Assembly: GCF_000373785.1 (NCBI RefSeq)
Contig: NZ_KB892379.1
Coordinates: forward strand, 25,916 to 89,915
Origin: Erysipelothrix tonsillarum DSM 14972
GTDB taxonomy: Bacteria; Bacillota_I; Bacilli_A; Erysipelotrichales; Erysipelotrichaceae
Direction of reading: 5' to 3'
DNA length: 64,000 nt
This document shows, piece by piece, positions 1 to 64,000 of this stretch. The notes under the pieces are model-generated. The model ran no database searches. It was not told the origin of the DNA and saw nothing but the letters and a program-made list of their open reading frames with translations. Position numbers and translations under genes: made by a program. Each line of letters starts with the position of its first letter. Position 1 is the first letter of the stretch.

Positions 1-207
1 CTCGAACAATCCGGAGCAATGGCAACAGGTTGGAAGAAAGTATCGGGTAAATGGTACTACCTTGAACCATCGGGTGCAATGGCAACAGGCTGGAAGAAAG
101 TATCGGGTAAGTGGTACTACCTTGAAAAGTCCGGATCGATGATCACCGGAAGTAAAACCATTGATGGAAAAAAATACACATTTAATAAAAATGGAAGTTT
201 AAAATAG
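1..207 (+). CDS. C-terminal end of a choline-binding-repeat surface protein (partial)
   Basis: The window opens inside this gene; the reading frame is open from base 1 and ends with TAG at 205-207. The visible 68 residues contain two near-identical 20-residue repeats with the core GWKKVSGKWYYLE followed by SGAMATG or SGSMITG, then a diverged last repeat ending FNKNGSLK. This is the choline/cell-wall-binding repeat (GW-type, CW_1) that non-covalently holds proteins on choline-decorated teichoic acid. The SpaA antigens of Erysipelothrix and pneumococcal choline-binding proteins end this way. The N-terminal functional domain lies outside the window, so whether this is a Spa protein, an amidase or another exoprotein cannot be told. 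Confidence 0.9.
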   Translation, partial: LEQSGAMATGWKKVSGKWYYLEPSGAMATGWKKVSGKWYYLEKSGSMITGSKTIDGKKYTFNKNGSLK

Positions 208-230
208 GCGGAATTACCGCCTATTTTTTT
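204..230 (+). terminator. Rho-independent terminator of the choline-binding protein gene
   Basis: A stem ATAGGCGG/CCGCCTAT with loop AATTA overlaps the stop codon and runs into TTTTTTT. Confidence 0.85.
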
Positions 231-289
231 ATACTCACAGCACTAAAAAATAATTGTAATAATTTTTGTACATTTTTTAGGTGAATGTA

Positions 290-339
290 TTGCACATTAA
301 AATAAATAGGCTTATACTAATAAATGAACGTTGTTCATT
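290..339 (+). promoter_or_regulatory. Strong promoter with a palindromic operator for the ABC exporter operon
   Basis: TTGCAC (290-295) and TATACT (313-318) are separated by exactly 17 bp, close to the housekeeping sigma-factor consensus. Immediately after the -10, at 323-339, lies the perfect palindrome AATGAAC-GTT-GTTCATT, which covers the predicted transcription start. That is the usual place for a TetR- or MarR-type repressor operator. A leader of about 130 nt follows before the start codon at 460. No regulator gene lies beside it, so the cognate protein would act in trans. Confidence 0.65.
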
Positions 340-459
340 ATCTTAATTAATGAATAATTAGTATGTAATATTTTTGAAACATCTATGATGTTAGGGCTAA
401 AAATAATTACCTAAACATCGATGTGCTAAGATATGCATAGATAAGAAAGAGGTTAGTAT

Positions 460-2625
460 ATGAAACGAGTCCTAAAAAGTTTAAAACCGTTCTTAGGTGC
501 AATACTCATTTCAATTGCGTTCTTGTTTGTCCAAGCTTTCGCGGATTTGAAGTTGCCAAATTATATGTCACATATTGTTAATGTTGGTATCCAACAAAGT
601 GGTGTGGAGCATGCAAGTCCTGATGAAATAAGTAAAGACGGGCATGACCTAATTGTAGCGATTTTGCCACAAGAACAAGGTCAATCATTTGCATCTGCTT
701 ATGAACTAAGTGGTGATCATTACGTAATCAAAAAAGGTATTGATCGAGAAGCTGCCGACATTCTTGTTGGTGAGAGTGTTTGGACTTTAATGAATTTGGG
801 AGAAAGTACAGATTCTGGAATGCCTGCAATGAGTGGGAAAATAACTGAAGATTTTGATATTAAACAGATGTACGCACTCACACCAATGTTTGAATATATG
901 GATCCAACCATCAAGGCTACCGCATATAACAAAGCGGCAGAAATGGAAGATAGTCTTAAACTCCAAACGGGTGTTGTTTTCGCTAAGATGTTTTATGAAG
1001 AACTTGGAAAAGATATGCCAAGTATGCAAAACCAATATATCCTCAAAAAAGGTGGTGGTATGATTGGTATCACCGTAATCGGTATGATTGCAACGATAGC
1101 AGTTGCCTACGTATCCGCAAAAATTGGTTCTGGCTTCTCCAAGAACTTACGAAAAGAAATATTTGAAAAAGTACAAAGCTTTTCTGCAGAGGAATTTGAT
1201 AAATTCTCATCATCATCGATGGTGGTTCGAACCGTCAATGACGTAAGTCAAGTCCAACAAATGATTACGATGGGAATTCGAATGCTCTTTTATGCACCGA
1301 TTATGGCAATTGGTGGAATTATTATGATTTCTCAAAGAGATACTTCCATGACGTGGATCATCGTTGTAACTTGTGCGGTTTTGCTTGCACTTCTCGTTGT
1401 GATATATTTTGTAGCTGTTCCTAAGTTTAAAATTATGCAAAAATTTGTGGATCGTTTAAACCTCGTATTCAGAGAAAATTTAAGTGGTGTTATGGTAATT
1501 CGTGCTTTTGGAAACAAAGATTTTGAAAATAACCGATTTGACAAAGCAAACTCTGAAAGAGCAAATCTTGCGCTCTTTATTAACCGAGTGATGTCGTTGA
1601 TGATGCCACTCATGAACTTTATTATGAATGCTACCATGCTTGCAATTATTTGGTTTGGTTCACAACAAATTTCAGAAGGAATTCTCCAAATTGGAGATAT
1701 GATGGCATTTATGCAGTACTCAATGCAAATTATTATGTCATTCTTAATGATTGCGATGATGTTTATTTTTATTCCACGTGCTGTCGTGTCATTAAACCGT
1801 ATCAATGAATTATTAAATACAGAAAACACGATTCATGAACCAACAGAACCTGAACATTTTATTTCGGATAAACGTGGTCTTGTTGAATTTGAACATGTTA
1901 ATTTTAAATATGGTGATGCAGATGAGTATGTGTTACAAGACATTAACTTTACAGCGAAACCTGGTGAAACAACAGCCTTTATTGGTTCAACGGGTTCAGG
2001 AAAATCAACGTTGATTAACTTAGTACCGCGTTTTTATGATGTAACTTCAGGAACTGTTAAAGTGAATGGTGTTGATGTTAAGACAGTATCAACCCATGAT
2101 TTACGTGAAGATATTGGGTATGTACCTCAAAAAGGTGTATTGCTCACAGGTACAGCGAAGTCGAACCTTGTTTATGGTAAAGAAGATGCTACCGATGAAG
2201 AAGTCATTAAGGCACTTGAAATATCACAAGCTAACTTTATCTTGGATAAAAAAGATGGCTTGAATTATGAAATTGCACAAGGTGGTACGAATGTTTCCGG
2301 GGGTCAAAAACAACGGTTAAGCATCGCACGTGCACTTGTAAAAGACGCTTCAATATTTATCTTCGATGATAGCTTTTCAGCTCTTGATTTTAAAACTGAC
2401 CAACTGCTTCGTAAATCAATTCATGACAACTTAGGTCATGCGACATTACTCATAGTTGCTCAACGTGTTAATACAATTATTGATGCTGAACAAATTATTG
2501 TGCTTGATGAAGGACGTATTGTAGGAAAAGGAACCCATGCTGAGTTACTCAAGACATGTCCAACTTACTACGAGATTGCTTCATCTCAATTATCGGAGGA
2601 GGAATTAAATTATGAAACAAAATAA
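460..2625 (+). CDS. ABC exporter half-transporter with degenerate ATPase site
   Basis: A 721-residue type IV ABC half-exporter: six-helix membrane domain followed by a nucleotide-binding domain. Between the first and second helices there is an unusually long extracytoplasmic segment (about residues 35-200). Walker A GSTGSGKST is near residue 510 and signature VSGGQ near 612. Walker B reads FIFDD, with Asp where the catalytic Glu should be, and the H-loop reads AQR in place of AHR. So this subunit has a non-catalytic site, as in the degenerate subunits of heterodimeric multidrug exporters such as BmrC/BmrD or TM287/288. The downstream partner overlaps by 14 nt and supplies the complementary changes. 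Substrate unknown; drug, lipid or peptide export is possible. Confidence 0.88.
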   Translation: MKRVLKSLKPFLGAILISIAFLFVQAFADLKLPNYMSHIVNVGIQQSGVEHASPDEISKDGHDLIVAILPQEQGQSFASAYELSGDHYVIKKGIDREAADILVGESVWTLMNLGESTDSGMPAMSGKITEDFDIKQMYALTPMFEYMDPTIKATAYNKAAEMEDSLKLQTGVVFAKMFYEELGKDMPSMQNQYILKKGGGMIGITVIGMIATIAVAYVSAKIGSGFSKNLRKEIFEKVQSFSAEEFDKFSSSSMVVRTVNDVSQVQQMITMGIRMLFYAPIMAIGGIIMISQRDTSMTWIIVVTCAVLLALLVVIYFVAVPKFKIMQKFVDRLNLVFRENLSGVMVIRAFGNKDFENNRFDKANSERANLALFINRVMSLMMPLMNFIMNATMLAIIWFGSQQISEGILQIGDMMAFMQYSMQIIMSFLMIAMMFIFIPRAVVSLNRINELLNTENTIHEPTEPEHFISDKRGLVEFEHVNFKYGDADEYVLQDINFTAKPGETTAFIGSTGSGKSTLINLVPRFYDVTSGTVKVNGVDVKTVSTHDLREDIGYVPQKGVLLTGTAKSNLVYGKEDATDEEVIKALEISQANFILDKKDGLNYEIAQGGTNVSGGQKQRLSIARALVKDASIFIFDDSFSALDFKTDQLLRKSIHDNLGHATLLIVAQRVNTIIDAEQIIVLDEGRIVGKGTHAELLKTCPTYYEIASSQLSEEELNYETK

Positions 2626-4417
2626 CGCTTCAGTAAAACCTTCGAAACCAGAAAACTCAAAAGAAGTTCTTAAAAAAATGATAGCATTAATCAAGCCTTA
2701 CCGTATGAAGATGATTGTCGTGATTCTCTTTGCACTCCTATCAACTGTGTTTACCATCATCGGTCCGAAGGTCATGGGGCAAGCTACTACCGTTCTATTT
2801 GAAGGGTTGGTCGCAAAAGTACAGGGTATTGGTTCGGTTGATTTTGACAAAATCAAAAGCATTGTCTTATGGCTTCTTGGAATCTATGTTGCAAGTTTAG
2901 TATTCAGTTATATCCAAGGTTGGATTATGGCCAAAGTATCTCGAGATTTAACATATAACCTACGAAAACGTATGCATGAGAAAATCGAACGGCTACCGCT
3001 AAAATATTTTGATGGGACAACAACAGGAGAAGTGCTTTCTCTTGTAACAAATGACATTGACGTGATCGACCAAAACTTAACAAGCAGCATTACGCAAGTC
3101 ATTACATCTATCACAACAATTATTGGGATTCTATATATGATGTTCTCCATTAACTGGCAAATGACCTTAGCAGCCTTACTTGTCTTACCAATTTCTTTTG
3201 GAATGATTTTCTTTATTATGTCTAAGTCACAAGTGTTTTTTAGAAATCAACAAAAATATCTAGGATCACTTAATGGACATATTGAAGAAATGTACGGCAG
3301 TCACGTTGTTGTCAAGGCCTACAATGGTGAGGCACGCTCAATTGAAGAATTTGATGCACATAATGATAATCTCTATAATGCAGCTTGGAAGAGTAATTTC
3401 TTTTCCGGAATGGTTCATCCAATTATGAACTTCGTAGGAAACTTTGGATATGTGGTTGTAAGTATTCTAGGTGGTTACTTTGCCTCAAACGGTATCATTA
3501 GTGTTGGGGATATTCAATCGTTCATTCAATATATGAGAAGTTTTATGAACCCAATTGCTCAATTAGGTAACTTATCGTCAACATTCCAACAATCACTCGC
3601 TGCTGCGGAACGGGTCTTTAAATATCTTGAAGAACCTGAAGAAGTAGAAGATTCTAATGCTGTGATTGATGTGGAAGCCATTGAAGGGCATGTATCCTTT
3701 GAAAACGTTAATTTTGGATATGATCCCGATGTGACAATTATTAATAACTTCAGTGCTGACGTTAAACCCGGTCAAAAAATCGCAATCGTAGGTCCGACCG
3801 GTGCTGGAAAAACCACAATTGTTAAGTTGTTAATGCGTTTCTACGATGTTACATCAGGAGCAATTAAGATCGATGATTATGATATTCGTGATGTGAAACG
3901 AGACGATTTACGTGACTTGATTGGTATGGTTCTACAAGATACATGGTTGTATAGTGATACGATACAAGAGAATATTCGGTACGGAAAACTGGACGCATCG
4001 GATGATGAAGTTCATGAAGCTGCAATGAAAGCCCAAGTGGATTATTTTGTACGAACACTTCCAGAAGGATATCAAACGATTCTGAATGAAGAAACAACAA
4101 ATATCTCTCAAGGACAAAAACAACTTCTTACGATTGCGCGTGCAATCCTTGCAGATCCTAAAATACTCATCCTTGACGAAGCAACGAGTTCCGTAGATAC
4201 ACGTACGGAAGTACTGATTCAAAAAGCACTCGACGTTTTAATGGAAGGCCGTACAAGTTTTATTATTGCACACCGTCTATCAACCATTAAAAATGCTGAT
4301 TTAATTCTCGTTATGGATAAAGGTGATATTGTGGAAAAAGGAAGTCATGATGAATTATTAGCTCGAAATGGCTTCTATGCTACATTATATAATAGTCAAT
4401 TTTCAGAAGAAGACTAG
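2612..4417 (+). CDS. ABC exporter half-transporter, catalytic partner
   Basis: A 601-residue ABC half-exporter with an N-terminal six-helix domain (about 30-320) and an ATPase domain. Walker A is GPTGAGKTT near residue 395, Walker B ILILDE near 520, and the H-loop AHR near 554, all canonical. The signature is SQGQK in place of SGGQ. With the upstream subunit, one composite ATP site pairs its degenerate Walker B with this degenerate signature, while the other site is fully canonical. The genes overlap by 14 nt and this start has a GGAGGA Shine-Dalgarno inside the upstream gene, so the two are translationally coupled. Very likely one heterodimeric exporter; substrate not predictable. Confidence 0.9.
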   Translation: MKQNNASVKPSKPENSKEVLKKMIALIKPYRMKMIVVILFALLSTVFTIIGPKVMGQATTVLFEGLVAKVQGIGSVDFDKIKSIVLWLLGIYVASLVFSYIQGWIMAKVSRDLTYNLRKRMHEKIERLPLKYFDGTTTGEVLSLVTNDIDVIDQNLTSSITQVITSITTIIGILYMMFSINWQMTLAALLVLPISFGMIFFIMSKSQVFFRNQQKYLGSLNGHIEEMYGSHVVVKAYNGEARSIEEFDAHNDNLYNAAWKSNFFSGMVHPIMNFVGNFGYVVVSILGGYFASNGIISVGDIQSFIQYMRSFMNPIAQLGNLSSTFQQSLAAAERVFKYLEEPEEVEDSNAVIDVEAIEGHVSFENVNFGYDPDVTIINNFSADVKPGQKIAIVGPTGAGKTTIVKLLMRFYDVTSGAIKIDDYDIRDVKRDDLRDLIGMVLQDTWLYSDTIQENIRYGKLDASDDEVHEAAMKAQVDYFVRTLPEGYQTILNEETTNISQGQKQLLTIARAILADPKILILDEATSSVDTRTEVLIQKALDVLMEGRTSFIIAHRLSTIKNADLILVMDKGDIVEKGSHDELLARNGFYATLYNSQFSEED

Positions 4418-4439
4418 GGGAACCCCTAGTCTTTTTTTA
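4411..4439 (+). terminator. Terminator of the first ABC exporter operon
   Basis: GACTAGGGG and CCCCTAGTC form a stem around AA, followed by TTTTTTT; the stem includes the stop codon. Confidence 0.9.
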
Positions 4440-4502
4440 GTTTGATGGGCATAGTCTCAGGAAAAGGATTGCAAAGTGATTTTATTGGGCATTGTTATTA
4501 AA

Positions 4503-4534
4503 AGAGCAAAAAAAATGAGAACCAAGGTTCTCAT
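4503..4534 (-). terminator. Terminator of the minus-strand NifU/PAP2-like pair
   Basis: The inverted repeat ATGAGAACC-AA-GGTTCTCAT (4515-4534) is followed on the minus strand by a run of T (the A-run at 4508-4515). It overlaps the last codon of the gene it ends. Confidence 0.85.
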
Positions 4535-4770
4535 TCAAAATAATCTTGTGCAATAACGCCTGTTACCTCAGGGATTTCATCCATGAGTAAGGCCTCGACG
4601 CCACCCTTTAGTGTATAGTCGATTAATCCACAACCAATGCAAGCACCAAGGAGTTTAACGGTTACAACACCTTCGTCATCAACACTGACAAATTCCATAT
4701 CACCACCGTCGCGTTGGATATAAGGTCGTATTTTATCGAGTGATTGTATAATGCGTTCTTCAAGTGTCAT
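4531..4770 (-). CDS. NifU C-terminal-domain iron-sulfur scaffold/carrier
   Basis: A 79-residue stand-alone NifU-like domain. The motif GACIGCG gives the CxxC pair (C44, C47) that carries a transient Fe-S cluster in Nfu proteins, and the following TLKGGVEALL is typical of the family. In Firmicutes such short Nfu proteins pass clusters from the SUF system to client enzymes; that role is inferred. Its ATG overlaps the stop of the upstream minus-strand gene by 4 nt, so the two are co-transcribed and coupled, although a functional link to a PAP2-like membrane protein is not obvious. Confidence 0.9.
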   Translation of the reverse strand: MTLEERIIQSLDKIRPYIQRDGGDMEFVSVDDEGVVTVKLLGACIGCGLIDYTLKGGVEALLMDEIPEVTGVIAQDYFE

Positions 4771-5231
4771 GATGGTACCCTCATAAAGTAAAGTAAAGAG
4801 GCTGTAATAAAGCCTAATAAGAAGCCACCGATGACTTCAACCCATTTATGTCCAAGCACTTCTTTAATTTTTTGTCGATAAATAGGATTTTCTAATGTTG
4901 TTTGTGTTAAAATTTCGATATCTTGAATTAATTGTTTAGTTATTTTTATATTCTGTCCAGCATAGTAACGAACATTCGCAGCATCATAAATCACGGTCAA
5001 AGAGAATACCAGTGAGATAAAGAAATATTGCGAAGAAAAGCCGGATTGGTAGCCAAGCGCAAGCGTTAAACCAATAACGAGTGCTGTATGTGAACTTGGA
5101 AAGCCACCACTCTCAAAAATCATGCCTAAATTCTTTTCACCGGTCTTTAAATAGTAAAAAAACGGTTTAAGAACTTGAGCTAAAATATTTGCAACGAGTG
5201 CAGAAACAATGGGATAAAAATTATCGCTCAT
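4767..5231 (-). CDS. Divergent PAP2 family integral membrane protein (DUF212)
   Basis: A 154-residue membrane protein with the DUF212/YuiD hallmark GGFPSSHTA (residues 42-50), the later YDAANVR and GHKWVEVIGG. The SSH core resembles the PAP2 acid phosphatase motif, but DUF212 proteins lack the full phosphatase signature and no activity is established for the family. About four hydrophobic segments are visible. It heads a two-gene minus-strand unit with the NifU-domain gene. The start is preceded by GAGGTGAGC as Shine-Dalgarno. Confidence 0.88.
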   Translation of the reverse strand: MSDNFYPIVSALVANILAQVLKPFFYYLKTGEKNLGMIFESGGFPSSHTALVIGLTLALGYQSGFSSQYFFISLVFSLTVIYDAANVRYYAGQNIKITKQLIQDIEILTQTTLENPIYRQKIKEVLGHKWVEVIGGFLLGFITASLLYFMRVPS

Positions 5232-5252
5232 GTGCTCACCTCTTCGGAAGTT

Positions 5253-5284
5253 ATTATATCATACATTAGATACTGTGTTATAAT
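5253..5284. promoter_or_regulatory. Divergent extended -10 promoters
   Basis: On the minus strand TGA-TATAAT (5261-5253) serves the PAP2-like gene; on the plus strand TGT-TATAAT (5276-5284) serves the S1-Pgi gene. Neither has a convincing -35, so both look like extended -10 promoters. ACTGT and ACAGT flank the plus-strand -10 as short inverted arms. Confidence 0.6.
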
Positions 5285-5309
5285 AACAGTGTTATTGAGG
5301 TAGAGATTT

Positions 5310-6941
5310 ATGAAAAGAATGTATATGAACGGACAGATTGTCGAGGGGACCATTACAGGAATTCAACCTTATGGAGCCTTTGTTTCAATCGATGAAAATA
5401 CAACTGGATTAATTCACATATCTGAGATTTCAGATGATTTTGTGCGTGATATTCGCCAATTTGTAAGTCAAGGCGAGCGTATCATTGCGAAAATAATTGA
5501 TGTGAGTGAAGGACCGCATCAATTGCGACTCTCGTTGAAAGCATTGAATTACTCATCACGTAAAGATCGTCAGTCAAAAGATCATAAGAGACCTTTAGTC
5601 CCAAATGATGATATTGGCTTTGAAACCCTTGCGGATATGATGCCTCAGTGGTTATCGGAAAAGGAGAATCCAATGATTAGAGTAGATTTAAAACATGCTT
5701 TATTAGAAGAAGATGTATTAAGCTATCAAGACGAAGTGAGTCGTATTCATGATATGATTCATTCAAAAAGTGGTAAAGGCAATGATTACTTAGGTTGGCT
5801 TGATTGGGCAGAACGCTATGATGTTGAAGAGTTTGCACGCATTAAGGAATGTGCAAAACGAATTCAAGATCAGGCTGACGTTTTACTTGTTTGTGGAATT
5901 GGTGGTTCTTATTTAGGAAGTCGTGCCGCAATTGAAATGATTCAAGGGCCCTTCCCTAAAAATGATTTAGAGATTATTTATGTGGGGAATACATTCTCAT
6001 CAACTTCGGTCGTTCGAATTTTAGACTATATTAAAGATAAAGAAGTTGCATGTAATGTTATTTCAAAATCCGGTACTACAACAGAAACAGCATTAGCGTT
6101 TAGAATGATTCGCCAATTTATGGAAGAGAAATATGGTGATGAAGCCGCAAAACGAATTTATGCTACAACCGATAAAGAACGTGGATTATTAAAACCACAA
6201 GCAGATGCGAAAGGTTATGAATCCTTCGTAATTCCAGATGATATCGGTGGACGTTTCTCAGTCATCACGCCTGTAGGACTGTTGCCAATGGCTGCGGCGG
6301 GACTTGATATTGATAAATTTATGGCGGGTGTAAAAAAAGCAACGTTTGAATTAAACAATGCGGATTTATCATCAAATCCAGCTTATGTTTATGCAGTCGT
6401 TCGTCGCATGCTTGAAAAACAAGGCAAGACCGTAGAAATGTTTGTGAGTTATGAATCTCACCTTGTGTTCTTAGCAGAATGGTGGAAACAACTCTTTGGT
6501 GAATCAGAAGGGAAAGATGGGAAAGGCTTACTGCCAGCAAGTGTTAATTTCTCAACCGACCTTCATTCAATGGGGCAATTTGTGCAAGATGGAAATAAAG
6601 TTCTCTTTGAAACAGTAGTGCTCGTTGATAAACCGATTGAGGATATGGTTGTACCAACTGAAGCGGATGATTTGGACCAAATGAATTATCTCGCAGGTAA
6701 GAGTCTTCACTGGATCAATGAAAAAGCGTTTGAAGGAACTTTAGAAGCTCATGAAGTTACAGGGAAAGTTCCAAATGTGCTAATCCATATCGATGAAGCA
6801 ACTGAAGAAAGTTTAGGCTATGCAATGTACTTTTTCTTTAAAGCACTTGCAATGTCTGTCTACATGTTGGATGTGAATCCATTCGACCAACCAGGTGTTG
6901 AGGTTTACAAGAAAAACATGTTTAAGTTACTCGGAAAATAA
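5310..6941 (+). CDS. pgi: S1 RNA-binding domain fused in frame to glucose-6-phosphate isomerase
   Basis: A 543-residue fusion. Residues 8-76 form an S1/OB domain like general stress protein 13 (YugI): GQIVEGTITGIQPYGAFVSI and GLIHISEIS. After a charged linker, residues 122-543 are a complete bacterial phosphoglucose isomerase, interconverting glucose-6-P and fructose-6-P in glycolysis: GIGGSYLGSRAA, SKSGTTTE, GESEGKDGKG near 396-405 with the catalytic Glu, TDLHSMGQ with the catalytic His, and PGVEVYKKNMF with the ring-opening Lys. In B. subtilis yugI and pgi are close but separate genes, so the fusion is explained by loss of an intergenic stop. Met122 (ATG 5673) has its own strong Shine-Dalgarno, so a 422-residue Pgi may also be made. 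The C-terminus is about 20 residues shorter than B. subtilis Pgi as I recall it. Confidence 0.92.
   Translation: MKRMYMNGQIVEGTITGIQPYGAFVSIDENTTGLIHISEISDDFVRDIRQFVSQGERIIAKIIDVSEGPHQLRLSLKALNYSSRKDRQSKDHKRPLVPNDDIGFETLADMMPQWLSEKENPMIRVDLKHALLEEDVLSYQDEVSRIHDMIHSKSGKGNDYLGWLDWAERYDVEEFARIKECAKRIQDQADVLLVCGIGGSYLGSRAAIEMIQGPFPKNDLEIIYVGNTFSSTSVVRILDYIKDKEVACNVISKSGTTTETALAFRMIRQFMEEKYGDEAAKRIYATTDKERGLLKPQADAKGYESFVIPDDIGGRFSVITPVGLLPMAAAGLDIDKFMAGVKKATFELNNADLSSNPAYVYAVVRRMLEKQGKTVEMFVSYESHLVFLAEWWKQLFGESEGKDGKGLLPASVNFSTDLHSMGQFVQDGNKVLFETVVLVDKPIEDMVVPTEADDLDQMNYLAGKSLHWINEKAFEGTLEAHEVTGKVPNVLIHIDEATEESLGYAMYFFFKALAMSVYMLDVNPFDQPGVEVYKKNMFKLLGK
5661..5675 (+). promoter_or_regulatory. Internal ribosome binding site and start codon for stand-alone Pgi
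   Basis: AAGGAG (5661-5666), a 6-nt spacer and ATG (5673) lie in frame inside the fusion gene, exactly where a normal Pgi begins (MIRVDLKHALLEE). This looks like the retained original pgi start. Confidence 0.7.
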
Positions 6942-6946
6942 TATAT

Positions 6947-6972
6947 AAAACCACCCAATCGGGTGGTTTTTT
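6947..6972 (+). terminator. Terminator of the S1-pgi gene
   Basis: AAACCACCC and GGGTGGTTT flank a short AATC loop and are followed by TTTT. Confidence 0.88.
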
Positions 6973-7361
6973 GATGTTTGGATACAAAAAAACACTCATT
7001 AGAGTGTTCCAATTATGATTCCATTCGATTTGTATTGAGAAGGGAATGGGTCATGTTTTATCTAATCAAGAACAAGGCACAATTGTCTCGATTAGGATCC
7101 CTGTTGAAAAAGGATTATTGTGTTTAATCGATAACTTAGATAAGATTAAACATTATGAGTATTAGAATTAATTATCCTACCAAAGATATCTTAATTCTGA
7201 ATTAAATCATAAATCTAATTCACGTACCTATTATATAGTACCTTATCTGGCAGTGTGATACTAAATGTTATGAGAACGTCATATTATGACTTGAAACGAG
7301 TACTGTTTTTCATGAAACCGAGAAGTATGTGAAAAATATCTTAAACATCCACAAATTAAGA
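6973..7361 (+). pseudogene. Gene-poor stretch with possible decayed coding remnants
   Basis: No complete gene is seen. An open fragment at 7019-7165 ends in TAG; it contains GTIVSIRIPVEKG, which resembles the last strand of a GHKL-type histidine kinase ATPase domain, but it has no start. A second short fragment ending at about 7362 reads HETEKYVKNILNIHKLR and stop. Neither has a ribosome binding site or continuous upstream frame. Remnants of degraded genes are a fair guess, chance reading is the alternative. ACACTC/GAGTGT near 6990-7007 is a weak hairpin. Confidence 0.3.
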
Positions 7362-7391
7362 TAAAAAGAACGTTTAATAAAACGTTCTTTT
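7362..7391 (-). terminator. Terminator of msrA
   Basis: AAAGAACGTTT and AAACGTTCTTT form a stem around AATA; A- and T-rich flanks on both sides would let it work in both directions, and msrA ends here on the minus strand. Confidence 0.85.
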
Positions 7392-7912
7392 TACTTTAAC
7401 TCTTCCGGTCTGGCTTGTGAAAAGTCAATATGACAATAACCGCCTGGATTCATTTCAAGGTAATCTTGATGTTCATCCTCTGCGGGAGTAAAGTTTTCAA
7501 GAGGCAAGAGTTCAACTTGAATCGGTTTATTATATTGTGTTTGGTAATGACTCATAAGTGCTTCCAGCTCTTCTTGATCTTGAGGATGGGTGTAGTAAAT
7601 ACCAGTACGATATTGCGTTCCTACATCATTCCCTTGCTGGTTTAAAAGAGTCGGATCGATAATTCTAAACAGATGATCCACGATATCAGCTAGAGATATA
7701 GATGCGTGGTTATACTGAAGCATCACTGCTTCCACAGCCTGTGTATCTCCAGAACATACATCATGATAGGTTATGTTTTCTTGATTGCTATTGGCGTAAC
7801 CCACTACCGTATCGGTGATACCTTTCAAGCGTTTGTAGTATTCTTCTACTCCCCAAAAGCATCCCCCTGCAACAAAAATAGTTCTAAATTCACGGGTATT
7901 TGGATTTCTCAT
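7391..7912 (-). CDS. msrA: Peptide methionine (S)-S-oxide reductase MsrA
   Basis: A 173-residue MsrA, which reduces the S-epimer of methionine sulfoxide in proteins and free methionine with thioredoxin. The catalytic motif GGCFWG places the nucleophile at Cys18, and GYANSNQENITYHDVCSGDTQ, FRIIDPT and GNDVGTQYR follow the family pattern. The start at 7912 is chosen because AGGAGGT sits 6-7 nt upstream; an in-frame ATG 30 nt earlier would place that Shine-Dalgarno inside the coding sequence. The gene stands alone between its own terminator and the phosphatase gene; no MsrB is adjacent or fused. Confidence 0.95.
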   Translation of the reverse strand: MRNPNTREFRTIFVAGGCFWGVEEYYKRLKGITDTVVGYANSNQENITYHDVCSGDTQAVEAVMLQYNHASISLADIVDHLFRIIDPTLLNQQGNDVGTQYRTGIYYTHPQDQEELEALMSHYQTQYNKPIQVELLPLENFTPAEDEHQDYLEMNPGGYCHIDFSQARPEELK

Positions 7913-8008
7913 AAAGCACCTCCTGTATCTTAACGATATCATACTATGGGTGGAAATCTAAAGTAAAAGGCACAGTGATGTGCCTCTAACCCAGTGGTCT
8001 AAGCTGGG

Positions 8009-8054
8009 ATAGGATAAAATCATGGAGATAATCTTATCCTATGAGCATGTGCTC
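8009..8054. other. Hairpins in the msrA-phosphatase intergenic region
   Basis: ATAGGATAA (8009-8017) pairs with TTATCCTAT (8034-8042), and GAGCA-TG-TGCTC follows at 8043-8054. There is no T-run. They lie between two divergent genes, so an operator or 5' leader structure is possible. TATAAT occurs at 8072 and 8081 without a well-spaced -35. Confidence 0.35.
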
Positions 8055-8155
8055 TTGAACTTAATATAGTGTATAATCGTTATAATACGATGAAGCATTT
8101 GTTAATTTTACGTTAAAACGTGATTATGATACAATGCAATAATGGAGGAAATATT

Positions 8156-8887
8156 ATGAGTGAATTAATAAATTTTAGAGATTTTGGTGGCTATCCTACA
8201 AAAGATGGACGCAAAGTAAAAAAAGGAATTTTTTATCGTTCCGGATCGTATCGTGATTTAACTGAAGCCGATCGTGCTTACATTCAATCTCTGAACATCC
8301 AAAACTTACATGATTTTAGAGAACCAACTGAACTGGATAAAGATGAGCGTAAGGAAGGACTTGCGAAGCATGTTCATAATATTTCCGCATCATTACATCT
8401 TGGCGGATTTGAGGAAGATCCAAGTGTGCCTTATACTGTTTTATCATCAGAGAGCATGATTGATTTTTATCAAAAATTACCTTTTGAAAACCCTGCCTAT
8501 CGTAATGTATTTGAAGTTCTCCAAGAAGATAACGCTGTTCCTTATTTGCATAATTGTACGGCTGGAAAAGACCGAACCGGTGTCGCCACTGCGCTTATTC
8601 AATTAGCATTAGGTATGCATGAAGATGCGATCGTTTATGATTATATGCTCTCCATGGAAGCGTATGATGCAATTTTTGAGAACGAAGTACGTCGTCTCAA
8701 GGCTGGTAGAACAGTGGAAATGTTATTATATAAAGTGCCTGGCTTAATTATAAAACCTGGTTATTTAAAAAGTGCATTTGCAGCCATCATTGAAAAGTAT
8801 GGATCATACGATGCGTATTTTGAAGCTGAGTACGGATTGGATGAAGAAAAATTGAACGCGTTACGTTATCGTTATACAGAACGATAA
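8156..8887 (+). CDS. Tyrosine-specific protein phosphatase (IphP/LipA-like)
   Basis: A 243-residue phosphatase with the Cys-based P-loop HNCTAGKDRTGVATA (Cys134, Arg140). The N-terminal NFRDFGGYPTKDGRKVKKGIFYRSG is the classic opening of the secreted or intracellular tyrosine/phosphoinositide phosphatases typified by IphP and Listeria LipA. No signal peptide is visible, so it is predicted to be cytoplasmic. The start at 8156 follows GGAGG at 8 nt; an upstream in-frame start would bury that site. Neighbours give no substrate clue. A hairpin GTTATCG/CGATAAC covers the last codons but lacks a U-tract. Confidence 0.9.
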   Translation: MSELINFRDFGGYPTKDGRKVKKGIFYRSGSYRDLTEADRAYIQSLNIQNLHDFREPTELDKDERKEGLAKHVHNISASLHLGGFEEDPSVPYTVLSSESMIDFYQKLPFENPAYRNVFEVLQEDNAVPYLHNCTAGKDRTGVATALIQLALGMHEDAIVYDYMLSMEAYDAIFENEVRRLKAGRTVEMLLYKVPGLIIKPGYLKSAFAAIIEKYGSYDAYFEAEYGLDEEKLNALRYRYTER

Positions 8888-8944
8888 CATAATCTAACAT
8901 AGTTTTAGAGTATCTATAACACAATTATTTTGTATACTCTAGTT

Positions 8945-9084
8945 GTAAGAAGAAATCTTACCTGTATGAACCTCTTCTCCAAAATATTCATATCCCCTTA
9001 TGAATAACAACAATAATATTCATACAGAATTCTTTCCCCTTAATATTAAAAAAAGACACCTTAGTTCGCTAAGGTGCTTTTTTT
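8945..9084 (+). ncRNA. Candidate small regulatory RNA with C-rich loops
   Basis: A -10-like TATACT (8933-8938) would start transcription at about 8945, the first base of a hairpin GTAAGA-agaaa-TCTTAC (8945-8961). A second element has outer arms CTGTATGAA (8962-8970) and TTCATACAG (9019-9027) enclosing ATTCATA-TCCCCT-TATGAAT (8986-9005). CCTCTTCTCC (8971-8980) and TTCTTTCCCCTT (9030-9041) are predicted single-stranded, and a terminator with a U-run ends the element at 9084. C-rich loops and linkers of this kind act as anti-Shine-Dalgarno seeds in Firmicutes sRNAs such as RsaE. The -35 is poor. Not a family I recognise by sequence. Confidence 0.5.
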
Positions 9085-9085
9085 A
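9050..9085. terminator. Bidirectional terminator for nrdG and the candidate sRNA
   Basis: CACCTTAG-ttcg-CTAAGGTG (9057-9076) has a T-run after it on the plus strand and an A-run before it that gives a U-tract on the minus strand. Confidence 0.88.
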
Positions 9086-9628
9086 TATAAAGATATCGTG
9101 AACACGTTCCGGTTGATTCGTAAACTCGTCACGGTATTTCTCAGCGATGACCGCTTCACCCATTTTAAGGGATTGGGGAACATCGATAATACGTTGGTTG
9201 GTTGAACCTCGGAATAAGGCAGCAAGGTTTTTTTTCTTTATCAAGAACCGTCCATCAATGAGGATATCAAGTTGAGAAAGTAATTTTTGAACGAAAGGAT
9301 CGCGGTGGCGTAACAATGCTTCGAATGTATAGCCGCTGTATGACCATAAGTTATAACCTTCTTGCTTTAACCGTTTTGCAATTATATAAAGTTGTTCAGC
9401 TTGAACGAAGGGTTCACCTCCTGAGAAGGTGACCCGTTTCAAATCAGCTTGAAGAATTTGATGAATGACATCATCGACATCAATGAGCTCGCCGCCCTCA
9501 AAGGGGATAGAGCGCTGGTTGTGGCAACCGGGACAGTTATGAGGGCATCCTTGAGTAAAGACAACAGAACGGATGCCTTCACCGTCAACAATTGAATCCG
9601 AGATGAATGATGCGAGTCTAATCTTCAT
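9083..9628 (-). CDS. nrdG: Anaerobic ribonucleotide reductase activating protein (radical SAM)
   Basis: A 181-residue radical SAM enzyme. The [4Fe-4S] motif CPHNCPGC (Cys28, Cys32, Cys35) has the CX3CX2C spacing, and FSGGEPF is the SAM-binding GGE motif. It generates the glycyl radical on NrdD under anaerobic conditions. Its start overlaps the nrdD stop by 11 nt, so the pair is one transcript with coupled translation. The order nrdD-nrdG is the usual one in Firmicutes. Confidence 0.96.
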   Translation of the reverse strand: MKIRLASFISDSIVDGEGIRSVVFTQGCPHNCPGCHNQRSIPFEGGELIDVDDVIHQILQADLKRVTFSGGEPFVQAEQLYIIAKRLKQEGYNLWSYSGYTFEALLRHRDPFVQKLLSQLDILIDGRFLIKKKNLAALFRGSTNQRIIDVPQSLKMGEAVIAEKYRDEFTNQPERVHDIFI

Positions 9629-11969
9629 AGCGGTGTTTTACACGGTCATGCTCTTCAGAACGTTTCGCATCATTAAAGCGGTCAAGTGTTCCAACAAGAT
9701 ATCCGGTAATGCGTCGAATTCGTTCAAAGCCATAATCGCCTTCTGTTTCCAAACGGCCACAACTTGGACATTCTTCATTGATAATTCCAGTAAATCCACA
9801 TGAAGGATCACGATCGACAGGGTGATTGATAGCGCCATAACCGATTTCGTTATCGTGCATCATTCGAACTACTTCTTCAAATGCTTCTAAGTTTTGAGTC
9901 GTATCCCCATCAAGCTCAACATATGTGATGTGTCCACCATTTGTTAAGGCGTGGTAAGGTGCTTCAAGAGCAAGTTTATCTTTTATAGAAATATCATAGT
10001 AAACAGGAATATGGAAAGAGTTCGTGTAGTAGTCTCGATCGGTAACTTCCGGAATTGAACCGAAAATTGAGCGATCAATACCCACAAATCGACCTGACAA
10101 ACCTTCTGCAGGAGTTGCGATGAGAGAGAAGTTTAACTGTTCTTCCTCTGTGTAACGATCTGCGAGGTCACGCATAAATCCAACTATTTCGAGTCCGATT
10201 TTTTGTGCTTCAGCACTCTCACCGTGATGTTCACCAGTTAAGGCTTTAAGGCATTCAGCGAGACCGATAAAACCAAATGCAAGAGAACCATGTTTCAGAA
10301 CTTTTCGTAAGTTATCCTTAGGTTTTAGATCTTTTGAATTCTTCCAAACGCCTTGGCCGAGTAAGAATTTAAAGTTAGAAACAGATTTACTGCATTGAAT
10401 TTCAAAACGTTCGAGTAATTGATCTTTAACCAATTCCATCAAATGTTCGAGTTCTTTATAAAAACCATCAAAATCTGGTTTATCATGATTTAAAATTCCG
10501 TGTTTAATCCCAAGTCTTACGAGGTTAATAGATGTAAAGCTTAAGTTACCACGTCCTGTAACTTCTTCGTGTTCAGGATCTGTAATATCGCCCATTACAC
10601 GAGTACGACATCCCATATAAGTAATTTCAGTTTCATAGCGTCCATCTTTATAATATTGTTTATTAAAAGGTGAATCTATAAATGAAAAGTTAGGGAAAAG
10701 GCGTTTTGCTGACGTTTTGATGGATAACTTGAAGAGATCGTAGTTTGGATCTTCCGGATAGTAGTTGACACCTTCTTTAATTTTGAAAATCGAAATCGGA
10801 AAAATAGGTGTTTCACCTTTTCCAAGACCTTTATCGAGTGCCTTAAGGTAATTTTCCATAACCATTCGACCTTCGGGAGAGATATCAGTACCAAAGTTAA
10901 TTGAACTGAAAGGAACTTGCGCTCCAGCACGTGAATGCATTGTATTTAAATTATGAATGAATGCTTCCATTGCTTGGAATGTGATGCGATCGGTAGTTCT
11001 CAAGGCTTTATCATAAGCTTTGTCTACGAGTGCCATTAACGTAGGATCTTTCTTCATAATCGTTTCAAATGATCGGATATCTACGGTGATTGAAGGAAGT
11101 TGATCGATATGTTTGATTACTTTATTGAAATCAACTTCGGCAAGATGTTCAGTGATTTCTAAAAAGTCATACAGTTTTTGTTTGAACTGTTTCTTAAATG
11201 TAGCAAGAACTCCAGGTGCCATATAATAATCAAAAGCAGGGATACTTTGTCCACCATGTTGATCGTTTTGATTGGATTGAATGGCAATTGCTGCAAGAGC
11301 AGCATACGATATAATATCTTTAGGTTTCCGTAAGTGACCGTGTCCGGTTGAAAAACCATTTTCAAACAACTGTTCGAGGTTGATTTGATTACAGGTTGTG
11401 GTACCCATCGGTAAAAAGTCCATGTCATGGATGTGAATTTGTCCTGCATCATGTGCTTCATAGAAATCTTCACTCATTTGATATGCTTTCGCAAACTCTT
11501 TGGAAACGGTTGATCCAAATTGAAGCATCATTCCCATGGGACTATTACCGTCGACATTCGCATTTTCGCGTTTTGAATCTTCATCGACTGCTTCTTTTTG
11601 ATTTAATTTCTCAATTGCTTTAAGAAATTTATGTTGTTTTGAAATGAAAATTTTTCGTGATTCATTGCGACGGTTACGGTATTGAGAAAACGATTCGTAA
11701 ACATCAGTATAATTCTGACGGAGTAATTCACGTTCAATTAAATCTTGAATATGCTCAATGGAAATATAATCTTCGTTGATTGCGATTTCTTCAATTTGTT
11801 TTAAGACTTCCATATAAACGTGGTTTGCATCGTCATTTGTATACTTGTTTGACTCGAGTGAATCAAACCCCTTTTTAATTGCAACTGCAATTTTTTCGCC
11901 ATTAAATTTCATTTTCTGGTTATCACGTTTTAAAATTGTGATTGTCTCTAAGTGTTCTAAACCTTCCAT
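9618..11969 (-). CDS. nrdD: Anaerobic ribonucleoside-triphosphate reductase
   Basis: A 783-residue class III ribonucleotide reductase that makes dNTPs without oxygen. Residues about 12-100 form the allosteric ATP-cone (ILKRDNQKMKFNGEKIAVAIKKGF). The barrel contains NTMHSRAGAQVPFSSINFG. The C-terminal zinc site uses DPSCGFTG and CPSCG, and the glycyl radical residue is Gly756 in RRITGYLVGTLDRFNDAKRS. GGAGGAGG precedes the ATG at a good distance. It is followed by nrdG. A perfect 10-bp hairpin lies just upstream of the Shine-Dalgarno and may regulate expression. Confidence 0.97.
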   Translation of the reverse strand: MEGLEHLETITILKRDNQKMKFNGEKIAVAIKKGFDSLESNKYTNDDANHVYMEVLKQIEEIAINEDYISIEHIQDLIERELLRQNYTDVYESFSQYRNRRNESRKIFISKQHKFLKAIEKLNQKEAVDEDSKRENANVDGNSPMGMMLQFGSTVSKEFAKAYQMSEDFYEAHDAGQIHIHDMDFLPMGTTTCNQINLEQLFENGFSTGHGHLRKPKDIISYAALAAIAIQSNQNDQHGGQSIPAFDYYMAPGVLATFKKQFKQKLYDFLEITEHLAEVDFNKVIKHIDQLPSITVDIRSFETIMKKDPTLMALVDKAYDKALRTTDRITFQAMEAFIHNLNTMHSRAGAQVPFSSINFGTDISPEGRMVMENYLKALDKGLGKGETPIFPISIFKIKEGVNYYPEDPNYDLFKLSIKTSAKRLFPNFSFIDSPFNKQYYKDGRYETEITYMGCRTRVMGDITDPEHEEVTGRGNLSFTSINLVRLGIKHGILNHDKPDFDGFYKELEHLMELVKDQLLERFEIQCSKSVSNFKFLLGQGVWKNSKDLKPKDNLRKVLKHGSLAFGFIGLAECLKALTGEHHGESAEAQKIGLEIVGFMRDLADRYTEEEQLNFSLIATPAEGLSGRFVGIDRSIFGSIPEVTDRDYYTNSFHIPVYYDISIKDKLALEAPYHALTNGGHITYVELDGDTTQNLEAFEEVVRMMHDNEIGYGAINHPVDRDPSCGFTGIINEECPSCGRLETEGDYGFERIRRITGYLVGTLDRFNDAKRSEEHDRVKHRYED

Positions 11970-11989
11970 AATGTTCCTCCTCCGATGAA

Positions 11990-12057
11990 AATATTACGGA
12001 CTTTTACCCGTAATATTCTTGTACATCTATCATACATTTTGAAAGAATGATTGCCAA
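11990..12057 (-). promoter_or_regulatory. nrdD promoter and leader hairpin
   Basis: On the minus strand TTGGCA (12057-12052), 17 bp, and TATGAT (12034-12029) form a good promoter. The transcript would begin near 12022 and almost at once enter a perfect 10-bp stem, AATATTACGG (11990-11999 on plus) with CCGTAATATT (12008-12017), loop of 8. GGAGGAGG follows 4-5 nt later. No clear NrdR box was found. Confidence 0.65.
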
Positions 12058-12226
12058 GACGAAAGGGGAGTACAAACGATTAGTACACAACTTCACAAGC
12101 AGAAACGTACAATATTTAACGGTAAACGTTATGAATTCAAGAAACATTCATGTATTTACTTGGTTTTTGGGTTATAATGCAATACATAAGAATATAAAGG
12201 CAAGATTACCTTTATAGAGTGATTAT

Positions 12227-12243
12227 CATTATGTGATATAATG
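12227..12243 (+). promoter_or_regulatory. Extended -10 promoter with inverted repeat for the small XRE gene
   Basis: TGA-TATAAT (12234-12242) is overlapped by CATTAT-gtgat-ATAATG, a perfect 6-bp inverted repeat that could be an autoregulatory operator. Confidence 0.5.
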
Positions 12244-12268
12244 AAAAAAGAAAGATAGGGGTGACGAA

Positions 12269-12475
12269 GTGATAATTGTGAGACTAGATCGGGTCATGGC
12301 AGATCGCAAAATGACGCTTAAAGAATTGTCGGAGCGTACAGGGCTATCCGAAGTGAACCTTTCGAAATTAAAAAATTCTCGTGTGAAAGCAATTCGATTC
12401 TCAACATTGAATGCAATTTGTACAGAATTAAAGTGTCAACCACGAGATATCTTGGAGTTTGTTTACGATATTTAG
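12269..12475 (+). CDS. Small Cro/CI-type helix-turn-helix regulator
   Basis: A 68-residue protein that is only a DNA-binding domain of the HTH_26/XRE type: MTLKELSERTGLSEVNLSKLKN is the helix-turn-helix, and CQPRDILEFV is the usual C-terminal helix of YozG-like regulators. The start is GTG with AGGGGTG upstream. Such genes often sit beside a DUF2975 membrane protein, but here it is alone, flanked by the divergent nrdD promoter and its own terminator. Targets unknown; self-regulation is suggested by the inverted repeat on its promoter. Confidence 0.85.
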   Translation: MIIVRLDRVMADRKMTLKELSERTGLSEVNLSKLKNSRVKAIRFSTLNAICTELKCQPRDILEFVYDI

Positions 12476-12515
12476 TGGTGAATGGGTGGGGGTTATCGAT
12501 TCGTGATACTTATTT

Positions 12516-12551
12516 AAAAACCAAGAGGGGAAATCAACTCTTGGTTTTGTT
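12516..12551 (+). terminator. Terminator of the small XRE gene
   Basis: AAAACCAAGAG and CTCTTGGTTTT form an 11-bp stem followed by GTT-rich sequence. Confidence 0.8.
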
Positions 12552-12669
12552 ATATATAAGGATAGCTGTGATATTTAAGTGATAGCAGGTCGTTAATGGA
12601 ACAGATTTATTGACTTATAAGCTCAAATAGCATAAGGTATTTTTGGTGTATGCAAGAATGAATTGTATT

Positions 12670-12697
12670 TTGCATTGAAATTTGTTAAAATTAGACT
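12670..12697 (+). promoter_or_regulatory. Possible secG promoter
   Basis: TTGCAT (12670-12675) and TAGACT (12692-12697) are 16 bp apart, about 27 nt before the secG start. A second candidate, TTGACT near 12610, has a poorer -10. Confidence 0.4.
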
Positions 12698-12723
12698 AGA
12701 AAAGATAGAAAAGGTTGGATAGT

Positions 12724-12951
12724 ATGTTAAAAGTTTTATTGCTAATCATATCTGCGGTTATAATTGTTTTATCTCTATTACAAAGTGGGAAATCAGAAGG
12801 ATTTACGGGTGCCTTTTCCGGAGGAAAAGGATTAGACTTATTCTCGAACACAAAAGAACGTGGGGCAGAGAAAGTCATTTCCAATCTCACAATGGGTGCT
12901 GGAGTTATATTCTTCGTGCTTGTTTTGTTAATCCTGAAAACACAAGGATAG
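12724..12951 (+). CDS. secG: Protein translocase subunit SecG
   Basis: A 75-residue protein with two membrane helices (about 3-20 and 53-72) and the SecG family core LLQSGKSEGFTGAFSGG between them. SecG is the small non-essential partner of SecYE in the general secretion channel. The start at ATG 12724 aligns with other SecG proteins and has AAAAGG upstream; a TTG 9 nt earlier is less likely. The order secG-rnr-smpB matches Bacillus and many other Firmicutes, although here a terminator-like hairpin separates secG from rnr. Confidence 0.92.
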   Translation: MLKVLLLIISAVIIVLSLLQSGKSEGFTGAFSGGKGLDLFSNTKERGAEKVISNLTMGAGVIFFVLVLLILKTQG

Positions 12952-12954
12952 GAG

Positions 12955-12980
12955 AAACCGCTTAAAGCGGTTTTTATTTT
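12955..12980 (+). terminator. Terminator-like hairpin between secG and rnr
   Basis: AAACCGC-ttaaa-GCGGTTT (12955-12973) followed by TTTATTTT ends directly at the rnr start codon. It fills the space where a Shine-Dalgarno would be expected, so partial termination could set the rnr level. Confidence 0.75.
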
Positions 12981-15173
12981 ATGAGTAAATATAAAAATTA
13001 TGAAGCAGTGAAGACTCAATTGGAGTCGTTAAAAGAAAAAGAATTATTGAATACGTTTATAGAGAGCGTAGTTGAAAAGAAGAAGCTGAGCGTTAATGCA
13101 ATTCATGAAGTGCTTGAAGAAATGATAGAAAGCAAAGAAGTGGTTGTTGACGGTGAGGATCTTTATTATGTCGATAACGTTAAATACGCTATTGGATCAT
13201 TCCGTGTTGTTCGTGAGTCATTCGCATTTGCGGAGACCATTAACGATTCATTCTATATAGGTCGTGATGATTTTCATGGTGCCTTAGACATGGATGATGT
13301 TTTATTTGAAATTAAGAGTAATGAAAAACGATTTGGTGTTGTAATCAAATCAATAAAGCGTAACCGCGATGTTATTTTAGGTACAATGAAAAAGGATGGG
13401 AAAAAATTATTTTTTATTCCTTATGATACTAAAATTACATTTAAGGTGGAATATGATGCTTGTAATCACGAACTTCAAGAAAATGACCGTGCAATTGGAC
13501 GGATTACTTCTGTAGGGGAACGGGTTCATGTAGATATTATTTCAGTATTAGGTCAAGCCGATGAACCTGGGATGGACGTTTTAAGTGTCCTCTTCGTTTA
13601 TGGGATTGATCATGAATTTAATGAAGAAGTATTAGAAGAAGTAAAAGCCGTTCCTGATGAAATAGATCAAGAAGAAACGAAGAATCGTATTGATCACCGC
13701 GACCAATATGTTATTACGATTGATGGTGAAGATGCAAAAGATCTTGATGATGCAATCTATATGGAAGCATTAAACGGTGGATACCGTCTTTATGTTCATA
13801 TTGCTGATGTTGGCCATTATGTTCAACCACAAACCGCTTTAGATCGTAGTGCATATGAGCGGAGTTCTTCAGTATATATGGTTGACCGCGTTGTTCCAAT
13901 GTTACCGAAAGAACTTTCAAATGGAATTTGTTCACTTCATCCGAATGTTGATCGTTTAACGATGACATGTCAAATGGATATTAGTTATTCTGGAGAAATC
14001 ATCGATTATAACGTTTATGAATCGGTAATTTGTTCGAAACGCCGTATGAGTTATAAAGAAGTAAATACTTCCAATGACCTCGCTGAAGTTCAGGATATGG
14101 TGAACATGATGCTAGAGTGTGCACGTCGACTTCAATATAAACGTTCGCAAGCAGGCCAAATCGGATTTGATAGTGCAGAAAGTCAATTTGTTATTGATCA
14201 CGAAGGAAATGTTTTAGATATATTCCTAAGAGAACGTGGTGAAGCGGAAGAAATGATTGAATCGTTTATGGTTATTGCTAACGAAGTAGTCGCACAACAT
14301 TGTCGTTATCAATCGATTCCGATTCTGTATCGTGTTCATGAAGCACCAGATCGCGAGAAGATGCAGGAACTAAGCCACACACTTCGTATTTTAGGGTATC
14401 GATTACACGGGAACCTCGAAGCAATTCGGCCTAAAGAAATTCAAAAGGCCCTTAAATTCTTTGAAGGGAAACCTGAGTACCCTGTAGTCTCACGCTTAAT
14501 GTTGCGTTCGATGACGAAAGCAAAATATAGTCAAGAACCGTTGGGACACTTTGGACTGGCGCTAGAAAACTATGCACACTTTACATCACCGATTCGACGT
14601 TATCCAGATTTATTATTACACCAACGCCTTAAACGTTACGCTGTGAAGCACGATTTCTCACACTTAGAGAAAGATGAGCAATTCACAATTGATGCGGGTT
14701 TACATGTTTCGAAAAAAGAACGCTCGATCTTAGATGCTGAACGACAAGTTGAAAAAATTAAAAAAGCACAATTTATGTCGACGAAAATCGGCGAAGAGTA
14801 TGTTGGATACATCAGTGGTATTAGTAATTTTGGTATCTTTGTGGAATTACCCAACACAGTTGAAGGCTTGATTCATGTAAGAAATCTAAATGATGATTTC
14901 TATACCTTTGATGGTCCTTCTCAAAAAATGATCGGTGAACGAACAGGCCGAACCTATTCTATCGGACAAAAATTAAAGGTTAAACTTGTTTCTGTAGATC
15001 AAATAGAACATGTTATTAATTTTGAAATTATTGGACAAAAGAAACTCAGTCGAAGAGGAAAACCGAATGAGCGTAAGGAAGGTGCAAAACCCCAAAAACG
15101 TTCAGATGATTTAAGAAAAAATGATAAGCGAAAGGGGCGAAGAATTAATGACCGTCGTCGCAAAAAATCGTAA
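12981..15173 (+). CDS. rnr: Ribonuclease R
   Basis: A 730-residue 3'-5' exoribonuclease of the RNB family that degrades structured RNA, and with SmpB/tmRNA removes defective mRNAs. Two cold-shock-like domains span roughly 70-210; the RNB domain carries the metal-binding GEDAKDLDDAIY near residues 244-256; an S1 domain lies at about 605-690 (GEEYVGYISGISNFGIFVEL). A Lys/Arg-rich tail ends the protein. The assigned ATG has no Shine-Dalgarno, because the preceding bases are the T-run of a hairpin; either translation is leader-dependent or a later start is used. smpB begins inside its last codons. Confidence 0.95.
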   Translation: MSKYKNYEAVKTQLESLKEKELLNTFIESVVEKKKLSVNAIHEVLEEMIESKEVVVDGEDLYYVDNVKYAIGSFRVVRESFAFAETINDSFYIGRDDFHGALDMDDVLFEIKSNEKRFGVVIKSIKRNRDVILGTMKKDGKKLFFIPYDTKITFKVEYDACNHELQENDRAIGRITSVGERVHVDIISVLGQADEPGMDVLSVLFVYGIDHEFNEEVLEEVKAVPDEIDQEETKNRIDHRDQYVITIDGEDAKDLDDAIYMEALNGGYRLYVHIADVGHYVQPQTALDRSAYERSSSVYMVDRVVPMLPKELSNGICSLHPNVDRLTMTCQMDISYSGEIIDYNVYESVICSKRRMSYKEVNTSNDLAEVQDMVNMMLECARRLQYKRSQAGQIGFDSAESQFVIDHEGNVLDIFLRERGEAEEMIESFMVIANEVVAQHCRYQSIPILYRVHEAPDREKMQELSHTLRILGYRLHGNLEAIRPKEIQKALKFFEGKPEYPVVSRLMLRSMTKAKYSQEPLGHFGLALENYAHFTSPIRRYPDLLLHQRLKRYAVKHDFSHLEKDEQFTIDAGLHVSKKERSILDAERQVEKIKKAQFMSTKIGEEYVGYISGISNFGIFVELPNTVEGLIHVRNLNDDFYTFDGPSQKMIGERTGRTYSIGQKLKVKLVSVDQIEHVINFEIIGQKKLSRRGKPNERKEGAKPQKRSDDLRKNDKRKGRRINDRRRKKS

Positions 15174-15588
15174 AGCATTTCATGAATATTTTATCGAAGA
15201 CCGCTATGAAGCGGGAATTGTTTTAACAGGTACTGAAATAAAATCGGTCAGACAAGGTAAAGTTCAATTAAAGGATGCGTTTATTTCAATTGTAAATGGA
15301 GAAGCTTTTATCAAAGGGATGCATATTGCACAATTTGAACAGGGTAATCGATTTAATCATGATGAAACGCGAGAACGAAAATTGCTCTTACATCAACATG
15401 AAATTGATAAATTAATCAAAGCACAACAACTCCAAGGTTATACGATTGTACCCTTGGATCTCCATCTAACCCGTGGGCGTGCTAAACTTGAAATCGCAAC
15501 TGCAAAAGGAAAACATCTTTTTGATAAGCGTCAAGTTGAAAAAGAGCGCAGTATTAAACGCGATATTGAAAAAGCTATGAAACAATAA
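15148..15588 (+). CDS. smpB: SsrA-binding protein SmpB
   Basis: A 146-residue SmpB, which delivers tmRNA to stalled ribosomes for trans-translation. VAKNRKAFHEYFIEDRYEAGIVLTGTEIKS is the canonical N-terminus, followed by the conserved basic RGRAKLEIATAKGKHLFDKR. The start at 15148 is chosen over an ATG 27 nt upstream because AAAGGGG is correctly placed and the sequence then starts like other SmpBs. It overlaps the end of rnr by 26 nt in another frame, indicating coupled expression. The tmRNA gene itself is not in this window. Confidence 0.96.
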   Translation: MTVVAKNRKAFHEYFIEDRYEAGIVLTGTEIKSVRQGKVQLKDAFISIVNGEAFIKGMHIAQFEQGNRFNHDETRERKLLLHQHEIDKLIKAQQLQGYTIVPLDLHLTRGRAKLEIATAKGKHLFDKRQVEKERSIKRDIEKAMKQ

Positions 15589-15609
15589 GGAGCAGCAATG
15601 CTTCTTTTT
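15586..15609 (+). terminator. Terminator after smpB
   Basis: GGAGCA-gcaa-TGCTTC with one G-U pair is followed by TTTTTG directly after the stop codon. Confidence 0.75.
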
Positions 15610-15667
15610 GTTAGGTTTTCTATAAATAGATGGATATTTAAACTATGTTAAGGAAACAGTACAATTA

Positions 15668-15696
15668 TTGACTTATCATTCGTTTAGTTGTACTAT
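15668..15696 (+). promoter_or_regulatory. Promoter of the LemA-DUF2207 operon
   Basis: TTGACT (15668-15673) and TACTAT (15691-15696) with a 17-bp spacer lie 27 bp before the lemA-like start. Confidence 0.75.
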
Positions 15697-15722
15697 CTAG
15701 ATAACACATGGAGGTGTTTATT

Positions 15723-16277
15723 ATGAATATTTGGATAATAATATTAATAATCGTTGCACTGATTGCGGTGTTTGCGATTTCTGCTTACAATGGATTAGTT
15801 AAGCTTCGTAATATGGTAGAGGAATCATTTTCAACCATGGACGTTTATTTGAAAAAACGTTATGACTTGATTCCTAATCTTGTTGAAACGGTTAAAGGTT
15901 ATGCAGGACATGAAAAAGAAACATTGGAAAATGTAATCGCTGCTCGAAACAAAGCTGTAAACGCTCAGGGTATGGAAGCGCAATTAGCTGCTGAAGGAGA
16001 TTTGAGTAAAACAATGGGTCGTCTATTCGCATTAACAGAAAGTTACCCAGACTTAAAAGCAAATACAAACTTTATGGATTTACAAGGTCAGTTAAAAACA
16101 ATTGAAACTGAAATTGCACAATCACGAAAATACTATAATGGAGTAACACGTCAATATAATACAAAACGCGAAACCTTCCCAACGAATATCTTCGCAAATA
16201 TGTTTGGATTTGGACGCAAACCTCTTTATGAAGTAGATAATGAGTCTGAACGACAAAACGTTAAAGTTCAGTTCTAA
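15723..16277 (+). CDS. LemA family membrane protein
   Basis: A 184-residue LemA protein: a single N-terminal membrane helix (about 2-24), then the helical LemA domain with the conserved RNMVEESFSTMDVYLKKRYDLIPNLVETVKGYAGHEKETLENVIAARN and the C-terminal YYNGVTRQYNT. The biochemical function of the family is unsettled. It is usually encoded with a DUF2207 or TPM-type membrane protein, as here. The start at 15723 has GGAGGTG 6 nt upstream; an earlier in-frame ATG would overlap that site. Confidence 0.93.
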   Translation: MNIWIIILIIVALIAVFAISAYNGLVKLRNMVEESFSTMDVYLKKRYDLIPNLVETVKGYAGHEKETLENVIAARNKAVNAQGMEAQLAAEGDLSKTMGRLFALTESYPDLKANTNFMDLQGQLKTIETEIAQSRKYYNGVTRQYNTKRETFPTNIFANMFGFGRKPLYEVDNESERQNVKVQF

Positions 16278-16279
16278 TT

Positions 16280-16302
16280 AAGGGAGGTTACTCCCTTTTT
16301 TT
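16280..16302 (+). terminator. Intra-operon terminator/attenuator
   Basis: AAGGGAG-gtta-CTCCCTT with a T-run sits between the lemA-like gene and the DUF2207 gene, just before the latter's AAGGAGG. It would lower expression of the downstream gene. Confidence 0.75.
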
Positions 16303-16320
16303 CAAAAAGGAGGAATTAAT

Positions 16321-18267
16321 ATGAAACGTATAAGACAGTTATTATTTACATTAGTGTTAACCTTAACACTTTTCATGACTCCTTTATCGGCAGAAGAAAC
16401 ACGTAATAATAAAAATAGTTTACCCAAACCTTCAATCACCGATATACAAAATCATTATCAAGATTACGGTTTTCCAGTGGTAGGGGAATCGTTTGATATT
16501 GATTTAGATGTCCATGAAGATGGTCGTATTAATGTAAAGATTGTTTTGGATGCTTATTTTCATCAGCCGCGTCAAGGAATTTTTGTAACGATTTCTAATC
16601 GCTTTGAAGATTACGATTTTGGAGATGGTCCTAAAGATTATGTATTTCCAACATCGGATATTCGTGTAAAGGACCGAGAAGTGGACATTGATCATGATCG
16701 CGACGGTGTTGTCTTAAAAATCGGAACTCCTGGGGAATACCTGCAAGGTGCAGAGCGGTACGAATTTTCTTATGTTATTAATACACGCGATTTAGAGTTA
16801 GCGAATGGCGATCTCCTTTATCAAAATCTTATAACGGAGTTTTGGGCATTTCCAATGATGAAAACTTCATTTGCAATACACATGCCAAAACCATTCGACG
16901 CAACACCTCATTTTTATGCAACAAATGATAATTTACCTGTTGATTATAAGATTAATGGAAACACAATTACCGGTTCATTTGATCAACCGCTCTACCGAGA
17001 AGCACTTACGGTATGGTTGGATCTACCTCATGATTATTTTGTATTTCCGTTGTTCGATGTAACTCCAGTCACGATAACCATCGCTGGAGCAATTGCAGGG
17101 ATTATGGTCTTGCTCTTCCTTAAGTTTGGACGAGAACATCCTATCGTAGAAACGGTAGAATTTAGTGCGCCCTACAGTTTGTCGAGTGCTGAAACGGGAT
17201 ATGTTTACCGAGGTTATTCAAAATCAAATGATATTGTTTCACTTATCATCTATTGGGCATCAAAAGGTTTTCTTACAATTGAAGAACTTGATGATGATGG
17301 CAAGAATATTAAATTAACGAAAATAGCCGAGTTAGAACCGGTCCATAATCGCGAAGAATTGCGGGTGTTTAATGCACTTTTTAAAGGCCGTGATGAAGTG
17401 ACAACCAAAGAATTAAATACGAAATTTGGAAGCGTCGTTAGCAATGCAACAGCTTCATTAGCGTTGAGATTCAAAAAAAATCGCGAGGAACGCGTTTTTG
17501 CGAAATCTTCGTCGATTGTCAAAGCAATTTGTATGTTGATTGCGCCATTAGGGATTGCAATTGTTCTTGGTTCTGTTGCGTATGCACGCTTAGGTATTGA
17601 AGATGACGCACTAATTTTTGGAGTAATGGGCTACGGCGTGTTCATGGTTTTAGGCGCGTTGGGTTATTATGCAACATCATTTGATGGCGTGGCAGGAACT
17701 CGAAAACCTAAAAGTATGACAGTGCTCTTTATCATTGTCAGTGGGTTAGCAGCTCTTGCATTGAGTGCAGCGACCGGATGGGGTATTAAACATCCAGTAC
17801 CAATGCTTCTTGCCTATATTTTCTATCTGATCAGCGTTATTAGTGTAGCCAATATGGGACGAAGAACAAAAATTGGAGCGGAGTGGTACGGTCAGATTCT
17901 TGGACTGAAACGCTTTATTGAAGTAGCGGAACAGGATCGACTCGAAGCACTTGCAGAAGAAACACCTGAAATTTTTTATGACATACTACCTTATGCGTAT
18001 GTCCTTGGTGTTACGGATGTTTGGTCTAAGAAATTTGAATCAATTGCCATTCAACAGCCAGATTGGTATATTTCAACACATTCAAATCTAAACTCATATT
18101 ACATGTGGAGCTCACTCAGTCGTTCAATGGGTACGTTACACTCCTCAATGGTCTCGGTACCAGCACCATCGTCCTCTTCGGGTGGCGGCGGCTCATTTGG
18201 CGGCGGCGGAGGTGGCGGTGGATTCTCTGGTGGAGGATTCGGCGGCACTGGCGGCGGAAGCTGGTAA
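16321..18267 (+). CDS. DUF2207 membrane protein with glycine-rich tail
   Basis: A 648-residue protein with a signal peptide (1-24, cleaved after TPLSAEE or nearby), an extracytoplasmic DUF2207 beta-rich domain (about 35-240), a membrane helix near 247-268, a cytoplasmic part, further helices between about 400 and 510, and a C-terminal tail (about 618-648) of glycine with Ser, Phe and a last Trp. The low-complexity Gly tail is characteristic of the family. DUF2207 and LemA are often paired; a role in envelope maintenance is assumed but unproven. Cytosolic residues 300-390 include the segment VKAICM-preceding helices typical of the family. Confidence 0.88.
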   Translation: MKRIRQLLFTLVLTLTLFMTPLSAEETRNNKNSLPKPSITDIQNHYQDYGFPVVGESFDIDLDVHEDGRINVKIVLDAYFHQPRQGIFVTISNRFEDYDFGDGPKDYVFPTSDIRVKDREVDIDHDRDGVVLKIGTPGEYLQGAERYEFSYVINTRDLELANGDLLYQNLITEFWAFPMMKTSFAIHMPKPFDATPHFYATNDNLPVDYKINGNTITGSFDQPLYREALTVWLDLPHDYFVFPLFDVTPVTITIAGAIAGIMVLLFLKFGREHPIVETVEFSAPYSLSSAETGYVYRGYSKSNDIVSLIIYWASKGFLTIEELDDDGKNIKLTKIAELEPVHNREELRVFNALFKGRDEVTTKELNTKFGSVVSNATASLALRFKKNREERVFAKSSSIVKAICMLIAPLGIAIVLGSVAYARLGIEDDALIFGVMGYGVFMVLGALGYYATSFDGVAGTRKPKSMTVLFIIVSGLAALALSAATGWGIKHPVPMLLAYIFYLISVISVANMGRRTKIGAEWYGQILGLKRFIEVAEQDRLEALAEETPEIFYDILPYAYVLGVTDVWSKKFESIAIQQPDWYISTHSNLNSYYMWSSLSRSMGTLHSSMVSVPAPSSSSGGGGSFGGGGGGGGFSGGGFGGTGGGSW

Positions 18268-18281
18268 AAAACAAATTAAAT

Positions 18282-18327
18282 AAACTGAACCCGAAACCTT
18301 GGATACCAAGAACGGTTCAGTTTTTTT
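18282..18327 (+). terminator. Terminator of the LemA-DUF2207 operon
   Basis: AAACTGAACC pairs with GGTTCAGTTT around an inner CCTTGG-ATA-CCAAG hairpin, followed by a T-run. Confidence 0.85.
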
Positions 18328-18384
18328 AATATATTCAGGATAATGAATAATAAGGTATAATATTAGAAGTGAATATAGGGGGTT

Positions 18385-20082
18385 ATGATGGAATTCTTCA
18401 AAGGTTATAAATTTAAATCGATAACAGCCATCGTTTTCAAATTCATCGAAGCAGTTTTTGAATTGTTGTTGCCATTACTAATGGTTCAATTAATCGACCA
18501 AGGTATTACAAACCAAAACTTAAACGATGTCTATAAAATAAGTGGCATTATGCTTCTTTTTTCGGTGCTTGGCTACATGTCGTCAATTGTATGCCAATAT
18601 TTGGCTTCTCAGATTTCGCAACAAGTGGCAGGACGAATTCGTGTAGCGCTTTTTGAAAAAATTAACACACTATCGTTAGCCGAAACAGATCGTTTTTCCA
18701 GTTCCATGTTAACCACTCGTGTTACAACGGATGTGAATCAAATTCAAGAAATGATTGCGAAGACGATTCGATTAGCAGTTCGGGCACCGATGATAATGCT
18801 AGGAAGCCTTTATGCACTTTATAGCCTTAGTCCGGTCCTTGGTAAACAACTCTTGATGGCGTTACCTCTATTTTTGGTAGTCGTGATCTTATTTATGCGC
18901 TTTTCGATGGTATATCATTTAACTGCTCAAAAAACCCTTGATAAAGTAGGTCTTAAAGTAAAAGAGTATCTCAGTGGTGTACGTATAGTGAGGGCTTTTT
19001 CTCAGACCAATCGAGAGAAAAAGATTTTTTCAAAACGAAATCAAGAATTGGAAACAAAACAATTACGTGTTGGTTTCATTACAACCCTGTCGAGTCCATT
19101 AACATCATTTTTGATGAATATAGTATTGGTTGTTTTAGTCTATTCAGGAGCATTACAAATCAATCAAGGGGCTATGTCACAGGGCCAAATGGTGGCCGTT
19201 ATTAATTATTGCACCCAACTCGTTATGACTCTGATTGTATTTATGAACTTAGTCATGATTTTTGCCCGTGGTTACACTTCGAAAAAACGTGTTAACGAAA
19301 TTTTATATTTAGAATCAAGCATGGATGTCTCCGGGTCTCAAATCGTAGCGAATGGACCTTTGAAAATTGAATTTAGCGATGTAGATTTTGCATATCCTAA
19401 TACAAATCGGAAGGTGCTTCAAAATATTAATCTTGTGATAAATCCCTGTGAAACGATAGGGGTGATCGGTTTAACGGGAAGTGGTAAAAGCAGTCTCGTT
19501 AAACTCTTACCGCGTCTTTATGACATAACTTCTGGATCTTTGAAAATCAATGGCGAAGCGATTGAAACATATTCTGTCACTTCCCTTCGAGATCACATTG
19601 GTTATGTGTCACAAACAGCATCGTTCCTAAGTGTTTCGATGAAAGATAATATTCAAATGGAACAAGAAAGAGATGTTTTGACAGCCTTGAATCATGCACA
19701 AGGACAGGAATTATTAGACAAAGGTCTTGATGTGAAAATTCAAGAAGGGGGAACGAATCTCTCAGGGGGGCAAAGGCAGCGATTAAGTATTGCTCGAGCT
19801 TTAGCCAAAGATCCGGGTCTCATAATTTTTGATGATTCGTTCAGTGCACTTGATTATCTAACTGACAAACGTCTTCGAGAAAATCTTGACAGGCATTATG
19901 CGAGCGCGACTAAAATTATCATTAGTCAGAGAACAAGTTCGGTTATGCATGCGGATCAAATTATTGTAATTGATGAAGGAACAATCATTGCAAAAGGTAC
20001 CCATGAGAAACTATTAAAAACATGCAATTTATACCAAAAAATTTACGCACTGCAAGAGGAGGGAAACTATGAGGAAATTTAA
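18385..20082 (+). CDS. ABC exporter half-transporter with degenerate ATPase site
   Basis: A 565-residue half-exporter with six helices in the first 310 residues and a C-terminal ATPase domain. Walker A GLTGSGKSS is near residue 362 and signature LSGGQ near 459. Walker B is IIFDD (Asp for catalytic Glu) and the H-loop position reads SQR. This repeats the degenerate pattern of the exporter at 460-2625. Two ATGs open the gene after AGGGGG; either may be used. TATAAT at 18356-18361 is the likely -10. The next gene overlaps by 14 nt and encodes the catalytic partner. Confidence 0.88.
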   Translation: MMEFFKGYKFKSITAIVFKFIEAVFELLLPLLMVQLIDQGITNQNLNDVYKISGIMLLFSVLGYMSSIVCQYLASQISQQVAGRIRVALFEKINTLSLAETDRFSSSMLTTRVTTDVNQIQEMIAKTIRLAVRAPMIMLGSLYALYSLSPVLGKQLLMALPLFLVVVILFMRFSMVYHLTAQKTLDKVGLKVKEYLSGVRIVRAFSQTNREKKIFSKRNQELETKQLRVGFITTLSSPLTSFLMNIVLVVLVYSGALQINQGAMSQGQMVAVINYCTQLVMTLIVFMNLVMIFARGYTSKKRVNEILYLESSMDVSGSQIVANGPLKIEFSDVDFAYPNTNRKVLQNINLVINPCETIGVIGLTGSGKSSLVKLLPRLYDITSGSLKINGEAIETYSVTSLRDHIGYVSQTASFLSVSMKDNIQMEQERDVLTALNHAQGQELLDKGLDVKIQEGGTNLSGGQRQRLSIARALAKDPGLIIFDDSFSALDYLTDKRLRENLDRHYASATKIIISQRTSSVMHADQIIVIDEGTIIAKGTHEKLLKTCNLYQKIYALQEEGNYEEI

Positions 20083-21751
20083 GCTAATGCTCTTACTTTG
20101 TACGATTACTGGATTTATCTCAAGTCTTGCCCTCGTCATCACACCATATTTTCTCGGTAAAGCAATTGATAGCATGGTGGGATACCAGAATGTAGATATC
20201 GAGCAGGTATTAAAGATGTTAGTATTTGCGGCGACTGCGTATAGTGTAAATTTTATCCTTGGATGGATTACGAATCGGATTGCAAACCGTATATCGGTAA
20301 ACTTTGTATCCTCACTTAGAAATGAGATGATGCTTAAACTAACAACCTTGCCAATTTCATTTATGGATAGCAAAGCTCATGGTGACATTCAAAACTTATT
20401 TGTGATGGACAGTGAATTGGTTATAGACGGATTATATCTCTTTCTAACACAACTGCTTGGCGGTGTTTTTGTGGTGCTCATTGCAACTGTCTATATGTTG
20501 AATATAAATGTGCTAATGAGTCTTGTTGTGTTTGTGATGGTTCCAGTTGTTTATTTCACGTCAAAAACAATATCTCGAAAATCACTTGTATATTTCACGC
20601 GTCAGCAAGAACTTGCAGGACAATTGAGTGGTAAGACAGCAGAATATGTAGATAATTATCACCTATTACTATCGAGCAATTATAGTGAGAAAGCGATTCA
20701 AGAATTCAAGGAAATTAATGAGGCTTTAAACACGGTGGGAGAAAAAGCCCAGTTTATGTCTGCATTAACAAACCCTACGACGCGCGTGATGAATAATATT
20801 TCATATGTGCTTCTGGGCTTAACCGGAGCATATGGTGTTTTGAATGGGAATTTATCTATCGGCTTGATGACGAGTTTCTTAAGTTACTCGATGATGTTTT
20901 CCAAACCATTTAATGAATTCAGTGCAATTATTTCCCAAGTAATTGCCGCAAAGGCAAGTTATACTCGAATTCAATCCCTGCTTAAAAATCCAGATGAGCG
21001 AAATAGCGCAGTTCAAAAGAAACTCGCAGGGGAAACCATTACATTTAATGAGATTAGTTTTTCCTATGATGGTGTTCATCCCGTGATCGAAGGGCTCAAT
21101 TTGGAAATAGACCCTCTCAGTAAGGTTGCAATTGTAGGTCCAACAGGTGCGGGTAAATCAACGTTATTGAATTTACTGATGCGTTATTATGATGTAGATA
21201 AAGGCTCGATTCGTATCGATAATATTGACATTGATGATATATCCCGTTCTAGCGTTCGACAAACGATGTCAATTGTACTTCAAGACCCATGGTTATTTGA
21301 AGGAACCATTCGCGACAATATCGCTTATGGTAATCCTAGTGCATCAGAAGACCAAATCATCGAAGCTGCTAAGCAAGCAGGCTGTCATCGCTATATTTCA
21401 TCGCTTGACCATGGATACGATTCATGGGTAGAATTAGGTTCGAAAAATATGTCTCTTGGGCAGAAGCAACTCATTACCATCGCCCGTGCACTCTTGGTCG
21501 ATTCACCGATCATTATATTGGATGAAGCGACAAGCAGTGTCGATGTGGTGACAGAGCGTCACATTCAAAACATTTTCACTAAAATTATGCGTTCTCATAC
21601 GACCTTCTTCGTAGCCCACAGGCTTTCAACGGTTACGGATTCAGACGTAATTCTCGTGATGAAAGCGGGTAAATTGGTAGAACAAGGTAAACATGAAGAT
21701 CTTATGAATCAAAAAGGCTTCTATTATGAACTGTTTACGAGTCAATACTGA
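20069..21751 (+). CDS. ABC exporter half-transporter, catalytic partner
   Basis: A 560-residue half-exporter. Walker A GPTGAGKST is near residue 357, Walker B IIILDE and H-loop AHR are canonical, while the signature is MSLGQ in place of LSGGQ (near 461-465). With the upstream subunit it should form a heterodimer having one canonical and one degenerate ATP site. It starts inside the upstream gene after GAGGAGGG. This pair is clearly paralogous in design to the pair at 460-4417, including the 14-nt overlap. No terminator is obvious after it. Confidence 0.89.
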   Translation: MRKFKLMLLLCTITGFISSLALVITPYFLGKAIDSMVGYQNVDIEQVLKMLVFAATAYSVNFILGWITNRIANRISVNFVSSLRNEMMLKLTTLPISFMDSKAHGDIQNLFVMDSELVIDGLYLFLTQLLGGVFVVLIATVYMLNINVLMSLVVFVMVPVVYFTSKTISRKSLVYFTRQQELAGQLSGKTAEYVDNYHLLLSSNYSEKAIQEFKEINEALNTVGEKAQFMSALTNPTTRVMNNISYVLLGLTGAYGVLNGNLSIGLMTSFLSYSMMFSKPFNEFSAIISQVIAAKASYTRIQSLLKNPDERNSAVQKKLAGETITFNEISFSYDGVHPVIEGLNLEIDPLSKVAIVGPTGAGKSTLLNLLMRYYDVDKGSIRIDNIDIDDISRSSVRQTMSIVLQDPWLFEGTIRDNIAYGNPSASEDQIIEAAKQAGCHRYISSLDHGYDSWVELGSKNMSLGQKQLITIARALLVDSPIIILDEATSSVDVVTERHIQNIFTKIMRSHTTFFVAHRLSTVTDSDVILVMKAGKLVEQGKHEDLMNQKGFYYELFTSQY

Positions 21752-21842
21752 TGTGAAGTTATGTGACAATCTTATGAATATATTTAATAAAAACACAAAA
21801 TATGATATTCTTATAGACAGTCATGAATATTCACCGATAGCG

Positions 21843-21851
21843 TGATATAAT
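21843..21851 (+). promoter_or_regulatory. Extended -10 promoter of the cdaA operon
   Basis: TGA-TATAAT lies 22 bp before the cdaA start; no -35 hexamer at proper distance is evident. Confidence 0.6.
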
Positions 21852-21873
21852 TAGTGAGAATAAGGAGGTTCTT

Positions 21874-23034
21874 ATGCCATTTGCCTTAATAACATTTCAA
21901 TCAATTATCAATAGTTTAAAGGCTATCGTAGACTTTTCAATTATTTGGATTTTGGTTTATTACATTTTGAGAATTGTTAGAAACAACTCTCGAACTGTGC
22001 AAATTTTTAAAGGGATCGTATTAATTATTGCGATGCGTTTTGTTGCACATAAACTAAGTCTCACTACGTTAAAGGCTCTACTTGATTTATTGATTCAATA
22101 TGGATTCTTGGTCGTTGTAATTATTTTTGTACCGGAAATCCGCGCAATGTTGGAACGACTTGGGAAAACTTCTGTTTTTTCTGCGCTCCATTCACTCTCA
22201 GGAAATGAGAAGGAAAAACTTGTTGATGAACTTGTCGATGCAGCTACAGTCCTTGCGGAACGTAAGACAGGTGCTCTTATTACATTAGAACAAGGTCATT
22301 CATTAGCAGATTATATCAAAACTGGAACGCCTATTAACTCATCAGTTACATCAGAGCTATTATGTTCCATATTCGTTACATCCACACCATTGCATGATGG
22401 GGCTGTAATCATTCAAGGAGATCGCATTGCATGTGCGTCTGCTTATTTCCCACCAACCGCTCAAGATTTACCAACACGATACGGTGCACGACACCGTGCA
22501 GCAATTGGTTTGAGTGAAGTTACTGATTCAGTAACGATTGTTGTTTCCGAAGAAACAGGAACAATCTCAATTGCTGAAGGTGGAAAACTTCGTGAAATGG
22601 ATGCAGCAAGTTTGCGTGAATACTTAAATCTGCTCATTCAAAATAGTGAAAAAGAAGTGAGTCAAAGTCTTGGAGCTCATCGAAAACAACGGAAGTTTAA
22701 TTTATCGAAATTAAATGTTGATCCAATCAAAATTGAAAAAGTAGATAGCTCTGATTTAAATCTAAAATCAACAGAGACAGCGGATGTAAAGGAAGAAAAA
22801 CGTGATTTTTCGAAACTTATGGGTATTTTCAAGAAGAAACCTAAAGACACCGATGCAGATTCTTCTTCTGTAGAAGAAACAAAGACCGAACGAAATGAAA
22901 ATCAAGAGCGTTCAGTTGCGGAAGAACATGTTGATTCAAAAGCTGACACTGAAGTAGTTGAAGCGGATGATACTACTTCATCAAATGATGTAAACGATGA
23001 AGGAGGTGAGCCAAATGAGTCCAAAGAAAGATAA
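21874..23034 (+). CDS. cdaA: Diadenylate cyclase CdaA with long C-terminal extension
   Basis: A membrane-bound diadenylate cyclase that makes c-di-AMP from two ATP. Three hydrophobic helices cover about 8-95, followed by the DAC domain with STPLHDGAVIIQ (DGA motif near 176) and GARHRAAIG (RHR motif near 205). The catalytic part ends near residue 260. Family members such as B. subtilis CdaA are about 270-280 residues; this one has 386, the excess being a charged low-complexity tail rich in Lys, Asp, Glu and Ser. It leads the conserved cdaA-cdaR-glmM operon; CdaR and GlmM modulate the cyclase in other Firmicutes. Confidence 0.95.
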   Translation: MPFALITFQSIINSLKAIVDFSIIWILVYYILRIVRNNSRTVQIFKGIVLIIAMRFVAHKLSLTTLKALLDLLIQYGFLVVVIIFVPEIRAMLERLGKTSVFSALHSLSGNEKEKLVDELVDAATVLAERKTGALITLEQGHSLADYIKTGTPINSSVTSELLCSIFVTSTPLHDGAVIIQGDRIACASAYFPPTAQDLPTRYGARHRAAIGLSEVTDSVTIVVSEETGTISIAEGGKLREMDAASLREYLNLLIQNSEKEVSQSLGAHRKQRKFNLSKLNVDPIKIEKVDSSDLNLKSTETADVKEEKRDFSKLMGIFKKKPKDTDADSSSVEETKTERNENQERSVAEEHVDSKADTEVVEADDTTSSNDVNDEGGEPNESKER

Positions 23035-24406
23035 AAAAAATAAAAAATTTGATTCCGAGGATAAACTTGAGCTCGCGCAGATTATCGCAGAGCGTTCTGA
23101 AAAGATTACAAAGCACACAGAAGCTATTGGTGATGCGTTCCTTCGTGTTTTACGTTGGTTAAGTGCATGGTTTGATCGTATTTTATTTAATCCGCGTCAT
23201 GCTAAATTAGTTGCTTTTGCGGTTGCACTCTTAATCTATTTTGCATTTAATGTGTCGGCTTCTACGCCATCACCTGTAAATCAAGCACGTCAGATTCCAG
23301 ATGTTCCGGTAGTTGTTAAATACAACTCTGAAATGTATGAAGTCGTGGACTTTGATGAAAAAGTTGATGTGATCGTATTTGGTGACTATAGTGATATTTC
23401 GATGGTTAACCCACAAAACGACTTAAAGGTTGAATTAGACCTTAGCGGTCTTGCTGAAGGTACACACCAAGTGAATTACAAAACAAATATTACATCAGCT
23501 CGTATAAGAACGACAATTACACCAGCTTCTGCAAATGTAACGATTCGAATTAAAGAAGCAAAACGTATGACGTTAAGTACAGAGTTTGTAAACCAAAATA
23601 AATTAGGTAGTCAATATGTATTGGGTACTCCAGAATTAGAAACACAAGACGTAACAATTAAAGCATCTAAAGAAACAATGTCACAAGTTGCCTTTGTTAA
23701 AGCGCTTATTGATGTTAGTGGACAGACTGAACAGTTTACAACTGACGCTGAAATCGCAGCTTATAACCAACAAGGGGAACGATTAACTACAGTGGATGTA
23801 TTACCGAAGACTGTTAAGGCAAAAGTAGATGTAACCTCACCAAATAAGACGGTACCTATCAAACCTGTATTCCAAGGCGATATTCCAGAAGGTAAGGCAA
23901 TTGCTTCACTATCGATGGATAATGAAGCGATGACAATCTATGCTCAACAATCTGTTCTTGATAGTATCGAAGAAATTAAAGTGCCGATTCAAGCAAGTGG
24001 CCTAACAAAAGATACGAAGTTAGTACATAATATCAGTCTCCCATCAGGAGTCCGACATGGTACTGTTTCTAAAGTTAATTTCGATATTAAACTTGGGGAA
24101 GGTGAAACGAAGAAATTTGATGATATTCCAATTCTCTTTGTTCACAATGTAAATCAATTAAAAATTTCACCAGGTACTACAGGTGATCAAAAAACAGCAA
24201 CAACAACGTCATTAGAGGTATTTGGTACTAAAGAAAATATTGAAAAATTCAAACCTGAGAATGTAAAAGTATATATTGATATGCGAGATATTGAACCAGG
24301 CGACAACCAAGAAGTTAAATTATATGTAGAGTATAATGATCCAACATCATCACTTTACACAGTTAAATCTTCGAAAGAAACAGCAGTATTTAGTTTTAGA
24401 AAATAA
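23015..24406 (+). CDS. cdaR: CdaR, YbbR-domain regulator of CdaA
   Basis: A 463-residue protein with a highly charged cytoplasmic N-terminus, one membrane helix (about 62-82, FAVALLIYFAFNV) and an extracytoplasmic part built of several YbbR repeats. CdaR binds CdaA and tunes c-di-AMP synthesis in Listeria and Bacillus. The start at 23015 follows GGAGGTG at 7 nt and lies inside the end of cdaA (20-nt overlap), so the two are coupled. An in-frame ATG 18 nt earlier would overlap the ribosome binding site. Confidence 0.93.
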   Translation: MSPKKDKKNKKFDSEDKLELAQIIAERSEKITKHTEAIGDAFLRVLRWLSAWFDRILFNPRHAKLVAFAVALLIYFAFNVSASTPSPVNQARQIPDVPVVVKYNSEMYEVVDFDEKVDVIVFGDYSDISMVNPQNDLKVELDLSGLAEGTHQVNYKTNITSARIRTTITPASANVTIRIKEAKRMTLSTEFVNQNKLGSQYVLGTPELETQDVTIKASKETMSQVAFVKALIDVSGQTEQFTTDAEIAAYNQQGERLTTVDVLPKTVKAKVDVTSPNKTVPIKPVFQGDIPEGKAIASLSMDNEAMTIYAQQSVLDSIEEIKVPIQASGLTKDTKLVHNISLPSGVRHGTVSKVNFDIKLGEGETKKFDDIPILFVHNVNQLKISPGTTGDQKTATTTSLEVFGTKENIEKFKPENVKVYIDMRDIEPGDNQEVKLYVEYNDPTSSLYTVKSSKETAVFSFRK

Positions 24407-24419
24407 GAGGTAAGTATTT

Positions 24420-25742
24420 ATGGGTAAGTATTTTGGAACAGACGGCCTTCGTGGCAAAGCGAACGATGAACTCAGTTTAGACATTGCAATCAAAGTTGGA
24501 CAGTACTTAGGCTACTCATTTAAAGGTGAGAAGCTTGTAGTAGGGCAAGATACAAGATTGTCATCCTCGATGTTTGCAAGTGCGATAGCAGCAGGTGCGA
24601 CATCTATGGGAGCTGATGTGTATCTCCTCGGTGTTTGTGCCACTCCGGCACTTGCATTTGCAGTGAAAAATGAAGGCTTCAGCGGAGGAGTTATGATTTC
24701 TGCAAGCCACAATCCTTACTATGACAATGGTTTAAAATGTTTTGCATCAACAGGAATGAAAATTTCTGCAGATTTAGAACAAAAAATTGAAGCCTACATC
24801 GATGGTGAAATTACCATTGATGTCGCTTCAAGTAATGAAATTGGAAATGTGGTGGCTTTTCCACAAGGATTAGAAACATATATCCAATACCTTGAATCCC
24901 TTATTGATGTACGCTTTGATGGATTGAACATCGTCCTCGACACGGCAAATGGCTCGGCTGTTTCTTCTGCAGAGCGACTCTTTAAGGATTTGGGCGCGAA
25001 TGTTACTGTAATGAATAATAAACCTGATGGTATTAACATCAATACTGAATGCGGCTCAACACACCCAGAAGCCTTACAAGCTAAAGTTGTGGAGCTCAAA
25101 GCGGATATGGGATTCGCATTCGATGGGGATGCTGACCGTTGTCTAGCGGTAAACCATAAAGGCGAAATGGTAGATGGGGATGAAATCTTGTATATCTTAG
25201 GTGGATTCTTAAAAGCTAAGAATGAACTAAAAGAAGATACAATCGTCTCAACCGTAATGGCAAATTTAGGATTCCTTAAATCTTGTCATAAAGCGGGTCT
25301 AAATGTTATTACAACAGACGTTGGAGATAAACATGTTTACGCTTCAATGAATGATAATGACTACAAGCTAGGTGGAGAACAATCAGGCCACATTATTCTT
25401 AAAGATTATGCAACAACAGGTGATGGTGTTCTGACTGCACTTGTAATTGCGGAAGTTGCTTCAAAAGCTGGAAAAACATTAGCAGAACTTGGTTCGGAAT
25501 GCATACGCTTCCCACAACTACTTAAAAATGTTCGTGTTAATGATAAGCAAGCTGTTATGGATCACGCGTCTGTAAAAGAAGCTGAGGCTCGCATTCATCT
25601 TGAACTTGGTGAAGAAGGTCGCTTACTTTTAAGACCGTCTGGAACAGAACCGCTTGTCCGCGTCATGGTTGAAGCACAAACAGATGATTTGTGTGAACGC
25701 TATGTCAATGATATGATTAATGTAATCAATAACATTGAGTAA
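24420..25742 (+). CDS. glmM: Phosphoglucosamine mutase
   Basis: A 440-residue alpha-D-phosphohexomutase converting glucosamine-6-P to glucosamine-1-P for UDP-GlcNAc and peptidoglycan synthesis. The phosphoserine motif SASHNP is at about 94-99 (Ser96), the metal-binding loop DGDADRC near 234-240, the sugar-binding GGEQSGH further on and the phosphate-binding RPSGTEPLVRVM at the end. It follows cdaR by 13 nt. Its association with c-di-AMP genes is a hallmark of Firmicutes, where GlmM can inhibit CdaA. Confidence 0.97.
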   Translation: MGKYFGTDGLRGKANDELSLDIAIKVGQYLGYSFKGEKLVVGQDTRLSSSMFASAIAAGATSMGADVYLLGVCATPALAFAVKNEGFSGGVMISASHNPYYDNGLKCFASTGMKISADLEQKIEAYIDGEITIDVASSNEIGNVVAFPQGLETYIQYLESLIDVRFDGLNIVLDTANGSAVSSAERLFKDLGANVTVMNNKPDGININTECGSTHPEALQAKVVELKADMGFAFDGDADRCLAVNHKGEMVDGDEILYILGGFLKAKNELKEDTIVSTVMANLGFLKSCHKAGLNVITTDVGDKHVYASMNDNDYKLGGEQSGHIILKDYATTGDGVLTALVIAEVASKAGKTLAELGSECIRFPQLLKNVRVNDKQAVMDHASVKEAEARIHLELGEEGRLLLRPSGTEPLVRVMVEAQTDDLCERYVNDMINVINNIE

Positions 25743-25752
25743 GGGTGATAAT

Positions 25753-26409
25753 ATGAAATATGTGATCAGTATTGTAGAAGATGAAAAAGATTTAAATGAA
25801 CTTGTTAAGAGTTATTTAGAAAACGCTGGTTATGAAGTCCGCTCTTATTACACATATGATGAAGCAAATGCCCATGTCCAAGATGATGATGTTCATCTTT
25901 GGATTTTGGACATTATGCTTGATGATAAGAGTGGTTTTGACTTGATAGAACGAATAAAAATGCACTCACCATCGACACCTGTAATCTTTATGTCAGCTCG
26001 TGATAAAGAGTTTGATCGAATTATTGGGCTTGAAAAAGGGAGTGATGACTATATCACAAAACCTTTCTCACCGAAAGAACTTGTATTACGCGTAAATAAT
26101 ATTATTAAGCGTTCATATAACCAAGACCTTCAAACAGAAGTTGATGGCTATGTGATTGACGAAAAACAGCGTAAAGCAAGCAAAGATGGTTATGAGTTAG
26201 AACTTACAACAAAAGAATTTGATTTACTTATGCTTTTTGTGAAAAATAGGGGCGTAGCCTTCACTCGCGAACAAATACTTGTTCATGTTTGGGAAACAAA
26301 TTATTTTGGGTCTGATCGTGTCGTAGATGACACCTTGAGACGTCTTCGAAAAAAAATGCCTGGTCTTAATATACAAACAATATACGGATTCGGATATCGT
26401 CTTGGATGA
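25753..26409 (+). CDS. OmpR-family response regulator
   Basis: A 218-residue response regulator: receiver domain with the acidic pair E9-D10, phospho-acceptor Asp53 in WILDIML, and K in TKPFSPKEL; then a winged-helix DNA-binding domain ending YGFGYRLG. ATG 25753 has AAGGGTG 6-7 nt upstream. It starts 10 nt after glmM and overlaps the kinase gene by 4 nt (ATGA). It may share the cdaA transcript, which would tie this system to cell-wall or c-di-AMP physiology; that is inference from position. Confidence 0.93.
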   Translation: MKYVISIVEDEKDLNELVKSYLENAGYEVRSYYTYDEANAHVQDDDVHLWILDIMLDDKSGFDLIERIKMHSPSTPVIFMSARDKEFDRIIGLEKGSDDYITKPFSPKELVLRVNNIIKRSYNQDLQTEVDGYVIDEKQRKASKDGYELELTTKEFDLLMLFVKNRGVAFTREQILVHVWETNYFGSDRVVDDTLRRLRKKMPGLNIQTIYGFGYRLG

Positions 26410-27740
26410 TGAAGAATATTCGGGAGTTTATTAGAAAGCTATCGTTAACACAACAATTAATTGCAATTGTTGTTTTTACCTTTGCTTTCTTTTTAGTATT
26501 CTTTTTTGGAGCGTTATCGTTAAACATTGATAAATTTGTAGACAAGCAAATGTATGATTTGATTCATCGTACGCAACAAAATGTTATTTATAACTATAAA
26601 CGTGGTTTAGATGACGTTGACCTTTATGGGGCTAATGATCCGAATATTATCCATGTTATTCGGAATAAGGACGGTAGCATCAAATCAAATGGTTTAAGTT
26701 TAATCAATGTTGATTTACTTAAACAAGTTAAAATCCAGATGGATGCAGTAGAACTCGAACAAAGCATTAATTACCGATTTAAAGATAGTAGTCTTTATAC
26801 GATTACTAATATACCGGATAAACAAGCAAGCATCGCAACCTTAATTTCAAGGAATTATCAAAATGAATTTAAATCATTATTATTAAATAATGTCATCAAT
26901 ATGATTTTGATTATTATTGGTGTGGTTTTCTTACTATTGCTTGTTTGGGTCAGCTACATTATCCATCCTTTGAATCAAATAAGAGCGTATATTGAAAAAA
27001 TTAAGCGTAACGAAGATGCAGAACTGAATATTGAGCGTCATGATGAAATTGGAGAATTGGCCGACGTTCTTGTGGAAATGAATGAAGAACTTAAACGACA
27101 AGAGCTTGTCAAAGAAGAAATGATTCAAAATATTTCGCACGACCTTAAAACTCCGATTGCGACGATCAAATCGTATAGTGAAGCAATCAAAGATGGAGTC
27201 TATCCGTATGAAACGCTTGAAAAATCGGTGGATGTGATTATCCAACATGCTGATCGACTTGAGAAAAAAGTATACAATTTATTAATGCTAAACCGGATGG
27301 ATTACATGACTCATGAACAAATTGATAAGAACAGTAAGATTGAGTTAAGAGAAACCATTGAAGCCGTTATTGTGTCTTCCAGCCAAATCAAACCAGAAAT
27401 AGAATTAGTATTGAATGCTGATGAGCAAAACATCTTCTTTGGAACAGAGGAACCATGGCGTGTTGTTGTGGAAAACCTCTTGGATAATGCATTAAGGTAT
27501 GCTAAAACCGAAATTGTGATCACGCTTAAAGATAATTATCTATCTGTTTATAACGATGGATCTACGATAAATGAAGATCGAACGGAACAAATCTTTAATG
27601 CGTATGAGAAGGGTGAAGGCGGTCAATTTGGCCTTGGATTATCCATTGTAAATAAAGTAGCAACAAATTATGGTTATACCGTAAGTGCCTCAAACGTAAA
27701 TGAAGGCGTAATTTTTGAAATTAGAAAGGTAGGAAATTAA
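26406..27740 (+). CDS. Sensor histidine kinase
   Basis: A 444-residue membrane kinase. Helix 1 (about 18-42) and helix 2 (about 160-185) flank a roughly 115-residue extracytoplasmic sensor of no recognised family. A HAMP region follows, then the phospho-acceptor His245 in NISHDLKTPIATIKSY, the N-box DNALRYA and the G-box FGLGLSIV. Translation is coupled to the regulator by an ATGA overlap. Orthologous to an unnamed Erysipelotrichia pair in my judgement; signal unknown. Confidence 0.92.
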   Translation: MMKNIREFIRKLSLTQQLIAIVVFTFAFFLVFFFGALSLNIDKFVDKQMYDLIHRTQQNVIYNYKRGLDDVDLYGANDPNIIHVIRNKDGSIKSNGLSLINVDLLKQVKIQMDAVELEQSINYRFKDSSLYTITNIPDKQASIATLISRNYQNEFKSLLLNNVINMILIIIGVVFLLLLVWVSYIIHPLNQIRAYIEKIKRNEDAELNIERHDEIGELADVLVEMNEELKRQELVKEEMIQNISHDLKTPIATIKSYSEAIKDGVYPYETLEKSVDVIIQHADRLEKKVYNLLMLNRMDYMTHEQIDKNSKIELRETIEAVIVSSSQIKPEIELVLNADEQNIFFGTEEPWRVVVENLLDNALRYAKTEIVITLKDNYLSVYNDGSTINEDRTEQIFNAYEKGEGGQFGLGLSIVNKVATNYGYTVSASNVNEGVIFEIRKVGN

Positions 27741-28466
27741 ATGAAACAAAAAATGGATTCACGTATAGCAGTATTAATTGATGCGGAGAATGTACCCTAT
27801 GCGAACATAGGAGGTGTATTACGCGAAGTAGCGCGATATGGAACACCGACTGTTAAACGTATCTATGGAGACTGGACAAAACAAACAGCATCAGGATGGA
27901 AGAGTCATTTATTAGAACATGCAATCACTCCAATCCAACAGTATTCGTATACAACAGGGAAAAATTCATCCGATTCCGCAATGATTATTGATGCAATGGA
28001 TATTTTATACGAAGGAAATGTCGAATCATTCTGTATAGTGTCATCGGACAGCGATTTTACACGACTTGCAGTCCGTTTAAGAGAAGCGGGCAAGTATGTC
28101 ATCGGTATTGGTGAACAAAAGACACCAAGTGCCTTTATCGCATCCTGTGATAAGTTTATTTATATCGAAATTATCGATCTTGTTGAAACGGAAAGTGTTG
28201 ATTCAAAAACAAAACTTTCTGCAGACAAGAAAAATAAACTGAATCAGCTCATTGCTGCATCCGTTAATGATCTTGCAGACGATAATGGGTATGTATTTAT
28301 GGGAGACTTAGGAAACCTTATTATGAAAAAACAACCGGATTTTGATCCGCGTAATTATGGCTATTATCAATTGACACCACTCATTAAAGCACTTGGTAGT
28401 TTTGATATTGATGAACGACGGATACCAAATAGTAATGTTAAACATGTGTACATCCGAAACAAATAG
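27741..28466 (+). CDS. NYN-domain RNase-like protein with OST-HTH/LOTUS domain
   Basis: A 241-residue protein. Residues 8-150 form a NYN (LabA/DUF88, PIN-fold) domain with the acidic residues expected of a metal-dependent nuclease: LIDAENVP, SSDSAMIIDAMD and VSSDSDFTRLA. Residues about 170-240 resemble an OST-HTH/LOTUS RNA-binding domain (VNDLADDNGYVFMGDLGNLIMKKQPDFDPRNYGYYQLTPLI). This NYN plus LOTUS architecture is widespread but poorly characterised in bacteria; RNA cleavage or silencing is a reasonable guess. It follows the kinase stop codon with no gap and so probably shares its mRNA. Confidence 0.85.
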   Translation: MKQKMDSRIAVLIDAENVPYANIGGVLREVARYGTPTVKRIYGDWTKQTASGWKSHLLEHAITPIQQYSYTTGKNSSDSAMIIDAMDILYEGNVESFCIVSSDSDFTRLAVRLREAGKYVIGIGEQKTPSAFIASCDKFIYIEIIDLVETESVDSKTKLSADKKNKLNQLIAASVNDLADDNGYVFMGDLGNLIMKKQPDFDPRNYGYYQLTPLIKALGSFDIDERRIPNSNVKHVYIRNK

Positions 28467-28495
28467 TTTATAATATAAGTGAAAAGAGGATTTGT

Positions 28496-29059
28496 ATGCA
28501 TAAGAAATTAGTTTTAGCGAGTCAATCACCAAGAAGAAGAGAATTAGTAACGAAACTTGGCGTGGCTTTTAATGTTGTTTCTCCAAACAGTGATGAGACC
28601 CTTGATTCATCACTAACAGTGGAAGAGCAAATTGAAAGAATATCTGAAGAAAAAGCATTAAGTGTTTTTGACAACTATCAAGATTGTGTTGTACTGGGTT
28701 CGGATACCGTGGTTGTGTTCAACGGTGAAGTTCTCGGGAAACCCAAAAACGAAAAAGAAGCAAAAGAAACATTAATGAAATTGTCTGGATCTAAGCATGA
28801 TGTCATTACTGGTGTATGTCTTGTTTCATCAGAATGTAAACGTGTATTTTCAGTTAAAACTGAAGTTGAATTCTTTGAACTAACAGAAGCGGAAATCGAT
28901 GCTTATGTTGCAACTAAAGAACCTTTAGATAAAGCTGGAAGTTATAGTATTCAAGGTTTCGGTTCTGTATTTGTGAAGGGGATTGTGGGAGATTTCTACT
29001 CAGTCATGGGACTTCCAATTTCTCAAGTAAATCAAGAATTGATTCATAATCAATGGTAA
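28496..29059 (+). CDS. maf: Maf-type nucleoside triphosphate pyrophosphatase
   Basis: A 187-residue Maf protein. LASQSPRRRELV near the N-terminus, LGSDTVVV with Asp70, and the later SYSIQG/GDFYSVMGLPI are the family motifs. Maf enzymes hydrolyse dTTP, UTP and modified pyrimidine nucleotides, preventing their misincorporation. AAAAGAGG precedes the start; TATAAT at 28469 may be an extra promoter. It is the last gene of the plus-strand run that begins at cdaA. Confidence 0.95.
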   Translation: MHKKLVLASQSPRRRELVTKLGVAFNVVSPNSDETLDSSLTVEEQIERISEEKALSVFDNYQDCVVLGSDTVVVFNGEVLGKPKNEKEAKETLMKLSGSKHDVITGVCLVSSECKRVFSVKTEVEFFELTEAEIDAYVATKEPLDKAGSYSIQGFGSVFVKGIVGDFYSVMGLPISQVNQELIHNQW

Positions 29060-29084
29060 AAAACGAAGAAATTCGTTTTTTTTT
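29060..29084 (+). terminator. Terminator after maf
   Basis: AAAACGAA-gaaa-TTCGTTTT followed by a T-run. Confidence 0.9.
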
Positions 29085-29129
29085 GTTGTTTTATAGCAAT
29101 AATAAAAGGTTTTATTCCAAATTTAACCT

Positions 29130-29270
29130 AAATTTCAACAAGTTAAGGTATTGTAATGGTGTAATAACTATTGATAGCGAGACTATCATGCCTTTCAATT
29201 GAAGTAATAAGAGGTGCGTGGGGCATCTTTTATTAAAAAAAACTAACGTTGGGAAAGCGTTATTTTTTTT
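29130..29270 (+). ncRNA. Candidate structured RNA between maf and an acetyltransferase gene
   Basis: Three hairpins occur in a row: TGATAG-cgaga-CTATCA (29172-29188), TTCAATTGAA (about 29194-29203), and a 12-bp stem AATAAGAGGTGC/GCATCTTTTATT (29206-29217 with 29223-29234, two G-U pairs). After an A-run comes AACGTT-gggaa-AGCGTT with a long T-run ending at about 29270, a good terminator. No start-to-stop frame of interest is present. It could be a stand-alone sRNA or an attenuated leader; no clear promoter was found and it matches no family I know. Confidence 0.4.
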
Positions 29271-29302
29271 TAGGTGTGTTGCAAAATATAACCAATGTGG
29301 CA

Positions 29303-29311
29303 TGATATAGA
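29303..29311 (+). promoter_or_regulatory. Extended -10 element before the acetyltransferase
   Basis: TGA-TATAGA lies about 30 bp upstream of the chosen start and after the terminator at 29270. Confidence 0.45.
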
Positions 29312-29341
29312 TACGAATAAATGAAAGTAGAAGGTGTTATT

Positions 29342-29917
29342 GTGGATTACGAAATCAAAGAAATAGATTATGAGGCATTCATCCCCATCTACAACAATTT
29401 TATGATTAATGATTTTCCAGACGATGAATTGAGATCGTTACATAGCATTAAACGTATGTTTCGTGATGGACGATATTCTGTTCTGGTCATGGTTGAAAAA
29501 GACGTCTTGTTAGCATATGCTAACTTTATTACAGATGAAGAAGGTCGTGTTGCCTTGCTGGATTATTATGCAGTAACTGAAGCCAGACGTGGACAAGGGA
29601 TTGGAACGTTGTTTCTTCAAAAAATTAGAGAGACCTTGGATGTTGATGGTTTGCTAATTGAAAGTGAGAGACCCGATAAAGCAGAAACAGAAGAAGATCG
29701 GATTGTACGTACTAAGCGTATCGGTTTCTACGAACAAAATGACTCGATTGTAACGGATTATACATGGGAAGCCTATGGCGTTATTTATAACTTATTGTAT
29801 TTGCCAATCGGAAAAGATGTCGAACATGTTGATGTAGGATTTAAAATCAAAGAAATGTATGGTTTTACACTACCGAAGATGCTCCTAGACAAATATACCA
29901 AACTCTACATTGACTAA
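29342..29917 (+). CDS. GNAT family N-acetyltransferase
   Basis: A 191-residue GNAT protein; the acetyl-CoA pyrophosphate loop is ARRGQGIGTLF, preceded by beta-strand ALLDYYAV. The C-terminal 60 residues (YGVIYNLLYLPIG to the end) are longer than in minimal GNATs. Substrate unknown. GTG 29342 is preferred because AAGGTG is spaced 5 nt upstream; ATG 29321 would give seven extra residues but has no ribosome binding site. It stands alone, convergent with the CoA operon. Confidence 0.82.
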   Translation: MDYEIKEIDYEAFIPIYNNFMINDFPDDELRSLHSIKRMFRDGRYSVLVMVEKDVLLAYANFITDEEGRVALLDYYAVTEARRGQGIGTLFLQKIRETLDVDGLLIESERPDKAETEEDRIVRTKRIGFYEQNDSIVTDYTWEAYGVIYNLLYLPIGKDVEHVDVGFKIKEMYGFTLPKMLLDKYTKLYID

Positions 29918-29947
29918 AAAATCTCGTTTTAAACGAGATTTTTTTTA
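29917..29947. terminator. Bidirectional terminator between the acetyltransferase and panT
   Basis: AAATCTCGTTT and AAACGAGATTT form an 11-bp stem with A-run before and T-run after. Confidence 0.9.
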
Positions 29948-30559
29948 TGATCGTTTTACTTTAAGAAGCGCCCTTGTCAAAGGAACGGTGATAATGGTTG
30001 ATACAATTGCTTCGGGAATACCGTTGACGACAATGACGCTCAGAATTGCTTTGGTCACTGCAACGCTCTCAATTCCACGTGCAACGCCATAGGCATCTTT
30101 GAAGAGGAGGGTAATGAGCCCCATCACGAGCAAGGTATTGGTCATTGATCCGACAAACCCTGCAACGCCAAAACGAAACGTGTCATTTTTGATAAGTTTA
30201 CTTTCGACAATATAGTAGGGAACAATTCCCACGATGATACGGGGCACCAACGCAATAACAAGTGCGAGCGGGCTTCCCGATGTCGTTCCAATAACTGGTA
30301 CTAAAGGTGAAAAAGCAAAAGAAAGCAATGAAGGACTCATTGTATTATTAATGATAGAATTGATGCCAAAGATTAAACCCAAACCAGCTCCCGCTAACGG
30401 TCCAAGTAAAATCGAACCGATAATAACTGGTATATGGACAATTGTTGCCTTAATGAACCCTAAATGAATAAATCCTAAAGGTGTCATGGACAGTAGAACA
30501 ATAATAGAAGCAAAGAGCGTAAATAATGTATAATTTAAAGTTTTTTTATTAGTTTTCAT
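29945..30559 (-). CDS. panT: ECF transporter S component, probably pantothenate-specific
   Basis: A 204-residue six-helix membrane protein of the ECF substrate-binding type, with an N-terminal basic stretch and small-residue-rich helices (GPLAGAGLGLIFG). Its place as last gene of a coaB-coaC-coaX operon points to pantothenate uptake as in PanT of streptococci and lactobacilli; the substrate is inferred from context. The energising EcfA/EcfT module is not in the window. Its ATG overlaps the coaX stop by 11 nt. Confidence 0.85.
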   Translation of the reverse strand: MKTNKKTLNYTLFTLFASIIVLLSMTPLGFIHLGFIKATIVHIPVIIGSILLGPLAGAGLGLIFGINSIINNTMSPSLLSFAFSPLVPVIGTTSGSPLALVIALVPRIIVGIVPYYIVESKLIKNDTFRFGVAGFVGSMTNTLLVMGLITLLFKDAYGVARGIESVAVTKAILSVIVVNGIPEAIVSTIITVPLTRALLKVKRS

Positions 30560-31304
30560 ATTGGTTTCCTTTTTGGTCCCACCATGTCAGAAGACCTTGT
30601 AGTAATAAGTCGGGTTCAAAATTCCAATATCCATCACATAAAGGAAGAATTGCTTTGGAATTTCCTCCTGTAACAACATAAGTTAACTCGGGATAATCGT
30701 GTTCAATTAAGATGCGATAGTTTTTCAAGATTGCAGCCGTGCCAAATAAAGCACCCGATAAAATACTTTGCTCTGTATTAAGTCCTAAATAATGTGGTGT
30801 GTCATTAAGGTTGATTGTTGGTAAGAGTCCGGTCTTCTCTCCGAGAACACTTAGACCCAATCGTACTCCTGGCATAATTGCGCCACCTTTGAATTGATTG
30901 TTAGAGAGCACATTAACGGTTGTAGCGGTCCCTAAGTCGAATACCGCAATATTGGGTCCGTAGAGTTCTTTTGCCCCGTATAATGCGATTATGCGGTCCA
31001 TACCGAGTTTCTCAAGCGGATAAAGTGATAAATCTAATGAAAAATCATCGTGATGATTTAAAATCTTGGATTTAATTCCGAAAATCGAGTCCATCGCGGA
31101 CTTAACCAGATCAACTTTATCGGGCCTAACAGATGCAATAACACAATGATCGATTTTCAAATGTGTATTTTGGTCTTTAAAGAATCTAATAAACGACTCT
31201 CTTGTTAAATAGGCATGTGTCGGAATGGTGAATTGATCCTCCAATTGTTGGCCTCCAAAACCAAAAGCGGTATTTGTATTTCCTATATTGATTACACATA
31301 TCAT
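30549..31304 (-). CDS. coaX: Type III pantothenate kinase
   Basis: A 251-residue ASKHA-fold kinase making 4'-phosphopantothenate, the first step to coenzyme A. The phosphate-binding loop INIGNTNTAFG opens the protein; FDLGTATTVNV with the catalytic Asp, GAIMPG and TGGNS follow. It starts 4 nt inside coaC (ATGA) with AAGGAG upstream. Type III enzymes are not feedback-inhibited by CoA, so transcriptional control of this operon may matter more. Confidence 0.95.
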   Translation of the reverse strand: MICVINIGNTNTAFGFGGQQLEDQFTIPTHAYLTRESFIRFFKDQNTHLKIDHCVIASVRPDKVDLVKSAMDSIFGIKSKILNHHDDFSLDLSLYPLEKLGMDRIIALYGAKELYGPNIAVFDLGTATTVNVLSNNQFKGGAIMPGVRLGLSVLGEKTGLLPTINLNDTPHYLGLNTEQSILSGALFGTAAILKNYRILIEHDYPELTYVVTGGNSKAILPLCDGYWNFEPDLLLQGLLTWWDQKGNQYEN

Positions 31305-31849
31305 GCGGAGACTCCTTCAAGCAGGTTTGAAACATAATCGACAATATCTTCGACTTGAGCCAAAGCGCCTTTACCTAAATCACCACATGCGAGCAATGCA
31401 CTCCGAGGTTCGATTTCCATCCATCCTCGTTGTTTCAAACAAGCAAGATTTGCTTGCGTTGCTTCATTCTCATACATGTATGTATTCATAGCGGGTGCGA
31501 TAATGCGGGGAATGTCATGGACGGCTAGTGTTGTGGTTGATACCATGTCGTCTGCAATGCCATGGGCAATTTTCGCAATAATATTTGCCGTTGCAGGTGC
31601 AATGAGTAATAAATCTGCAGACTTGACTAAATCGATGTGCATTATTTTTTGTGGGTTTTCTTCCTGGAGGATATCGGTATGAACAGCATTTTTAGTCAGT
31701 GATTGTAAGGTCAGAGGGGTGATAAACGCTTGTGAAGCAGATGTCATTAAAACATGGACATCATATCCTCGCTTCGTGAGTTCGTTTGCAAGATCTGCTG
31801 ATTTATAGGCAGAGATACTTCCACTAACGCCTAATAGGATTGTTTTCAT
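31301..31849 (-). CDS. coaC: Phosphopantothenoylcysteine decarboxylase
   Basis: A 182-residue flavoprotein (HFCD fold), stand-alone CoaC. GVSGSISAYKSADL is the flavin site, APAMNTYMYE the substrate-binding PXMNXXMW-type motif, and ALLACGDLGKGAL carries the conserved reactive Cys. In most bacteria CoaB and CoaC are one bifunctional protein; streptococci and relatives have them split, as here. Overlaps coaB by 4 nt and coaX by 4 nt. Confidence 0.94.
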   Translation of the reverse strand: MKTILLGVSGSISAYKSADLANELTKRGYDVHVLMTSASQAFITPLTLQSLTKNAVHTDILQEENPQKIMHIDLVKSADLLLIAPATANIIAKIAHGIADDMVSTTTLAVHDIPRIIAPAMNTYMYENEATQANLACLKQRGWMEIEPRSALLACGDLGKGALAQVEDIVDYVSNLLEGVSA

Positions 31850-32604
31850 AAGGACTCCTTACTGTTTTTGTAAAGTGTTTGCACGAGGGCTGTTGCAATT
31901 CCCTCTTTTGAATGAGCTTGATGAATCATGCCCGTTCGATCAATAAAGTACGCAATGTGTTCGTTGTGGTGAATATCTTCAAGGCGATTCGCAATAACGA
32001 GATCACTTCCTGCCTTATCTATTTGCGCAAATGCAGCTTCTTTTAAAGATTCTAATGTTGTATTCGATAACAATTTAAACCCAACGAGGTATAGCTGTGG
32101 CTGTTTTACCTTTAGTTGGTTAATCAGTTTGGGTGTTTGTTTAAGGGTCAACACTAAGTTTTTATTTGAAGAGGTTAACTTACCATTAACGGCTTCATTT
32201 GAAGCGGTCAATGCTTGGCGAATCATCTCAGGGGATGCATCGGGATGCTTTTGCATCAAGGCATAGACGTGTTTTGTCATAGTGTCAATCGATGTAATGG
32301 TATCAACTTCATAATCACTTATTGCCATAGCATGAATCATGACATCAAATTGAACCGTATCAAACAATTCATTTAACACGGTTGATACCGATGCAACAGT
32401 ATCAACTTCAAATTGACGACATGCATGAGTAGGAAGTTGCGCACCACGAGCATATACATAATAAACCGTTGCGCCTGATTCGATAAAGGCATCCGCAATT
32501 TTACTTCCGAGTTTTCCCGTAGAAGTATTTGTAATCCGCCGGACTGTATCAATGGGTTCCGAAGTTCCACCAGAAGTAATACAGACATTAAATATTTTTT
32601 TCAT
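31846..32604 (-). CDS. coaB: Phosphopantothenate-cysteine ligase
   Basis: A 252-residue stand-alone CoaB that joins cysteine to 4'-phosphopantothenate. ITSGGTSEPIDTVRRITNTSTGKLG is the signature opening, and NKNLVLTLKQTPKLI and LVGFKLLSN follow the family pattern. ATG 32604 is preferred: TCCTTT on the plus strand gives AAAGGA 8 nt upstream, while an ATG 9 nt earlier would touch that site. The gene begins close to the end of tetR (stop at 32588, 17-nt overlap). Confidence 0.93.
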   Translation of the reverse strand: MKKIFNVCITSGGTSEPIDTVRRITNTSTGKLGSKIADAFIESGATVYYVYARGAQLPTHACRQFEVDTVASVSTVLNELFDTVQFDVMIHAMAISDYEVDTITSIDTMTKHVYALMQKHPDASPEMIRQALTASNEAVNGKLTSSNKNLVLTLKQTPKLINQLKVKQPQLYLVGFKLLSNTTLESLKEAAFAQIDKAGSDLVIANRLEDIHHNEHIAYFIDRTGMIHQAHSKEGIATALVQTLYKNSKESL

Positions 32605-33208
32605 TTGAGACATCCTTTGCTAGAATCATTGAACGTAATTGATGAAATTGATCATCTACATTTGATTCGGTAAGTCCCCCCAAGAGTGAATAAACACTCA
32701 GTCCTTCAATCATAAACATCATGTGGTCTCTCAAGATGTCTAAATCTTGATTAACAACATACTCTTGCTTTACCCCCAAGGTCAACATTTCCTCTAGGGT
32801 TTTGCGAATATTATCAACTTGTGCTTCACGGAAAGCAAAGTCTGCTTCTGATTTATGGGTGAAATGATATTCATACATAGCACGTAACAAGCTTTCATTC
32901 ATATTAAGCAGCCGTTGTTTTTGCGTCAAAAAATATGCATCAAGGAGTTCAAGAAAATCGATGTTTTGATGAACCGAATCGCGAATCCCTTCGAATTTAC
33001 GACGTTCTCTTGATAATACGACATCTTTAAATATTTCTTCCACCGAGCTGAAGTATAAGTAAATGCCACCTCGACTAATTCCGCATTCCTCAATAATGTC
33101 TTTCATTGTAACTCCGGCATAGCCTTTACGACAAAACACAAGGCGTGCCTTCTCTAATATGAGTTCATACTTTGCTTTTCGCATAGCTTCATTGGTTACA
33201 CGAGTCAT
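32588..33208 (-). CDS. TetR-family repressor heading the CoA operon
   Basis: A 206-residue TetR protein: helix-turn-helix at about 32-55 (VTMKDIIEECGISRGGIYLYFSS) and an all-helical ligand domain. GAGGTG precedes the start. It is the first gene of a tightly overlapping operon with coaB, coaC, coaX and panT. Two related palindromes, one exactly inside the promoter spacer and one between start site and ribosome binding site, make autoregulation of the whole operon very likely. The ligand could be an acyl-CoA, CoA intermediate or fatty acid; that is speculation from context. Confidence 0.92.
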   Translation of the reverse strand: MTRVTNEAMRKAKYELILEKARLVFCRKGYAGVTMKDIIEECGISRGGIYLYFSSVEEIFKDVVLSRERRKFEGIRDSVHQNIDFLELLDAYFLTQKQRLLNMNESLLRAMYEYHFTHKSEADFAFREAQVDNIRKTLEEMLTLGVKQEYVVNQDLDILRDHMMFMIEGLSVYSLLGGLTESNVDDQFHQLRSMILAKDVSNEKNI

Positions 33209-33222
33209 ATTTCACCTCACTT

Positions 33223-33280
33223 AATGACATACATGTCATTTTTCTAAATGTATTCTATGACACTGGTGTCAGTAAGTCAA
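33223..33280 (-). promoter_or_regulatory. Promoter of the tetR-coa operon with two operators
   Basis: On the minus strand TTGACT (33280-33275), 17 bp, TAGAAT (33257-33252). The spacer contains the perfect palindrome TGACAC-TG-GTGTCA (33258-33271). A second perfect palindrome AATGACAT-AC-ATGTCATT occupies 33223-33240, downstream of the start point. Both share TGACAY-N2-RTGTCA; their centres are 33 bp apart, about three helical turns. Confidence 0.85.
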
Positions 33281-33282
33281 TA

Positions 33283-33312
33283 GAAAATAAAAAAAAGCCA
33301 TTAAGATGGCTA
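33283..33312 (-). terminator. Terminator of the minus-strand acetyltransferase
   Basis: AGCCAT-taag-ATGGCT (33296-33311) followed on the minus strand by a run of T (A-run 33287-33296). It insulates the tetR promoter immediately downstream. Confidence 0.85.
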
Positions 33313-33789
33313 AGTTTCACAGCATAAAGTAATTATTTGGTCGGCTTCATCGATAACTTTAAATCCAAGATTTTGGAATAGCCGCAATGAATACGTATTA
33401 TGATTTCGTACCTGAGCATACACTTTATCAATACCTAAGACTGTTGCTCTAAAGAGTATTCCTTCAACGGATCGAGTGCCAATATGTTGATTCTGGTATT
33501 TTGGATCAACAATAATTTTAATCTGGTTATTGAGCAGAGCAATTGTGCCACACTGATTAAACTCATCACCATTAAGGATTTCAATATAATAAAGTTCGCC
33601 GTTTTCTGATAAATCAGTATAGTAAGCATCGACCTCCTGGTCCGAGAAAATCATGCGGTCACCGCGGAGTGCGAACATTAAATCTTCATTCTCCATCCAT
33701 GAGCGTGCGTCTTCGGATAATACATCAAATTTCACCAGGTGTAACGTCTCCGTTAAATGTATAAAAGCTGGTTGATTTTTTATATTCAT
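33310..33789 (-). CDS. GNAT family acetyltransferase
   Basis: A 159-residue protein with the GNAT fold pattern: central strand YIEILNGDEFNQCGTIALLNNQIKIIVDP, loop KYQNQHIGTRSVEGILF at the acetyl-CoA site and NHNTYSLRLFQNLGFKVI near the end, typical of RimJ/RimL-like enzymes. GGAGGGG-type Shine-Dalgarno precedes the ATG. Monocistronic. Substrate unknown. Confidence 0.82.
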   Translation of the reverse strand: MNIKNQPAFIHLTETLHLVKFDVLSEDARSWMENEDLMFALRGDRMIFSDQEVDAYYTDLSENGELYYIEILNGDEFNQCGTIALLNNQIKIIVDPKYQNQHIGTRSVEGILFRATVLGIDKVYAQVRNHNTYSLRLFQNLGFKVIDEADQIITLCCET

Positions 33790-33871
33790 ATTTCCCCTCC
33801 TTTATCTAAGTTTATCATGAGACTTTACCGGTATCAGTGAATGTTTATAGAAAATTAAGATAGTGCTCTTC

Positions 33872-33900
33872 TTTACATCAACTGATACTTATTGTATATT
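33872..33900 (+). promoter_or_regulatory. Promoter of the hypothetical gene at 33928
   Basis: TTTACA (33872-33877), 17 bp, TATATT (33895-33900). Confidence 0.65.
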
Positions 33901-33927
33901 GGTTTTACTTTAAAGGAGGAGGATACG

Positions 33928-34491
33928 ATGAATACGATGATAGGACTTGGTATTGTACTTGAAACCTCAGATAAAACAATTGAACAAATTGAGAACATCA
34001 TGGATCTTGTCGATAGCTACAAAACAAAAATGGAAATAACACATCCCAAAGATGGTGACTACCATGATTGGGTGACAGAAGAAGTTGATGGGAACATTTA
34101 TAATACTATTGAAAAACTTGCATATCGCACCTCATTTGCAGATTTAGAATTTACACATGATGGAAAAACGATTGAAGCACGCATGAGTATCACGAATGAA
34201 ACGGATGCTCTTGTTGTAAAATTTGATATCGTAGAAGAACACCTTATTACGGAAAAAAACACCGAGAGTTTGGAAGCCGCAACACAATTGATGACTCAAA
34301 TTTTTGATGCAATTGATCGAAATGTCGACTATGAATATCTGTTCTGTGATAACGAAGCAGAATATCTTTATTCAAAAAACCGCCTTATAGAGGTTGGCCA
34401 TCAACCTTATGCGATTTTTAAAATGAATGATCGAAATACAGTATATGCCGATTGGTATCTCGATGGATTTACCTTAAGGGGTTCACATTAA
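33928..34491 (+). CDS. Hypothetical cytoplasmic protein
   Basis: A 187-residue acidic, soluble protein with no signal peptide, membrane helix or motif I can assign. The start at 33928 is well supported by AAAGGAGGAGG. It has its own promoter and a strong terminator, so it is a single-gene unit. Alternating strands and helices (for example EARMSITNETDALVVKFDIVEEHLI) suggest an alpha/beta fold. Immunity-type or DUF proteins of this size are common, but nothing identifies it as one. Confidence 0.75.
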   Translation: MNTMIGLGIVLETSDKTIEQIENIMDLVDSYKTKMEITHPKDGDYHDWVTEEVDGNIYNTIEKLAYRTSFADLEFTHDGKTIEARMSITNETDALVVKFDIVEEHLITEKNTESLEAATQLMTQIFDAIDRNVDYEYLFCDNEAEYLYSKNRLIEVGHQPYAIFKMNDRNTVYADWYLDGFTLRGSH

Positions 34492-34497
34492 AGATAG

Positions 34498-34530
34498 AAA
34501 TGACTCACTTGATTGTGAGTCATTTTTATT
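34498..34530 (+). terminator. Terminator after the hypothetical gene
   Basis: AAATGACTCAC-ttgatt-GTGAGTCATTT followed by TT-rich sequence. Confidence 0.9.
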
Positions 34531-34609
34531 TACAAGTAAATGGACAAGAAAAGGGGAGAATTTAGAGACGAAAAGAAGTATGCTTAGAACTGTTTGGAAG
34601 GAGATGTTC

Positions 34610-35179
34610 ATGAAAGAGAATAAAAAAATAAAGAAAAGAATCATTCTCAGTCTTTTTGTCTTGCTTGTTGCATGCGCATGTCTATATTACTTAAAAACAT
34701 TTGAACAAGCACCCCTACCTGATGACCAACCACTAGAGGCTGGGAGCTATATTGTAGGAAAAGACTTAGAAGCTGGAGAGTACATTCTTTTTACAGATAC
34801 GGAAGGTTATTTTGAAATTCGTGCGGAGCAATCGAATCGAATTCGAAGCAACGATAATTTTAGAGGTAATTCAATCGTAACCGTTCATGAAAATGAAACA
34901 ATTGATCTATCGAAAGCCATACTTTACCCGTATGCGGAAGCTCCTGAAATTAAAACGGATGCAGACGGCATGTATAAGATCGGTGAGCATCTTGATGCCG
35001 GTACCTATAAAATTAAAACCGATTTAAGTGGTTATTATGAAATCAGTAGTTCATCAGAACATGCGATTGATGACGTTATTGAAAACAACAATTTCACGGA
35101 TACATACACAATACATGTTAAAGAGGGGGAATATCTTAAGCTTAACGGTGCCTATTTTGTCACCAAAGTACAATCGTAG
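34610..35179 (+). CDS. Membrane-anchored protein with two AGEY/AGTY repeats
   Basis: A 189-residue protein: basic N-terminus, one hydrophobic segment (about 11-29, IILSLFVLLVACACLYYL) serving as signal anchor, then two copies of a beta domain. The copies begin IVGKDLEAGEYILFTDTEGYFEI and KIGEHLDAGTYKIKTDLSGYYEI, about 75 residues apart, each ending with a hydrophobic strand before YLKL or DLSK. This repeat recurs as an extracellular module in Firmicutes lipo- and surface proteins, function unknown. ATG 34610 has GGAAGGAG 8 nt upstream. Cysteines in the hydrophobic segment lack a clear lipobox. Confidence 0.78.
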   Translation: MKENKKIKKRIILSLFVLLVACACLYYLKTFEQAPLPDDQPLEAGSYIVGKDLEAGEYILFTDTEGYFEIRAEQSNRIRSNDNFRGNSIVTVHENETIDLSKAILYPYAEAPEIKTDADGMYKIGEHLDAGTYKIKTDLSGYYEISSSSEHAIDDVIENNNFTDTYTIHVKEGEYLKLNGAYFVTKVQS

Positions 35180-35223
35180 CTTAGGATATCTTGCTTATTT
35201 TTAATACTGAATATAGATTGTCT

Positions 35224-35260
35224 AAAACCATGCGTTATTTTAACACATGGTTTTTTTTAC
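35224..35260 (+). terminator. Terminator after the membrane-anchored protein gene
   Basis: AAAACCATG and CATGGTTTT enclose an inner GTTA/TAAC hairpin, then a T-run. Confidence 0.85.
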
Positions 35261-35442
35261 CTGTCTGCATGCAAATAATCATCCAAAGAAAAGACAGATT
35301 AACATAACAAGATTTAAAAGTTGCGGACAGTTAATTAACGCAAGTATTGACTTTACGCTGATTTGTGAACCCCAAAGCAACTCAGATAGTCTAAAAACAA
35401 ACGAATTATAATTGGACATAAAAAAACCCACATTGATGTGGG
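35261..35442 (-). terminator. Mostly empty spacer ending in the tRNA terminator
   Basis: 35261-35418 holds no gene that I can see; CTGTCT/AGACAG near 35263-35297 is a weak inverted repeat. At 35419-35442 CCCACA-ttga-TGTGGG is followed on the minus strand by TTTTTT, a clear terminator for the tRNA gene. Confidence 0.85.
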
Positions 35443-35454
35443 ATAATTTTTATA

Positions 35455-35528
35455 TGGTGCCGCCACCGAGAATCGAACTCGGAACTGAGCATTACCATTG
35501 CTCTATTTTACCATTGAACTATGGCGGC
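35455..35528 (-). tRNA. tRNA-Thr (anticodon GGT)
   Basis: Read on the minus strand: acceptor GCCGCCA pairs with TGGCGGC, anticodon stem GAGCA/TGCTC encloses loop ATGGTAA giving anticodon GGT, T-arm CCGAG-TTCGATT-CTCGG, discriminator A and an encoded CCA. The D-stem GTTC/AAAT is weak (one G-U, one mismatch), which is unusual. The gene is single, with its own promoter and terminator. Confidence 0.9.
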
Positions 35529-35539
35529 GTTGCATTACT

Positions 35540-35568
35540 ATAATACTCAATGTTAAACAAAAAATCAA
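35540..35568 (-). promoter_or_regulatory. Promoter of the tRNA gene
   Basis: Minus strand TTGATT (35568-35563), 17 bp, TATTAT (35545-35540), 12 bp before the mature 5' end. Confidence 0.75.
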
Positions 35569-35681
35569 ATACTATTTTAAAGAAACCGAGTAGAAGTAAA
35601 ATTTAGTTAAGTTTCTTGCTTATTTAGTAATGGTTTACTAATTTTTAGAAGTAACTTTTACTGATGAAAGCGGTATAACTG

Positions 35682-35690
35682 TGGTACAAT
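35682..35690 (+). promoter_or_regulatory. Extended -10 promoter of the nucleotidyltransferase gene
   Basis: TGG-TACAAT lies 21 bp upstream of the start codon. Confidence 0.5.
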
Positions 35691-35711
35691 GTTAAAAAAT
35701 AGGAGGTAAGT

Positions 35712-36617
35712 ATGAAGGACTTAACTTTAGTAATATTAGCTGCTGGAATGGGGAGCCGTTACGGTGGATTAAAACAAATCGATAAATTTGGTAAAAATGG
35801 AGAGGCAATCATTGATTTTTCAATTTATGATGCAATTCAAGCAGGATTCAAGAAACTTGTATTAATTATTCGTGAGGAACACGAAGCGATTTTTGAGGAA
35901 GAACTTGTTGGGAAAATTCGTCCCTTTATTAATGTAGAGTATGCTTTCCAAAGTACCAGTGATGTACCAGAATGGTTTGAAGGTGTTGAAGGTCGTGAAA
36001 AACCATGGGGAACAACGCACGCTCTTCTTGCTGCACGTCACCAAGTTGATGGACCCTTTATGATTATTAATGCGGATGACTACTATGGGAAAGCAGCGTT
36101 TATTGAGATGGCGCGTTTCTTAAATGAAGAAGTAAAAGATGATCAAGCTGCAATGATGGGATACATTGTGGACAATACGATTACAGATAATGGTACGGTT
36201 ACGCGTGGTGTTTGCGAAAATGTAAATGGATTCCTAACAGATATTGTTGAAACAGATGGTATCAAACGTACCGACAAAGGGGTTGTTGGTGGACCAGATG
36301 AAACATTAATTGCAGATGGAACTCAAGTTTCGATGAACTTTTGGGGCTTTACACCTGCTATCTTTAATTTAATGGAATCAAAATTTGAAACATTCTTAAA
36401 AGAAGATGTAGCAAAAAACCCAATGAAATCAGAAGCGCTTTTACCAAATGATGTAGGAGCACTTATTAATGAAGGGAAGCTCTCTGTTAAAATCTTGGAC
36501 ACACCTGATCGTTGGTTTGGTGTAACATATCAGGAAGATAAACCGATGGTTCTTGCGCAATTCGCAAAATTCCAAGAAGATGGAACCTATCCAGAGAAAC
36601 TTTGGGATAAAAAATAA
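35712..36617 (+). CDS. Sugar-phosphate nucleotidyltransferase family protein
   Basis: A 301-residue GT-A-fold nucleotidyltransferase. The nucleotide-binding motif LAAGMGSRYGGLKQ opens it, PWGTTHALLAA and NADDYYG (metal-binding DD) follow. It resembles NDP-sugar synthases acting on hexose-1-phosphates or related phosphates. No pathway partner is adjacent; its clear terminator makes it a single-gene unit. GGAGG precedes the start. A role in surface polysaccharide or teichoic acid precursor supply is possible but not shown. Confidence 0.88.
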   Translation: MKDLTLVILAAGMGSRYGGLKQIDKFGKNGEAIIDFSIYDAIQAGFKKLVLIIREEHEAIFEEELVGKIRPFINVEYAFQSTSDVPEWFEGVEGREKPWGTTHALLAARHQVDGPFMIINADDYYGKAAFIEMARFLNEEVKDDQAAMMGYIVDNTITDNGTVTRGVCENVNGFLTDIVETDGIKRTDKGVVGGPDETLIADGTQVSMNFWGFTPAIFNLMESKFETFLKEDVAKNPMKSEALLPNDVGALINEGKLSVKILDTPDRWFGVTYQEDKPMVLAQFAKFQEDGTYPEKLWDKK

Positions 36618-36623
36618 TTCTAT

Positions 36624-36653
36624 TACTCTACGAGAAATCGTAGAGTTTTTTTT
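36624..36653 (+). terminator. Terminator of the nucleotidyltransferase gene
   Basis: CTCTACGA-gaaa-TCGTAGAG followed by a T-run. Confidence 0.92.
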
Positions 36654-36732
36654 ATGTGTGATAAAGATTGTGATAAAGTGGTAAAATTGCAAATCCTGTC
36701 GTATTATAGATACATAAAGGTAGGTTATAGTT

Positions 36733-37461
36733 ATGGACAGTCAATATGAAGCTAATTTTCAATTTTATCCCGTTACGATGGATGAAAAACCACACAGTGT
36801 GCGGGTTGATCTTAACGCACTCGATTTGGAAGCGGAATTCCCGCATTTATACGTCCTGAGAAAGCCATACGCAGCGCGAGACAACGGTTTTCCTTTGGAG
36901 ACATCATTCAGTGTCATCAATGAGTTTGAAGATGCGGTGGTGAGTTATTTAAGTCATTTTGATATTTATCAAATTGGTGTTATTACCGGAAACGGTGTCT
37001 GTGATTATTTCTTTGTATCAAAAACACCTTTCGACTTTGAAAAGCAATTGAGAGAACAATTTCCAGATGAACTCTTTGGTGTCATAGTTCGTGAAAATGA
37101 TGCATTTGAAATCTATAAAAACGTGTTGTACCCGGATGAATTTGAAGTGAGTGTAATTTATAATCAAAATGTATGTATGAATTTGGAGCATGAAGGTGAG
37201 CGTTTTGAAAAAGAACGTGACGTTGACTTCTACATGGTTTTCGAAACAGAAACCCAAGCAGAGCAATTTACACAACATTTTACCGAATTCGCACATACAA
37301 TTCGGGTTGAACAGCGGGAAGATGAAATGGTACAAGTCCATATGATCGCAAATCTGATTCCTACGTTACCCGTAATGAATGGTATCTCGCAAAGTATTGT
37401 GACATTAACCAATCAATATGGTGGGCATTTCGACGGTTGGGGATGTCGCGTAGAAGCATAA
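36733..37461 (+). CDS. DUF695 and RraB-like two-domain protein
   Basis: A 242-residue cytoplasmic protein. The N-terminal half resembles DUF695 (FYPVTMDEKPHSVRVDLN and DNGFPLETSFSVINEFED). The last 90 residues match the RraB/DUF1260 pattern: RDVDFYMVFETETQAEQF and a final GGHFDGWGCRVE. In E. coli RraB inhibits RNase E, an enzyme Firmicutes of this type normally lack, so the domain probably has another partner here. AAGGTAGG precedes the start. Confidence 0.82.
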   Translation: MDSQYEANFQFYPVTMDEKPHSVRVDLNALDLEAEFPHLYVLRKPYAARDNGFPLETSFSVINEFEDAVVSYLSHFDIYQIGVITGNGVCDYFFVSKTPFDFEKQLREQFPDELFGVIVRENDAFEIYKNVLYPDEFEVSVIYNQNVCMNLEHEGERFEKERDVDFYMVFETETQAEQFTQHFTEFAHTIRVEQREDEMVQVHMIANLIPTLPVMNGISQSIVTLTNQYGGHFDGWGCRVEA

Positions 37462-37503
37462 AAAAGGATACAATCTGTAAACAACAGATTGTATCCTTTT
37501 AAT
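37462..37503. terminator. Bidirectional terminator between the RraB-like gene and the PTS operon
   Basis: A perfect 17-bp stem (37462-37478 with 37484-37500) has A- and T-rich edges on both sides and lies between convergent genes. Confidence 0.88.
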
Positions 37504-37547
37504 TTTATTTCATAATCCGCTTAAAATGATAAACGATTTAGAATTAT

Positions 37548-38894
37548 TTAAGCTTGGTCTTTAATTACTTGTTCTTTAAGGATGAGTTTACGGTTCCATA
37601 CCATAAGTACAGCCGAGATTGCTCCTGCAATCGCAACACCGACCCATTTGTATTCAACCAGTTTAACCATCATAAAGGGTAACCATGAACTTCCATAATC
37701 AATACTTGAAATCAATGCAGAACCACCAGGGATTGCAAAGTTTGCGGCTTTCGCAGCTTCAGTAAAGATTGGGGCAATATTTGTACCAATTAAAAGACCG
37801 ATTGATACCGTAAAGATTCCGACGATTAGAGTACGGAAGAAGTCTCCGCCACATAGTGGTGCAATTAATACAAACATAAATGGTAAACCAGCAAGACTTG
37901 CGAATGGCAAGAATTGGTTACCTGGAATAATAAATGCAAGGATGATTGTAATCGGAACCATTACAAGAGAAATCGTAAGGGTAACTGGGTTACCAACCCC
38001 AACAGCTGAGTCAAGTCCAATTAGAAGATTGGAATTTTCTCCATATTTCTTTTGAATTTTAGCTTGAACGGCTTCACTAATTGGCATAAGACCTTCCATA
38101 AGAATTGCGGACATTTTTGGTGTTAGGACAAGAACTGCAGCCATAACGATTGCAAGGTTTGTAATGCCTTTGAAATCATAACCGGCAACAAGACCTAAAA
38201 GAATCCCTACCAATGTTCCTAAAATAGCAGGGTCACCAAACATTCCGAATTTCTTTTGGAAAGACTTTTCATCAAGTTTGATTTTATTAACACCTGGAAC
38301 TTTATCAATAATAGCATTTAAAACATAAGCAATCGGTGCGAATGATGCCGTAAATGCATGGGGAATTGAAATACCGGGTAATCCGAGTTGTTTCTCAACA
38401 AGCGGTGCAGTACGGTCTCCAATAACCATAATAATAACCATATTAAATGCAGCCATTAGTAGACTGACAAGCAAATCGTTTGTAATCATAAATACGAGTG
38501 AACCTGTAAAGGCAAAGTGCCAGAAGTTCCAAATATCAACGTTGACTGTTTTTGTTGTCTTTGTTGATAACATAATAATGTTAACTAAGATTCCAACAGG
38601 AATGATTAATACTCCAACAGCAGATCCAAAGGCAATCGCACTGGCAGCGGGCCATCCCACATCAAGAACCGTAAGATTAAGACCGAAATTCGCAACCATT
38701 TGCTTTGCAGCGGGTTCCAAGTTCTTTGTTAACAATTCAATAACAATATTTAACCCAATAAAACCAATACCGACCATTAATCCTGATTTAAACGCCTTAC
38801 CAAACTTAACACCCAAAGCTAAGGCGAAAAGGGTAAAGATGATTGGCATCATAACAGCAGGACCGAGGTCAACAATAAAATTTAAAATTGACAT
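37548..38894 (-). CDS. PTS galactitol-family permease, EIIC component
   Basis: A 448-residue polytopic membrane protein of the GatC/galactitol PTS family, with N-terminal LGPAVMMPIIFTLFALALGVKFGKAFKSGLMVGIGF and GDPAILGTLVGILLG. It moves a polyol or pentitol-like sugar with concurrent phosphorylation. It follows EIIA by 2 nt. The complete unit regulator-IIB-IIA-IIC has no catabolic dehydrogenase or isomerase gene beside it, so the substrate is unsettled. Confidence 0.92.
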   Translation of the reverse strand: MSILNFIVDLGPAVMMPIIFTLFALALGVKFGKAFKSGLMVGIGFIGLNIVIELLTKNLEPAAKQMVANFGLNLTVLDVGWPAASAIAFGSAVGVLIIPVGILVNIIMLSTKTTKTVNVDIWNFWHFAFTGSLVFMITNDLLVSLLMAAFNMVIIMVIGDRTAPLVEKQLGLPGISIPHAFTASFAPIAYVLNAIIDKVPGVNKIKLDEKSFQKKFGMFGDPAILGTLVGILLGLVAGYDFKGITNLAIVMAAVLVLTPKMSAILMEGLMPISEAVQAKIQKKYGENSNLLIGLDSAVGVGNPVTLTISLVMVPITIILAFIIPGNQFLPFASLAGLPFMFVLIAPLCGGDFFRTLIVGIFTVSIGLLIGTNIAPIFTEAAKAANFAIPGGSALISSIDYGSSWLPFMMVKLVEYKWVGVAIAGAISAVLMVWNRKLILKEQVIKDQA

Positions 38895-38896
38895 AA

Positions 38897-39355
38897 TTAT
38901 GCTACTCCTTTAGCTAAAATATCTAAGATTTCTTTGTTTGTTTTTCCTTGTAATAATTGATTTAAAAAATCATCATCCGCAAAGGTACCCATGAGTTTAC
39001 TCAAAATTTGAACTTGTTCATCTTTGTTCTTAACAAGTAAGAAGAAAAAGAGTTTAACTTCAAGGTCGTTATCACTCACCATTTCTTTATAAGCAATGGG
39101 TTGAGCAACCCGTACAAAAGCAATACCGGGTTTATGGATATATCGTGAATCAACATGAGGAATTGCGACACTGCATACAGGAGCTGCAAGCCCCGTAGGA
39201 TAGGTTGCCTCTCGTTCTTTTAGCGCGTCTAAGTATGCTTCATTAACATAACCAAGCTCTAAAAGATGATGATTCATTACATTAAAGAGTTCATCTTGTG
39301 ATGATACTTTTAAATCTAAAAATATTAAATCTTCATTAAACACTGTCTTCACCAC
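38897..39355 (-). CDS. PTS EIIA component (fructose/mannitol/galactitol type)
   Basis: A 152-residue phosphocarrier; the phosphorylated residue is His67 in VAIPHVD. The fold signature LDLKVSSQDELFNVMNHHLLELGYV is typical. The start is uncertain: the frame opens with GTG-GTG just 5 nt after the EIIB stop and no good Shine-Dalgarno is present, so translation is probably coupled; GTG four codons later is an alternative. Confidence 0.9.
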   Translation of the reverse strand: MVKTVFNEDLIFLDLKVSSQDELFNVMNHHLLELGYVNEAYLDALKEREATYPTGLAAPVCSVAIPHVDSRYIHKPGIAFVRVAQPIAYKEMVSDNDLEVKLFFFLLVKNKDEQVQILSKLMGTFADDDFLNQLLQGKTNKEILDILAKGVA

Positions 39356-39360
39356 GTTTT

Positions 39361-39645
39361 CTATAAGCCAAGAATTTCGATTACATTATCGATTGTTGCT
39401 TGGGCACCCATACCCGTTAAAAGGGATAAACCTGAAACTACAGGGATGCCGTAACCGTCGCCACCTTGCGCAGTTGTTACAATAACATCTTGGTTGGATA
39501 CGATTGAGGGGAGTTCTGCAAGTGAAGTTTGAATAAATTTAACTTGATCAAGAAGCCCTTTCGCTTCAAGACCTGCCTTAAGTTTTGATGTTGCAACAGT
39601 ACTCGTTGCGATTCCTGATCCACATGCTACAATAATTGTTTTCAT
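39361..39645 (-). CDS. PTS galactitol-family EIIB component
   Basis: A 94-residue EIIB: the P-loop-like VACGSGIATST carries the phosphorylated Cys8. It passes phosphate from EIIA to sugar at EIIC. GVSGLSLLTGMG toward the end is usual in GatB proteins. Starts 12 nt after the regulator stop with AAAGG upstream. Confidence 0.92.
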   Translation of the reverse strand: MKTIIVACGSGIATSTVATSKLKAGLEAKGLLDQVKFIQTSLAELPSIVSNQDVIVTTAQGGDGYGIPVVSGLSLLTGMGAQATIDNVIEILGL

Positions 39646-39657
39646 AAAATACCTTTC

Positions 39658-41583
39658 CTACTCATTAAAGAGTGATTTTATATAAGAAATATTCTTATTT
39701 TTAATAATGTTCGACACTTTATATTGATGGTCAATTTCCGTATAGAGTTCAGCAAATAAATCGGAGTAATGCATGCGATGGTCTTGATCGATGAGAATCA
39801 TGAGAATAAGTTGAACACGATCATACTGCCAAGGGATGGGCTCATCTAAGATGCACACCACAATGGATGGTTGGTATACAGAACCTTCGATATTGTGAGG
39901 GATACAAACGAGGTTACCAACTTCAGTTGAACCAAGCGCTTCACGCTCTATAATTGATTCTTGACACGTTTTATCTATGTAACCAAGTGTGAGGGCTTTT
40001 TGGCTCATTAACTCAAGCAAAGCTTGAGGCGTTTGCGTATCAGGATTCACTAAAAATAATTTTTCGTCGAATAAATCTGCGACCGAATGGGTATCGGTTG
40101 GAACCCCTTTGATATAGCGTTGGATATGGGCAATATCTCGATCGGTAACGATAGCGGATACGACAACGGTCGGAACCCCAAAGTTACGATCAATATGAAC
40201 TGTAGAAATGAGAAGGTCGACATCATCCATATCCTGTTTATCAAGTTGATAAAGTGCACTTACTTTTTTTATTTCAAGCGCGTCGCCGAATTTAGTTTCG
40301 AGTTTTGCTTTCAGCAGCATAGCGGTTCCAACACCCGTAGTGCAAACAACAATTGCGCGTGTTGTTTCACCCTTTTCATCTTGGCGTGCACGTTCACGTG
40401 CACCACAGAAATGTAAGGCGAGGAAACCAATCTCATCTAAATTAAATTCCACTGAGCAAGACTTTAAAAAGTGGAATGCAAGAACTTTCGCTATTTGAAT
40501 TTCAAACGGATAATTTTTTTCAATTTCATCCAGTAATTCATTACGAATTGAAAGTTTAAGTTCGATACGCTTCAAGGCACTTTCCAAATGGGTTAGCAAA
40601 CCTTCTTTTAAAACTTCATCATGACGGAAATCACTACCATAAATCCTATATATGTCATCTAGAGCTTCATCTAAAATTTGTAAGTTGCGATGTGTATCAG
40701 AATTCACATTATCAACATCTGTATGGAGTTTCTTTTGAGAACTGAGGTGAATATAAATATTTACAATTTCACTTGAGGGAATTTTAATCATTAAGGCCTC
40801 TTCCAACATTAATGCGAGCGCTTCAGCACATAAATAAGCTTTAGAGTTTGTATTAATCGTGTTGATATTATTACTGGAACCAAGCTTACCTTGTTCAATA
40901 CGTGTCAAAGCAATCTCAATGTGAATGGATAAATTTTTAAAACCTATGTCTGTCAGATGTAGTTGGTATTTTTGAATGCATGTCACGATAACACGTTCAA
41001 TAATTTCCATCCGTGGGCTGTTTTGTCCGATGATACGATTCATATCAATGGTTGCCTTTTCCAAGACGAGGTAATCATTAATAAGACGGCGTATGCTGTT
41101 TTCATCACCGGCTAAAATAAGCCCGCGTTTATAATCATTCTCAAGATTAATATGATAATCTCTAAGAATGCGTCGGACACTGACCAGATCTCGTTTAAGG
41201 GTTGATAAACTTACAAATAAATTATCCGCTAAGGTTTCAAGTGTAAAATGGTTTCCATTTAAGGTTCCATTAGCAATCTTACGAATAATCCATTCAACTC
41301 TAGATTGTCTTACATTCGGCAATACGTTATTGTCAAACTCATCATTATAGAAATAAGTTTTCCACATTTCATTTTTTAATGAGTCCTCGATAAGATAACC
41401 TTTACCGCGTAACGAGGTGATTGCCATGTTGTTTTCACGAAGGATGGTATCAATTGCTTGAACTTCCCGTTGAACTGTTTTACTTGAAATGTTCAGTTCG
41501 GTAGCAATATCATCGCTAGTGATCGCTTCATGGGCGTTGATAATCAACAAAAGAATATTATTCTGTCTTTGTGTTAAATCCAT
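39658..41583 (-). CDS. PRD-containing transcription regulator (BglG/MtlR type)
   Basis: A 641-residue multidomain regulator: N-terminal HTH (QRQNNILLLIINAHEAITSDDIATELNISSKTVQREV), a second HTH (about 75-160), two PTS-regulation domains (about 180-395), an EIIB-like domain with CTTGVGTAML (about 400-490) and a C-terminal EIIA-like domain with CIPHNIEG. PTS-dependent phosphorylation of these domains normally sets activity, as in MtlR and ManR activators. The start at 41583 follows GAGGTGA; 23 upstream in-frame codons are dismissed. It leads the PTS operon and probably activates it. Confidence 0.92.
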   Translation of the reverse strand: MDLTQRQNNILLLIINAHEAITSDDIATELNISSKTVQREVQAIDTILRENNMAITSLRGKGYLIEDSLKNEMWKTYFYNDEFDNNVLPNVRQSRVEWIIRKIANGTLNGNHFTLETLADNLFVSLSTLKRDLVSVRRILRDYHINLENDYKRGLILAGDENSIRRLINDYLVLEKATIDMNRIIGQNSPRMEIIERVIVTCIQKYQLHLTDIGFKNLSIHIEIALTRIEQGKLGSSNNINTINTNSKAYLCAEALALMLEEALMIKIPSSEIVNIYIHLSSQKKLHTDVDNVNSDTHRNLQILDEALDDIYRIYGSDFRHDEVLKEGLLTHLESALKRIELKLSIRNELLDEIEKNYPFEIQIAKVLAFHFLKSCSVEFNLDEIGFLALHFCGARERARQDEKGETTRAIVVCTTGVGTAMLLKAKLETKFGDALEIKKVSALYQLDKQDMDDVDLLISTVHIDRNFGVPTVVVSAIVTDRDIAHIQRYIKGVPTDTHSVADLFDEKLFLVNPDTQTPQALLELMSQKALTLGYIDKTCQESIIEREALGSTEVGNLVCIPHNIEGSVYQPSIVVCILDEPIPWQYDRVQLILMILIDQDHRMHYSDLFAELYTEIDHQYKVSNIIKNKNISYIKSLFNE

Positions 41584-41730
41584 CAAAATCACCTCACAAT
41601 CATAGTTTACGTTATTATACATAGTGTGCAGTTCGTGTTTGTCCTTTGTCAACGGACATGCTTAATTTTAAAAGTCGGTTGGATAAGGACAGTGTTGAAA
41701 AGTGAGATCATGCGCAAAGGTAGATGGCTA

Positions 41731-41739
41731 TGATATAAT
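41731..41739 (+). promoter_or_regulatory. Extended -10 promoter of the MFS gene
   Basis: TGA-TATAAT lies 29 bp before the GTG start. The divergent 41584-41768 region also has TGTCC/GGACA arms (about 41639-41658) and TTGACA on the minus strand at 41655-41650, but no matching -10. Confidence 0.55.
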
Positions 41740-41768
41740 GAGCGGAGAAACTTTAGTGGAGGTTTGTT

Positions 41769-42962
41769 GTGAAGTTATTTATACAAAAACATAAAATGGG
41801 TATTTTTGTGGTGTTGAACTTACTCTTAACGATTGGGATGAATTTGGGGCATCCTGTTACACCGACACTTATGAAATCATTGGACCTACCACCGCATGTC
41901 TTTGGTCTCTCATTTGCGGCAATGTGTTTAACGAATTTCATTTTTGCCCTTGTTTGGTCTAATATCGCGAATGGCATGAAAAAATCGCGAATTCTTATGA
42001 TCTCATCGATTGGTTATGCAATTGCTCAGTTATTATTTGGATTTGCACTTAATCGCTATAGTATTTATTTTGCGCGATTACTCAGCGGTATTTTTGCCGG
42101 GGGATTTCAAGTGGGACTTATGAGTTATGTGGTTAATGAAGCACCCGAAGACCGACAATCCCATTACATTACAATTTCTTCAATCATCGTCAGCGTTGGA
42201 GCTGCATTAGGGTTCTTTATTGGTGGTTATTTAGGCGATGTTTCGGTTCGTTTAACCTTTGTGATTCAAGCAGTATTACAAATCGTGCTCGGGGTCTTAT
42301 TCTATGCTATCTTAGGGCGTGAAGAAACACTTGAAGAAAAGTTAGAGTGGTCCATGATTTCTGAGGCAAATCCATTAAAGGTTTTGAAATCATCTCGTTA
42401 TTTAATGAAGGATATGGTTCTCATTCTGTTAATTGTGACGTTTACGTCATCAGTAGGAACAACACTGTTTGATCAAAGTTTTAATTATTACATTAAAGAT
42501 ATCTTTAACTTTGTGCCGAGTCAAAACGGTTTGATTAAAGCTGTGACAGGGTTGTTTGCTGTTGTGCTTAATGTGATTCTAATTCGACGTCGTGCGCGTA
42601 AAAAACAAGGCATCGAAATTGGTCTATTGAAAACCGTATTTATCGCTATGGGAACGTTAGCGATTATTGTGAGCTTCAGTCAAAGTGCCACGCCTTTTGT
42701 TGGCTTCTCACTCGCATGGTTTGGGATGTACACGGTGATGATCCCGATTCTTCAGAATTCAGTGATTTCCAATAAAAAAAGTGTTGAGGAAGGAAACCAG
42801 TTAGCGGGGCTTTATAATTCACTGTTGATGTTAGGTAAAATTTTTGGAGCATTGCTTACAAGCCTTGTTTACACACTTTTACCCGCCGCAACTTTCTTAG
42901 TAGCAGGTGTGATCTTCATAATCTCATTCTTATTCTTATTGAAACCAAAAACATCAATTTAA
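41769..42962 (+). CDS. Major facilitator superfamily transporter
   Basis: A 397-residue MFS carrier with about 12 helices; the inter-helix loop ANGMKKSRILMISSIGY matches the GxxxDRxGRR-type cytoplasmic loop loosely. It starts with GTG after GGAGG. DHA1-type drug exporters have this size and layout; substrate cannot be told. Neighbouring PTS genes are divergent, so a link is not implied. Confidence 0.88.
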   Translation: MKLFIQKHKMGIFVVLNLLLTIGMNLGHPVTPTLMKSLDLPPHVFGLSFAAMCLTNFIFALVWSNIANGMKKSRILMISSIGYAIAQLLFGFALNRYSIYFARLLSGIFAGGFQVGLMSYVVNEAPEDRQSHYITISSIIVSVGAALGFFIGGYLGDVSVRLTFVIQAVLQIVLGVLFYAILGREETLEEKLEWSMISEANPLKVLKSSRYLMKDMVLILLIVTFTSSVGTTLFDQSFNYYIKDIFNFVPSQNGLIKAVTGLFAVVLNVILIRRRARKKQGIEIGLLKTVFIAMGTLAIIVSFSQSATPFVGFSLAWFGMYTVMIPILQNSVISNKKSVEEGNQLAGLYNSLLMLGKIFGALLTSLVYTLLPAATFLVAGVIFIISFLFLLKPKTSI

Positions 42963-42970
42963 ATAGAAAC

Positions 42971-43033
42971 AAAAACACCTCCATTCTAAGTTTCATTTCA
43001 CAATGATGCTTGTATAGAAGTGTTTTTTTTTTT
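42971..43033 (+). terminator. Probable terminator of the MFS gene
   Basis: AAACAC and GTGTTT arms with a long intervening stretch are followed by an uninterrupted T-run of twelve; the stem is imperfect. Confidence 0.5.
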
Positions 43034-43057
43034 CTTATTTTTAAAATTTAATTTATA

Positions 43058-43090
43058 AATCAAAAACGCCTCAAACAGTGGCGTTTTTTT
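43058..43090 (-). terminator. Terminator of the RpiR regulator gene
   Basis: AAAACGCC and GGCGTTTT form a stem covering the last codons of the minus-strand gene; T-runs occur on both sides. Confidence 0.8.
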
Positions 43091-43862
43091 CACGTACCAA
43101 GACGAAATAACGATTAATAAAGAAATCGGCAAATAAAAGCAGTTTATATTTCGCTGTGAAATCCGGATCATGATTTCCAATAGGAATGACATAATCAAAA
43201 GCGGACGAGAACTTCATATTACTGTTGTGGGTAATCAAAATAGAACGTGCATTGGAAGAGAGAATCGGAATGGTAATGTCTTTTTCCATGATAAGGGTAC
43301 CTTCCATAGAAATGAGGATGCACAAATCATTGTCATTAAAAGTCTGAGCAACTTGAATTTGTTGATGCTTGTCAGAAATATATTGAATGTATTTTCCGCT
43401 TGAGAGCACTGCGCGTTGAATGATCGATGCAATCTCGCCGAGGATGTGTGTGGCGAAGAGATAGACATTTTTGTATTCGAAGATTAGTTTACAAAGTACG
43501 TCAATGTGATTCTTCAGTTCAAATTCATCAATTGATCGAATTGATTTAGCAATTATTTCGGAATAACTGTCCAACATATGGGTATTGAGAAAAGCGTTGT
43601 CGATCTGTAAATCATTAAATTCATTCTTAATGCCAAGGTAGTCTTGTTTCATATCATTAAAATGCTTATAACCCAATCGATTTGCAAAACGGCTTAAACT
43701 GGCTGCAGAAGTATAACAAATGGTAGAAAGCTCGTTGATTGTAATATTATCAGATACATTATTTATATTTTGCAATAAACATTGAGCAATTTGAACATCT
43801 GTATATTTTGAAGTCATCGGAGAAGTCATAATATTTTGTAACTTAAAAATAAAACCTGCCAT
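43071..43862 (-). CDS. MurR/RpiR-family transcription regulator
   Basis: A 263-residue regulator with an N-terminal HTH_6 domain (ITINELSTICYTSAASLSRFANRLGYKHFNDMKQDY) and a C-terminal SIS sugar-phosphate-binding domain (NVYLFATHILGEIA to the end) lacking a strong SIS signature. It is divergent from the hexosaminidase-PTS operon and probably senses a phosphorylated amino sugar such as GlcNAc-6-P. AAGGAGGT precedes the start. Confidence 0.9.
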   Translation of the reverse strand: MAGFIFKLQNIMTSPMTSKYTDVQIAQCLLQNINNVSDNITINELSTICYTSAASLSRFANRLGYKHFNDMKQDYLGIKNEFNDLQIDNAFLNTHMLDSYSEIIAKSIRSIDEFELKNHIDVLCKLIFEYKNVYLFATHILGEIASIIQRAVLSSGKYIQYISDKHQQIQVAQTFNDNDLCILISMEGTLIMEKDITIPILSSNARSILITHNSNMKFSSAFDYVIPIGNHDPDFTAKYKLLLFADFFINRYFVLVREKNATV

Positions 43863-43923
43863 AAATACCTCCTTAGAACATAGGTAAATAATATATTACA
43901 TTTTCAACAAATGCAAATCACAA

Positions 43924-44003
43924 AATAGCGCTTTCATATTCAGCAAAAATTTCAGTCTTTTTGCGCGCAATGCAACATATCGCAAATTTAGAAAGCGCTT
44001 GCA
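43924..44003. promoter_or_regulatory. Two CcpA cre-like sites in the divergent rpiR-hexosaminidase region
   Basis: ATGAAAGCGCTATT on the minus strand (43937-43924) and AGAAAGCGCTTGCA on the plus strand (43990-44003) each match the cre core with one or two changes. Catabolite repression of both directions is implied. Confidence 0.65.
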
Positions 44004-44076
44004 TTTAAAAGCGGTTGAATCAAAGGTTTTGTTTAGATACAGGTGTAAACTTTGAGTATGAAGGGAGATTTATTGG

Positions 44077-46965
44077 ATGAAAAACAAAAAAAGATTTATA
44101 TCTTTACTGCTCATTATGGCTGTACTGGTTACAAGTTTCAGTACATATACAACGCCAATTAGTGCGGCAGATACAGAACCTGTACTCACCAACGGAGATT
44201 TCGAGGAAGAAATCAATCCAGATGATATTCAACTCTACAAAGCACAACGCGTAGATGCGACGACAGGAAAAGTCAAAACAGGAAGTCATGCGATTAAAGT
44301 TGGTAGCGAAAAACCAACTGAAGACAAAGACTACCCACTTTGGTTCTTTAACGGAGGAAAAGGGTCAGCGAATATAATTATTCGTAATGTACAACCAAAC
44401 ACAAAATATCGTGTATCCATGAGTTTGTATAACGAGACCGGCGTTAATATGCGTATTGGTGTTCTCGACATTGAAGGGTCACGAGTACCTTTCCGTCGTG
44501 GACAACTCAAATCAGAATCACGCAACCATTGGTTCCAAACATCAAACTGGCAAGAAGCTAAAATTGATATTGTAACTGGACCACGTTCAAAAGAACTGTA
44601 TGCCTTTGCGCTTACAAACTGGACGAATACAGAACAAGGAGCAGGCGTATTCTATATTGATGATGTGAAAGTTGAAAAACTTGAGGAAGTTCCATCATCT
44701 GTAACAAGTACTGTTCAATATACACCAAAAGATACTGCGGAATTCCCACAAACAATTCCAGCAATTCAAGAATTTACAGCAAGTGATCAAGGTCAATTCA
44801 ATCTTGATAAGACCTTACAAGCTATCTTTGTTGATGAAGCAAACTATGATAAAGCTGAATATTTCGGCGAAAAGCTTGTTGAAAAAGGATTGGTTGAAAA
44901 ATATGAAATTTTTGATATATCGGAAAAAGGAAAATCAGGAATTGCAATCGAAAATTCAGACTTGAAATTCAATTATCCAGCAGACCATGAAGGAACACGT
45001 CATGAAGCATATGAAATGGACATCGAGAATCAATTGATTTCCTTAAATGCAGAGTCGACCAGCGGGATTCAAAACGGTCTTATGACATTACTCCAAGCAT
45101 TTACTCAACAAGACTTTCTACCAAACGGTACCGTAAACGACTATACCGACCAAGAAATTCGTGGGTTACAAGTAGATACGGGACGTCGTTACTATTCGAT
45201 TGGATGGCTTGAAAATCAAATCGAACAAATGGCGTATCAAAAACTAAATAAACTTCAATTACGACTTAAAGATAATGAAGGACTTCGTTATGAATCTGAA
45301 GTAGCACCACAATTTATTGATACAGCGGGTGGCTACTGGACACGTGAAGAAGTTAAACATTTAGTTAATTATGCACGTCAATTTGATATTGAAATTATTC
45401 CAGAAGTAGACTTCCCAGGTCACTCCGAACAAGATGGTGTTTACTTTGATGATTCATGGGCACTTAAATCGGGCTCAAGAACTTTAAACTTTGCACTACC
45501 TGAAGTTCGTGAATACATGCTTTCACTTTATAAAGAAGCATTCGAACTCTTCGAAGCTGACACCGTACACATCGGTGGTGATGAATATTTCCAAACAGCA
45601 GGTTATGAAGATCCAGAGGGCAAGCTCACAGCATGGGCTGTTGCTGAAAGTGGCGATCCTTCTGCAAATGAATACGACGCTTTAAAAATTTACTTTAATG
45701 AAATGGCAGCGCCATTCTTAGAAGAGGGTAAACGAGTTCTTGTGTGGAACGATAACATTAAAGATGTTGGCACATCAGCAGTTACACTTGATGATCGCAT
45801 CGTAATTGACTTCTGGGCTGGGACATTCTATAACTCGATTTCGGCTTCAGACACCCTAAATAAAGGGTATCAAACAATGGGATCTGCAGCGAACCTCTAT
45901 CACGACCTATGGCCGGAAAATGACAAGCTTGATCGACCATTGCCGGAATGGTTCTATAGCCAATGGAATCGTTTCACATATTCAACAGGATATGGACAAG
46001 AACAAGTTTCTGAAACCAATTTATCACTTGGTCAAATGTTCCCTATTTGGGATGATGCGCATGGATATGTACCAGAATATATCTTGACACAAACACTTTA
46101 TCCACGTCTAAACATCTTCGCAGATATGATGTGGGGTTCATCAACCAATACGAAAAATTATGCTGAATTCGAACGTCTAGGTTACCAAATTGGTACGGTA
46201 AAACAAGAAGGATTCAGTCAAATTGAATTAATCTACAACGAAAATGACTACGATCTTGTTGCAACTGCAATCAGTGATGAACTCGCTACAATGGACTTAG
46301 CGGTGTACAACAGTGAAAAGATTGATGCCTTAAAAGATCTCGTTGCAGCACCTGCAAACCCAGGCAATTATTCAAGCTCAATCTATCAATTAATCCATGC
46401 ATTTGAAAACCTCAATGCAGAAACCCCAACATATGAAAGTGTTTCAGTACACTACCATGATGAATCGGGTAAAGAAATTCATGAACCACTTGAATTGAAT
46501 CGCGATGATACCTCACGCTATTCGGTAGAACCTATCGAAATCGATGGTTACGAATATGTTAGCGTTGCACGTGGAAATGATGTTGTTAGTGGATTCTTCG
46601 ATGACGAACGTCATGAAATCAAATTTACATACAAGCTTAAAAAATCAACAGAACCAGGCGGTGAAACTCCAGGTGGTGAAACTCCAGGTGGTGAAACTCC
46701 AGGCGGTGAAACTCCAGGTGGTGAAACTCCAGGTGGCGAAACTCCAGGTGGCGAAACCCCAGGTGGTGAAACTCCAGGCGGAACAAAACCGGGTGGAACA
46801 AAACCGGGGTCAGAAACCCCAGGTGTTGATCAACCTAAAGATGGTAAAGACTTACCAGGAACGGGTGTAACACCGAATAATATTGCATTAGTAGGTGGTA
46901 TCTTGATTCTTGTAGGTACAACAATGTACCTCATCAAAACAAAAAAAGAAAAACATAACAACTAA
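44077..46965 (+). CDS. Sortase-anchored beta-N-acetylhexosaminidase (GH20)
   Basis: A 962-residue surface enzyme. Signal peptide 1-31 (cleavage near SAADTEP); a carbohydrate-binding-like beta domain about 35-205; GH20b domain about 225-340; GH20 barrel about 350-690 with the catalytic pair Asp502-Glu503 in HIGGDEY; a MucBP-like domain (about 785-860); a proline-glycine spacer of GGETP repeats; the sortase motif LPGTG (926-930), a membrane helix and a Lys-rich tail. It removes terminal GlcNAc or GalNAc from host glycans or chitooligosaccharides. It heads the operon with a PTS permease, GH1 enzyme and manA. Surface hexosaminidases of this kind act in host glycan foraging. Confidence 0.93.
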   Translation: MKNKKRFISLLLIMAVLVTSFSTYTTPISAADTEPVLTNGDFEEEINPDDIQLYKAQRVDATTGKVKTGSHAIKVGSEKPTEDKDYPLWFFNGGKGSANIIIRNVQPNTKYRVSMSLYNETGVNMRIGVLDIEGSRVPFRRGQLKSESRNHWFQTSNWQEAKIDIVTGPRSKELYAFALTNWTNTEQGAGVFYIDDVKVEKLEEVPSSVTSTVQYTPKDTAEFPQTIPAIQEFTASDQGQFNLDKTLQAIFVDEANYDKAEYFGEKLVEKGLVEKYEIFDISEKGKSGIAIENSDLKFNYPADHEGTRHEAYEMDIENQLISLNAESTSGIQNGLMTLLQAFTQQDFLPNGTVNDYTDQEIRGLQVDTGRRYYSIGWLENQIEQMAYQKLNKLQLRLKDNEGLRYESEVAPQFIDTAGGYWTREEVKHLVNYARQFDIEIIPEVDFPGHSEQDGVYFDDSWALKSGSRTLNFALPEVREYMLSLYKEAFELFEADTVHIGGDEYFQTAGYEDPEGKLTAWAVAESGDPSANEYDALKIYFNEMAAPFLEEGKRVLVWNDNIKDVGTSAVTLDDRIVIDFWAGTFYNSISASDTLNKGYQTMGSAANLYHDLWPENDKLDRPLPEWFYSQWNRFTYSTGYGQEQVSETNLSLGQMFPIWDDAHGYVPEYILTQTLYPRLNIFADMMWGSSTNTKNYAEFERLGYQIGTVKQEGFSQIELIYNENDYDLVATAISDELATMDLAVYNSEKIDALKDLVAAPANPGNYSSSIYQLIHAFENLNAETPTYESVSVHYHDESGKEIHEPLELNRDDTSRYSVEPIEIDGYEYVSVARGNDVVSGFFDDERHEIKFTYKLKKSTEPGGETPGGETPGGETPGGETPGGETPGGETPGGETPGGETPGGTKPGGTKPGSETPGVDQPKDGKDLPGTGVTPNNIALVGGILILVGTTMYLIKTKKEKHNN
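46657..46821 (+). repeat. 15-bp tandem repeats encoding the GGETP spacer
   Basis: Eight copies of a 15-bp unit encode GGETP (46657-46776), then two GGTKP and one GSETP. The copies differ only at third positions, so copy number may vary between strains. Confidence 0.92.
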
Positions 46966-46983
46966 AGATTAAGGAGAAGAAGT

Positions 46984-48234
46984 ATGGATAAATTTATTGA
47001 AAAACTAGAGACCAAACTGGTTCCCATCGCATCAAAATTAGGGAATCAAAAACATCTTCTAGCAATACGTGATGCATTTATTGTAATTATGCCTTTGATG
47101 ATTATTGGTGCATTTGCGGTCGCAATTAACAATATGCCAATCCCAGCATTCCAATCATTTATGGATAAAGTGTTCCCATTTATGAATGGTGATCAACCTA
47201 TTTGGAAAAATTTGGGTGGCAATATCTGGTCGGGTTCATTTGCTATCATTTCACTATTTATGTCATTCCTAGTGGCATACAATCTGTCGAATGCATACAA
47301 CATGAATGGACTCATTGGAGGTGCTACTTCAATGGCATCCTTCTGTGCTATCGGAGGACTTACAGGAGCAGATGCAATGGGTTTAATCTTTGCGCTTCTT
47401 ATTTCCCTTCTATCTGTTGAATTACTGCGTTTTCTAAGTGGGAAAAAATGGCTTCGTATCACGATGCCAGAAGGTGTTCCTCCAGGGGTAGCAGATTCAT
47501 TTACAAATATGCTCCCAATGATGATCACTGTATTTATCTTCTCATTAGCAAATACATTGCTCATTCGTATAGGAATCGAAAATGTTGTTCTTGCATTCTA
47601 TGAAGCATTCCAAGAACCATTTATGAACTTAACAAACTCATTACCATCAGCAATTATTATCGCTGTGATTCCACCACTCCTTTGGTTCTTCGGATTGCAT
47701 GGAGCGAATATGATTGAACCCTTTATGCAATCGATTAATGTCACAGCTATTGACGCAAACATTAAAGCGATTCAAGCGGGTAATAGTGCACCTTATATCG
47801 TTAGCAAACCATTCTTTGATGCTTTCGTTAACTTAGGTGGTACAGGAGCCACGATTGCACTGATTATCGCAATCTTCTTAGTGGTTCGTAAGAATCAACA
47901 ATTCCGTAAAGTTGCCGAGTTCAGTGTGGCACCAGGATTATTTAATATTAATGAGCCAATGACCTTTGGATTACCAATTGTTTTAAATCCAATTCTGTTC
48001 ATTCCATATATCCTTGCACCTGTTGTCCTCACAATTATTGCTTATGTGACAACATCCATTGGACTCGTACCGGCATGTACCTTTGTCTTACCATGGGTAA
48101 CCCCACCTGTAATTGGTGGATTCCTTGCAACGCAAAGTGTCGCTGGAGCAATTCTTGCTGCAGTCAATGTCGCGGTTGCGGTCTTAATCTATTTACCATT
48201 CGTTAAACTTGCAGACAAACATGCAAATATCTAA
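46984..48234 (+). CDS. PTS EIIC permease, lactose/cellobiose family
   Basis: A 416-residue EIIC with the family features MDKFIEKLETKLVPIASKLGNQKHLLAIRDAF at the N-terminus, WFFGLHGANMIEP (substrate-site His-Gly) and FNINEPMTFG with the conserved Glu. EIIA and EIIB partners are not encoded nearby and must be supplied in trans. Position between the hexosaminidase and GH1 genes suggests a beta-linked disaccharide or amino-sugar oligosaccharide as substrate. Confidence 0.92.
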   Translation: MDKFIEKLETKLVPIASKLGNQKHLLAIRDAFIVIMPLMIIGAFAVAINNMPIPAFQSFMDKVFPFMNGDQPIWKNLGGNIWSGSFAIISLFMSFLVAYNLSNAYNMNGLIGGATSMASFCAIGGLTGADAMGLIFALLISLLSVELLRFLSGKKWLRITMPEGVPPGVADSFTNMLPMMITVFIFSLANTLLIRIGIENVVLAFYEAFQEPFMNLTNSLPSAIIIAVIPPLLWFFGLHGANMIEPFMQSINVTAIDANIKAIQAGNSAPYIVSKPFFDAFVNLGGTGATIALIIAIFLVVRKNQQFRKVAEFSVAPGLFNINEPMTFGLPIVLNPILFIPYILAPVVLTIIAYVTTSIGLVPACTFVLPWVTPPVIGGFLATQSVAGAILAAVNVAVAVLIYLPFVKLADKHANI

Positions 48235-48243
48235 ATAATAACA

Positions 48244-48273
48244 AAAGGGTAAAAATTTAAATTTTTACCCTTT
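48244..48273 (+). terminator. Perfect 30-bp palindrome between PTS and GH1 genes
   Basis: The 30 bases form a fully self-complementary element whose outer arms are AAAGGGT and ACCCTTT with an A/T core. It ends 19 nt before the GH1 start. Only three T follow the stem, so partial termination or mRNA processing/stabilisation is as likely as full termination. Confidence 0.7.
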
Positions 48274-48292
48274 AATTTGAAAGGAAGGAACA

Positions 48293-49672
48293 ATGAAACA
48301 GTATAACTTTCCAAAAACATTTTTGTGGGGAGCCGCATCATCGGCACCACAAACCGAAGGTGTTTACCGAGGGGATGGAAAATCCCCAAGCACCTGGGAT
48401 CAATGGCATGAACAAGACCCCGAACGTTTTTATGATGAAGTTGGTCCAAACAGAGCATCTTCAGTGTACGAACATTACAAAGAAGATATTCAGTTAATGA
48501 AAGATATGGGCTTAAATTCTTACAGAACTTCAATTTCATGGACCCGTCTTTTACCAGATGGAAAACATCTTAATATGCAAGCCGTTGAATACTATCGTGA
48601 TTACTTCCAAACCCTAATCGATCATGATATTAAACCTATTATTAATCTTTTCCACTTTGATATGCCTTGGTGGATGATGAATAAAGGGGGGTGGGCGAAT
48701 AAAGAAATTGTAGATCATTTTGAGTATTATGCGCGCGTATGTGTTCAAGAGTTTGGTGATCTTATAGATTGTTGGACTACATTTAATGAACCCATCGTAC
48801 ATGTGGAATGCAGTTATATGTATGGTTTTCACTATCCTGCAATCGTAGATTTTAAGAAAGCAACACTTGCTGCATATCATACGATGCTTGCACATTCAGC
48901 CGCGATTAAAGCGATGAAAGCCGTGAAAGCAGATATCGAAGTAGGGGTGATTTTAAATATCACGCCTATATACGCTAAAAGTAATGCTCCAGAAGATCTC
49001 GAAGCAGCTCGCATCGCAGATTTATTAAACGTCTATAGTTTTTTGGACGCGATGGTTATGGGTACGTTTAAACAGGAACTTGTTGAAGTGCTCCGTGAAA
49101 ATGAGTTGTTATGCGAAACGACGGAAGATGAGTTAGCGATGATTAAAACTTATACAGCTTCGTTTTTAGGTGTTAATTATTATCAACCTAAGCGTGTACA
49201 AGCACCGAAGGTTCAAACTCATAAACCAGCACTAACGCCGGAGGACCTCTATATTCCATATGAAATGGAAGGGCGCCGGATTAATCCTTATCGTGGATGG
49301 GAAATTTTCCCTGAAGCACTTTATGATATTGCAAAGCGACTTCAAGAAGATTATCACGAGATTCCATGGTATGTATCTGAAAATGGAATCGGTGTTCAGG
49401 ATGAACAACGTTTCAAAAATGCTGATGGGAAGATTGAGGATCAATACCGTATTGAATTTATACAAGAACATCTTAAGTGGCTTCAAAAAGCAATTGATGA
49501 AGGTGCGAATTGTTTTGGATATCATGCTTGGACCTTTGTTGATTGTTGGTCATGGCTGAACGCATATAAAAACCGATACGGGTTCATTAGTTTGGACCTC
49601 AAGACCCAAGAACGTACGCGAAAAGAAAGCAGTTATTGGTTTGAGTCATTTATCAAAGAACAAATGAAATAA
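48293..49672 (+). CDS. GH1 glycosidase, probable 6-phospho-beta-glycosidase
   Basis: A 459-residue GH1 barrel enzyme with acid/base Glu166 in TFNEP and nucleophile Glu363 in VSENG. Located after a PTS permease, it should cleave the phosphorylated disaccharide. The phosphate-binding loop of known 6-phospho-enzymes (S-x6-K-x-Y) reads SWLNAYKNRY here: Ser and Tyr are kept, the Lys is shifted by one and replaced by Asn, so phosphate specificity is probable but not assured. GGAAGG precedes the start. Confidence 0.88.
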   Translation: MKQYNFPKTFLWGAASSAPQTEGVYRGDGKSPSTWDQWHEQDPERFYDEVGPNRASSVYEHYKEDIQLMKDMGLNSYRTSISWTRLLPDGKHLNMQAVEYYRDYFQTLIDHDIKPIINLFHFDMPWWMMNKGGWANKEIVDHFEYYARVCVQEFGDLIDCWTTFNEPIVHVECSYMYGFHYPAIVDFKKATLAAYHTMLAHSAAIKAMKAVKADIEVGVILNITPIYAKSNAPEDLEAARIADLLNVYSFLDAMVMGTFKQELVEVLRENELLCETTEDELAMIKTYTASFLGVNYYQPKRVQAPKVQTHKPALTPEDLYIPYEMEGRRINPYRGWEIFPEALYDIAKRLQEDYHEIPWYVSENGIGVQDEQRFKNADGKIEDQYRIEFIQEHLKWLQKAIDEGANCFGYHAWTFVDCWSWLNAYKNRYGFISLDLKTQERTRKESSYWFESFIKEQMK

Positions 49673-49685
49673 TTGAGGTAAAAAG

Positions 49686-50621
49686 ATGATTAAATTAGAA
49701 CCATCATTGAAACATTATCTTTGGGGTGGGGAAAAATTAAAAGAATATGGTAAAGTATCAGAATTTGATACGATTGCGGAAAGTTGGGAAGTATCAACCC
49801 ATCCAGATGGCTTATCGTTTATTAAAGGTACACACAAATCATTTAAATCGTATCTTGAAGTCAACGGACGCCATGTCATGGGTGCCCATGGCGAATCGTA
49901 TGAAGAATTTCCATTATTGATTAAATTTATTGATGCTGCGAAGCCGTTGTCGATTCAAGTTCATCCCAATGATGAATATGCATTAGAGCATGAAGGACAG
50001 TATGGTAAAACGGAAATGTGGTATATTCTCGAAGCGGAACCACAAGCATATATATATTATGGGTTTCAGGAACCTGTTTCAGATGAGATGTATCGTTCAA
50101 TAGCTGAAGATGGTACCATTCTTTCTTATCTAAATAAAGTATCGGTTCAAAAAGGTGATGTAGTATTGGTAGAATCCGGTACGGTTCATGCATTAGGGCC
50201 TGGTATTGTGGTCTGTGAGATTCAACAAAATTCAAATGTAACGTATCGCATCTATGATTATCAACGATTGGAGAATGGGAAGGAACGTGATTTACACCTA
50301 GATCAAGCGATAGCCGTTACACATTTTCCAAAGCATTTATCGCTTGATTTTAAACGTTATCCAAGCGAAATTAAAGATGGTAAAACCATCATTGCCCTTG
50401 AAAATCATGAAAAATTTAAGGTGTGTAAAGTCATTCAAGATGGCACATTTAAAATCCGAGGGTCAAGTGATAGTTTTGAAATTATCATTGTACTTGAAGG
50501 AAAGCTTCAAATTAATGATAAAAAGGATGAATATATTGGTAAAGGGGATAGCGTATTCTTTGATGCGAATGAATCGTATATCATAAGTGGACAAGGAATA
50601 TATCTCAGTGTAAAGATATGA
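49686..50621 (+). CDS. manA: Mannose-6-phosphate isomerase, class I
   Basis: A 311-residue cupin metalloenzyme interconverting mannose-6-P and fructose-6-P. The zinc-site motifs are QVHPNDEY, GKTEMWYIL and the His in VHALGPGIVVCEIQQ. It is last in the hexosaminidase operon, 13 nt after the GH1 gene, suggesting that the imported sugar yields mannose-6-P or that the operon handles mannose-containing glycans. Confidence 0.95.
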   Translation: MIKLEPSLKHYLWGGEKLKEYGKVSEFDTIAESWEVSTHPDGLSFIKGTHKSFKSYLEVNGRHVMGAHGESYEEFPLLIKFIDAAKPLSIQVHPNDEYALEHEGQYGKTEMWYILEAEPQAYIYYGFQEPVSDEMYRSIAEDGTILSYLNKVSVQKGDVVLVESGTVHALGPGIVVCEIQQNSNVTYRIYDYQRLENGKERDLHLDQAIAVTHFPKHLSLDFKRYPSEIKDGKTIIALENHEKFKVCKVIQDGTFKIRGSSDSFEIIIVLEGKLQINDKKDEYIGKGDSVFFDANESYIISGQGIYLSVKI

Positions 50622-50681
50622 TAAAGAATAGGGTTTAAATCCTTCTCTTTTGTACATAATTCTATATTTTATTAAGTTACA

Positions 50682-50738
50682 AAAAAACCTCCTGTATCTT
50701 GAATCATTGTTTGATGATCCATGTACAGGAGGTTTTTT
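50682..50738. terminator. Bidirectional terminator between manA and the PTS operon
   Basis: A perfect 15-bp stem, AAAAAACCTCCTGTA with TACAGGAGGTTTTTT, encloses an inner TCAT/ATGA hairpin and gives U-tracts on both strands. Confidence 0.93.
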
Positions 50739-50799
50739 ATTCTTTACAGAAACTACAACAATAGCAGTTACTGCGAAACTATTTGCTTAAACAAATTGA

Positions 50800-52110
50800 T
50801 TAATCGGATAAAATGCTAGCTTGCTTACTGTTTTCAAGTGCTGTCTCTTCTTTAAGTTGTTTATTGTCTAAAGATTTAAAGAAAGGATAATAGAGAACAA
50901 TATCAAGCGCTAGAACTAAGAATTGCAATACAACGGCACGTAAATCCCAGTTTGTCGCAATAGCACCACTGAATCCAATTGGCATTGTCCATGAAGGATT
51001 GATTCCCACAGGGATTCCTACAAGACCCGCTTTCATTACTGCATATACCACTAAAATATTAATAATAGGAACAAAGATAAACGGGAAAATCATAATAGGG
51101 TTTAATACAATTGGTACACCGAACATCAGTGGTTCATTAATATTGAAGAGAGAAGGCACGATGCTTAACTTTCCAATTGCTTTTGACTGTTGACTCTTCC
51201 CTCTAAACACTAATAGAAGCGCTAAGGCCAATGTTGCACCACCGCCACCAATCCAAACAAAATTTGTTAAGAATGGATAACTAACAATATTTGGTATTGC
51301 TTGTCCGGCTTCAAATGCAGCACGATTAGCATCCATCATTGCATACCAGATTGGATACATTACTGCACCTACAAGGTCCGTACCATGAATTCCAAGGAAC
51401 CAAATAATCGAAGTAAGTGCTACGGCAATAATTGTACCTCCGAGTCCACCACCAATTCGGGTAAGCGGAATACCAATTAGGGTGGTCACAACATCGTGAA
51501 GTCCACCAAAGCCAATTACTTGAACAAGACGATCTAACAGTGCCCAACCAAAAATAATTGCGAACCCTGGAAGGATTGACGAAAATGCGTTGCTTACGCC
51601 GGTTGGAACTGTTTCCGGCATTTTAATAGTCCAATCGCGTTTGGCGAAAATTCGATAAATTTCGACGGAAACAAGGGCTAAAACAATGGCTGTAAAGAGA
51701 CCACCACTACCGAGTTTTCCATAATCGATACCCGCAGCACCTTCAATATCCAAAATATGTGGCGTAATGATAATAAATGAGGATAGCGATAAGACGCCGA
51801 CGGAAACATCAGGTAACTTATAGGTCTTTGCAAGATTATAAGCGACACCAAATGATACAATAAGGGCCATAATTCCAAAACTACCTTTGGTAATTTTCCC
51901 AAGTACTTCATCAATTTGACCAAAGTTATGAAGGGTTTCACCCCAATTTGGGAAAGGTAGGTTACCAAGTACAAGTGAAATCGATCCGATAATGATCAGT
52001 GGCATTGCCATCGACATACCGGAAAAGACTGCATTAAAATGCTTTTGACCCGACAGTTTACCCGCATAGGGCATAATCTTTCTATCTAAAAAGTCATTGA
52101 TTTTATCCAT
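50800..52110 (-). CDS. PTS EIIC permease, lactose/cellobiose family
   Basis: A 436-residue EIIC with MDKINDFLDRKIMPYAGKLSGQKHFNAVFSGM, WFLGIHGTDLVG and FNINEPLMFG. As with the other cellobiose-family EIIC here, no EIIA or EIIB is adjacent. It is the distal gene of an operon with a PLP-dependent lyase and an RpiR regulator, an uncommon association. GGAG precedes the start. Confidence 0.92.
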   Translation of the reverse strand: MDKINDFLDRKIMPYAGKLSGQKHFNAVFSGMSMAMPLIIIGSISLVLGNLPFPNWGETLHNFGQIDEVLGKITKGSFGIMALIVSFGVAYNLAKTYKLPDVSVGVLSLSSFIIITPHILDIEGAAGIDYGKLGSGGLFTAIVLALVSVEIYRIFAKRDWTIKMPETVPTGVSNAFSSILPGFAIIFGWALLDRLVQVIGFGGLHDVVTTLIGIPLTRIGGGLGGTIIAVALTSIIWFLGIHGTDLVGAVMYPIWYAMMDANRAAFEAGQAIPNIVSYPFLTNFVWIGGGGATLALALLLVFRGKSQQSKAIGKLSIVPSLFNINEPLMFGVPIVLNPIMIFPFIFVPIINILVVYAVMKAGLVGIPVGINPSWTMPIGFSGAIATNWDLRAVVLQFLVLALDIVLYYPFFKSLDNKQLKEETALENSKQASILSD

Positions 52111-52128
52111 AATATTCTCCTTAATATT

Positions 52129-53289
52129 CTATTTTCCATAGGCGCAATCAAGCGCTTGAATGACATCATCCACAAGAATTTGTGGATTTTTCAATCCTAT
52201 AAATAATCGTGTATGTGTAATATCTAAACCTCTTTTTTCGATACTATCTTGATTGTCACCTTTGTAGACTGGAAGAACCATACTTTCATAACCTCCCCAG
52301 CTTACACCAAGTAAATACTCGTTAAGAGCATTCACAAAGCATTCAAGTTTTTCAATGTCTTTATCCACTAAAGTTATTGCAAGTAAACTCCCATACCCCT
52401 CAAGAGTTTGCTTTGCCAGTTTATGTTGTTGTGAATAAGGGTGATATATTGTCTGAATCCTTGGGTCTTTTTTCAAAGCATCTATAAGATAAACAACATT
52501 CTCACTGTGTTTCTTCATTCTTAGTGGTAAAGTTCGAAGTCCTCTTAGTGCTAAAAAAGACGTAAAAGGACTACAAGTAGCACCGAGATAGACAAAACCA
52601 CTTTTTTCAATGGCTTCGACGAGGTCTTTACTACCAATTAAAGCTCCGCAAACAATATCTGAGTGTCCTCCAATATACTTCGAACAAGATGCAACCACTA
52701 AATCAAAACCTGATTCTAAAGGGCGTTGAAATAGGGGCGTAGCCCAAGTGTTATCGATGACTGAAATAATATGATGATTTTTAGCGATTTTTGATATAAC
52801 CTCTAAATCCACAATCTCAAATTTCTGCGTCGAAGGACTCTCTGTATAAATTACTCGTGTATTTTTTTGTATAGCGCGTTCAATGGCATGCGCATCTAAA
52901 GAATTCACAAGCGTATAAGAAACACCATACTGTTCTAAGAATTTAAGAAAAGAGAGGGTTGTCGAATAAATTGTATTTAATATCACAACATGATCATTAG
53001 AACTTAGTAAATGAAACAGTGTTGCGCTAATCGCCCCCATGCCGGAAGCAAAAACTTTACATCGTTCGCCACCTTCTAATTGAGCGAGTTTGTGCTCGAG
53101 TTGTAGGGTGGTCGGATTACTTCCGCGTGTATACATGAATGAATTGAGTTCATCATGACTCGCACGGGAATAAGATTTAAAACTATCGAAATAAAACGAT
53201 GACGTCATAACAATCTCTGGTGAGGTTGCGTGATAATTCATAGTATTAGGCTCGATATCAAAACAAATATCTTCTAGATTCTTTTTCAT
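52129..53289 (-). CDS. PLP-dependent Cys/Met metabolism enzyme (gamma-synthase/beta-lyase family)
   Basis: A 386-residue fold-type I enzyme of the cystathionine gamma-synthase/beta-lyase/methionine gamma-lyase group. YTRGSNPTTLQLEHKLAQLEGG, SGMGAISATLF and the Schiff-base lysine in SCSKYIGGHSD are visible. The exact reaction cannot be read from these. Its start is uncertain; ATG 53289 with GAAAGGG 11-12 nt upstream is preferred to ATGs 30 and 48 nt earlier. It is preceded by a terminator-like hairpin and followed by a PTS permease gene. Confidence 0.88.
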   Translation of the reverse strand: MKKNLEDICFDIEPNTMNYHATSPEIVMTSSFYFDSFKSYSRASHDELNSFMYTRGSNPTTLQLEHKLAQLEGGERCKVFASGMGAISATLFHLLSSNDHVVILNTIYSTTLSFLKFLEQYGVSYTLVNSLDAHAIERAIQKNTRVIYTESPSTQKFEIVDLEVISKIAKNHHIISVIDNTWATPLFQRPLESGFDLVVASCSKYIGGHSDIVCGALIGSKDLVEAIEKSGFVYLGATCSPFTSFLALRGLRTLPLRMKKHSENVVYLIDALKKDPRIQTIYHPYSQQHKLAKQTLEGYGSLLAITLVDKDIEKLECFVNALNEYLLGVSWGGYESMVLPVYKGDNQDSIEKRGLDITHTRLFIGLKNPQILVDDVIQALDCAYGK

Positions 53290-53322
53290 AGTATGTTGTA
53301 AGCCCTTTCGTGTGTCCATCGT

Positions 53323-53353
53323 AAATAAAAAAAGCACTTGGGTAAAGTGCTTT
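53323..53353 (-). terminator. Terminator/attenuator between rpiR and the lyase gene
   Basis: AAAGCACTT-gggta-AAGTGCTTT (53331-53353) is followed on the minus strand by a seven-base T-run. It lies only 35 nt before the lyase start, so read-through would control lyase and PTS expression. Confidence 0.8.
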
Positions 53354-53372
53354 AAAGGATTGCGATATATAT

Positions 53373-53411
53373 TTTCGTGTTATGTTGTTATATTAATTAA
53401 AATCACGAAAT
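53373..53411. promoter_or_regulatory. Inverted repeat TTTCGTG/CACGAAA upstream of the attenuator
   Basis: TTTCGTG (53373-53379) and CACGAAA (53404-53410) form an inverted pair. ATTTCGTG recurs at 54362-54369 upstream of the rpiR gene, followed in both places by TTGTTATATT. They may be RpiR operators. Confidence 0.45.
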
Positions 53412-53421
53412 AATGTATCAA

Positions 53422-54270
53422 TTACTTATTTAAATATTGTTTTCGGGTCTTGTTGATGTGTTTACCGTTTTTATCGGCATTTTTTTGATAAATGGTTGAG
53501 TAGATGACGTCAAGGGTGTATTCAATGACAACTTTGGAGTAAAGAGATCGCATTATAAGATCCTCATTTTCAAATTCAGGGATTTTAATCACAACGTGGG
53601 CGTACCGTGCTAAGGGGCTTTTTTCATGTGCGGTGATAGCGATAATTGGCACGTGATTTGTCATAAGAATCCGAGCATCATTCAATACTTCGGCCGTAGT
53701 TCCGCTGTAAGAAATCACAATAACGACATCGTTCTTTGTCGCTTGTGCACATAAAAATGTCTGCTCGGGTTGTAGCATGGCGGTTTTGATATAATAATTA
53801 ATTTTAAGCATATTATTTGTGAAATCGGAGAGCCGAATAAAACTATCACTTATCCCAATCCCTAGAATATTATCGGCATTGATGATGAGTGATACGGCTT
53901 CTTTTATTGTGGAAGGTTGCAAACTTATTTGTGTCATAGCAATTGCATTCCGCTGCAGCGTCCCAATTTTATCAATCATGTCTAACTCGGAATTTTGATT
54001 TGTAAACAAACTAGAGTCCGTAGTTTTATCAGTTAACAAGTGCATATTAATTGTCTGTTGGAATCGATATCGAAATTCTTTGAATCCGGATACACCGAGC
54101 TTCTTACAAAATCGGGTTATTGAAGCGGGAGACGTATGGGTGTTCAGTGCGAGTTGTTGGATTGAAATGGATTGAACGAGTTCAGAATTATTCATAATAT
54201 AATCCGCAATAGAGCTCTCTAAATCAGTCAATGTATCTTTTTGTGTTAATGCATCGTATAAAGTTGACAT
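53422..54270 (-). CDS. MurR/RpiR-family regulator with SIS domain
   Basis: A 282-residue regulator: HTH_6 (SISIQQLALNTHTSPASITRFCKKLGVSGFKEFRYRF) and a complete SIS domain (IVISYSGTTAEVLNDARI). It heads the minus-strand group rpiR-lyase-PTS and probably responds to a phosphosugar entering by that PTS. GCGAGGTG precedes the start. The C-terminal 20 residues are very basic. Confidence 0.91.
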   Translation of the reverse strand: MSTLYDALTQKDTLTDLESSIADYIMNNSELVQSISIQQLALNTHTSPASITRFCKKLGVSGFKEFRYRFQQTINMHLLTDKTTDSSLFTNQNSELDMIDKIGTLQRNAIAMTQISLQPSTIKEAVSLIINADNILGIGISDSFIRLSDFTNNMLKINYYIKTAMLQPEQTFLCAQATKNDVVIVISYSGTTAEVLNDARILMTNHVPIIAITAHEKSPLARYAHVVIKIPEFENEDLIMRSLYSKVVIEYTLDVIYSTIYQKNADKNGKHINKTRKQYLNK

Positions 54271-54596
54271 TGTGACACCTCGCTTTAACGCAAGTATAAC
54301 ATTTAATGATGTAAATAAGTTATAGAGAGAATTGCGAAATTATTATAGAGTGCCGCAGAACATTTCGTGAATAGCGCATATTATATTGTTATATTTGATG
54401 AGGGTTGCAGTAGAATCAGAAATAATGCGGGCCAAAGATTTAGTTTTCTCTCCCTTTTATTGGGTGGCAAATCACACGATGTACGAGTCAGATTCTTTAG
54501 AATTTGAAGCGTCGTTACATAAACGATGCTTCCTATTACATAAATACATTTGGTCCGCGAATCGATTTATAATAGGATTGAAAGGTGGGATTGATG
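54271..54596 (+). other. Divergent regulatory region with consecutive hairpins
   Basis: The region holds ATTTCGTG (54362-54369), then two adjoining stems: TCAGATTC-ttta-GAATTTGA (54488-54507) and GAAGCGTCGTT-acata-AACGATGCTTC (54506-54532, one G-U pair). TATAAT (54568-54573) is a possible -10 just before the opine dehydrogenase-like gene. A short frame at 54399-54628 exists but lacks a ribosome binding site. Confidence 0.45.
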
Positions 54597-55667
54597 ATGA
54601 AACATATTGCAGTAATTGGTGGAGGTAACGGTGCCCACGCAGCGGCAGCGGATTTAACGCTTAAAGGATTTTCTGTAACGATGATTGAAGATATACGGTT
54701 TAAACATAATATGCAAACTGTCTTTGATACACAGTGCATCAAGGTAAGCGGAGTTGTGGAGGGTGAAGCACATCTTACTGCCATTACAACGGACTTACAA
54801 GCGGGCATTGCGGATGCGGAAGTCATTCTTGTGGCGGTACCGGCTTTTGCGCATAAAGATTATGCGTATCGATTAGCACCATGTTTAACGGAAGGGCAAG
54901 TAGTTTTTATTGTTCCTGGAACATTTGGCAGTTTGATTTTCAAAAAAGCAATGCAAGATGTAGGCAATACGGCTCATGTAGTTTTTGCGGAAGCTCATAC
55001 ACTTCCGTATGCAACGCGGATTATCGAGCCAGGTCATGTCATGATTATGAGTCGTTTTAATCCTCTCAAGGTTGGTGTACTCCCTGCCTCAAAAACAGAT
55101 GAGACGTGTACACTTCTCTCGCATTTGTATGAAGGATTAGTTTCGGTGGAAAGTGTTATTGCGTGTGGTCTCAATAGTTTGAACCCGGTCATTCACGTAC
55201 CCGGTTGTGTCCTTAATGCAGGCCGTATTGAAGTAGCACAAGGGGAATTTTATTTCTATACAGAAGGGTTTACGGCTAGTGTTGTTCGTACAACAGAAGC
55301 ATTGGATCAAGAGCGAATTCAAGTTTTGGAAGCGTTTGGTTATCATGCGGAATCTGTAAATAAGGGTGTTGGTGGTCCAAAGGCATCCGACGATTTAAAA
55401 CAAGTTATATCTGGAAATCCAAGTTTTGCATCCATTAAAGGTCCCGCAGATGTGAAGGGACGATATTATGCGGAAGATATCCCCTTTGGTCTTGCGACAT
55501 GGGCAAAATTAGCGCGTCATATTGGAGTAGAAACGGCAACGATGTCGAGTCTAGTTACCTTGGGTACTTCAATCTTGGAAAAAGATTGTTGGTTACTTGG
55601 GCCTGATATGGACGATTTGGGTCTGACAGATATGAATATTGAACAGATCAAACAATATATCCAATAA
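54597..55667 (+). CDS. NAD(P)-dependent opine/octopine dehydrogenase family protein
   Basis: A 356-residue dehydrogenase: Rossmann motif IAVIGGGNGAHAAAADL at the N-terminus and the C-terminal octopine/nopaline dehydrogenase domain with GLNSLNPVIHVPGCVLNAGRIE. Family members reductively couple an amino acid to a keto acid; opine metallophore enzymes also belong here, but the nicotianamine-synthase-like partner gene is absent. ATG 54597 (AGGTGG 8 nt upstream) or the ATG immediately before it is the start. Monocistronic. Confidence 0.87.
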   Translation: MKHIAVIGGGNGAHAAAADLTLKGFSVTMIEDIRFKHNMQTVFDTQCIKVSGVVEGEAHLTAITTDLQAGIADAEVILVAVPAFAHKDYAYRLAPCLTEGQVVFIVPGTFGSLIFKKAMQDVGNTAHVVFAEAHTLPYATRIIEPGHVMIMSRFNPLKVGVLPASKTDETCTLLSHLYEGLVSVESVIACGLNSLNPVIHVPGCVLNAGRIEVAQGEFYFYTEGFTASVVRTTEALDQERIQVLEAFGYHAESVNKGVGGPKASDDLKQVISGNPSFASIKGPADVKGRYYAEDIPFGLATWAKLARHIGVETATMSSLVTLGTSILEKDCWLLGPDMDDLGLTDMNIEQIKQYIQ

Positions 55668-55683
55668 TAAAAATACATCCAAT

Positions 55684-55720
55684 AAAAAAGTGTGGCTAAT
55701 TCCAAGCCACACTTTTTCTT
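55684..55720. terminator. Bidirectional terminator between opine dehydrogenase-like and TraB-like genes
   Basis: AAAAAGTGTGGC and GCCACACTTTTT pair around TAATTCCAA. Confidence 0.92.
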
Positions 55721-56862
55721 TATTTAAAGAGCGAACCAATCATATTACCGCCAGCGATAAATGTACCAATAGAGCTGAGTAAAGACGTAGCAATAAAGAT
55801 GAGTAGAATGCGAAGCACTTTATTTTTATACCACATTTTCGGCTTAGTCGCATGTTCGGACAACGCGTCAAAGTCTTCGAAGGTCGGAGGGCGTTGATAA
55901 GCCTCCATCAGGCCTGCAAACATACCAACTCCTAATACAGGAGATAATGTACCAATCCATGCCGTTAGCGCGGTGGTAAGGATTGTGAGGGGGTGTGCTA
56001 AACAAAGGATCGCTCCAAGCGTAGCGAGACCGCCGCTTAAACCAAACCAAATTATTAAATCGTTTAAAGCCATCTGAGGACTTTTGAGTGTCAGAATAAT
56101 CAGAAGGGCTACCAAGATACCAGGAACAATCCATCCTGAAATATTGAAACGCTTCTTTGGTGGTAGTTGATTTAATTCATAAATGGAATGTTCCTCTTCA
56201 AGTGCGTCGATAATACCATCAGTATGAGCGGCACCAATTACAATGACAATCCGTTGTGCTGATAAATGCTTGATTTTTTCGGCCATAAAGTAATTACGCT
56301 CATGAAGAAGGCTTTTGGAAATAGCGGGCAGTTTTTCATCCAACTCACGTACCGACTCATATAATAAATCGCTTTCTTTTAAGTTTTCCACATCATCGGC
56401 AGAAACATTATCATCTTCGAAGACACTAAAGATTAGTGTAGTAAGCAATGAAATTTTTTTAAAGAAACTAAGATTGCCCCAGATTCGTTTGAAGGTTATT
56501 TGAACATCGCGATCAATGTAATGAACCGAAGCATCAACTGCTCTCGCGCTTTCGATGGCTTGTTTCATTTCTTGACCTACGGATGTATCAAGGTCATCCG
56601 CTAATTTTTTTTGGTAGGACGAGAGCACGAGGGTCGCAATGAATGCCCCCACCCGTTTACTTTTAATTATTTGCTTGATATCCACTTCTTTATACTTATC
56701 CGATTCCATAAGGTTACGCGCGCGATTATCGTCTAATTCAATACAAACCGCGTCGGGTTGTACCCTTTCAATTGTTTCTTTGACATCAAGGACGGATTGT
56801 TTAGAAACATGTGCAGTGGAAACAAAGAAGAGTGTTTTATCTTTATAGTTTATTGTTTTCAT
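55720..56862 (-). CDS. TraB/PrgY family membrane protein
   Basis: A 380-residue protein. The N-terminal 245 residues form the TraB domain (FFVSTAHVSKQSVLDVKETIERVQPDAVCIELDDNR and IVIVIGAAHTDGI), an EreA/ChaN-like fold with conserved His and Glu; the last 130 residues have about four hydrophobic helices. Enterococcal TraB/PrgY blocks sex pheromone activity; in most bacteria the role is unknown. ATG 56862 is chosen because GAGGT stands 6 nt upstream; a longer start adds 15 residues. Confidence 0.88.
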   Translation of the reverse strand: MKTINYKDKTLFFVSTAHVSKQSVLDVKETIERVQPDAVCIELDDNRARNLMESDKYKEVDIKQIIKSKRVGAFIATLVLSSYQKKLADDLDTSVGQEMKQAIESARAVDASVHYIDRDVQITFKRIWGNLSFFKKISLLTTLIFSVFEDDNVSADDVENLKESDLLYESVRELDEKLPAISKSLLHERNYFMAEKIKHLSAQRIVIVIGAAHTDGIIDALEEEHSIYELNQLPPKKRFNISGWIVPGILVALLIILTLKSPQMALNDLIIWFGLSGGLATLGAILCLAHPLTILTTALTAWIGTLSPVLGVGMFAGLMEAYQRPPTFEDFDALSEHATKPKMWYKNKVLRILLIFIATSLLSSIGTFIAGGNMIGSLFK

Positions 56863-56988
56863 AAGGTACCTCGTAGCATTATCATACCAAATTATGAATG
56901 GGAGCAATAGGACCCTTCATGGAATTAAAGGTAAAGATTAAGATTACTTAAGAATATAAAGGGTTAATGATATATTTTTTTCATTTCT

Positions 56989-57006
56989 TGTCGATTATAA
57001 TCAACA
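56989..57006 (+). promoter_or_regulatory. Palindrome over the -10 of the XRE regulator gene
   Basis: TGTCGATTATAATCAACA is an 18-bp palindrome with one imperfect pair, centred on TATAAT (56996-57001), 16 bp before the start. It is a good candidate for autoregulation. Confidence 0.6.
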
Positions 57007-57021
57007 TGAGGGGTGATCTCA

Positions 57022-57396
57022 ATGTTAGACTATAATTTAAAAAAGATTCGTTTAAATCGAAAATTAACACAACGAGAGCTAGCGGAACGTGTAAATTATT
57101 CTCAACAAGCTGTGGCGAAGTGGGAAGTGGGGGTTTCGAATCCAGATATTTCAAACCTTGTAAAGATATGTGAAGAATTAAATATATCGATTGAATGTCT
57201 TCTGTGTCGTAAACCAGATCATATGCAAGACTTTGATGAATGGAGTTTACATCTAGCGTTGTATCATGTCTTGAACCTATGTGGTACACATCATGAACTT
57301 GGCTTTAATGTTCGTGAACTTGATGAGATCAGCAAGGTAAGTTTAATTAATGAATTAGTCGGATTTTTACGAAAAAAAGCCCTTTTAATGAAGTGA
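57022..57396 (+). CDS. XRE-family transcription regulator
   Basis: A 124-residue protein. Residues 4-58 are a Cro/CI helix-turn-helix (NLKKIRLNRKLTQRELAERVNYSQQAVAKWEVGVSNPDISNLVKICEELNIS). The C-terminal 65 residues contain two Cys and several His (ECLLCRKPDH, LNLCGTHHELGF) and may sense metal or redox state; that is only a suggestion. The start at 57022 follows AGGGGTG; a GTG 9 nt earlier overlaps it. It is convergent with the secreted Cys/His-rich gene. Confidence 0.87.
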   Translation: MLDYNLKKIRLNRKLTQRELAERVNYSQQAVAKWEVGVSNPDISNLVKICEELNISIECLLCRKPDHMQDFDEWSLHLALYHVLNLCGTHHELGFNVRELDEISKVSLINELVGFLRKKALLMK

Positions 57397-57397
57397 A

Positions 57398-57423
57398 AAA
57401 CCTATCTTTGATAGGTTTTTTTT
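57398..57423. terminator. Terminator shared by the XRE gene and the convergent small gene
   Basis: AAAACCTATC-ttt-GATAGGTTTT followed by T-run on plus; an A-run precedes it for the minus strand. Confidence 0.88.
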
Positions 57424-57727
57424 AGTGATGCTTGCGATTTTGATGTTTTTGTCCGCGATGGTCACTGTTTTGATGCTTGGGTTGGTTATTGCATGTTCCT
57501 TCGTGTCTACGAGAACATTCTTCGGGATTTTGCACGCAGTCGAATCGGTCAGTGGTTTCACGATCAAGGTGAGGGCAATCCTTGGGGCAGTCCTGATTGT
57601 GCTCACGTCTGTGGATTGGGGTTTGTGGTATGTCCGCTGCATTAACGGAAGTTGGATTGAGTAAGATTCCGATTAAACCTCCAAAGAGTGTTAAACAAAT
57701 TGTCGTAATCATAATTTTTTTGCTCAT
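57422..57727 (-). CDS. Small secreted Cys/His-rich protein
   Basis: A 101-residue protein. Residues 1-30 are a signal peptide (Lys-Lys, a long hydrophobic core, cleavage after SVNA). The mature part has five Cys (47, 51, 64, 71, 79) in a DCPKDCPHLD / DCVQNPEECSRRHEGTC pattern and nine His, ending in a basic tail with two KHQN repeats. The composition suggests metal binding or a disulfide-stabilised peptide. AAAGGAG precedes the ATG, so the gene is credible despite its size. It is divergent from a two-component system and two TCTATCGC repeats lie just upstream. I do not recognise a family. Confidence 0.78.
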   Translation of the reverse strand: MSKKIMITTICLTLFGGLIGILLNPTSVNAADIPQTPIHRREHNQDCPKDCPHLDRETTDRFDCVQNPEECSRRHEGTCNNQPKHQNSDHRGQKHQNRKHH

Positions 57728-57739
57728 AATATTCTCCTT

Positions 57740-57767
57740 TCTATCGCTAGTCTATCGCGAAAGTATG
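57740..57767 (-). promoter_or_regulatory. Direct repeats and possible -10 of the Cys/His-rich gene
   Basis: TCTATCGC occurs at 57740-57747 and 57751-57758, an 11-bp period typical for OmpR-family regulator sites. A -10-like CATACT reads at 57767-57762 on the minus strand, so the repeats would overlap the transcription start. Confidence 0.5.
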
Positions 57768-57808
57768 GCGAAATCGTGTCGTTTTGTCACAAGTGAAAAA
57801 AAGTCCCG

Positions 57809-57817
57809 TGATATAAT
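57809..57817 (+). promoter_or_regulatory. Extended -10 promoter of the two-component operon
   Basis: TGA-TATAAT lies 17 bp before the response regulator start. Confidence 0.6.
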
Positions 57818-57834
57818 TGAGACAGGTGATCTAT

Positions 57835-58524
57835 ATGGATAAAATATTAATCGCGGATGATAACCCTACGATCTTGAGTATAATCGAAAAATATTGTGAA
57901 GATGCTGGCTTTAACGTTGAAGTAGCCTACAATGGCGAAGAGGCGTTAGACCTATTTGCAAAGCATTCTTTTTGTCTTGTGATTTTAGATGTCATGATGC
58001 CTTTTATCGATGGATTTGAAGTATGCAAGAATATAAGGAAAACCTCTAATATTCCAATTATTATGGTAACGGCTCGCGGTGAGGATTATGAGCGCATTAT
58101 GGGTTTAGATATGGGAGCCGATGATTATATTGTTAAGCCATTTATTCCCGGAGAACTCATGGCACGTGTGAGAGCCATCTTGAGACGGGTGGGAAACGAC
58201 GCATCGATTCATCAAAAAACAATTGAGAACATTACTGTAGACTTAGATAAATTTGAAGCAATGATTGATTCAAAGCCTGTTTCTTTAACGAAAAAAGAAA
58301 TTGAAATTTTGTGGACAATGATGCAAAATCCTGAGCGCGTCTATACGCGTGATCAACTGTTGGATCTTGTTTGGGGCGATGACTACCTTGGGGATTATCG
58401 TACGGTGGATACGCACATTAAACGTTTGCGTGCGAAGATTAATCATCATAATCATCCAACATGGGATATTAGCACTGTGTGGGGTATCGGATATAAATTT
58501 GAGGTTTACAATCATGAAACATAA
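57835..58524 (+). CDS. OmpR-family response regulator
   Basis: A 229-residue regulator: receiver domain with D8-D9, phospho-acceptor Asp52 (VILDVMMP) and Lys in VKPFIPGEL, then a winged-helix domain (RVYTRDQLLDLVWGDDYLGDYRTVDTHIKRLRAKI). ATG 57835 follows AGGTGAT. It overlaps the kinase gene by 11 nt. It is divergent from the secreted Cys/His-rich gene, its most likely target. Confidence 0.93.
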   Translation: MDKILIADDNPTILSIIEKYCEDAGFNVEVAYNGEEALDLFAKHSFCLVILDVMMPFIDGFEVCKNIRKTSNIPIIMVTARGEDYERIMGLDMGADDYIVKPFIPGELMARVRAILRRVGNDASIHQKTIENITVDLDKFEAMIDSKPVSLTKKEIEILWTMMQNPERVYTRDQLLDLVWGDDYLGDYRTVDTHIKRLRAKINHHNHPTWDISTVWGIGYKFEVYNHET

Positions 58525-60037
58525 ACTTACCCAAAAATTAATTGCCTATTTCACAATTCCGCTGGTCATTTTTGTGCTAGTCTTAGGACTCATATTTACA
58601 AATATGTATCGCAAAAATATAATCAAACGAACCCAGGTAGAGTTAGTTGAACGCGCGGATACAATTGCAAGCTCGCTTTCAACCTATTTAGAGCGTCGCC
58701 AAGTAGAAGATGTTACACGTAACAATCGGCACCAAAATCACGGCATGAATCGGGAACGGGATTTTAATCAATATTTAGAAGTTGTTGATAAAATTGCGAT
58801 GAGTGAGGTATGGATTATTGATGCGACGATGCAAACTGTGAGTGTGGGGCATGGCAGCAAGGCGGTTGATTTTGAATCGATTCCACTTGATGGGGAAACT
58901 ATGATCCGAGAAGCGTTGGCAGGAAATACAATTCAAAGTGAAGGCTTCAGCCCCTTACTGAATAACCAATCCATTTCAGTTGGGGTTCCCGTGCGAAATT
59001 CAAATGAAGAAGTTATTGCGGCCGTTCTTTTGCACAGTGCTGTTTCAGGGATCCAGGAAACAGTACAAGAAGGGTATCTTGTTCTGGCGATAGGTATGGG
59101 GTTTGCCTTAATGACTGCGGTAGTTGTTGCGTTCTTTTTATCAAAGAAATTTGTTAAACCAATCTTGATTATGGACGAAGTTTCTCAAAAAATGATTGAA
59201 GGCGATTATCAGGTTCAAACACATATTAATCAAAACGATGAGATTGGGGGATTATCGAAAACATTAGATACCTTATCATTGCGGCTTCAAGAGGTCGAGA
59301 CTGAGCGAATGAATTTTGATCAATTGCGTCAAGATTTTTTTGCGGACATTTCGCATGAATTGAGAACGCCGATAACAGTTCTTAGAGGTTCGTTAGAGGC
59401 ATTTAACGATGGTATCATCCATGATAAAAATGAACAACAATTGTATTTCAACCAAATGCTTTTAGAAGTGGCACAGCTTCAAAAACTTGTGGACGATTTA
59501 TTGGATTTATCTCGATTGAATCGTACTGAATTTAAGCTCACCTATGAAGTGTTTGCGTTAAATGATGTTATGACAGATAGTGTACGGAGCATGAATACAA
59601 TTGCGAAAGCAAATGATGTAACTTTAGAAGTACACATAAAGCCCGAAATTTACATGTTTGAAGGGGATTATGCACGCATCCGTCAAATGTTGATGATTGT
59701 CATGGATAATGCAATTAAATTTTCACCACCAAATGATAAGGTCTCAATTTCATTAAATAAAACAAACGACACGGTCGAGATGGTGATTCGAGATCGTGGC
59801 GCAGGAATTGCGGATGAGACCTACGAGCACATTTTTAATCGCTTCTATACTTCGTCCAAAGATAATGAATCTGGAATCGGTATTGGACTTGCGATTGCGA
59901 AACGGATTGCGGATTTACATAATATTAATATTAAGGTAGAGAATGATCATGGGGCAGTTTTTAGATTCTTTTTCCAAACCGCTAAGCCGGGGTTAAAATC
60001 TGAATTTGAATCGCTTTGTTCATTTTCAAAAAGGTGA
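58514..60037 (+). CDS. Sensor histidine kinase with extracytoplasmic sensor
   Basis: A 507-residue kinase: helix 1 (10-30), an extracytoplasmic domain of about 155 residues, helix 2 (about 188-208), HAMP (to about 262), phospho-acceptor His281 in ISHELRTP, N-box DNAIKFS, G-boxes DRGAGI and GIGIGLAI. The sensor resembles a single Cache-type fold (VWIIDATMQTVSVGHGS, SVGVPVRNSNEEVIAAVLLH) and carries a His/Asn/Arg-rich loop RNNRHQNHGMNRERD (69-83). GAGG lies about 9 nt before ATG 58514. It belongs to the PhoR/ResE-like class of kinases. Confidence 0.93.
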   Translation: MKHKLTQKLIAYFTIPLVIFVLVLGLIFTNMYRKNIIKRTQVELVERADTIASSLSTYLERRQVEDVTRNNRHQNHGMNRERDFNQYLEVVDKIAMSEVWIIDATMQTVSVGHGSKAVDFESIPLDGETMIREALAGNTIQSEGFSPLLNNQSISVGVPVRNSNEEVIAAVLLHSAVSGIQETVQEGYLVLAIGMGFALMTAVVVAFFLSKKFVKPILIMDEVSQKMIEGDYQVQTHINQNDEIGGLSKTLDTLSLRLQEVETERMNFDQLRQDFFADISHELRTPITVLRGSLEAFNDGIIHDKNEQQLYFNQMLLEVAQLQKLVDDLLDLSRLNRTEFKLTYEVFALNDVMTDSVRSMNTIAKANDVTLEVHIKPEIYMFEGDYARIRQMLMIVMDNAIKFSPPNDKVSISLNKTNDTVEMVIRDRGAGIADETYEHIFNRFYTSSKDNESGIGIGLAIAKRIADLHNINIKVENDHGAVFRFFFQTAKPGLKSEFESLCSFSKR

Positions 60038-60241
60038 TGCAGGAATGCCTTTTAGCTCAGAGTGCATTCCTTGATACGAGGTACTACGTTTAATGATAGT
60101 GGCACGAAATGTAGCAAGCGTTATATACGAAAACACTTAAACCAAAATCGTGATTGATTCTTTTAAGGGATTAAGAATTGCAATCTATTAGGAGCCGGTG
60201 TACAAAAAATCAAAGTGAAAATACGATAAATGATTTAATTC
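60038..60241 (+). other. Gene-free stretch before the rplJ promoter
   Basis: No coding frame is credible. AGGAATGC (60041-60048) and GCATTCCT (60064-60071) form an 8-bp stem right after the kinase stop codon, without a T-run; it may be a weak 3' end structure. Nothing else stands out. Confidence 0.5.
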
Positions 60242-60269
60242 TTGACTTTTTTATTAAAGTTGGTAGAAT
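60242..60269 (+). promoter_or_regulatory. Promoter of the rplJL operon
   Basis: TTGACT (60242-60247), 16 bp, TAGAAT (60264-60269) with TGG before the -10. Confidence 0.8.
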
Positions 60270-60289
60270 ATCTATGTTATCAATTAACC

Positions 60290-60358
60290 AAAGACAGTAA
60301 CGGGGAAACCTTAATTACGTTACCGAGGTGAAAGTATAAAACTTTTGAACCTGTCTTT
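60290..60358 (+). ncRNA. Ribosomal protein L10 leader
   Basis: AAAGACAG (60290-60297) pairs with CTGTCTTT (60351-60358), enclosing GTAACG/CGTTAC and an AAAGT/ACTTT hairpin with the conserved ACCGAGGTGAAAG strand between. This is the L10 leader, where L10(L12)4 binds and represses its own operon, placed directly upstream of rplJ. Confidence 0.88.
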
Positions 60359-60417
60359 TGTATGGGTTTATTTTTTTGGTTTAATTTGATTTCCGAGATC
60401 GAATGGAGGTGAATCAT

Positions 60418-60990
60418 TTGCGTACAGAAATTTTAGAAAATAAAAAAGCTGTTGTTGCAGAGATTCAAGAAAAAGTAATGAACGCCGGATCAACAGTTGT
60501 TGTTGAATACCGTGGACTAACCGTAGATCAAATGACTGAACTACGTCGTCAACTTCGTGCAGAAAACGTTGAATTTAAAGTTTATAAAAACTCAATGTTC
60601 CAACGCGCTGTCGAAGGCACAGACTTTGAAGGTTTAAAATCCGAATTAACAGGACCTAACGGTGTTGCGTTTGGAGAAGATGCTGTTGCACCTGCTCGAG
60701 TATTAGCTAACTTCGCTAAGAAGAACAAAAAGTTAATCCTTAAAGCTGGTATCGTTGACGGTAACTTAGTAGACCAAGAAGAAATCAAAGAACTCTCAGC
60801 ATTACCAAACCACGATGGCATGGTTGCTATGTTGGCTGGTATGTTCCAATCACCAATCCGAAGCTTTGCTTACGCTGTATCACAAGTTGCTGAACAACGT
60901 GCAGAAGGCGGAGAAGTTGTTGAAGAAGCAGCAGTTGCTGAAGAAGCACCTGTTGTAGAAGAAGTAAAAGAAGAAGCTACAGAAGCTTAA
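60418..60990 (+). CDS. rplJ: 50S ribosomal protein L10
   Basis: A 190-residue L10, base of the ribosomal stalk. RTEILENKKAVVAEIQEKVMNAGSTVVVEYRGLTVDQMTELRRQLR is the conserved N-terminus; SPIRSFAYAVSQVAEQ binds L12, and an Ala/Glu/Val-rich acidic tail follows. The start is taken as TTG 60418 because GGAGGTG is 5 nt upstream; the in-frame ATG at 60403 contains that site. Autoregulated through the leader. Confidence 0.96.
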   Translation: MRTEILENKKAVVAEIQEKVMNAGSTVVVEYRGLTVDQMTELRRQLRAENVEFKVYKNSMFQRAVEGTDFEGLKSELTGPNGVAFGEDAVAPARVLANFAKKNKKLILKAGIVDGNLVDQEEIKELSALPNHDGMVAMLAGMFQSPIRSFAYAVSQVAEQRAEGGEVVEEAAVAEEAPVVEEVKEEATEA

Positions 60991-61013
60991 TTTAAATAGG
61001 AGGAAATATTAAG

Positions 61014-61385
61014 ATGGCAAAATTAACATCAGAAGAACTAATCGCTTCCCTAAAGGAAATGACAATCTTAGAATTAAATGAATTAGTAAAAGCAATCGAA
61101 GAAGAATTCGGAGTTTCAGCAGCAGCACCAGTTGCAGTTGCAGCAGCAGCAGACGCTGGCGAAGAAGAAGGACCAAGCGAAGTTTCAGTAATCTTGAAAG
61201 AAATCTCAGGTTCAAAAGTTGGAGTTATCAAAGCATTACGCGACATCACAGGTTTAGGTATGATGGAAGCTAAAGCATTAGTTGACGGAGCACCAACAGC
61301 AATTAAAGAAAACATCAAACCAGCAGAAGCAGAAGAAATCAAAGCTAAACTCGTTGAAGCTGGCGCAGTTGTAGAAGTTAAATAA
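61014..61385 (+). CDS. rplL: 50S ribosomal protein L7/L12
   Basis: A 123-residue L7/L12: N-terminal dimerisation helices ([31 protein letters not shown]), an alanine-rich hinge and the globular domain [40 protein letters not shown] that recruits elongation factors. AGGAGG precedes the start; it follows rplJ by 23 nt. Confidence 0.98.
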
Positions 61386-61409
61386 TTAACACGTTAAGAA
61401 GGATATTCT

Positions 61410-61994
61410 GTGAGTCATTACTTTACAGACAATTCTAATTTAAAGAAAAACCGGAGAGATATCCCTTTCCGGTTTTTAGACATTAATTTTTCGGTTATCT
61501 CGGATGATGGGGTTTTCTCGAAAGATGGTCTCGATCGTGGTACCGAATCGTTACTGAAGGTTTGCGTAAACCAACCCCTTAAAGGGAAGGTTGCGGACTT
61601 AGGTTGTGGTATTGGGGTTGTTGGAGTTATTCTTTCGCATTTCTTTAGTAATATCGAAATGACGGGTGTTGATGTGAATCCACGCTCGGTTGAACTCGCC
61701 AATATAAACTATGAAAAATATAATGTGAACGGAATTAATAAAATTCAAGACGGACTGGATGGGATGTATGATTATGTCATTAGTAATCCGCCCATTCGAG
61801 TTGGTAAGGAAAAAATGTATTCTTTATTCGATAATGCTTACGATGTATTAAACGAAGGTGGGATGTTTATCTTTGTGATTCGTAAGTCACATGGAGCGAA
61901 ATCTGCGCAAGCGAAATGTGTAGAATTATTTGGTAATTGCGAGTTATTGAAGAAAGAAAAGGGATATTACATCTATTGTGCCTCAAAACGTTGA
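61410..61994 (+). CDS. RsmC-like class I SAM methyltransferase
   Basis: A 194-residue methyltransferase with SAM motif ADLGCGIGVVG and catalytic NPPIRVGK, as in 16S rRNA guanine-N2 methyltransferases (RsmC group). It corresponds in position to B. subtilis ybxB, between rplL and rpoB. Start is GTG after AGAAGGAT. The rpoB promoter overlaps its stop codon. Confidence 0.92.
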   Translation: MSHYFTDNSNLKKNRRDIPFRFLDINFSVISDDGVFSKDGLDRGTESLLKVCVNQPLKGKVADLGCGIGVVGVILSHFFSNIEMTGVDVNPRSVELANINYEKYNVNGINKIQDGLDGMYDYVISNPPIRVGKEKMYSLFDNAYDVLNEGGMFIFVIRKSHGAKSAQAKCVELFGNCELLKKEKGYYIYCASKR

Positions 61995-62019
61995 CTATAG
62001 TCCACATTAGTGATAATAT
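61991..62019 (+). promoter_or_regulatory. Promoter of rpoB
   Basis: TTGACT (61991-61996) overlaps the upstream stop codon, then 17 bp and TAATAT (62014-62019) preceded by TGA. Confidence 0.7.
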
Positions 62020-62091
62020 ATATAATTGCATAATAGTGGATTTATGCGCGTTTTTTTGGTTGTTTAAAAAGTACAGGAAAGGATGGCATAA

Positions 62092-64000
62092 ATGGAGAAA
62101 AACCAAGTATATAGTGTAAAGAAATTTGGTAATAAGGCTACCCGTCGTGATTACTCTCAAGTTAGTGGAACCTTAGAATTGCCTAATTTGGTAGAAATTC
62201 AAACGGATGCGTATGAATGGTTTAAAAACGAGGGACTCTTTGAAGTTTTTAACGAAATCTATCCTATTCAAAGCTATAATGAAAATGTAAAATTAAAGTT
62301 CATGGATTATTCATTTGGTGAACCTAAATATAACGTAGATGAGTGCCGATCACGCGAAGCAAACTATGCAGCGCCTCTTCGAGCAACAATGCGTCTAGAA
62401 GTAATTAACAAACAAACTGGTGAAGTGATTGAAAAAGAAGAAGAGGTGTTCCTCGGAGATCTTCCTTTAATGACAGAAACTGGAACCTTTATTATTAATG
62501 GAGCGGAACGAGTTATTGTTTCGCAAATTGTGCGTTCTCCTGGAGCGTATTTTAAATCTGAAAATGATGATAAAACTGGCCGTGATACATTCATGTCCGA
62601 ATTGATTCCAAGTCGTGGTACTTGGTTAGAATTTATGAGTGATGACCGTAAAGCCGCAAATGGTCGCGTTGTTAACATGAAAGTTGACCGTAAACGTACG
62701 ATTGTTTCAACAATTCTTTTCAAGGCATTTGGTTTAAGTCTTGATTTACAAGAAGGTGAAGATGCGTTCGATACACACTCATTCAAAACGTTCTTAAATG
62801 CTATGAATTTACCTGTTTATGATGAATGGGAAGAAATTGATAGCGAAAAACGTGAATTCTTAACTTTATATGCGTTACTCTATACAGCATTCTTCGGAAA
62901 CTATCCTGAGATTGTTAACTCATTAGTATTAGATAAGACTGTTACGTTTGAAGATTCATTACGCGTAATGTATGAAAACCAACGTGCTGATGAAATTCCT
63001 ACAACAGACGGTGCTATCAACTTAATGAACGCGAAGTTCTTAGATCCACGCCGTTATGACCTCAATAAAGCAGGTCGCTATAAAATTCATAAAAAACTCG
63101 AAGTTTACAATCGTGTAAACGGAACGATTCTTACAAATGACATTAAAGATATTAATGGAAATGTTGTATTTGAAAAAGGGACACACATTACACGTCGTGA
63201 TGATGTCTTAAAATTACGTGATGTATTACGCGAAGGTGGATACATGAACGTATTCCCACTTAAGAATATTTTCTCAGCACCAGATGTTCGTGACATTACG
63301 GTTGATGGAAATATTCATTTAGTTGGACGTATCTTATCAAAAGATGTTGATGGTGATGATTTTGAATTTGAGCGTGGAACTGTTCTTACAGCTCAAGACC
63401 TTGAAACCTTAAAGGGTGAAGATATTCAAATTTACACTGGTATTATGGCAAAAGAAGTTGTTGTAACGAAAGATAACGTATGGGCAGTGTTGAACTACTC
63501 ACAACGTTTATACACAGTTGGACGAATTCTTGATGCTTCTGGAGCAGATATGATGTCTGCAAAAGGTAATTTAGTTGCTGATCGTTTCACACCAAATTAC
63601 AATGTACCTAAAATTAATAAAACAAATGAAAAACTGATTGTTGAATCATTGGAAGATGGACCTGTAACATTATGGTTAGTTGGTGCCGCAATGCAAGAAT
63701 TATTCGTTGCTCAAGAAGATGACGAAGAAGAAATTGTTAAAATTGTTGGTATTGACCCATTACTAGAAAAAACGACAATTGTGGCATCAGATATTTATGC
63801 TACATACTCATATTTCTTAAACTTCATTGATGGTGTTGGTAATGAAGACGATATTGACCAATTAGGTAACCGTCGTATTCGTACAGTTGGAGAATTAATC
63901 CAAAACCAATTCCGTATCGGTTTAAGCCGTATGGAACGCGTTGTTAAGGAACGTATGTCAATCTCTTCAGATTCATCAAACTTAACACCTAAAAATCTTA
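62092..64000 (+). CDS. rpoB: DNA-directed RNA polymerase subunit beta (N-terminal part)
   Basis: The frame is open from ATG 62092 (AAAGGA 8 nt upstream) to the window edge, 636 codons. It reads as RpoB: GTLELPNLVEIQTDAYEWF, LMTETGTFIINGAERVIVSQIVRSPGAYF, and near the end IDQLGNRRIRTVGELIQNQFRIGLSRMERVVKERM, just after the rifampicin-resistance region start. Length to the edge is about half of a usual beta subunit. It is downstream of rplJL and the methyltransferase as in Bacillus. Confidence 0.98.
   Translation, partial: MEKNQVYSVKKFGNKATRRDYSQVSGTLELPNLVEIQTDAYEWFKNEGLFEVFNEIYPIQSYNENVKLKFMDYSFGEPKYNVDECRSREANYAAPLRATMRLEVINKQTGEVIEKEEEVFLGDLPLMTETGTFIINGAERVIVSQIVRSPGAYFKSENDDKTGRDTFMSELIPSRGTWLEFMSDDRKAANGRVVNMKVDRKRTIVSTILFKAFGLSLDLQEGEDAFDTHSFKTFLNAMNLPVYDEWEEIDSEKREFLTLYALLYTAFFGNYPEIVNSLVLDKTVTFEDSLRVMYENQRADEIPTTDGAINLMNAKFLDPRRYDLNKAGRYKIHKKLEVYNRVNGTILTNDIKDINGNVVFEKGTHITRRDDVLKLRDVLREGGYMNVFPLKNIFSAPDVRDITVDGNIHLVGRILSKDVDGDDFEFERGTVLTAQDLETLKGEDIQIYTGIMAKEVVVTKDNVWAVLNYSQRLYTVGRILDASGADMMSAKGNLVADRFTPNYNVPKINKTNEKLIVESLEDGPVTLWLVGAAMQELFVAQEDDEEEIVKIVGIDPLLEKTTIVASDIYATYSYFLNFIDGVGNEDDIDQLGNRRIRTVGELIQNQFRIGLSRMERVVKERMSISSDSSNLTPKNL

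Follow-up and report, generated by a model that had tools for sequence, protein, structure and literature searches.

A regulator-kinase pair with a divergently encoded, exported His/Cys-rich miniprotein in Erysipelothrix: a candidate CopRS-like metal-response circuit

The described system closest to the one reported here is CopRS of Corynebacterium glutamicum with its divergent cg3286-copO cluster, in which the copR/cg3286 intergenic region is the sole region bound by CopR; activation extends to both sides of it, including the divergent gene for a secreted protein (PMC3140484). In C. crenatum, cueP is under CopR control (PMC11124244), and in Synechocystis the secreted protein CopM binds Cu(I) and confers tolerance (PMC4335983). 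A search of the literature on copper and two-component systems in Erysipelothrix returned no paper that, judging by titles and abstracts, appeared to describe the system analyzed here. The window, that is, the whole 64,000-nucleotide stretch of DNA under analysis, comes from a 1.93-Mb genome whose genus also includes Erysipelothrix anatis, E. urinaevulpis and E. aquatica. We consider it probable, if well short of certain, that the locus described below is a self-contained CopRS-like circuit through which a Gram-positive cell responds to a metal on the outer side of its membrane, most likely Cu(I), perhaps also Ag(I). Its components and logic are already of known kind.

The miniprotein gene occupies positions 57422-57727 on the minus strand, is preceded by an AAAGGAG ribosome site and encodes 101 amino acids with a predicted type I signal peptide, cut near VNA/AD. 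The mature part of about 71 residues contains nine His, five Cys and no Met. On the other side of the intergenic region, the overlapping reading frames of an OmpR-type regulator and its kinase run in the opposite direction; an earlier note, made from the letters alone, had described just such an exported protein divergent from a regulator and kinase, and the ORF bears this description out. A terminator hairpin at 57395-57424 (11-bp stem, -10.8 kcal/mol, z -5.9, U-runs on both sides) is common to the miniprotein gene and a convergent HTH gene, so that the former is monocistronic in the window genome. The convergent gene itself (57013-57396) is of the Xre repressor type, with RstR as its best model, below cut-off.

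Searching with single miniprotein sequences against 60 related genomes and the GTDB contigs found no match except the query itself, and for the window and sister miniproteins Pfam and NCBIfam gave chance matches only. More specifically, Pfam at E up to 1 revealed neither CueP (PF21172) nor an LTXXQ-type CpxP/Spy domain in the miniprotein; DUF305, the CopM domain, had no Pfam match in it, and DUF2680 (PF10925) had none in the window or sister proteins. The homology search proposed in the earlier note hence came up empty for sequence relatives, while synteny supplied counterparts in five congeners. Kinase orthologs, 42-45% identical, were present in five of 12 congeners, and all five of these encode an exported protein of 80-111 amino acids at the same place, divergent from the regulator. 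Together with the window genome, the divergent pairing, on which the earlier reading had been staked, is kept in six of six carriers. The chance that a signal-peptide-like, equally His/Met/Cys-rich ORF lies divergent 60-200 nt from a randomly chosen window position is 0.0027; against this, such an ORF was present in all six kinase-bearing Erysipelothrix genomes.

The congener miniproteins share only 20-27% identity with that of the window, and their mature parts, of low complexity, evolve fast and contain 9-13% His in all Erysipelothrix carriers. Between the counterparts of two close congeners, 17 synonymous and 19 nonsynonymous codon differences gave a dN/dS of 0.083/0.385 = 0.22, indicating that the reading frame is coding. 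The corresponding values for the kinase sensor were 0.006/0.253, leaving the miniprotein about ten times less constrained.

Position and promoter geometry, rather than homology, mark these family-less miniproteins as consistent partners of one kinase lineage. Comparing the intergenic regions of about 30 related loci yielded the consensus TATGRCRAAANNNTGWC, an 11-bp direct repeat that reads GWCAY-NN-TTTYGYCAYA on the miniprotein strand and that we take to be Pho-box-like. In the window, this predicted regulator box lies at 57764-57780 (TATGGCGAAATCGTGTC on the plus strand, GACACGATTTCGCCATA on the minus strand), followed on the minus strand by the predicted -10 element of the miniprotein promoter, TAGACT, at 57749-57754. 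Among 20 representative loci, drawn from many genera, 18 had a TANNNT element exactly 9 nt past the box, whereas any other offset between 0 and 29 was seen in at most 4 of the 20; on the regulator side, the same 20 loci gave no peak of similar sharpness. The fixed spacing places the box where the -35 element of the miniprotein promoter would be, and the predicted arrangement is that of a class-II activator site.

Scanning whole genomes with the composite of box and -10 element returned one exact match per genome in all six carriers, always at the miniprotein promoter, and none in the seven congeners lacking the kinase (0 in 7/7). The pattern was derived from the carrier sites, so that their match is by construction, which does not apply to its uniqueness elsewhere. 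Matches to the box with one mismatch were no more frequent than those of a reversed-pattern control, and we therefore claim no additional regulon targets. At the level of sequence comparison, control of the miniprotein gene by the divergent regulator is well supported. A different operator had been proposed earlier, at 57735-57770, on the strength of two TCTATCGC direct repeats near the predicted transcription start. Both copies are there (57740-57747 and 57751-57758, 11 bp apart, overlapping the -10 element and the predicted start); they occur in the window genome only, and their absence from the sister promoters ruled them out as the operator. The proposed interval was thus mostly wrong, the conserved box lying at 57764-57780.

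The regulator (57835-58524, plus strand, 229 amino acids; Pfam Response_reg 2.7e-31, Trans_reg_C 7.8e-27) is of the OmpR/PhoB type, and the kinase (58514-60037, plus strand, 507 amino acids; HisKA 3.2e-18, HATPase_c 2.9e-23, HAMP weak) is a membrane sensor histidine kinase. An OmpR-type regulator with a membrane kinase carrying an extracytoplasmic sensor is what characterizes the CopRS/CusRS-type class; the genetic link to envelope copper-handling proteins that also marks this class was found in relatives and not in the window genome. On the heavy-metal subfamily models, the regulator scored 173.8 bits on TIGR01387 (cut-off 279.2) and the kinase 114.7 bits on TIGR01386 (cut-off 292.55), both below threshold, for which reason we say that the pair works like these subfamilies and do not call it a member of them. 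Downstream, the intergenic stretch at 60230-60400, ahead of an L10-like ORF (60403-60990), resembles a ribosomal-protein leader.

Between its two transmembrane helices, the kinase sensor was modelled as a PDC/sCache fold (pLDDT 83) with WalK (4ywz, Z 10.9), CitA (1p0z, Z 10.4) and DcuS (3by8, Z 10.1) as the nearest folds, agreeing with the label 'Cache-like' that the kinase had been given before; a profile match to DcuS (E 0.002) was also obtained. CusS was not among the top fold matches, and a full-length model (pLDDT 70) was set aside as too weak. As modelled, the fold leaves the identity of the ligand unspecified. The RNNRHQNHG stretch pointed out earlier is present in a His/Met loop at about residues 65-80, with the sequence RNNRHQNHGMNRERD, which in the window genome holds two His and one Met and forms a low-confidence segment between two helices of the sensor model.

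What ties the circuit to copper is its surroundings in relatives. CueP (PF21172, E 1e-42 to 1e-46) lies near the miniprotein gene in four of the six carrier species, directly after it in two sister species and at a distance of about 1.5 kb in the other two. It was not found in the window genome (97% complete) or in the carrier G010, and congeners without the kinase had none. Among 272 genomes of the family, 21 held the kinase, 17 held CueP and 11 held both (p = 3e-10, kinship ignored); counted by genus, the kinase and CueP each occurred in 6 of 59 genera and shared 4 (p = 5e-4, kinship again ignored). About 4 kb downstream of the kinase, E. urinaevulpis encodes CopY and a Cu-translocating ATPase, each scoring above the cut-off of its model. 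Orthologous kinase loops and partner proteins hold Met, in motifs such as HM, HMM and HGM. In the two sister species with adjacent genes, the same promoter appears to drive CueP as well.

Similar miniproteins recur beside CueP in a second kinase lineage. Separate regulator-kinase-CueP operons of another Bacilli family (L087, L091, L107), whose regulators are only about 30% identical to the window type, face a divergent, His-rich exported miniprotein of 59-88 amino acids, and there too an 11-bp repeat is followed by a -10 element after 9 nt, a spacing read by eye. Other CueP-linked two-component loci in Bacilli have exported proteins of duplicated modules adjoining the regulator (L081:4541-5152, L084:7401-8012, L085:4657-5196), those of L081 and L084 carrying HGMMG/MMGGNMMGY motifs. 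In another Erysipelotrichaceae genus, a His/Cys-ended membrane protein of 85 amino acids with a C-terminal KPSCH is encoded about 1.8 kb upstream of the regulator-kinase-CueP operon (L062:1745-2002, L064:10492-10749).

Pairing, box, box placement and CueP link all emerge from comparison between genomes, and from these associations we infer that copper would be the signal with the best support. In the copper circuit that we favor, the metal would meet the His/Met-rich loop of the PDC-type sensor domain, upon which the kinase would phosphorylate the regulator, as histidine kinases do with their partner regulators. The regulator would then bind the direct repeat at 57764-57780 in place of a -35 element and activate the divergent miniprotein gene in the way that PhoB acts at Pho boxes. 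Once exported, the miniprotein may use its His and Cys residues to bind metal, either on the cell surface or in the surrounding medium; free metal would then fall, and with it perhaps the kinase signal, a feedback on the circuit. The metal circuit with a secreted effector suggested by the earlier note is supported, and is narrowed towards copper by the adjacency and co-occurrence of CueP, by CopY and the Cu-ATPase, and by the His/Met loop.

Wider searches with the sensor domain reached Trichococcus, Enterococcus, Clostridium cadaveris and other Erysipelotrichaceae, and many of these loci, though not all, have a divergent exported small protein. The Enterococcus partners are Arg/His/Met-rich, and those of Trichococcus contain Cys and no His. 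Aligning the Erysipelothrix and Enterococcus miniproteins by hhalign gave an alignment confined to the signal peptides; we therefore do not claim that the mature parts are homologous or share ancestry. The loop that follows the first helix of the kinase varies as well: His and Met make up 7.9% each in Erysipelothrix, the Enterococcus loop is strikingly Met-rich (MHGMMG...MKMGMG), and the Trichococcus loop is not enriched in either residue. His content of loop and miniprotein correlated with rho 0.75 over 21 loci and rho 0.50 (p = 0.12) over 11 representatives, and as the latter is not significant, we regard the apparent coupling as merely suggestive.

Some further relatives deserve mention. 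Leptotrichia kinases of this family (L224:4395-5963, L225:4368-5963) have a sensor loop of far greater length, and the gene directly upstream encodes about 525 amino acids; no regulator was found within the fetched flanks. In a Chloroflexi MAG, an exported, ferritin-like-looking protein with a CDTCQCNC tail precedes a two-component relative on the same strand (L227:383-1063). On an Enterococcus raffinosus megaplasmid, a distant kinase relative comes before an exported protein of low complexity with a GHCY end (L274:4204-8941), with a heavy-metal P-type ATPase convergent nearby. The idea that the kinase travels on copper plasmids was dropped, this distant relative on E. raffinosus megaplasmids being the only case found.

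The wider family also feeds the main rival, which we judge unlikely but the most serious of the alternatives: a Cpx-type envelope-stress circuit, in which the small protein would be a feedback inhibitor or chaperone docking on the kinase sensor, with its His and Cys incidental or modulating. The precedent is close, as cpxP lies divergent from cpxRA, is strongly induced and, when overexpressed, inhibits CpxA (PMC6737893). Here, the kinase has BaeS and WalK models among its library matches and a WalK-like sensor fold. Moreover, instead of being His-rich, the partners in three related two-component loci of other genera show weak similarity to DUF2680 (PF10925), just below cut-off at E about 5e-5; together with the His-free Trichococcus partners, they indicate that metal ligands are not the common denominator, and the Trichococcus partners and loop indicate that metal chemistry is not universal in the kinase family. 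Set against this, Pfam gave no CpxP/Spy similarity, the linkage to CueP speaks for copper, and the low-complexity, fast-evolving mature parts in Erysipelothrix are more in keeping with metal binding than with a defined docking surface.

An identical circuit tuned to Zn, Ni or another borderline ion, its His-rich tail serving as a Zn/Ni buffer, is very unlikely in our view. The window proteins taken by themselves would suit it, with a Met-free mature miniprotein and a single Met beside two His in the loop, and His-rich sequences readily bind Zn and Ni. However, Met is found in the orthologous loops and partners, and the genes linked to the system encode CueP, CopY and a Cu-ATPase. That the miniprotein is an autoinducer, an extracellular signal for the kinase as in the 'signal-sensor pair' of the earlier note, is extremely improbable: in its favor, the protein is divergent, co-conserved, exported and rapidly diverging along with the sensor loop; against it, neither a processing motif nor a peptide exporter was noticed next to the miniprotein, the sensor is of the PDC/sCache type and not a polytopic pheromone receptor, and in sister species CueP appears to be co-transcribed with the miniprotein.

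Should copper prove to be the signal, a single extracytoplasmic sensor would govern both CueP and a secreted metal binder in Firmicutes. The locus also offers a search rule for such proteins elsewhere, namely a box, 9 nt, a -10 element and a signal-peptide ORF; neither the miniprotein family nor this promoter rule was found in the profile libraries or literature searched. A bolder extension, which we think quite unlikely, is that these loci represent a widespread, unrecognized class of two-component systems in Gram-positive bacteria, in which a fast-evolving exported miniprotein is the main and perhaps sole dedicated product, giving metal to, or withholding it from, a co-varying His/Met loop of the kinase. 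Such systems would have an extracellular metal co-sensor built in, one recognizable by promoter geometry and not by sequence.

Among known proteins and systems, DUF2680 is approached only by the near-cut-off partners of the three related loci, and the Erysipelothrix proteins have no match to it. CueP (PF21172, NCBIfam NF038094) shares an apparent operon with the miniprotein in two sister species, and the miniprotein is not itself a CueP. As with E. coli CpxP-CpxRA, a small exported protein is encoded divergent from a regulator and kinase; unlike there, no CpxP/Spy domain was found and a copper protein joins the apparent operon of sister species. Synechocystis CopMRS likewise encodes an exported, copper-binding protein together with, and under control of, its own two-component system, but CopM has two DUF305 domains and shares one operon with that system, whereas the miniprotein is His/Cys-rich, lacks DUF305, is divergent and would bind metal only by our reading. 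Compared to C. glutamicum CopRS, the half-site differs (TGAAGATTTnnTGAAGATTT), the window system has no multicopper oxidase, and the predicted box occupies the -35 position where the CopR site lies far upstream (-266 to -285). What the two have in common is a single direct-repeat regulator site per genome (a predicted one in the window system), placed between the divergent genes and serving the local circuit.
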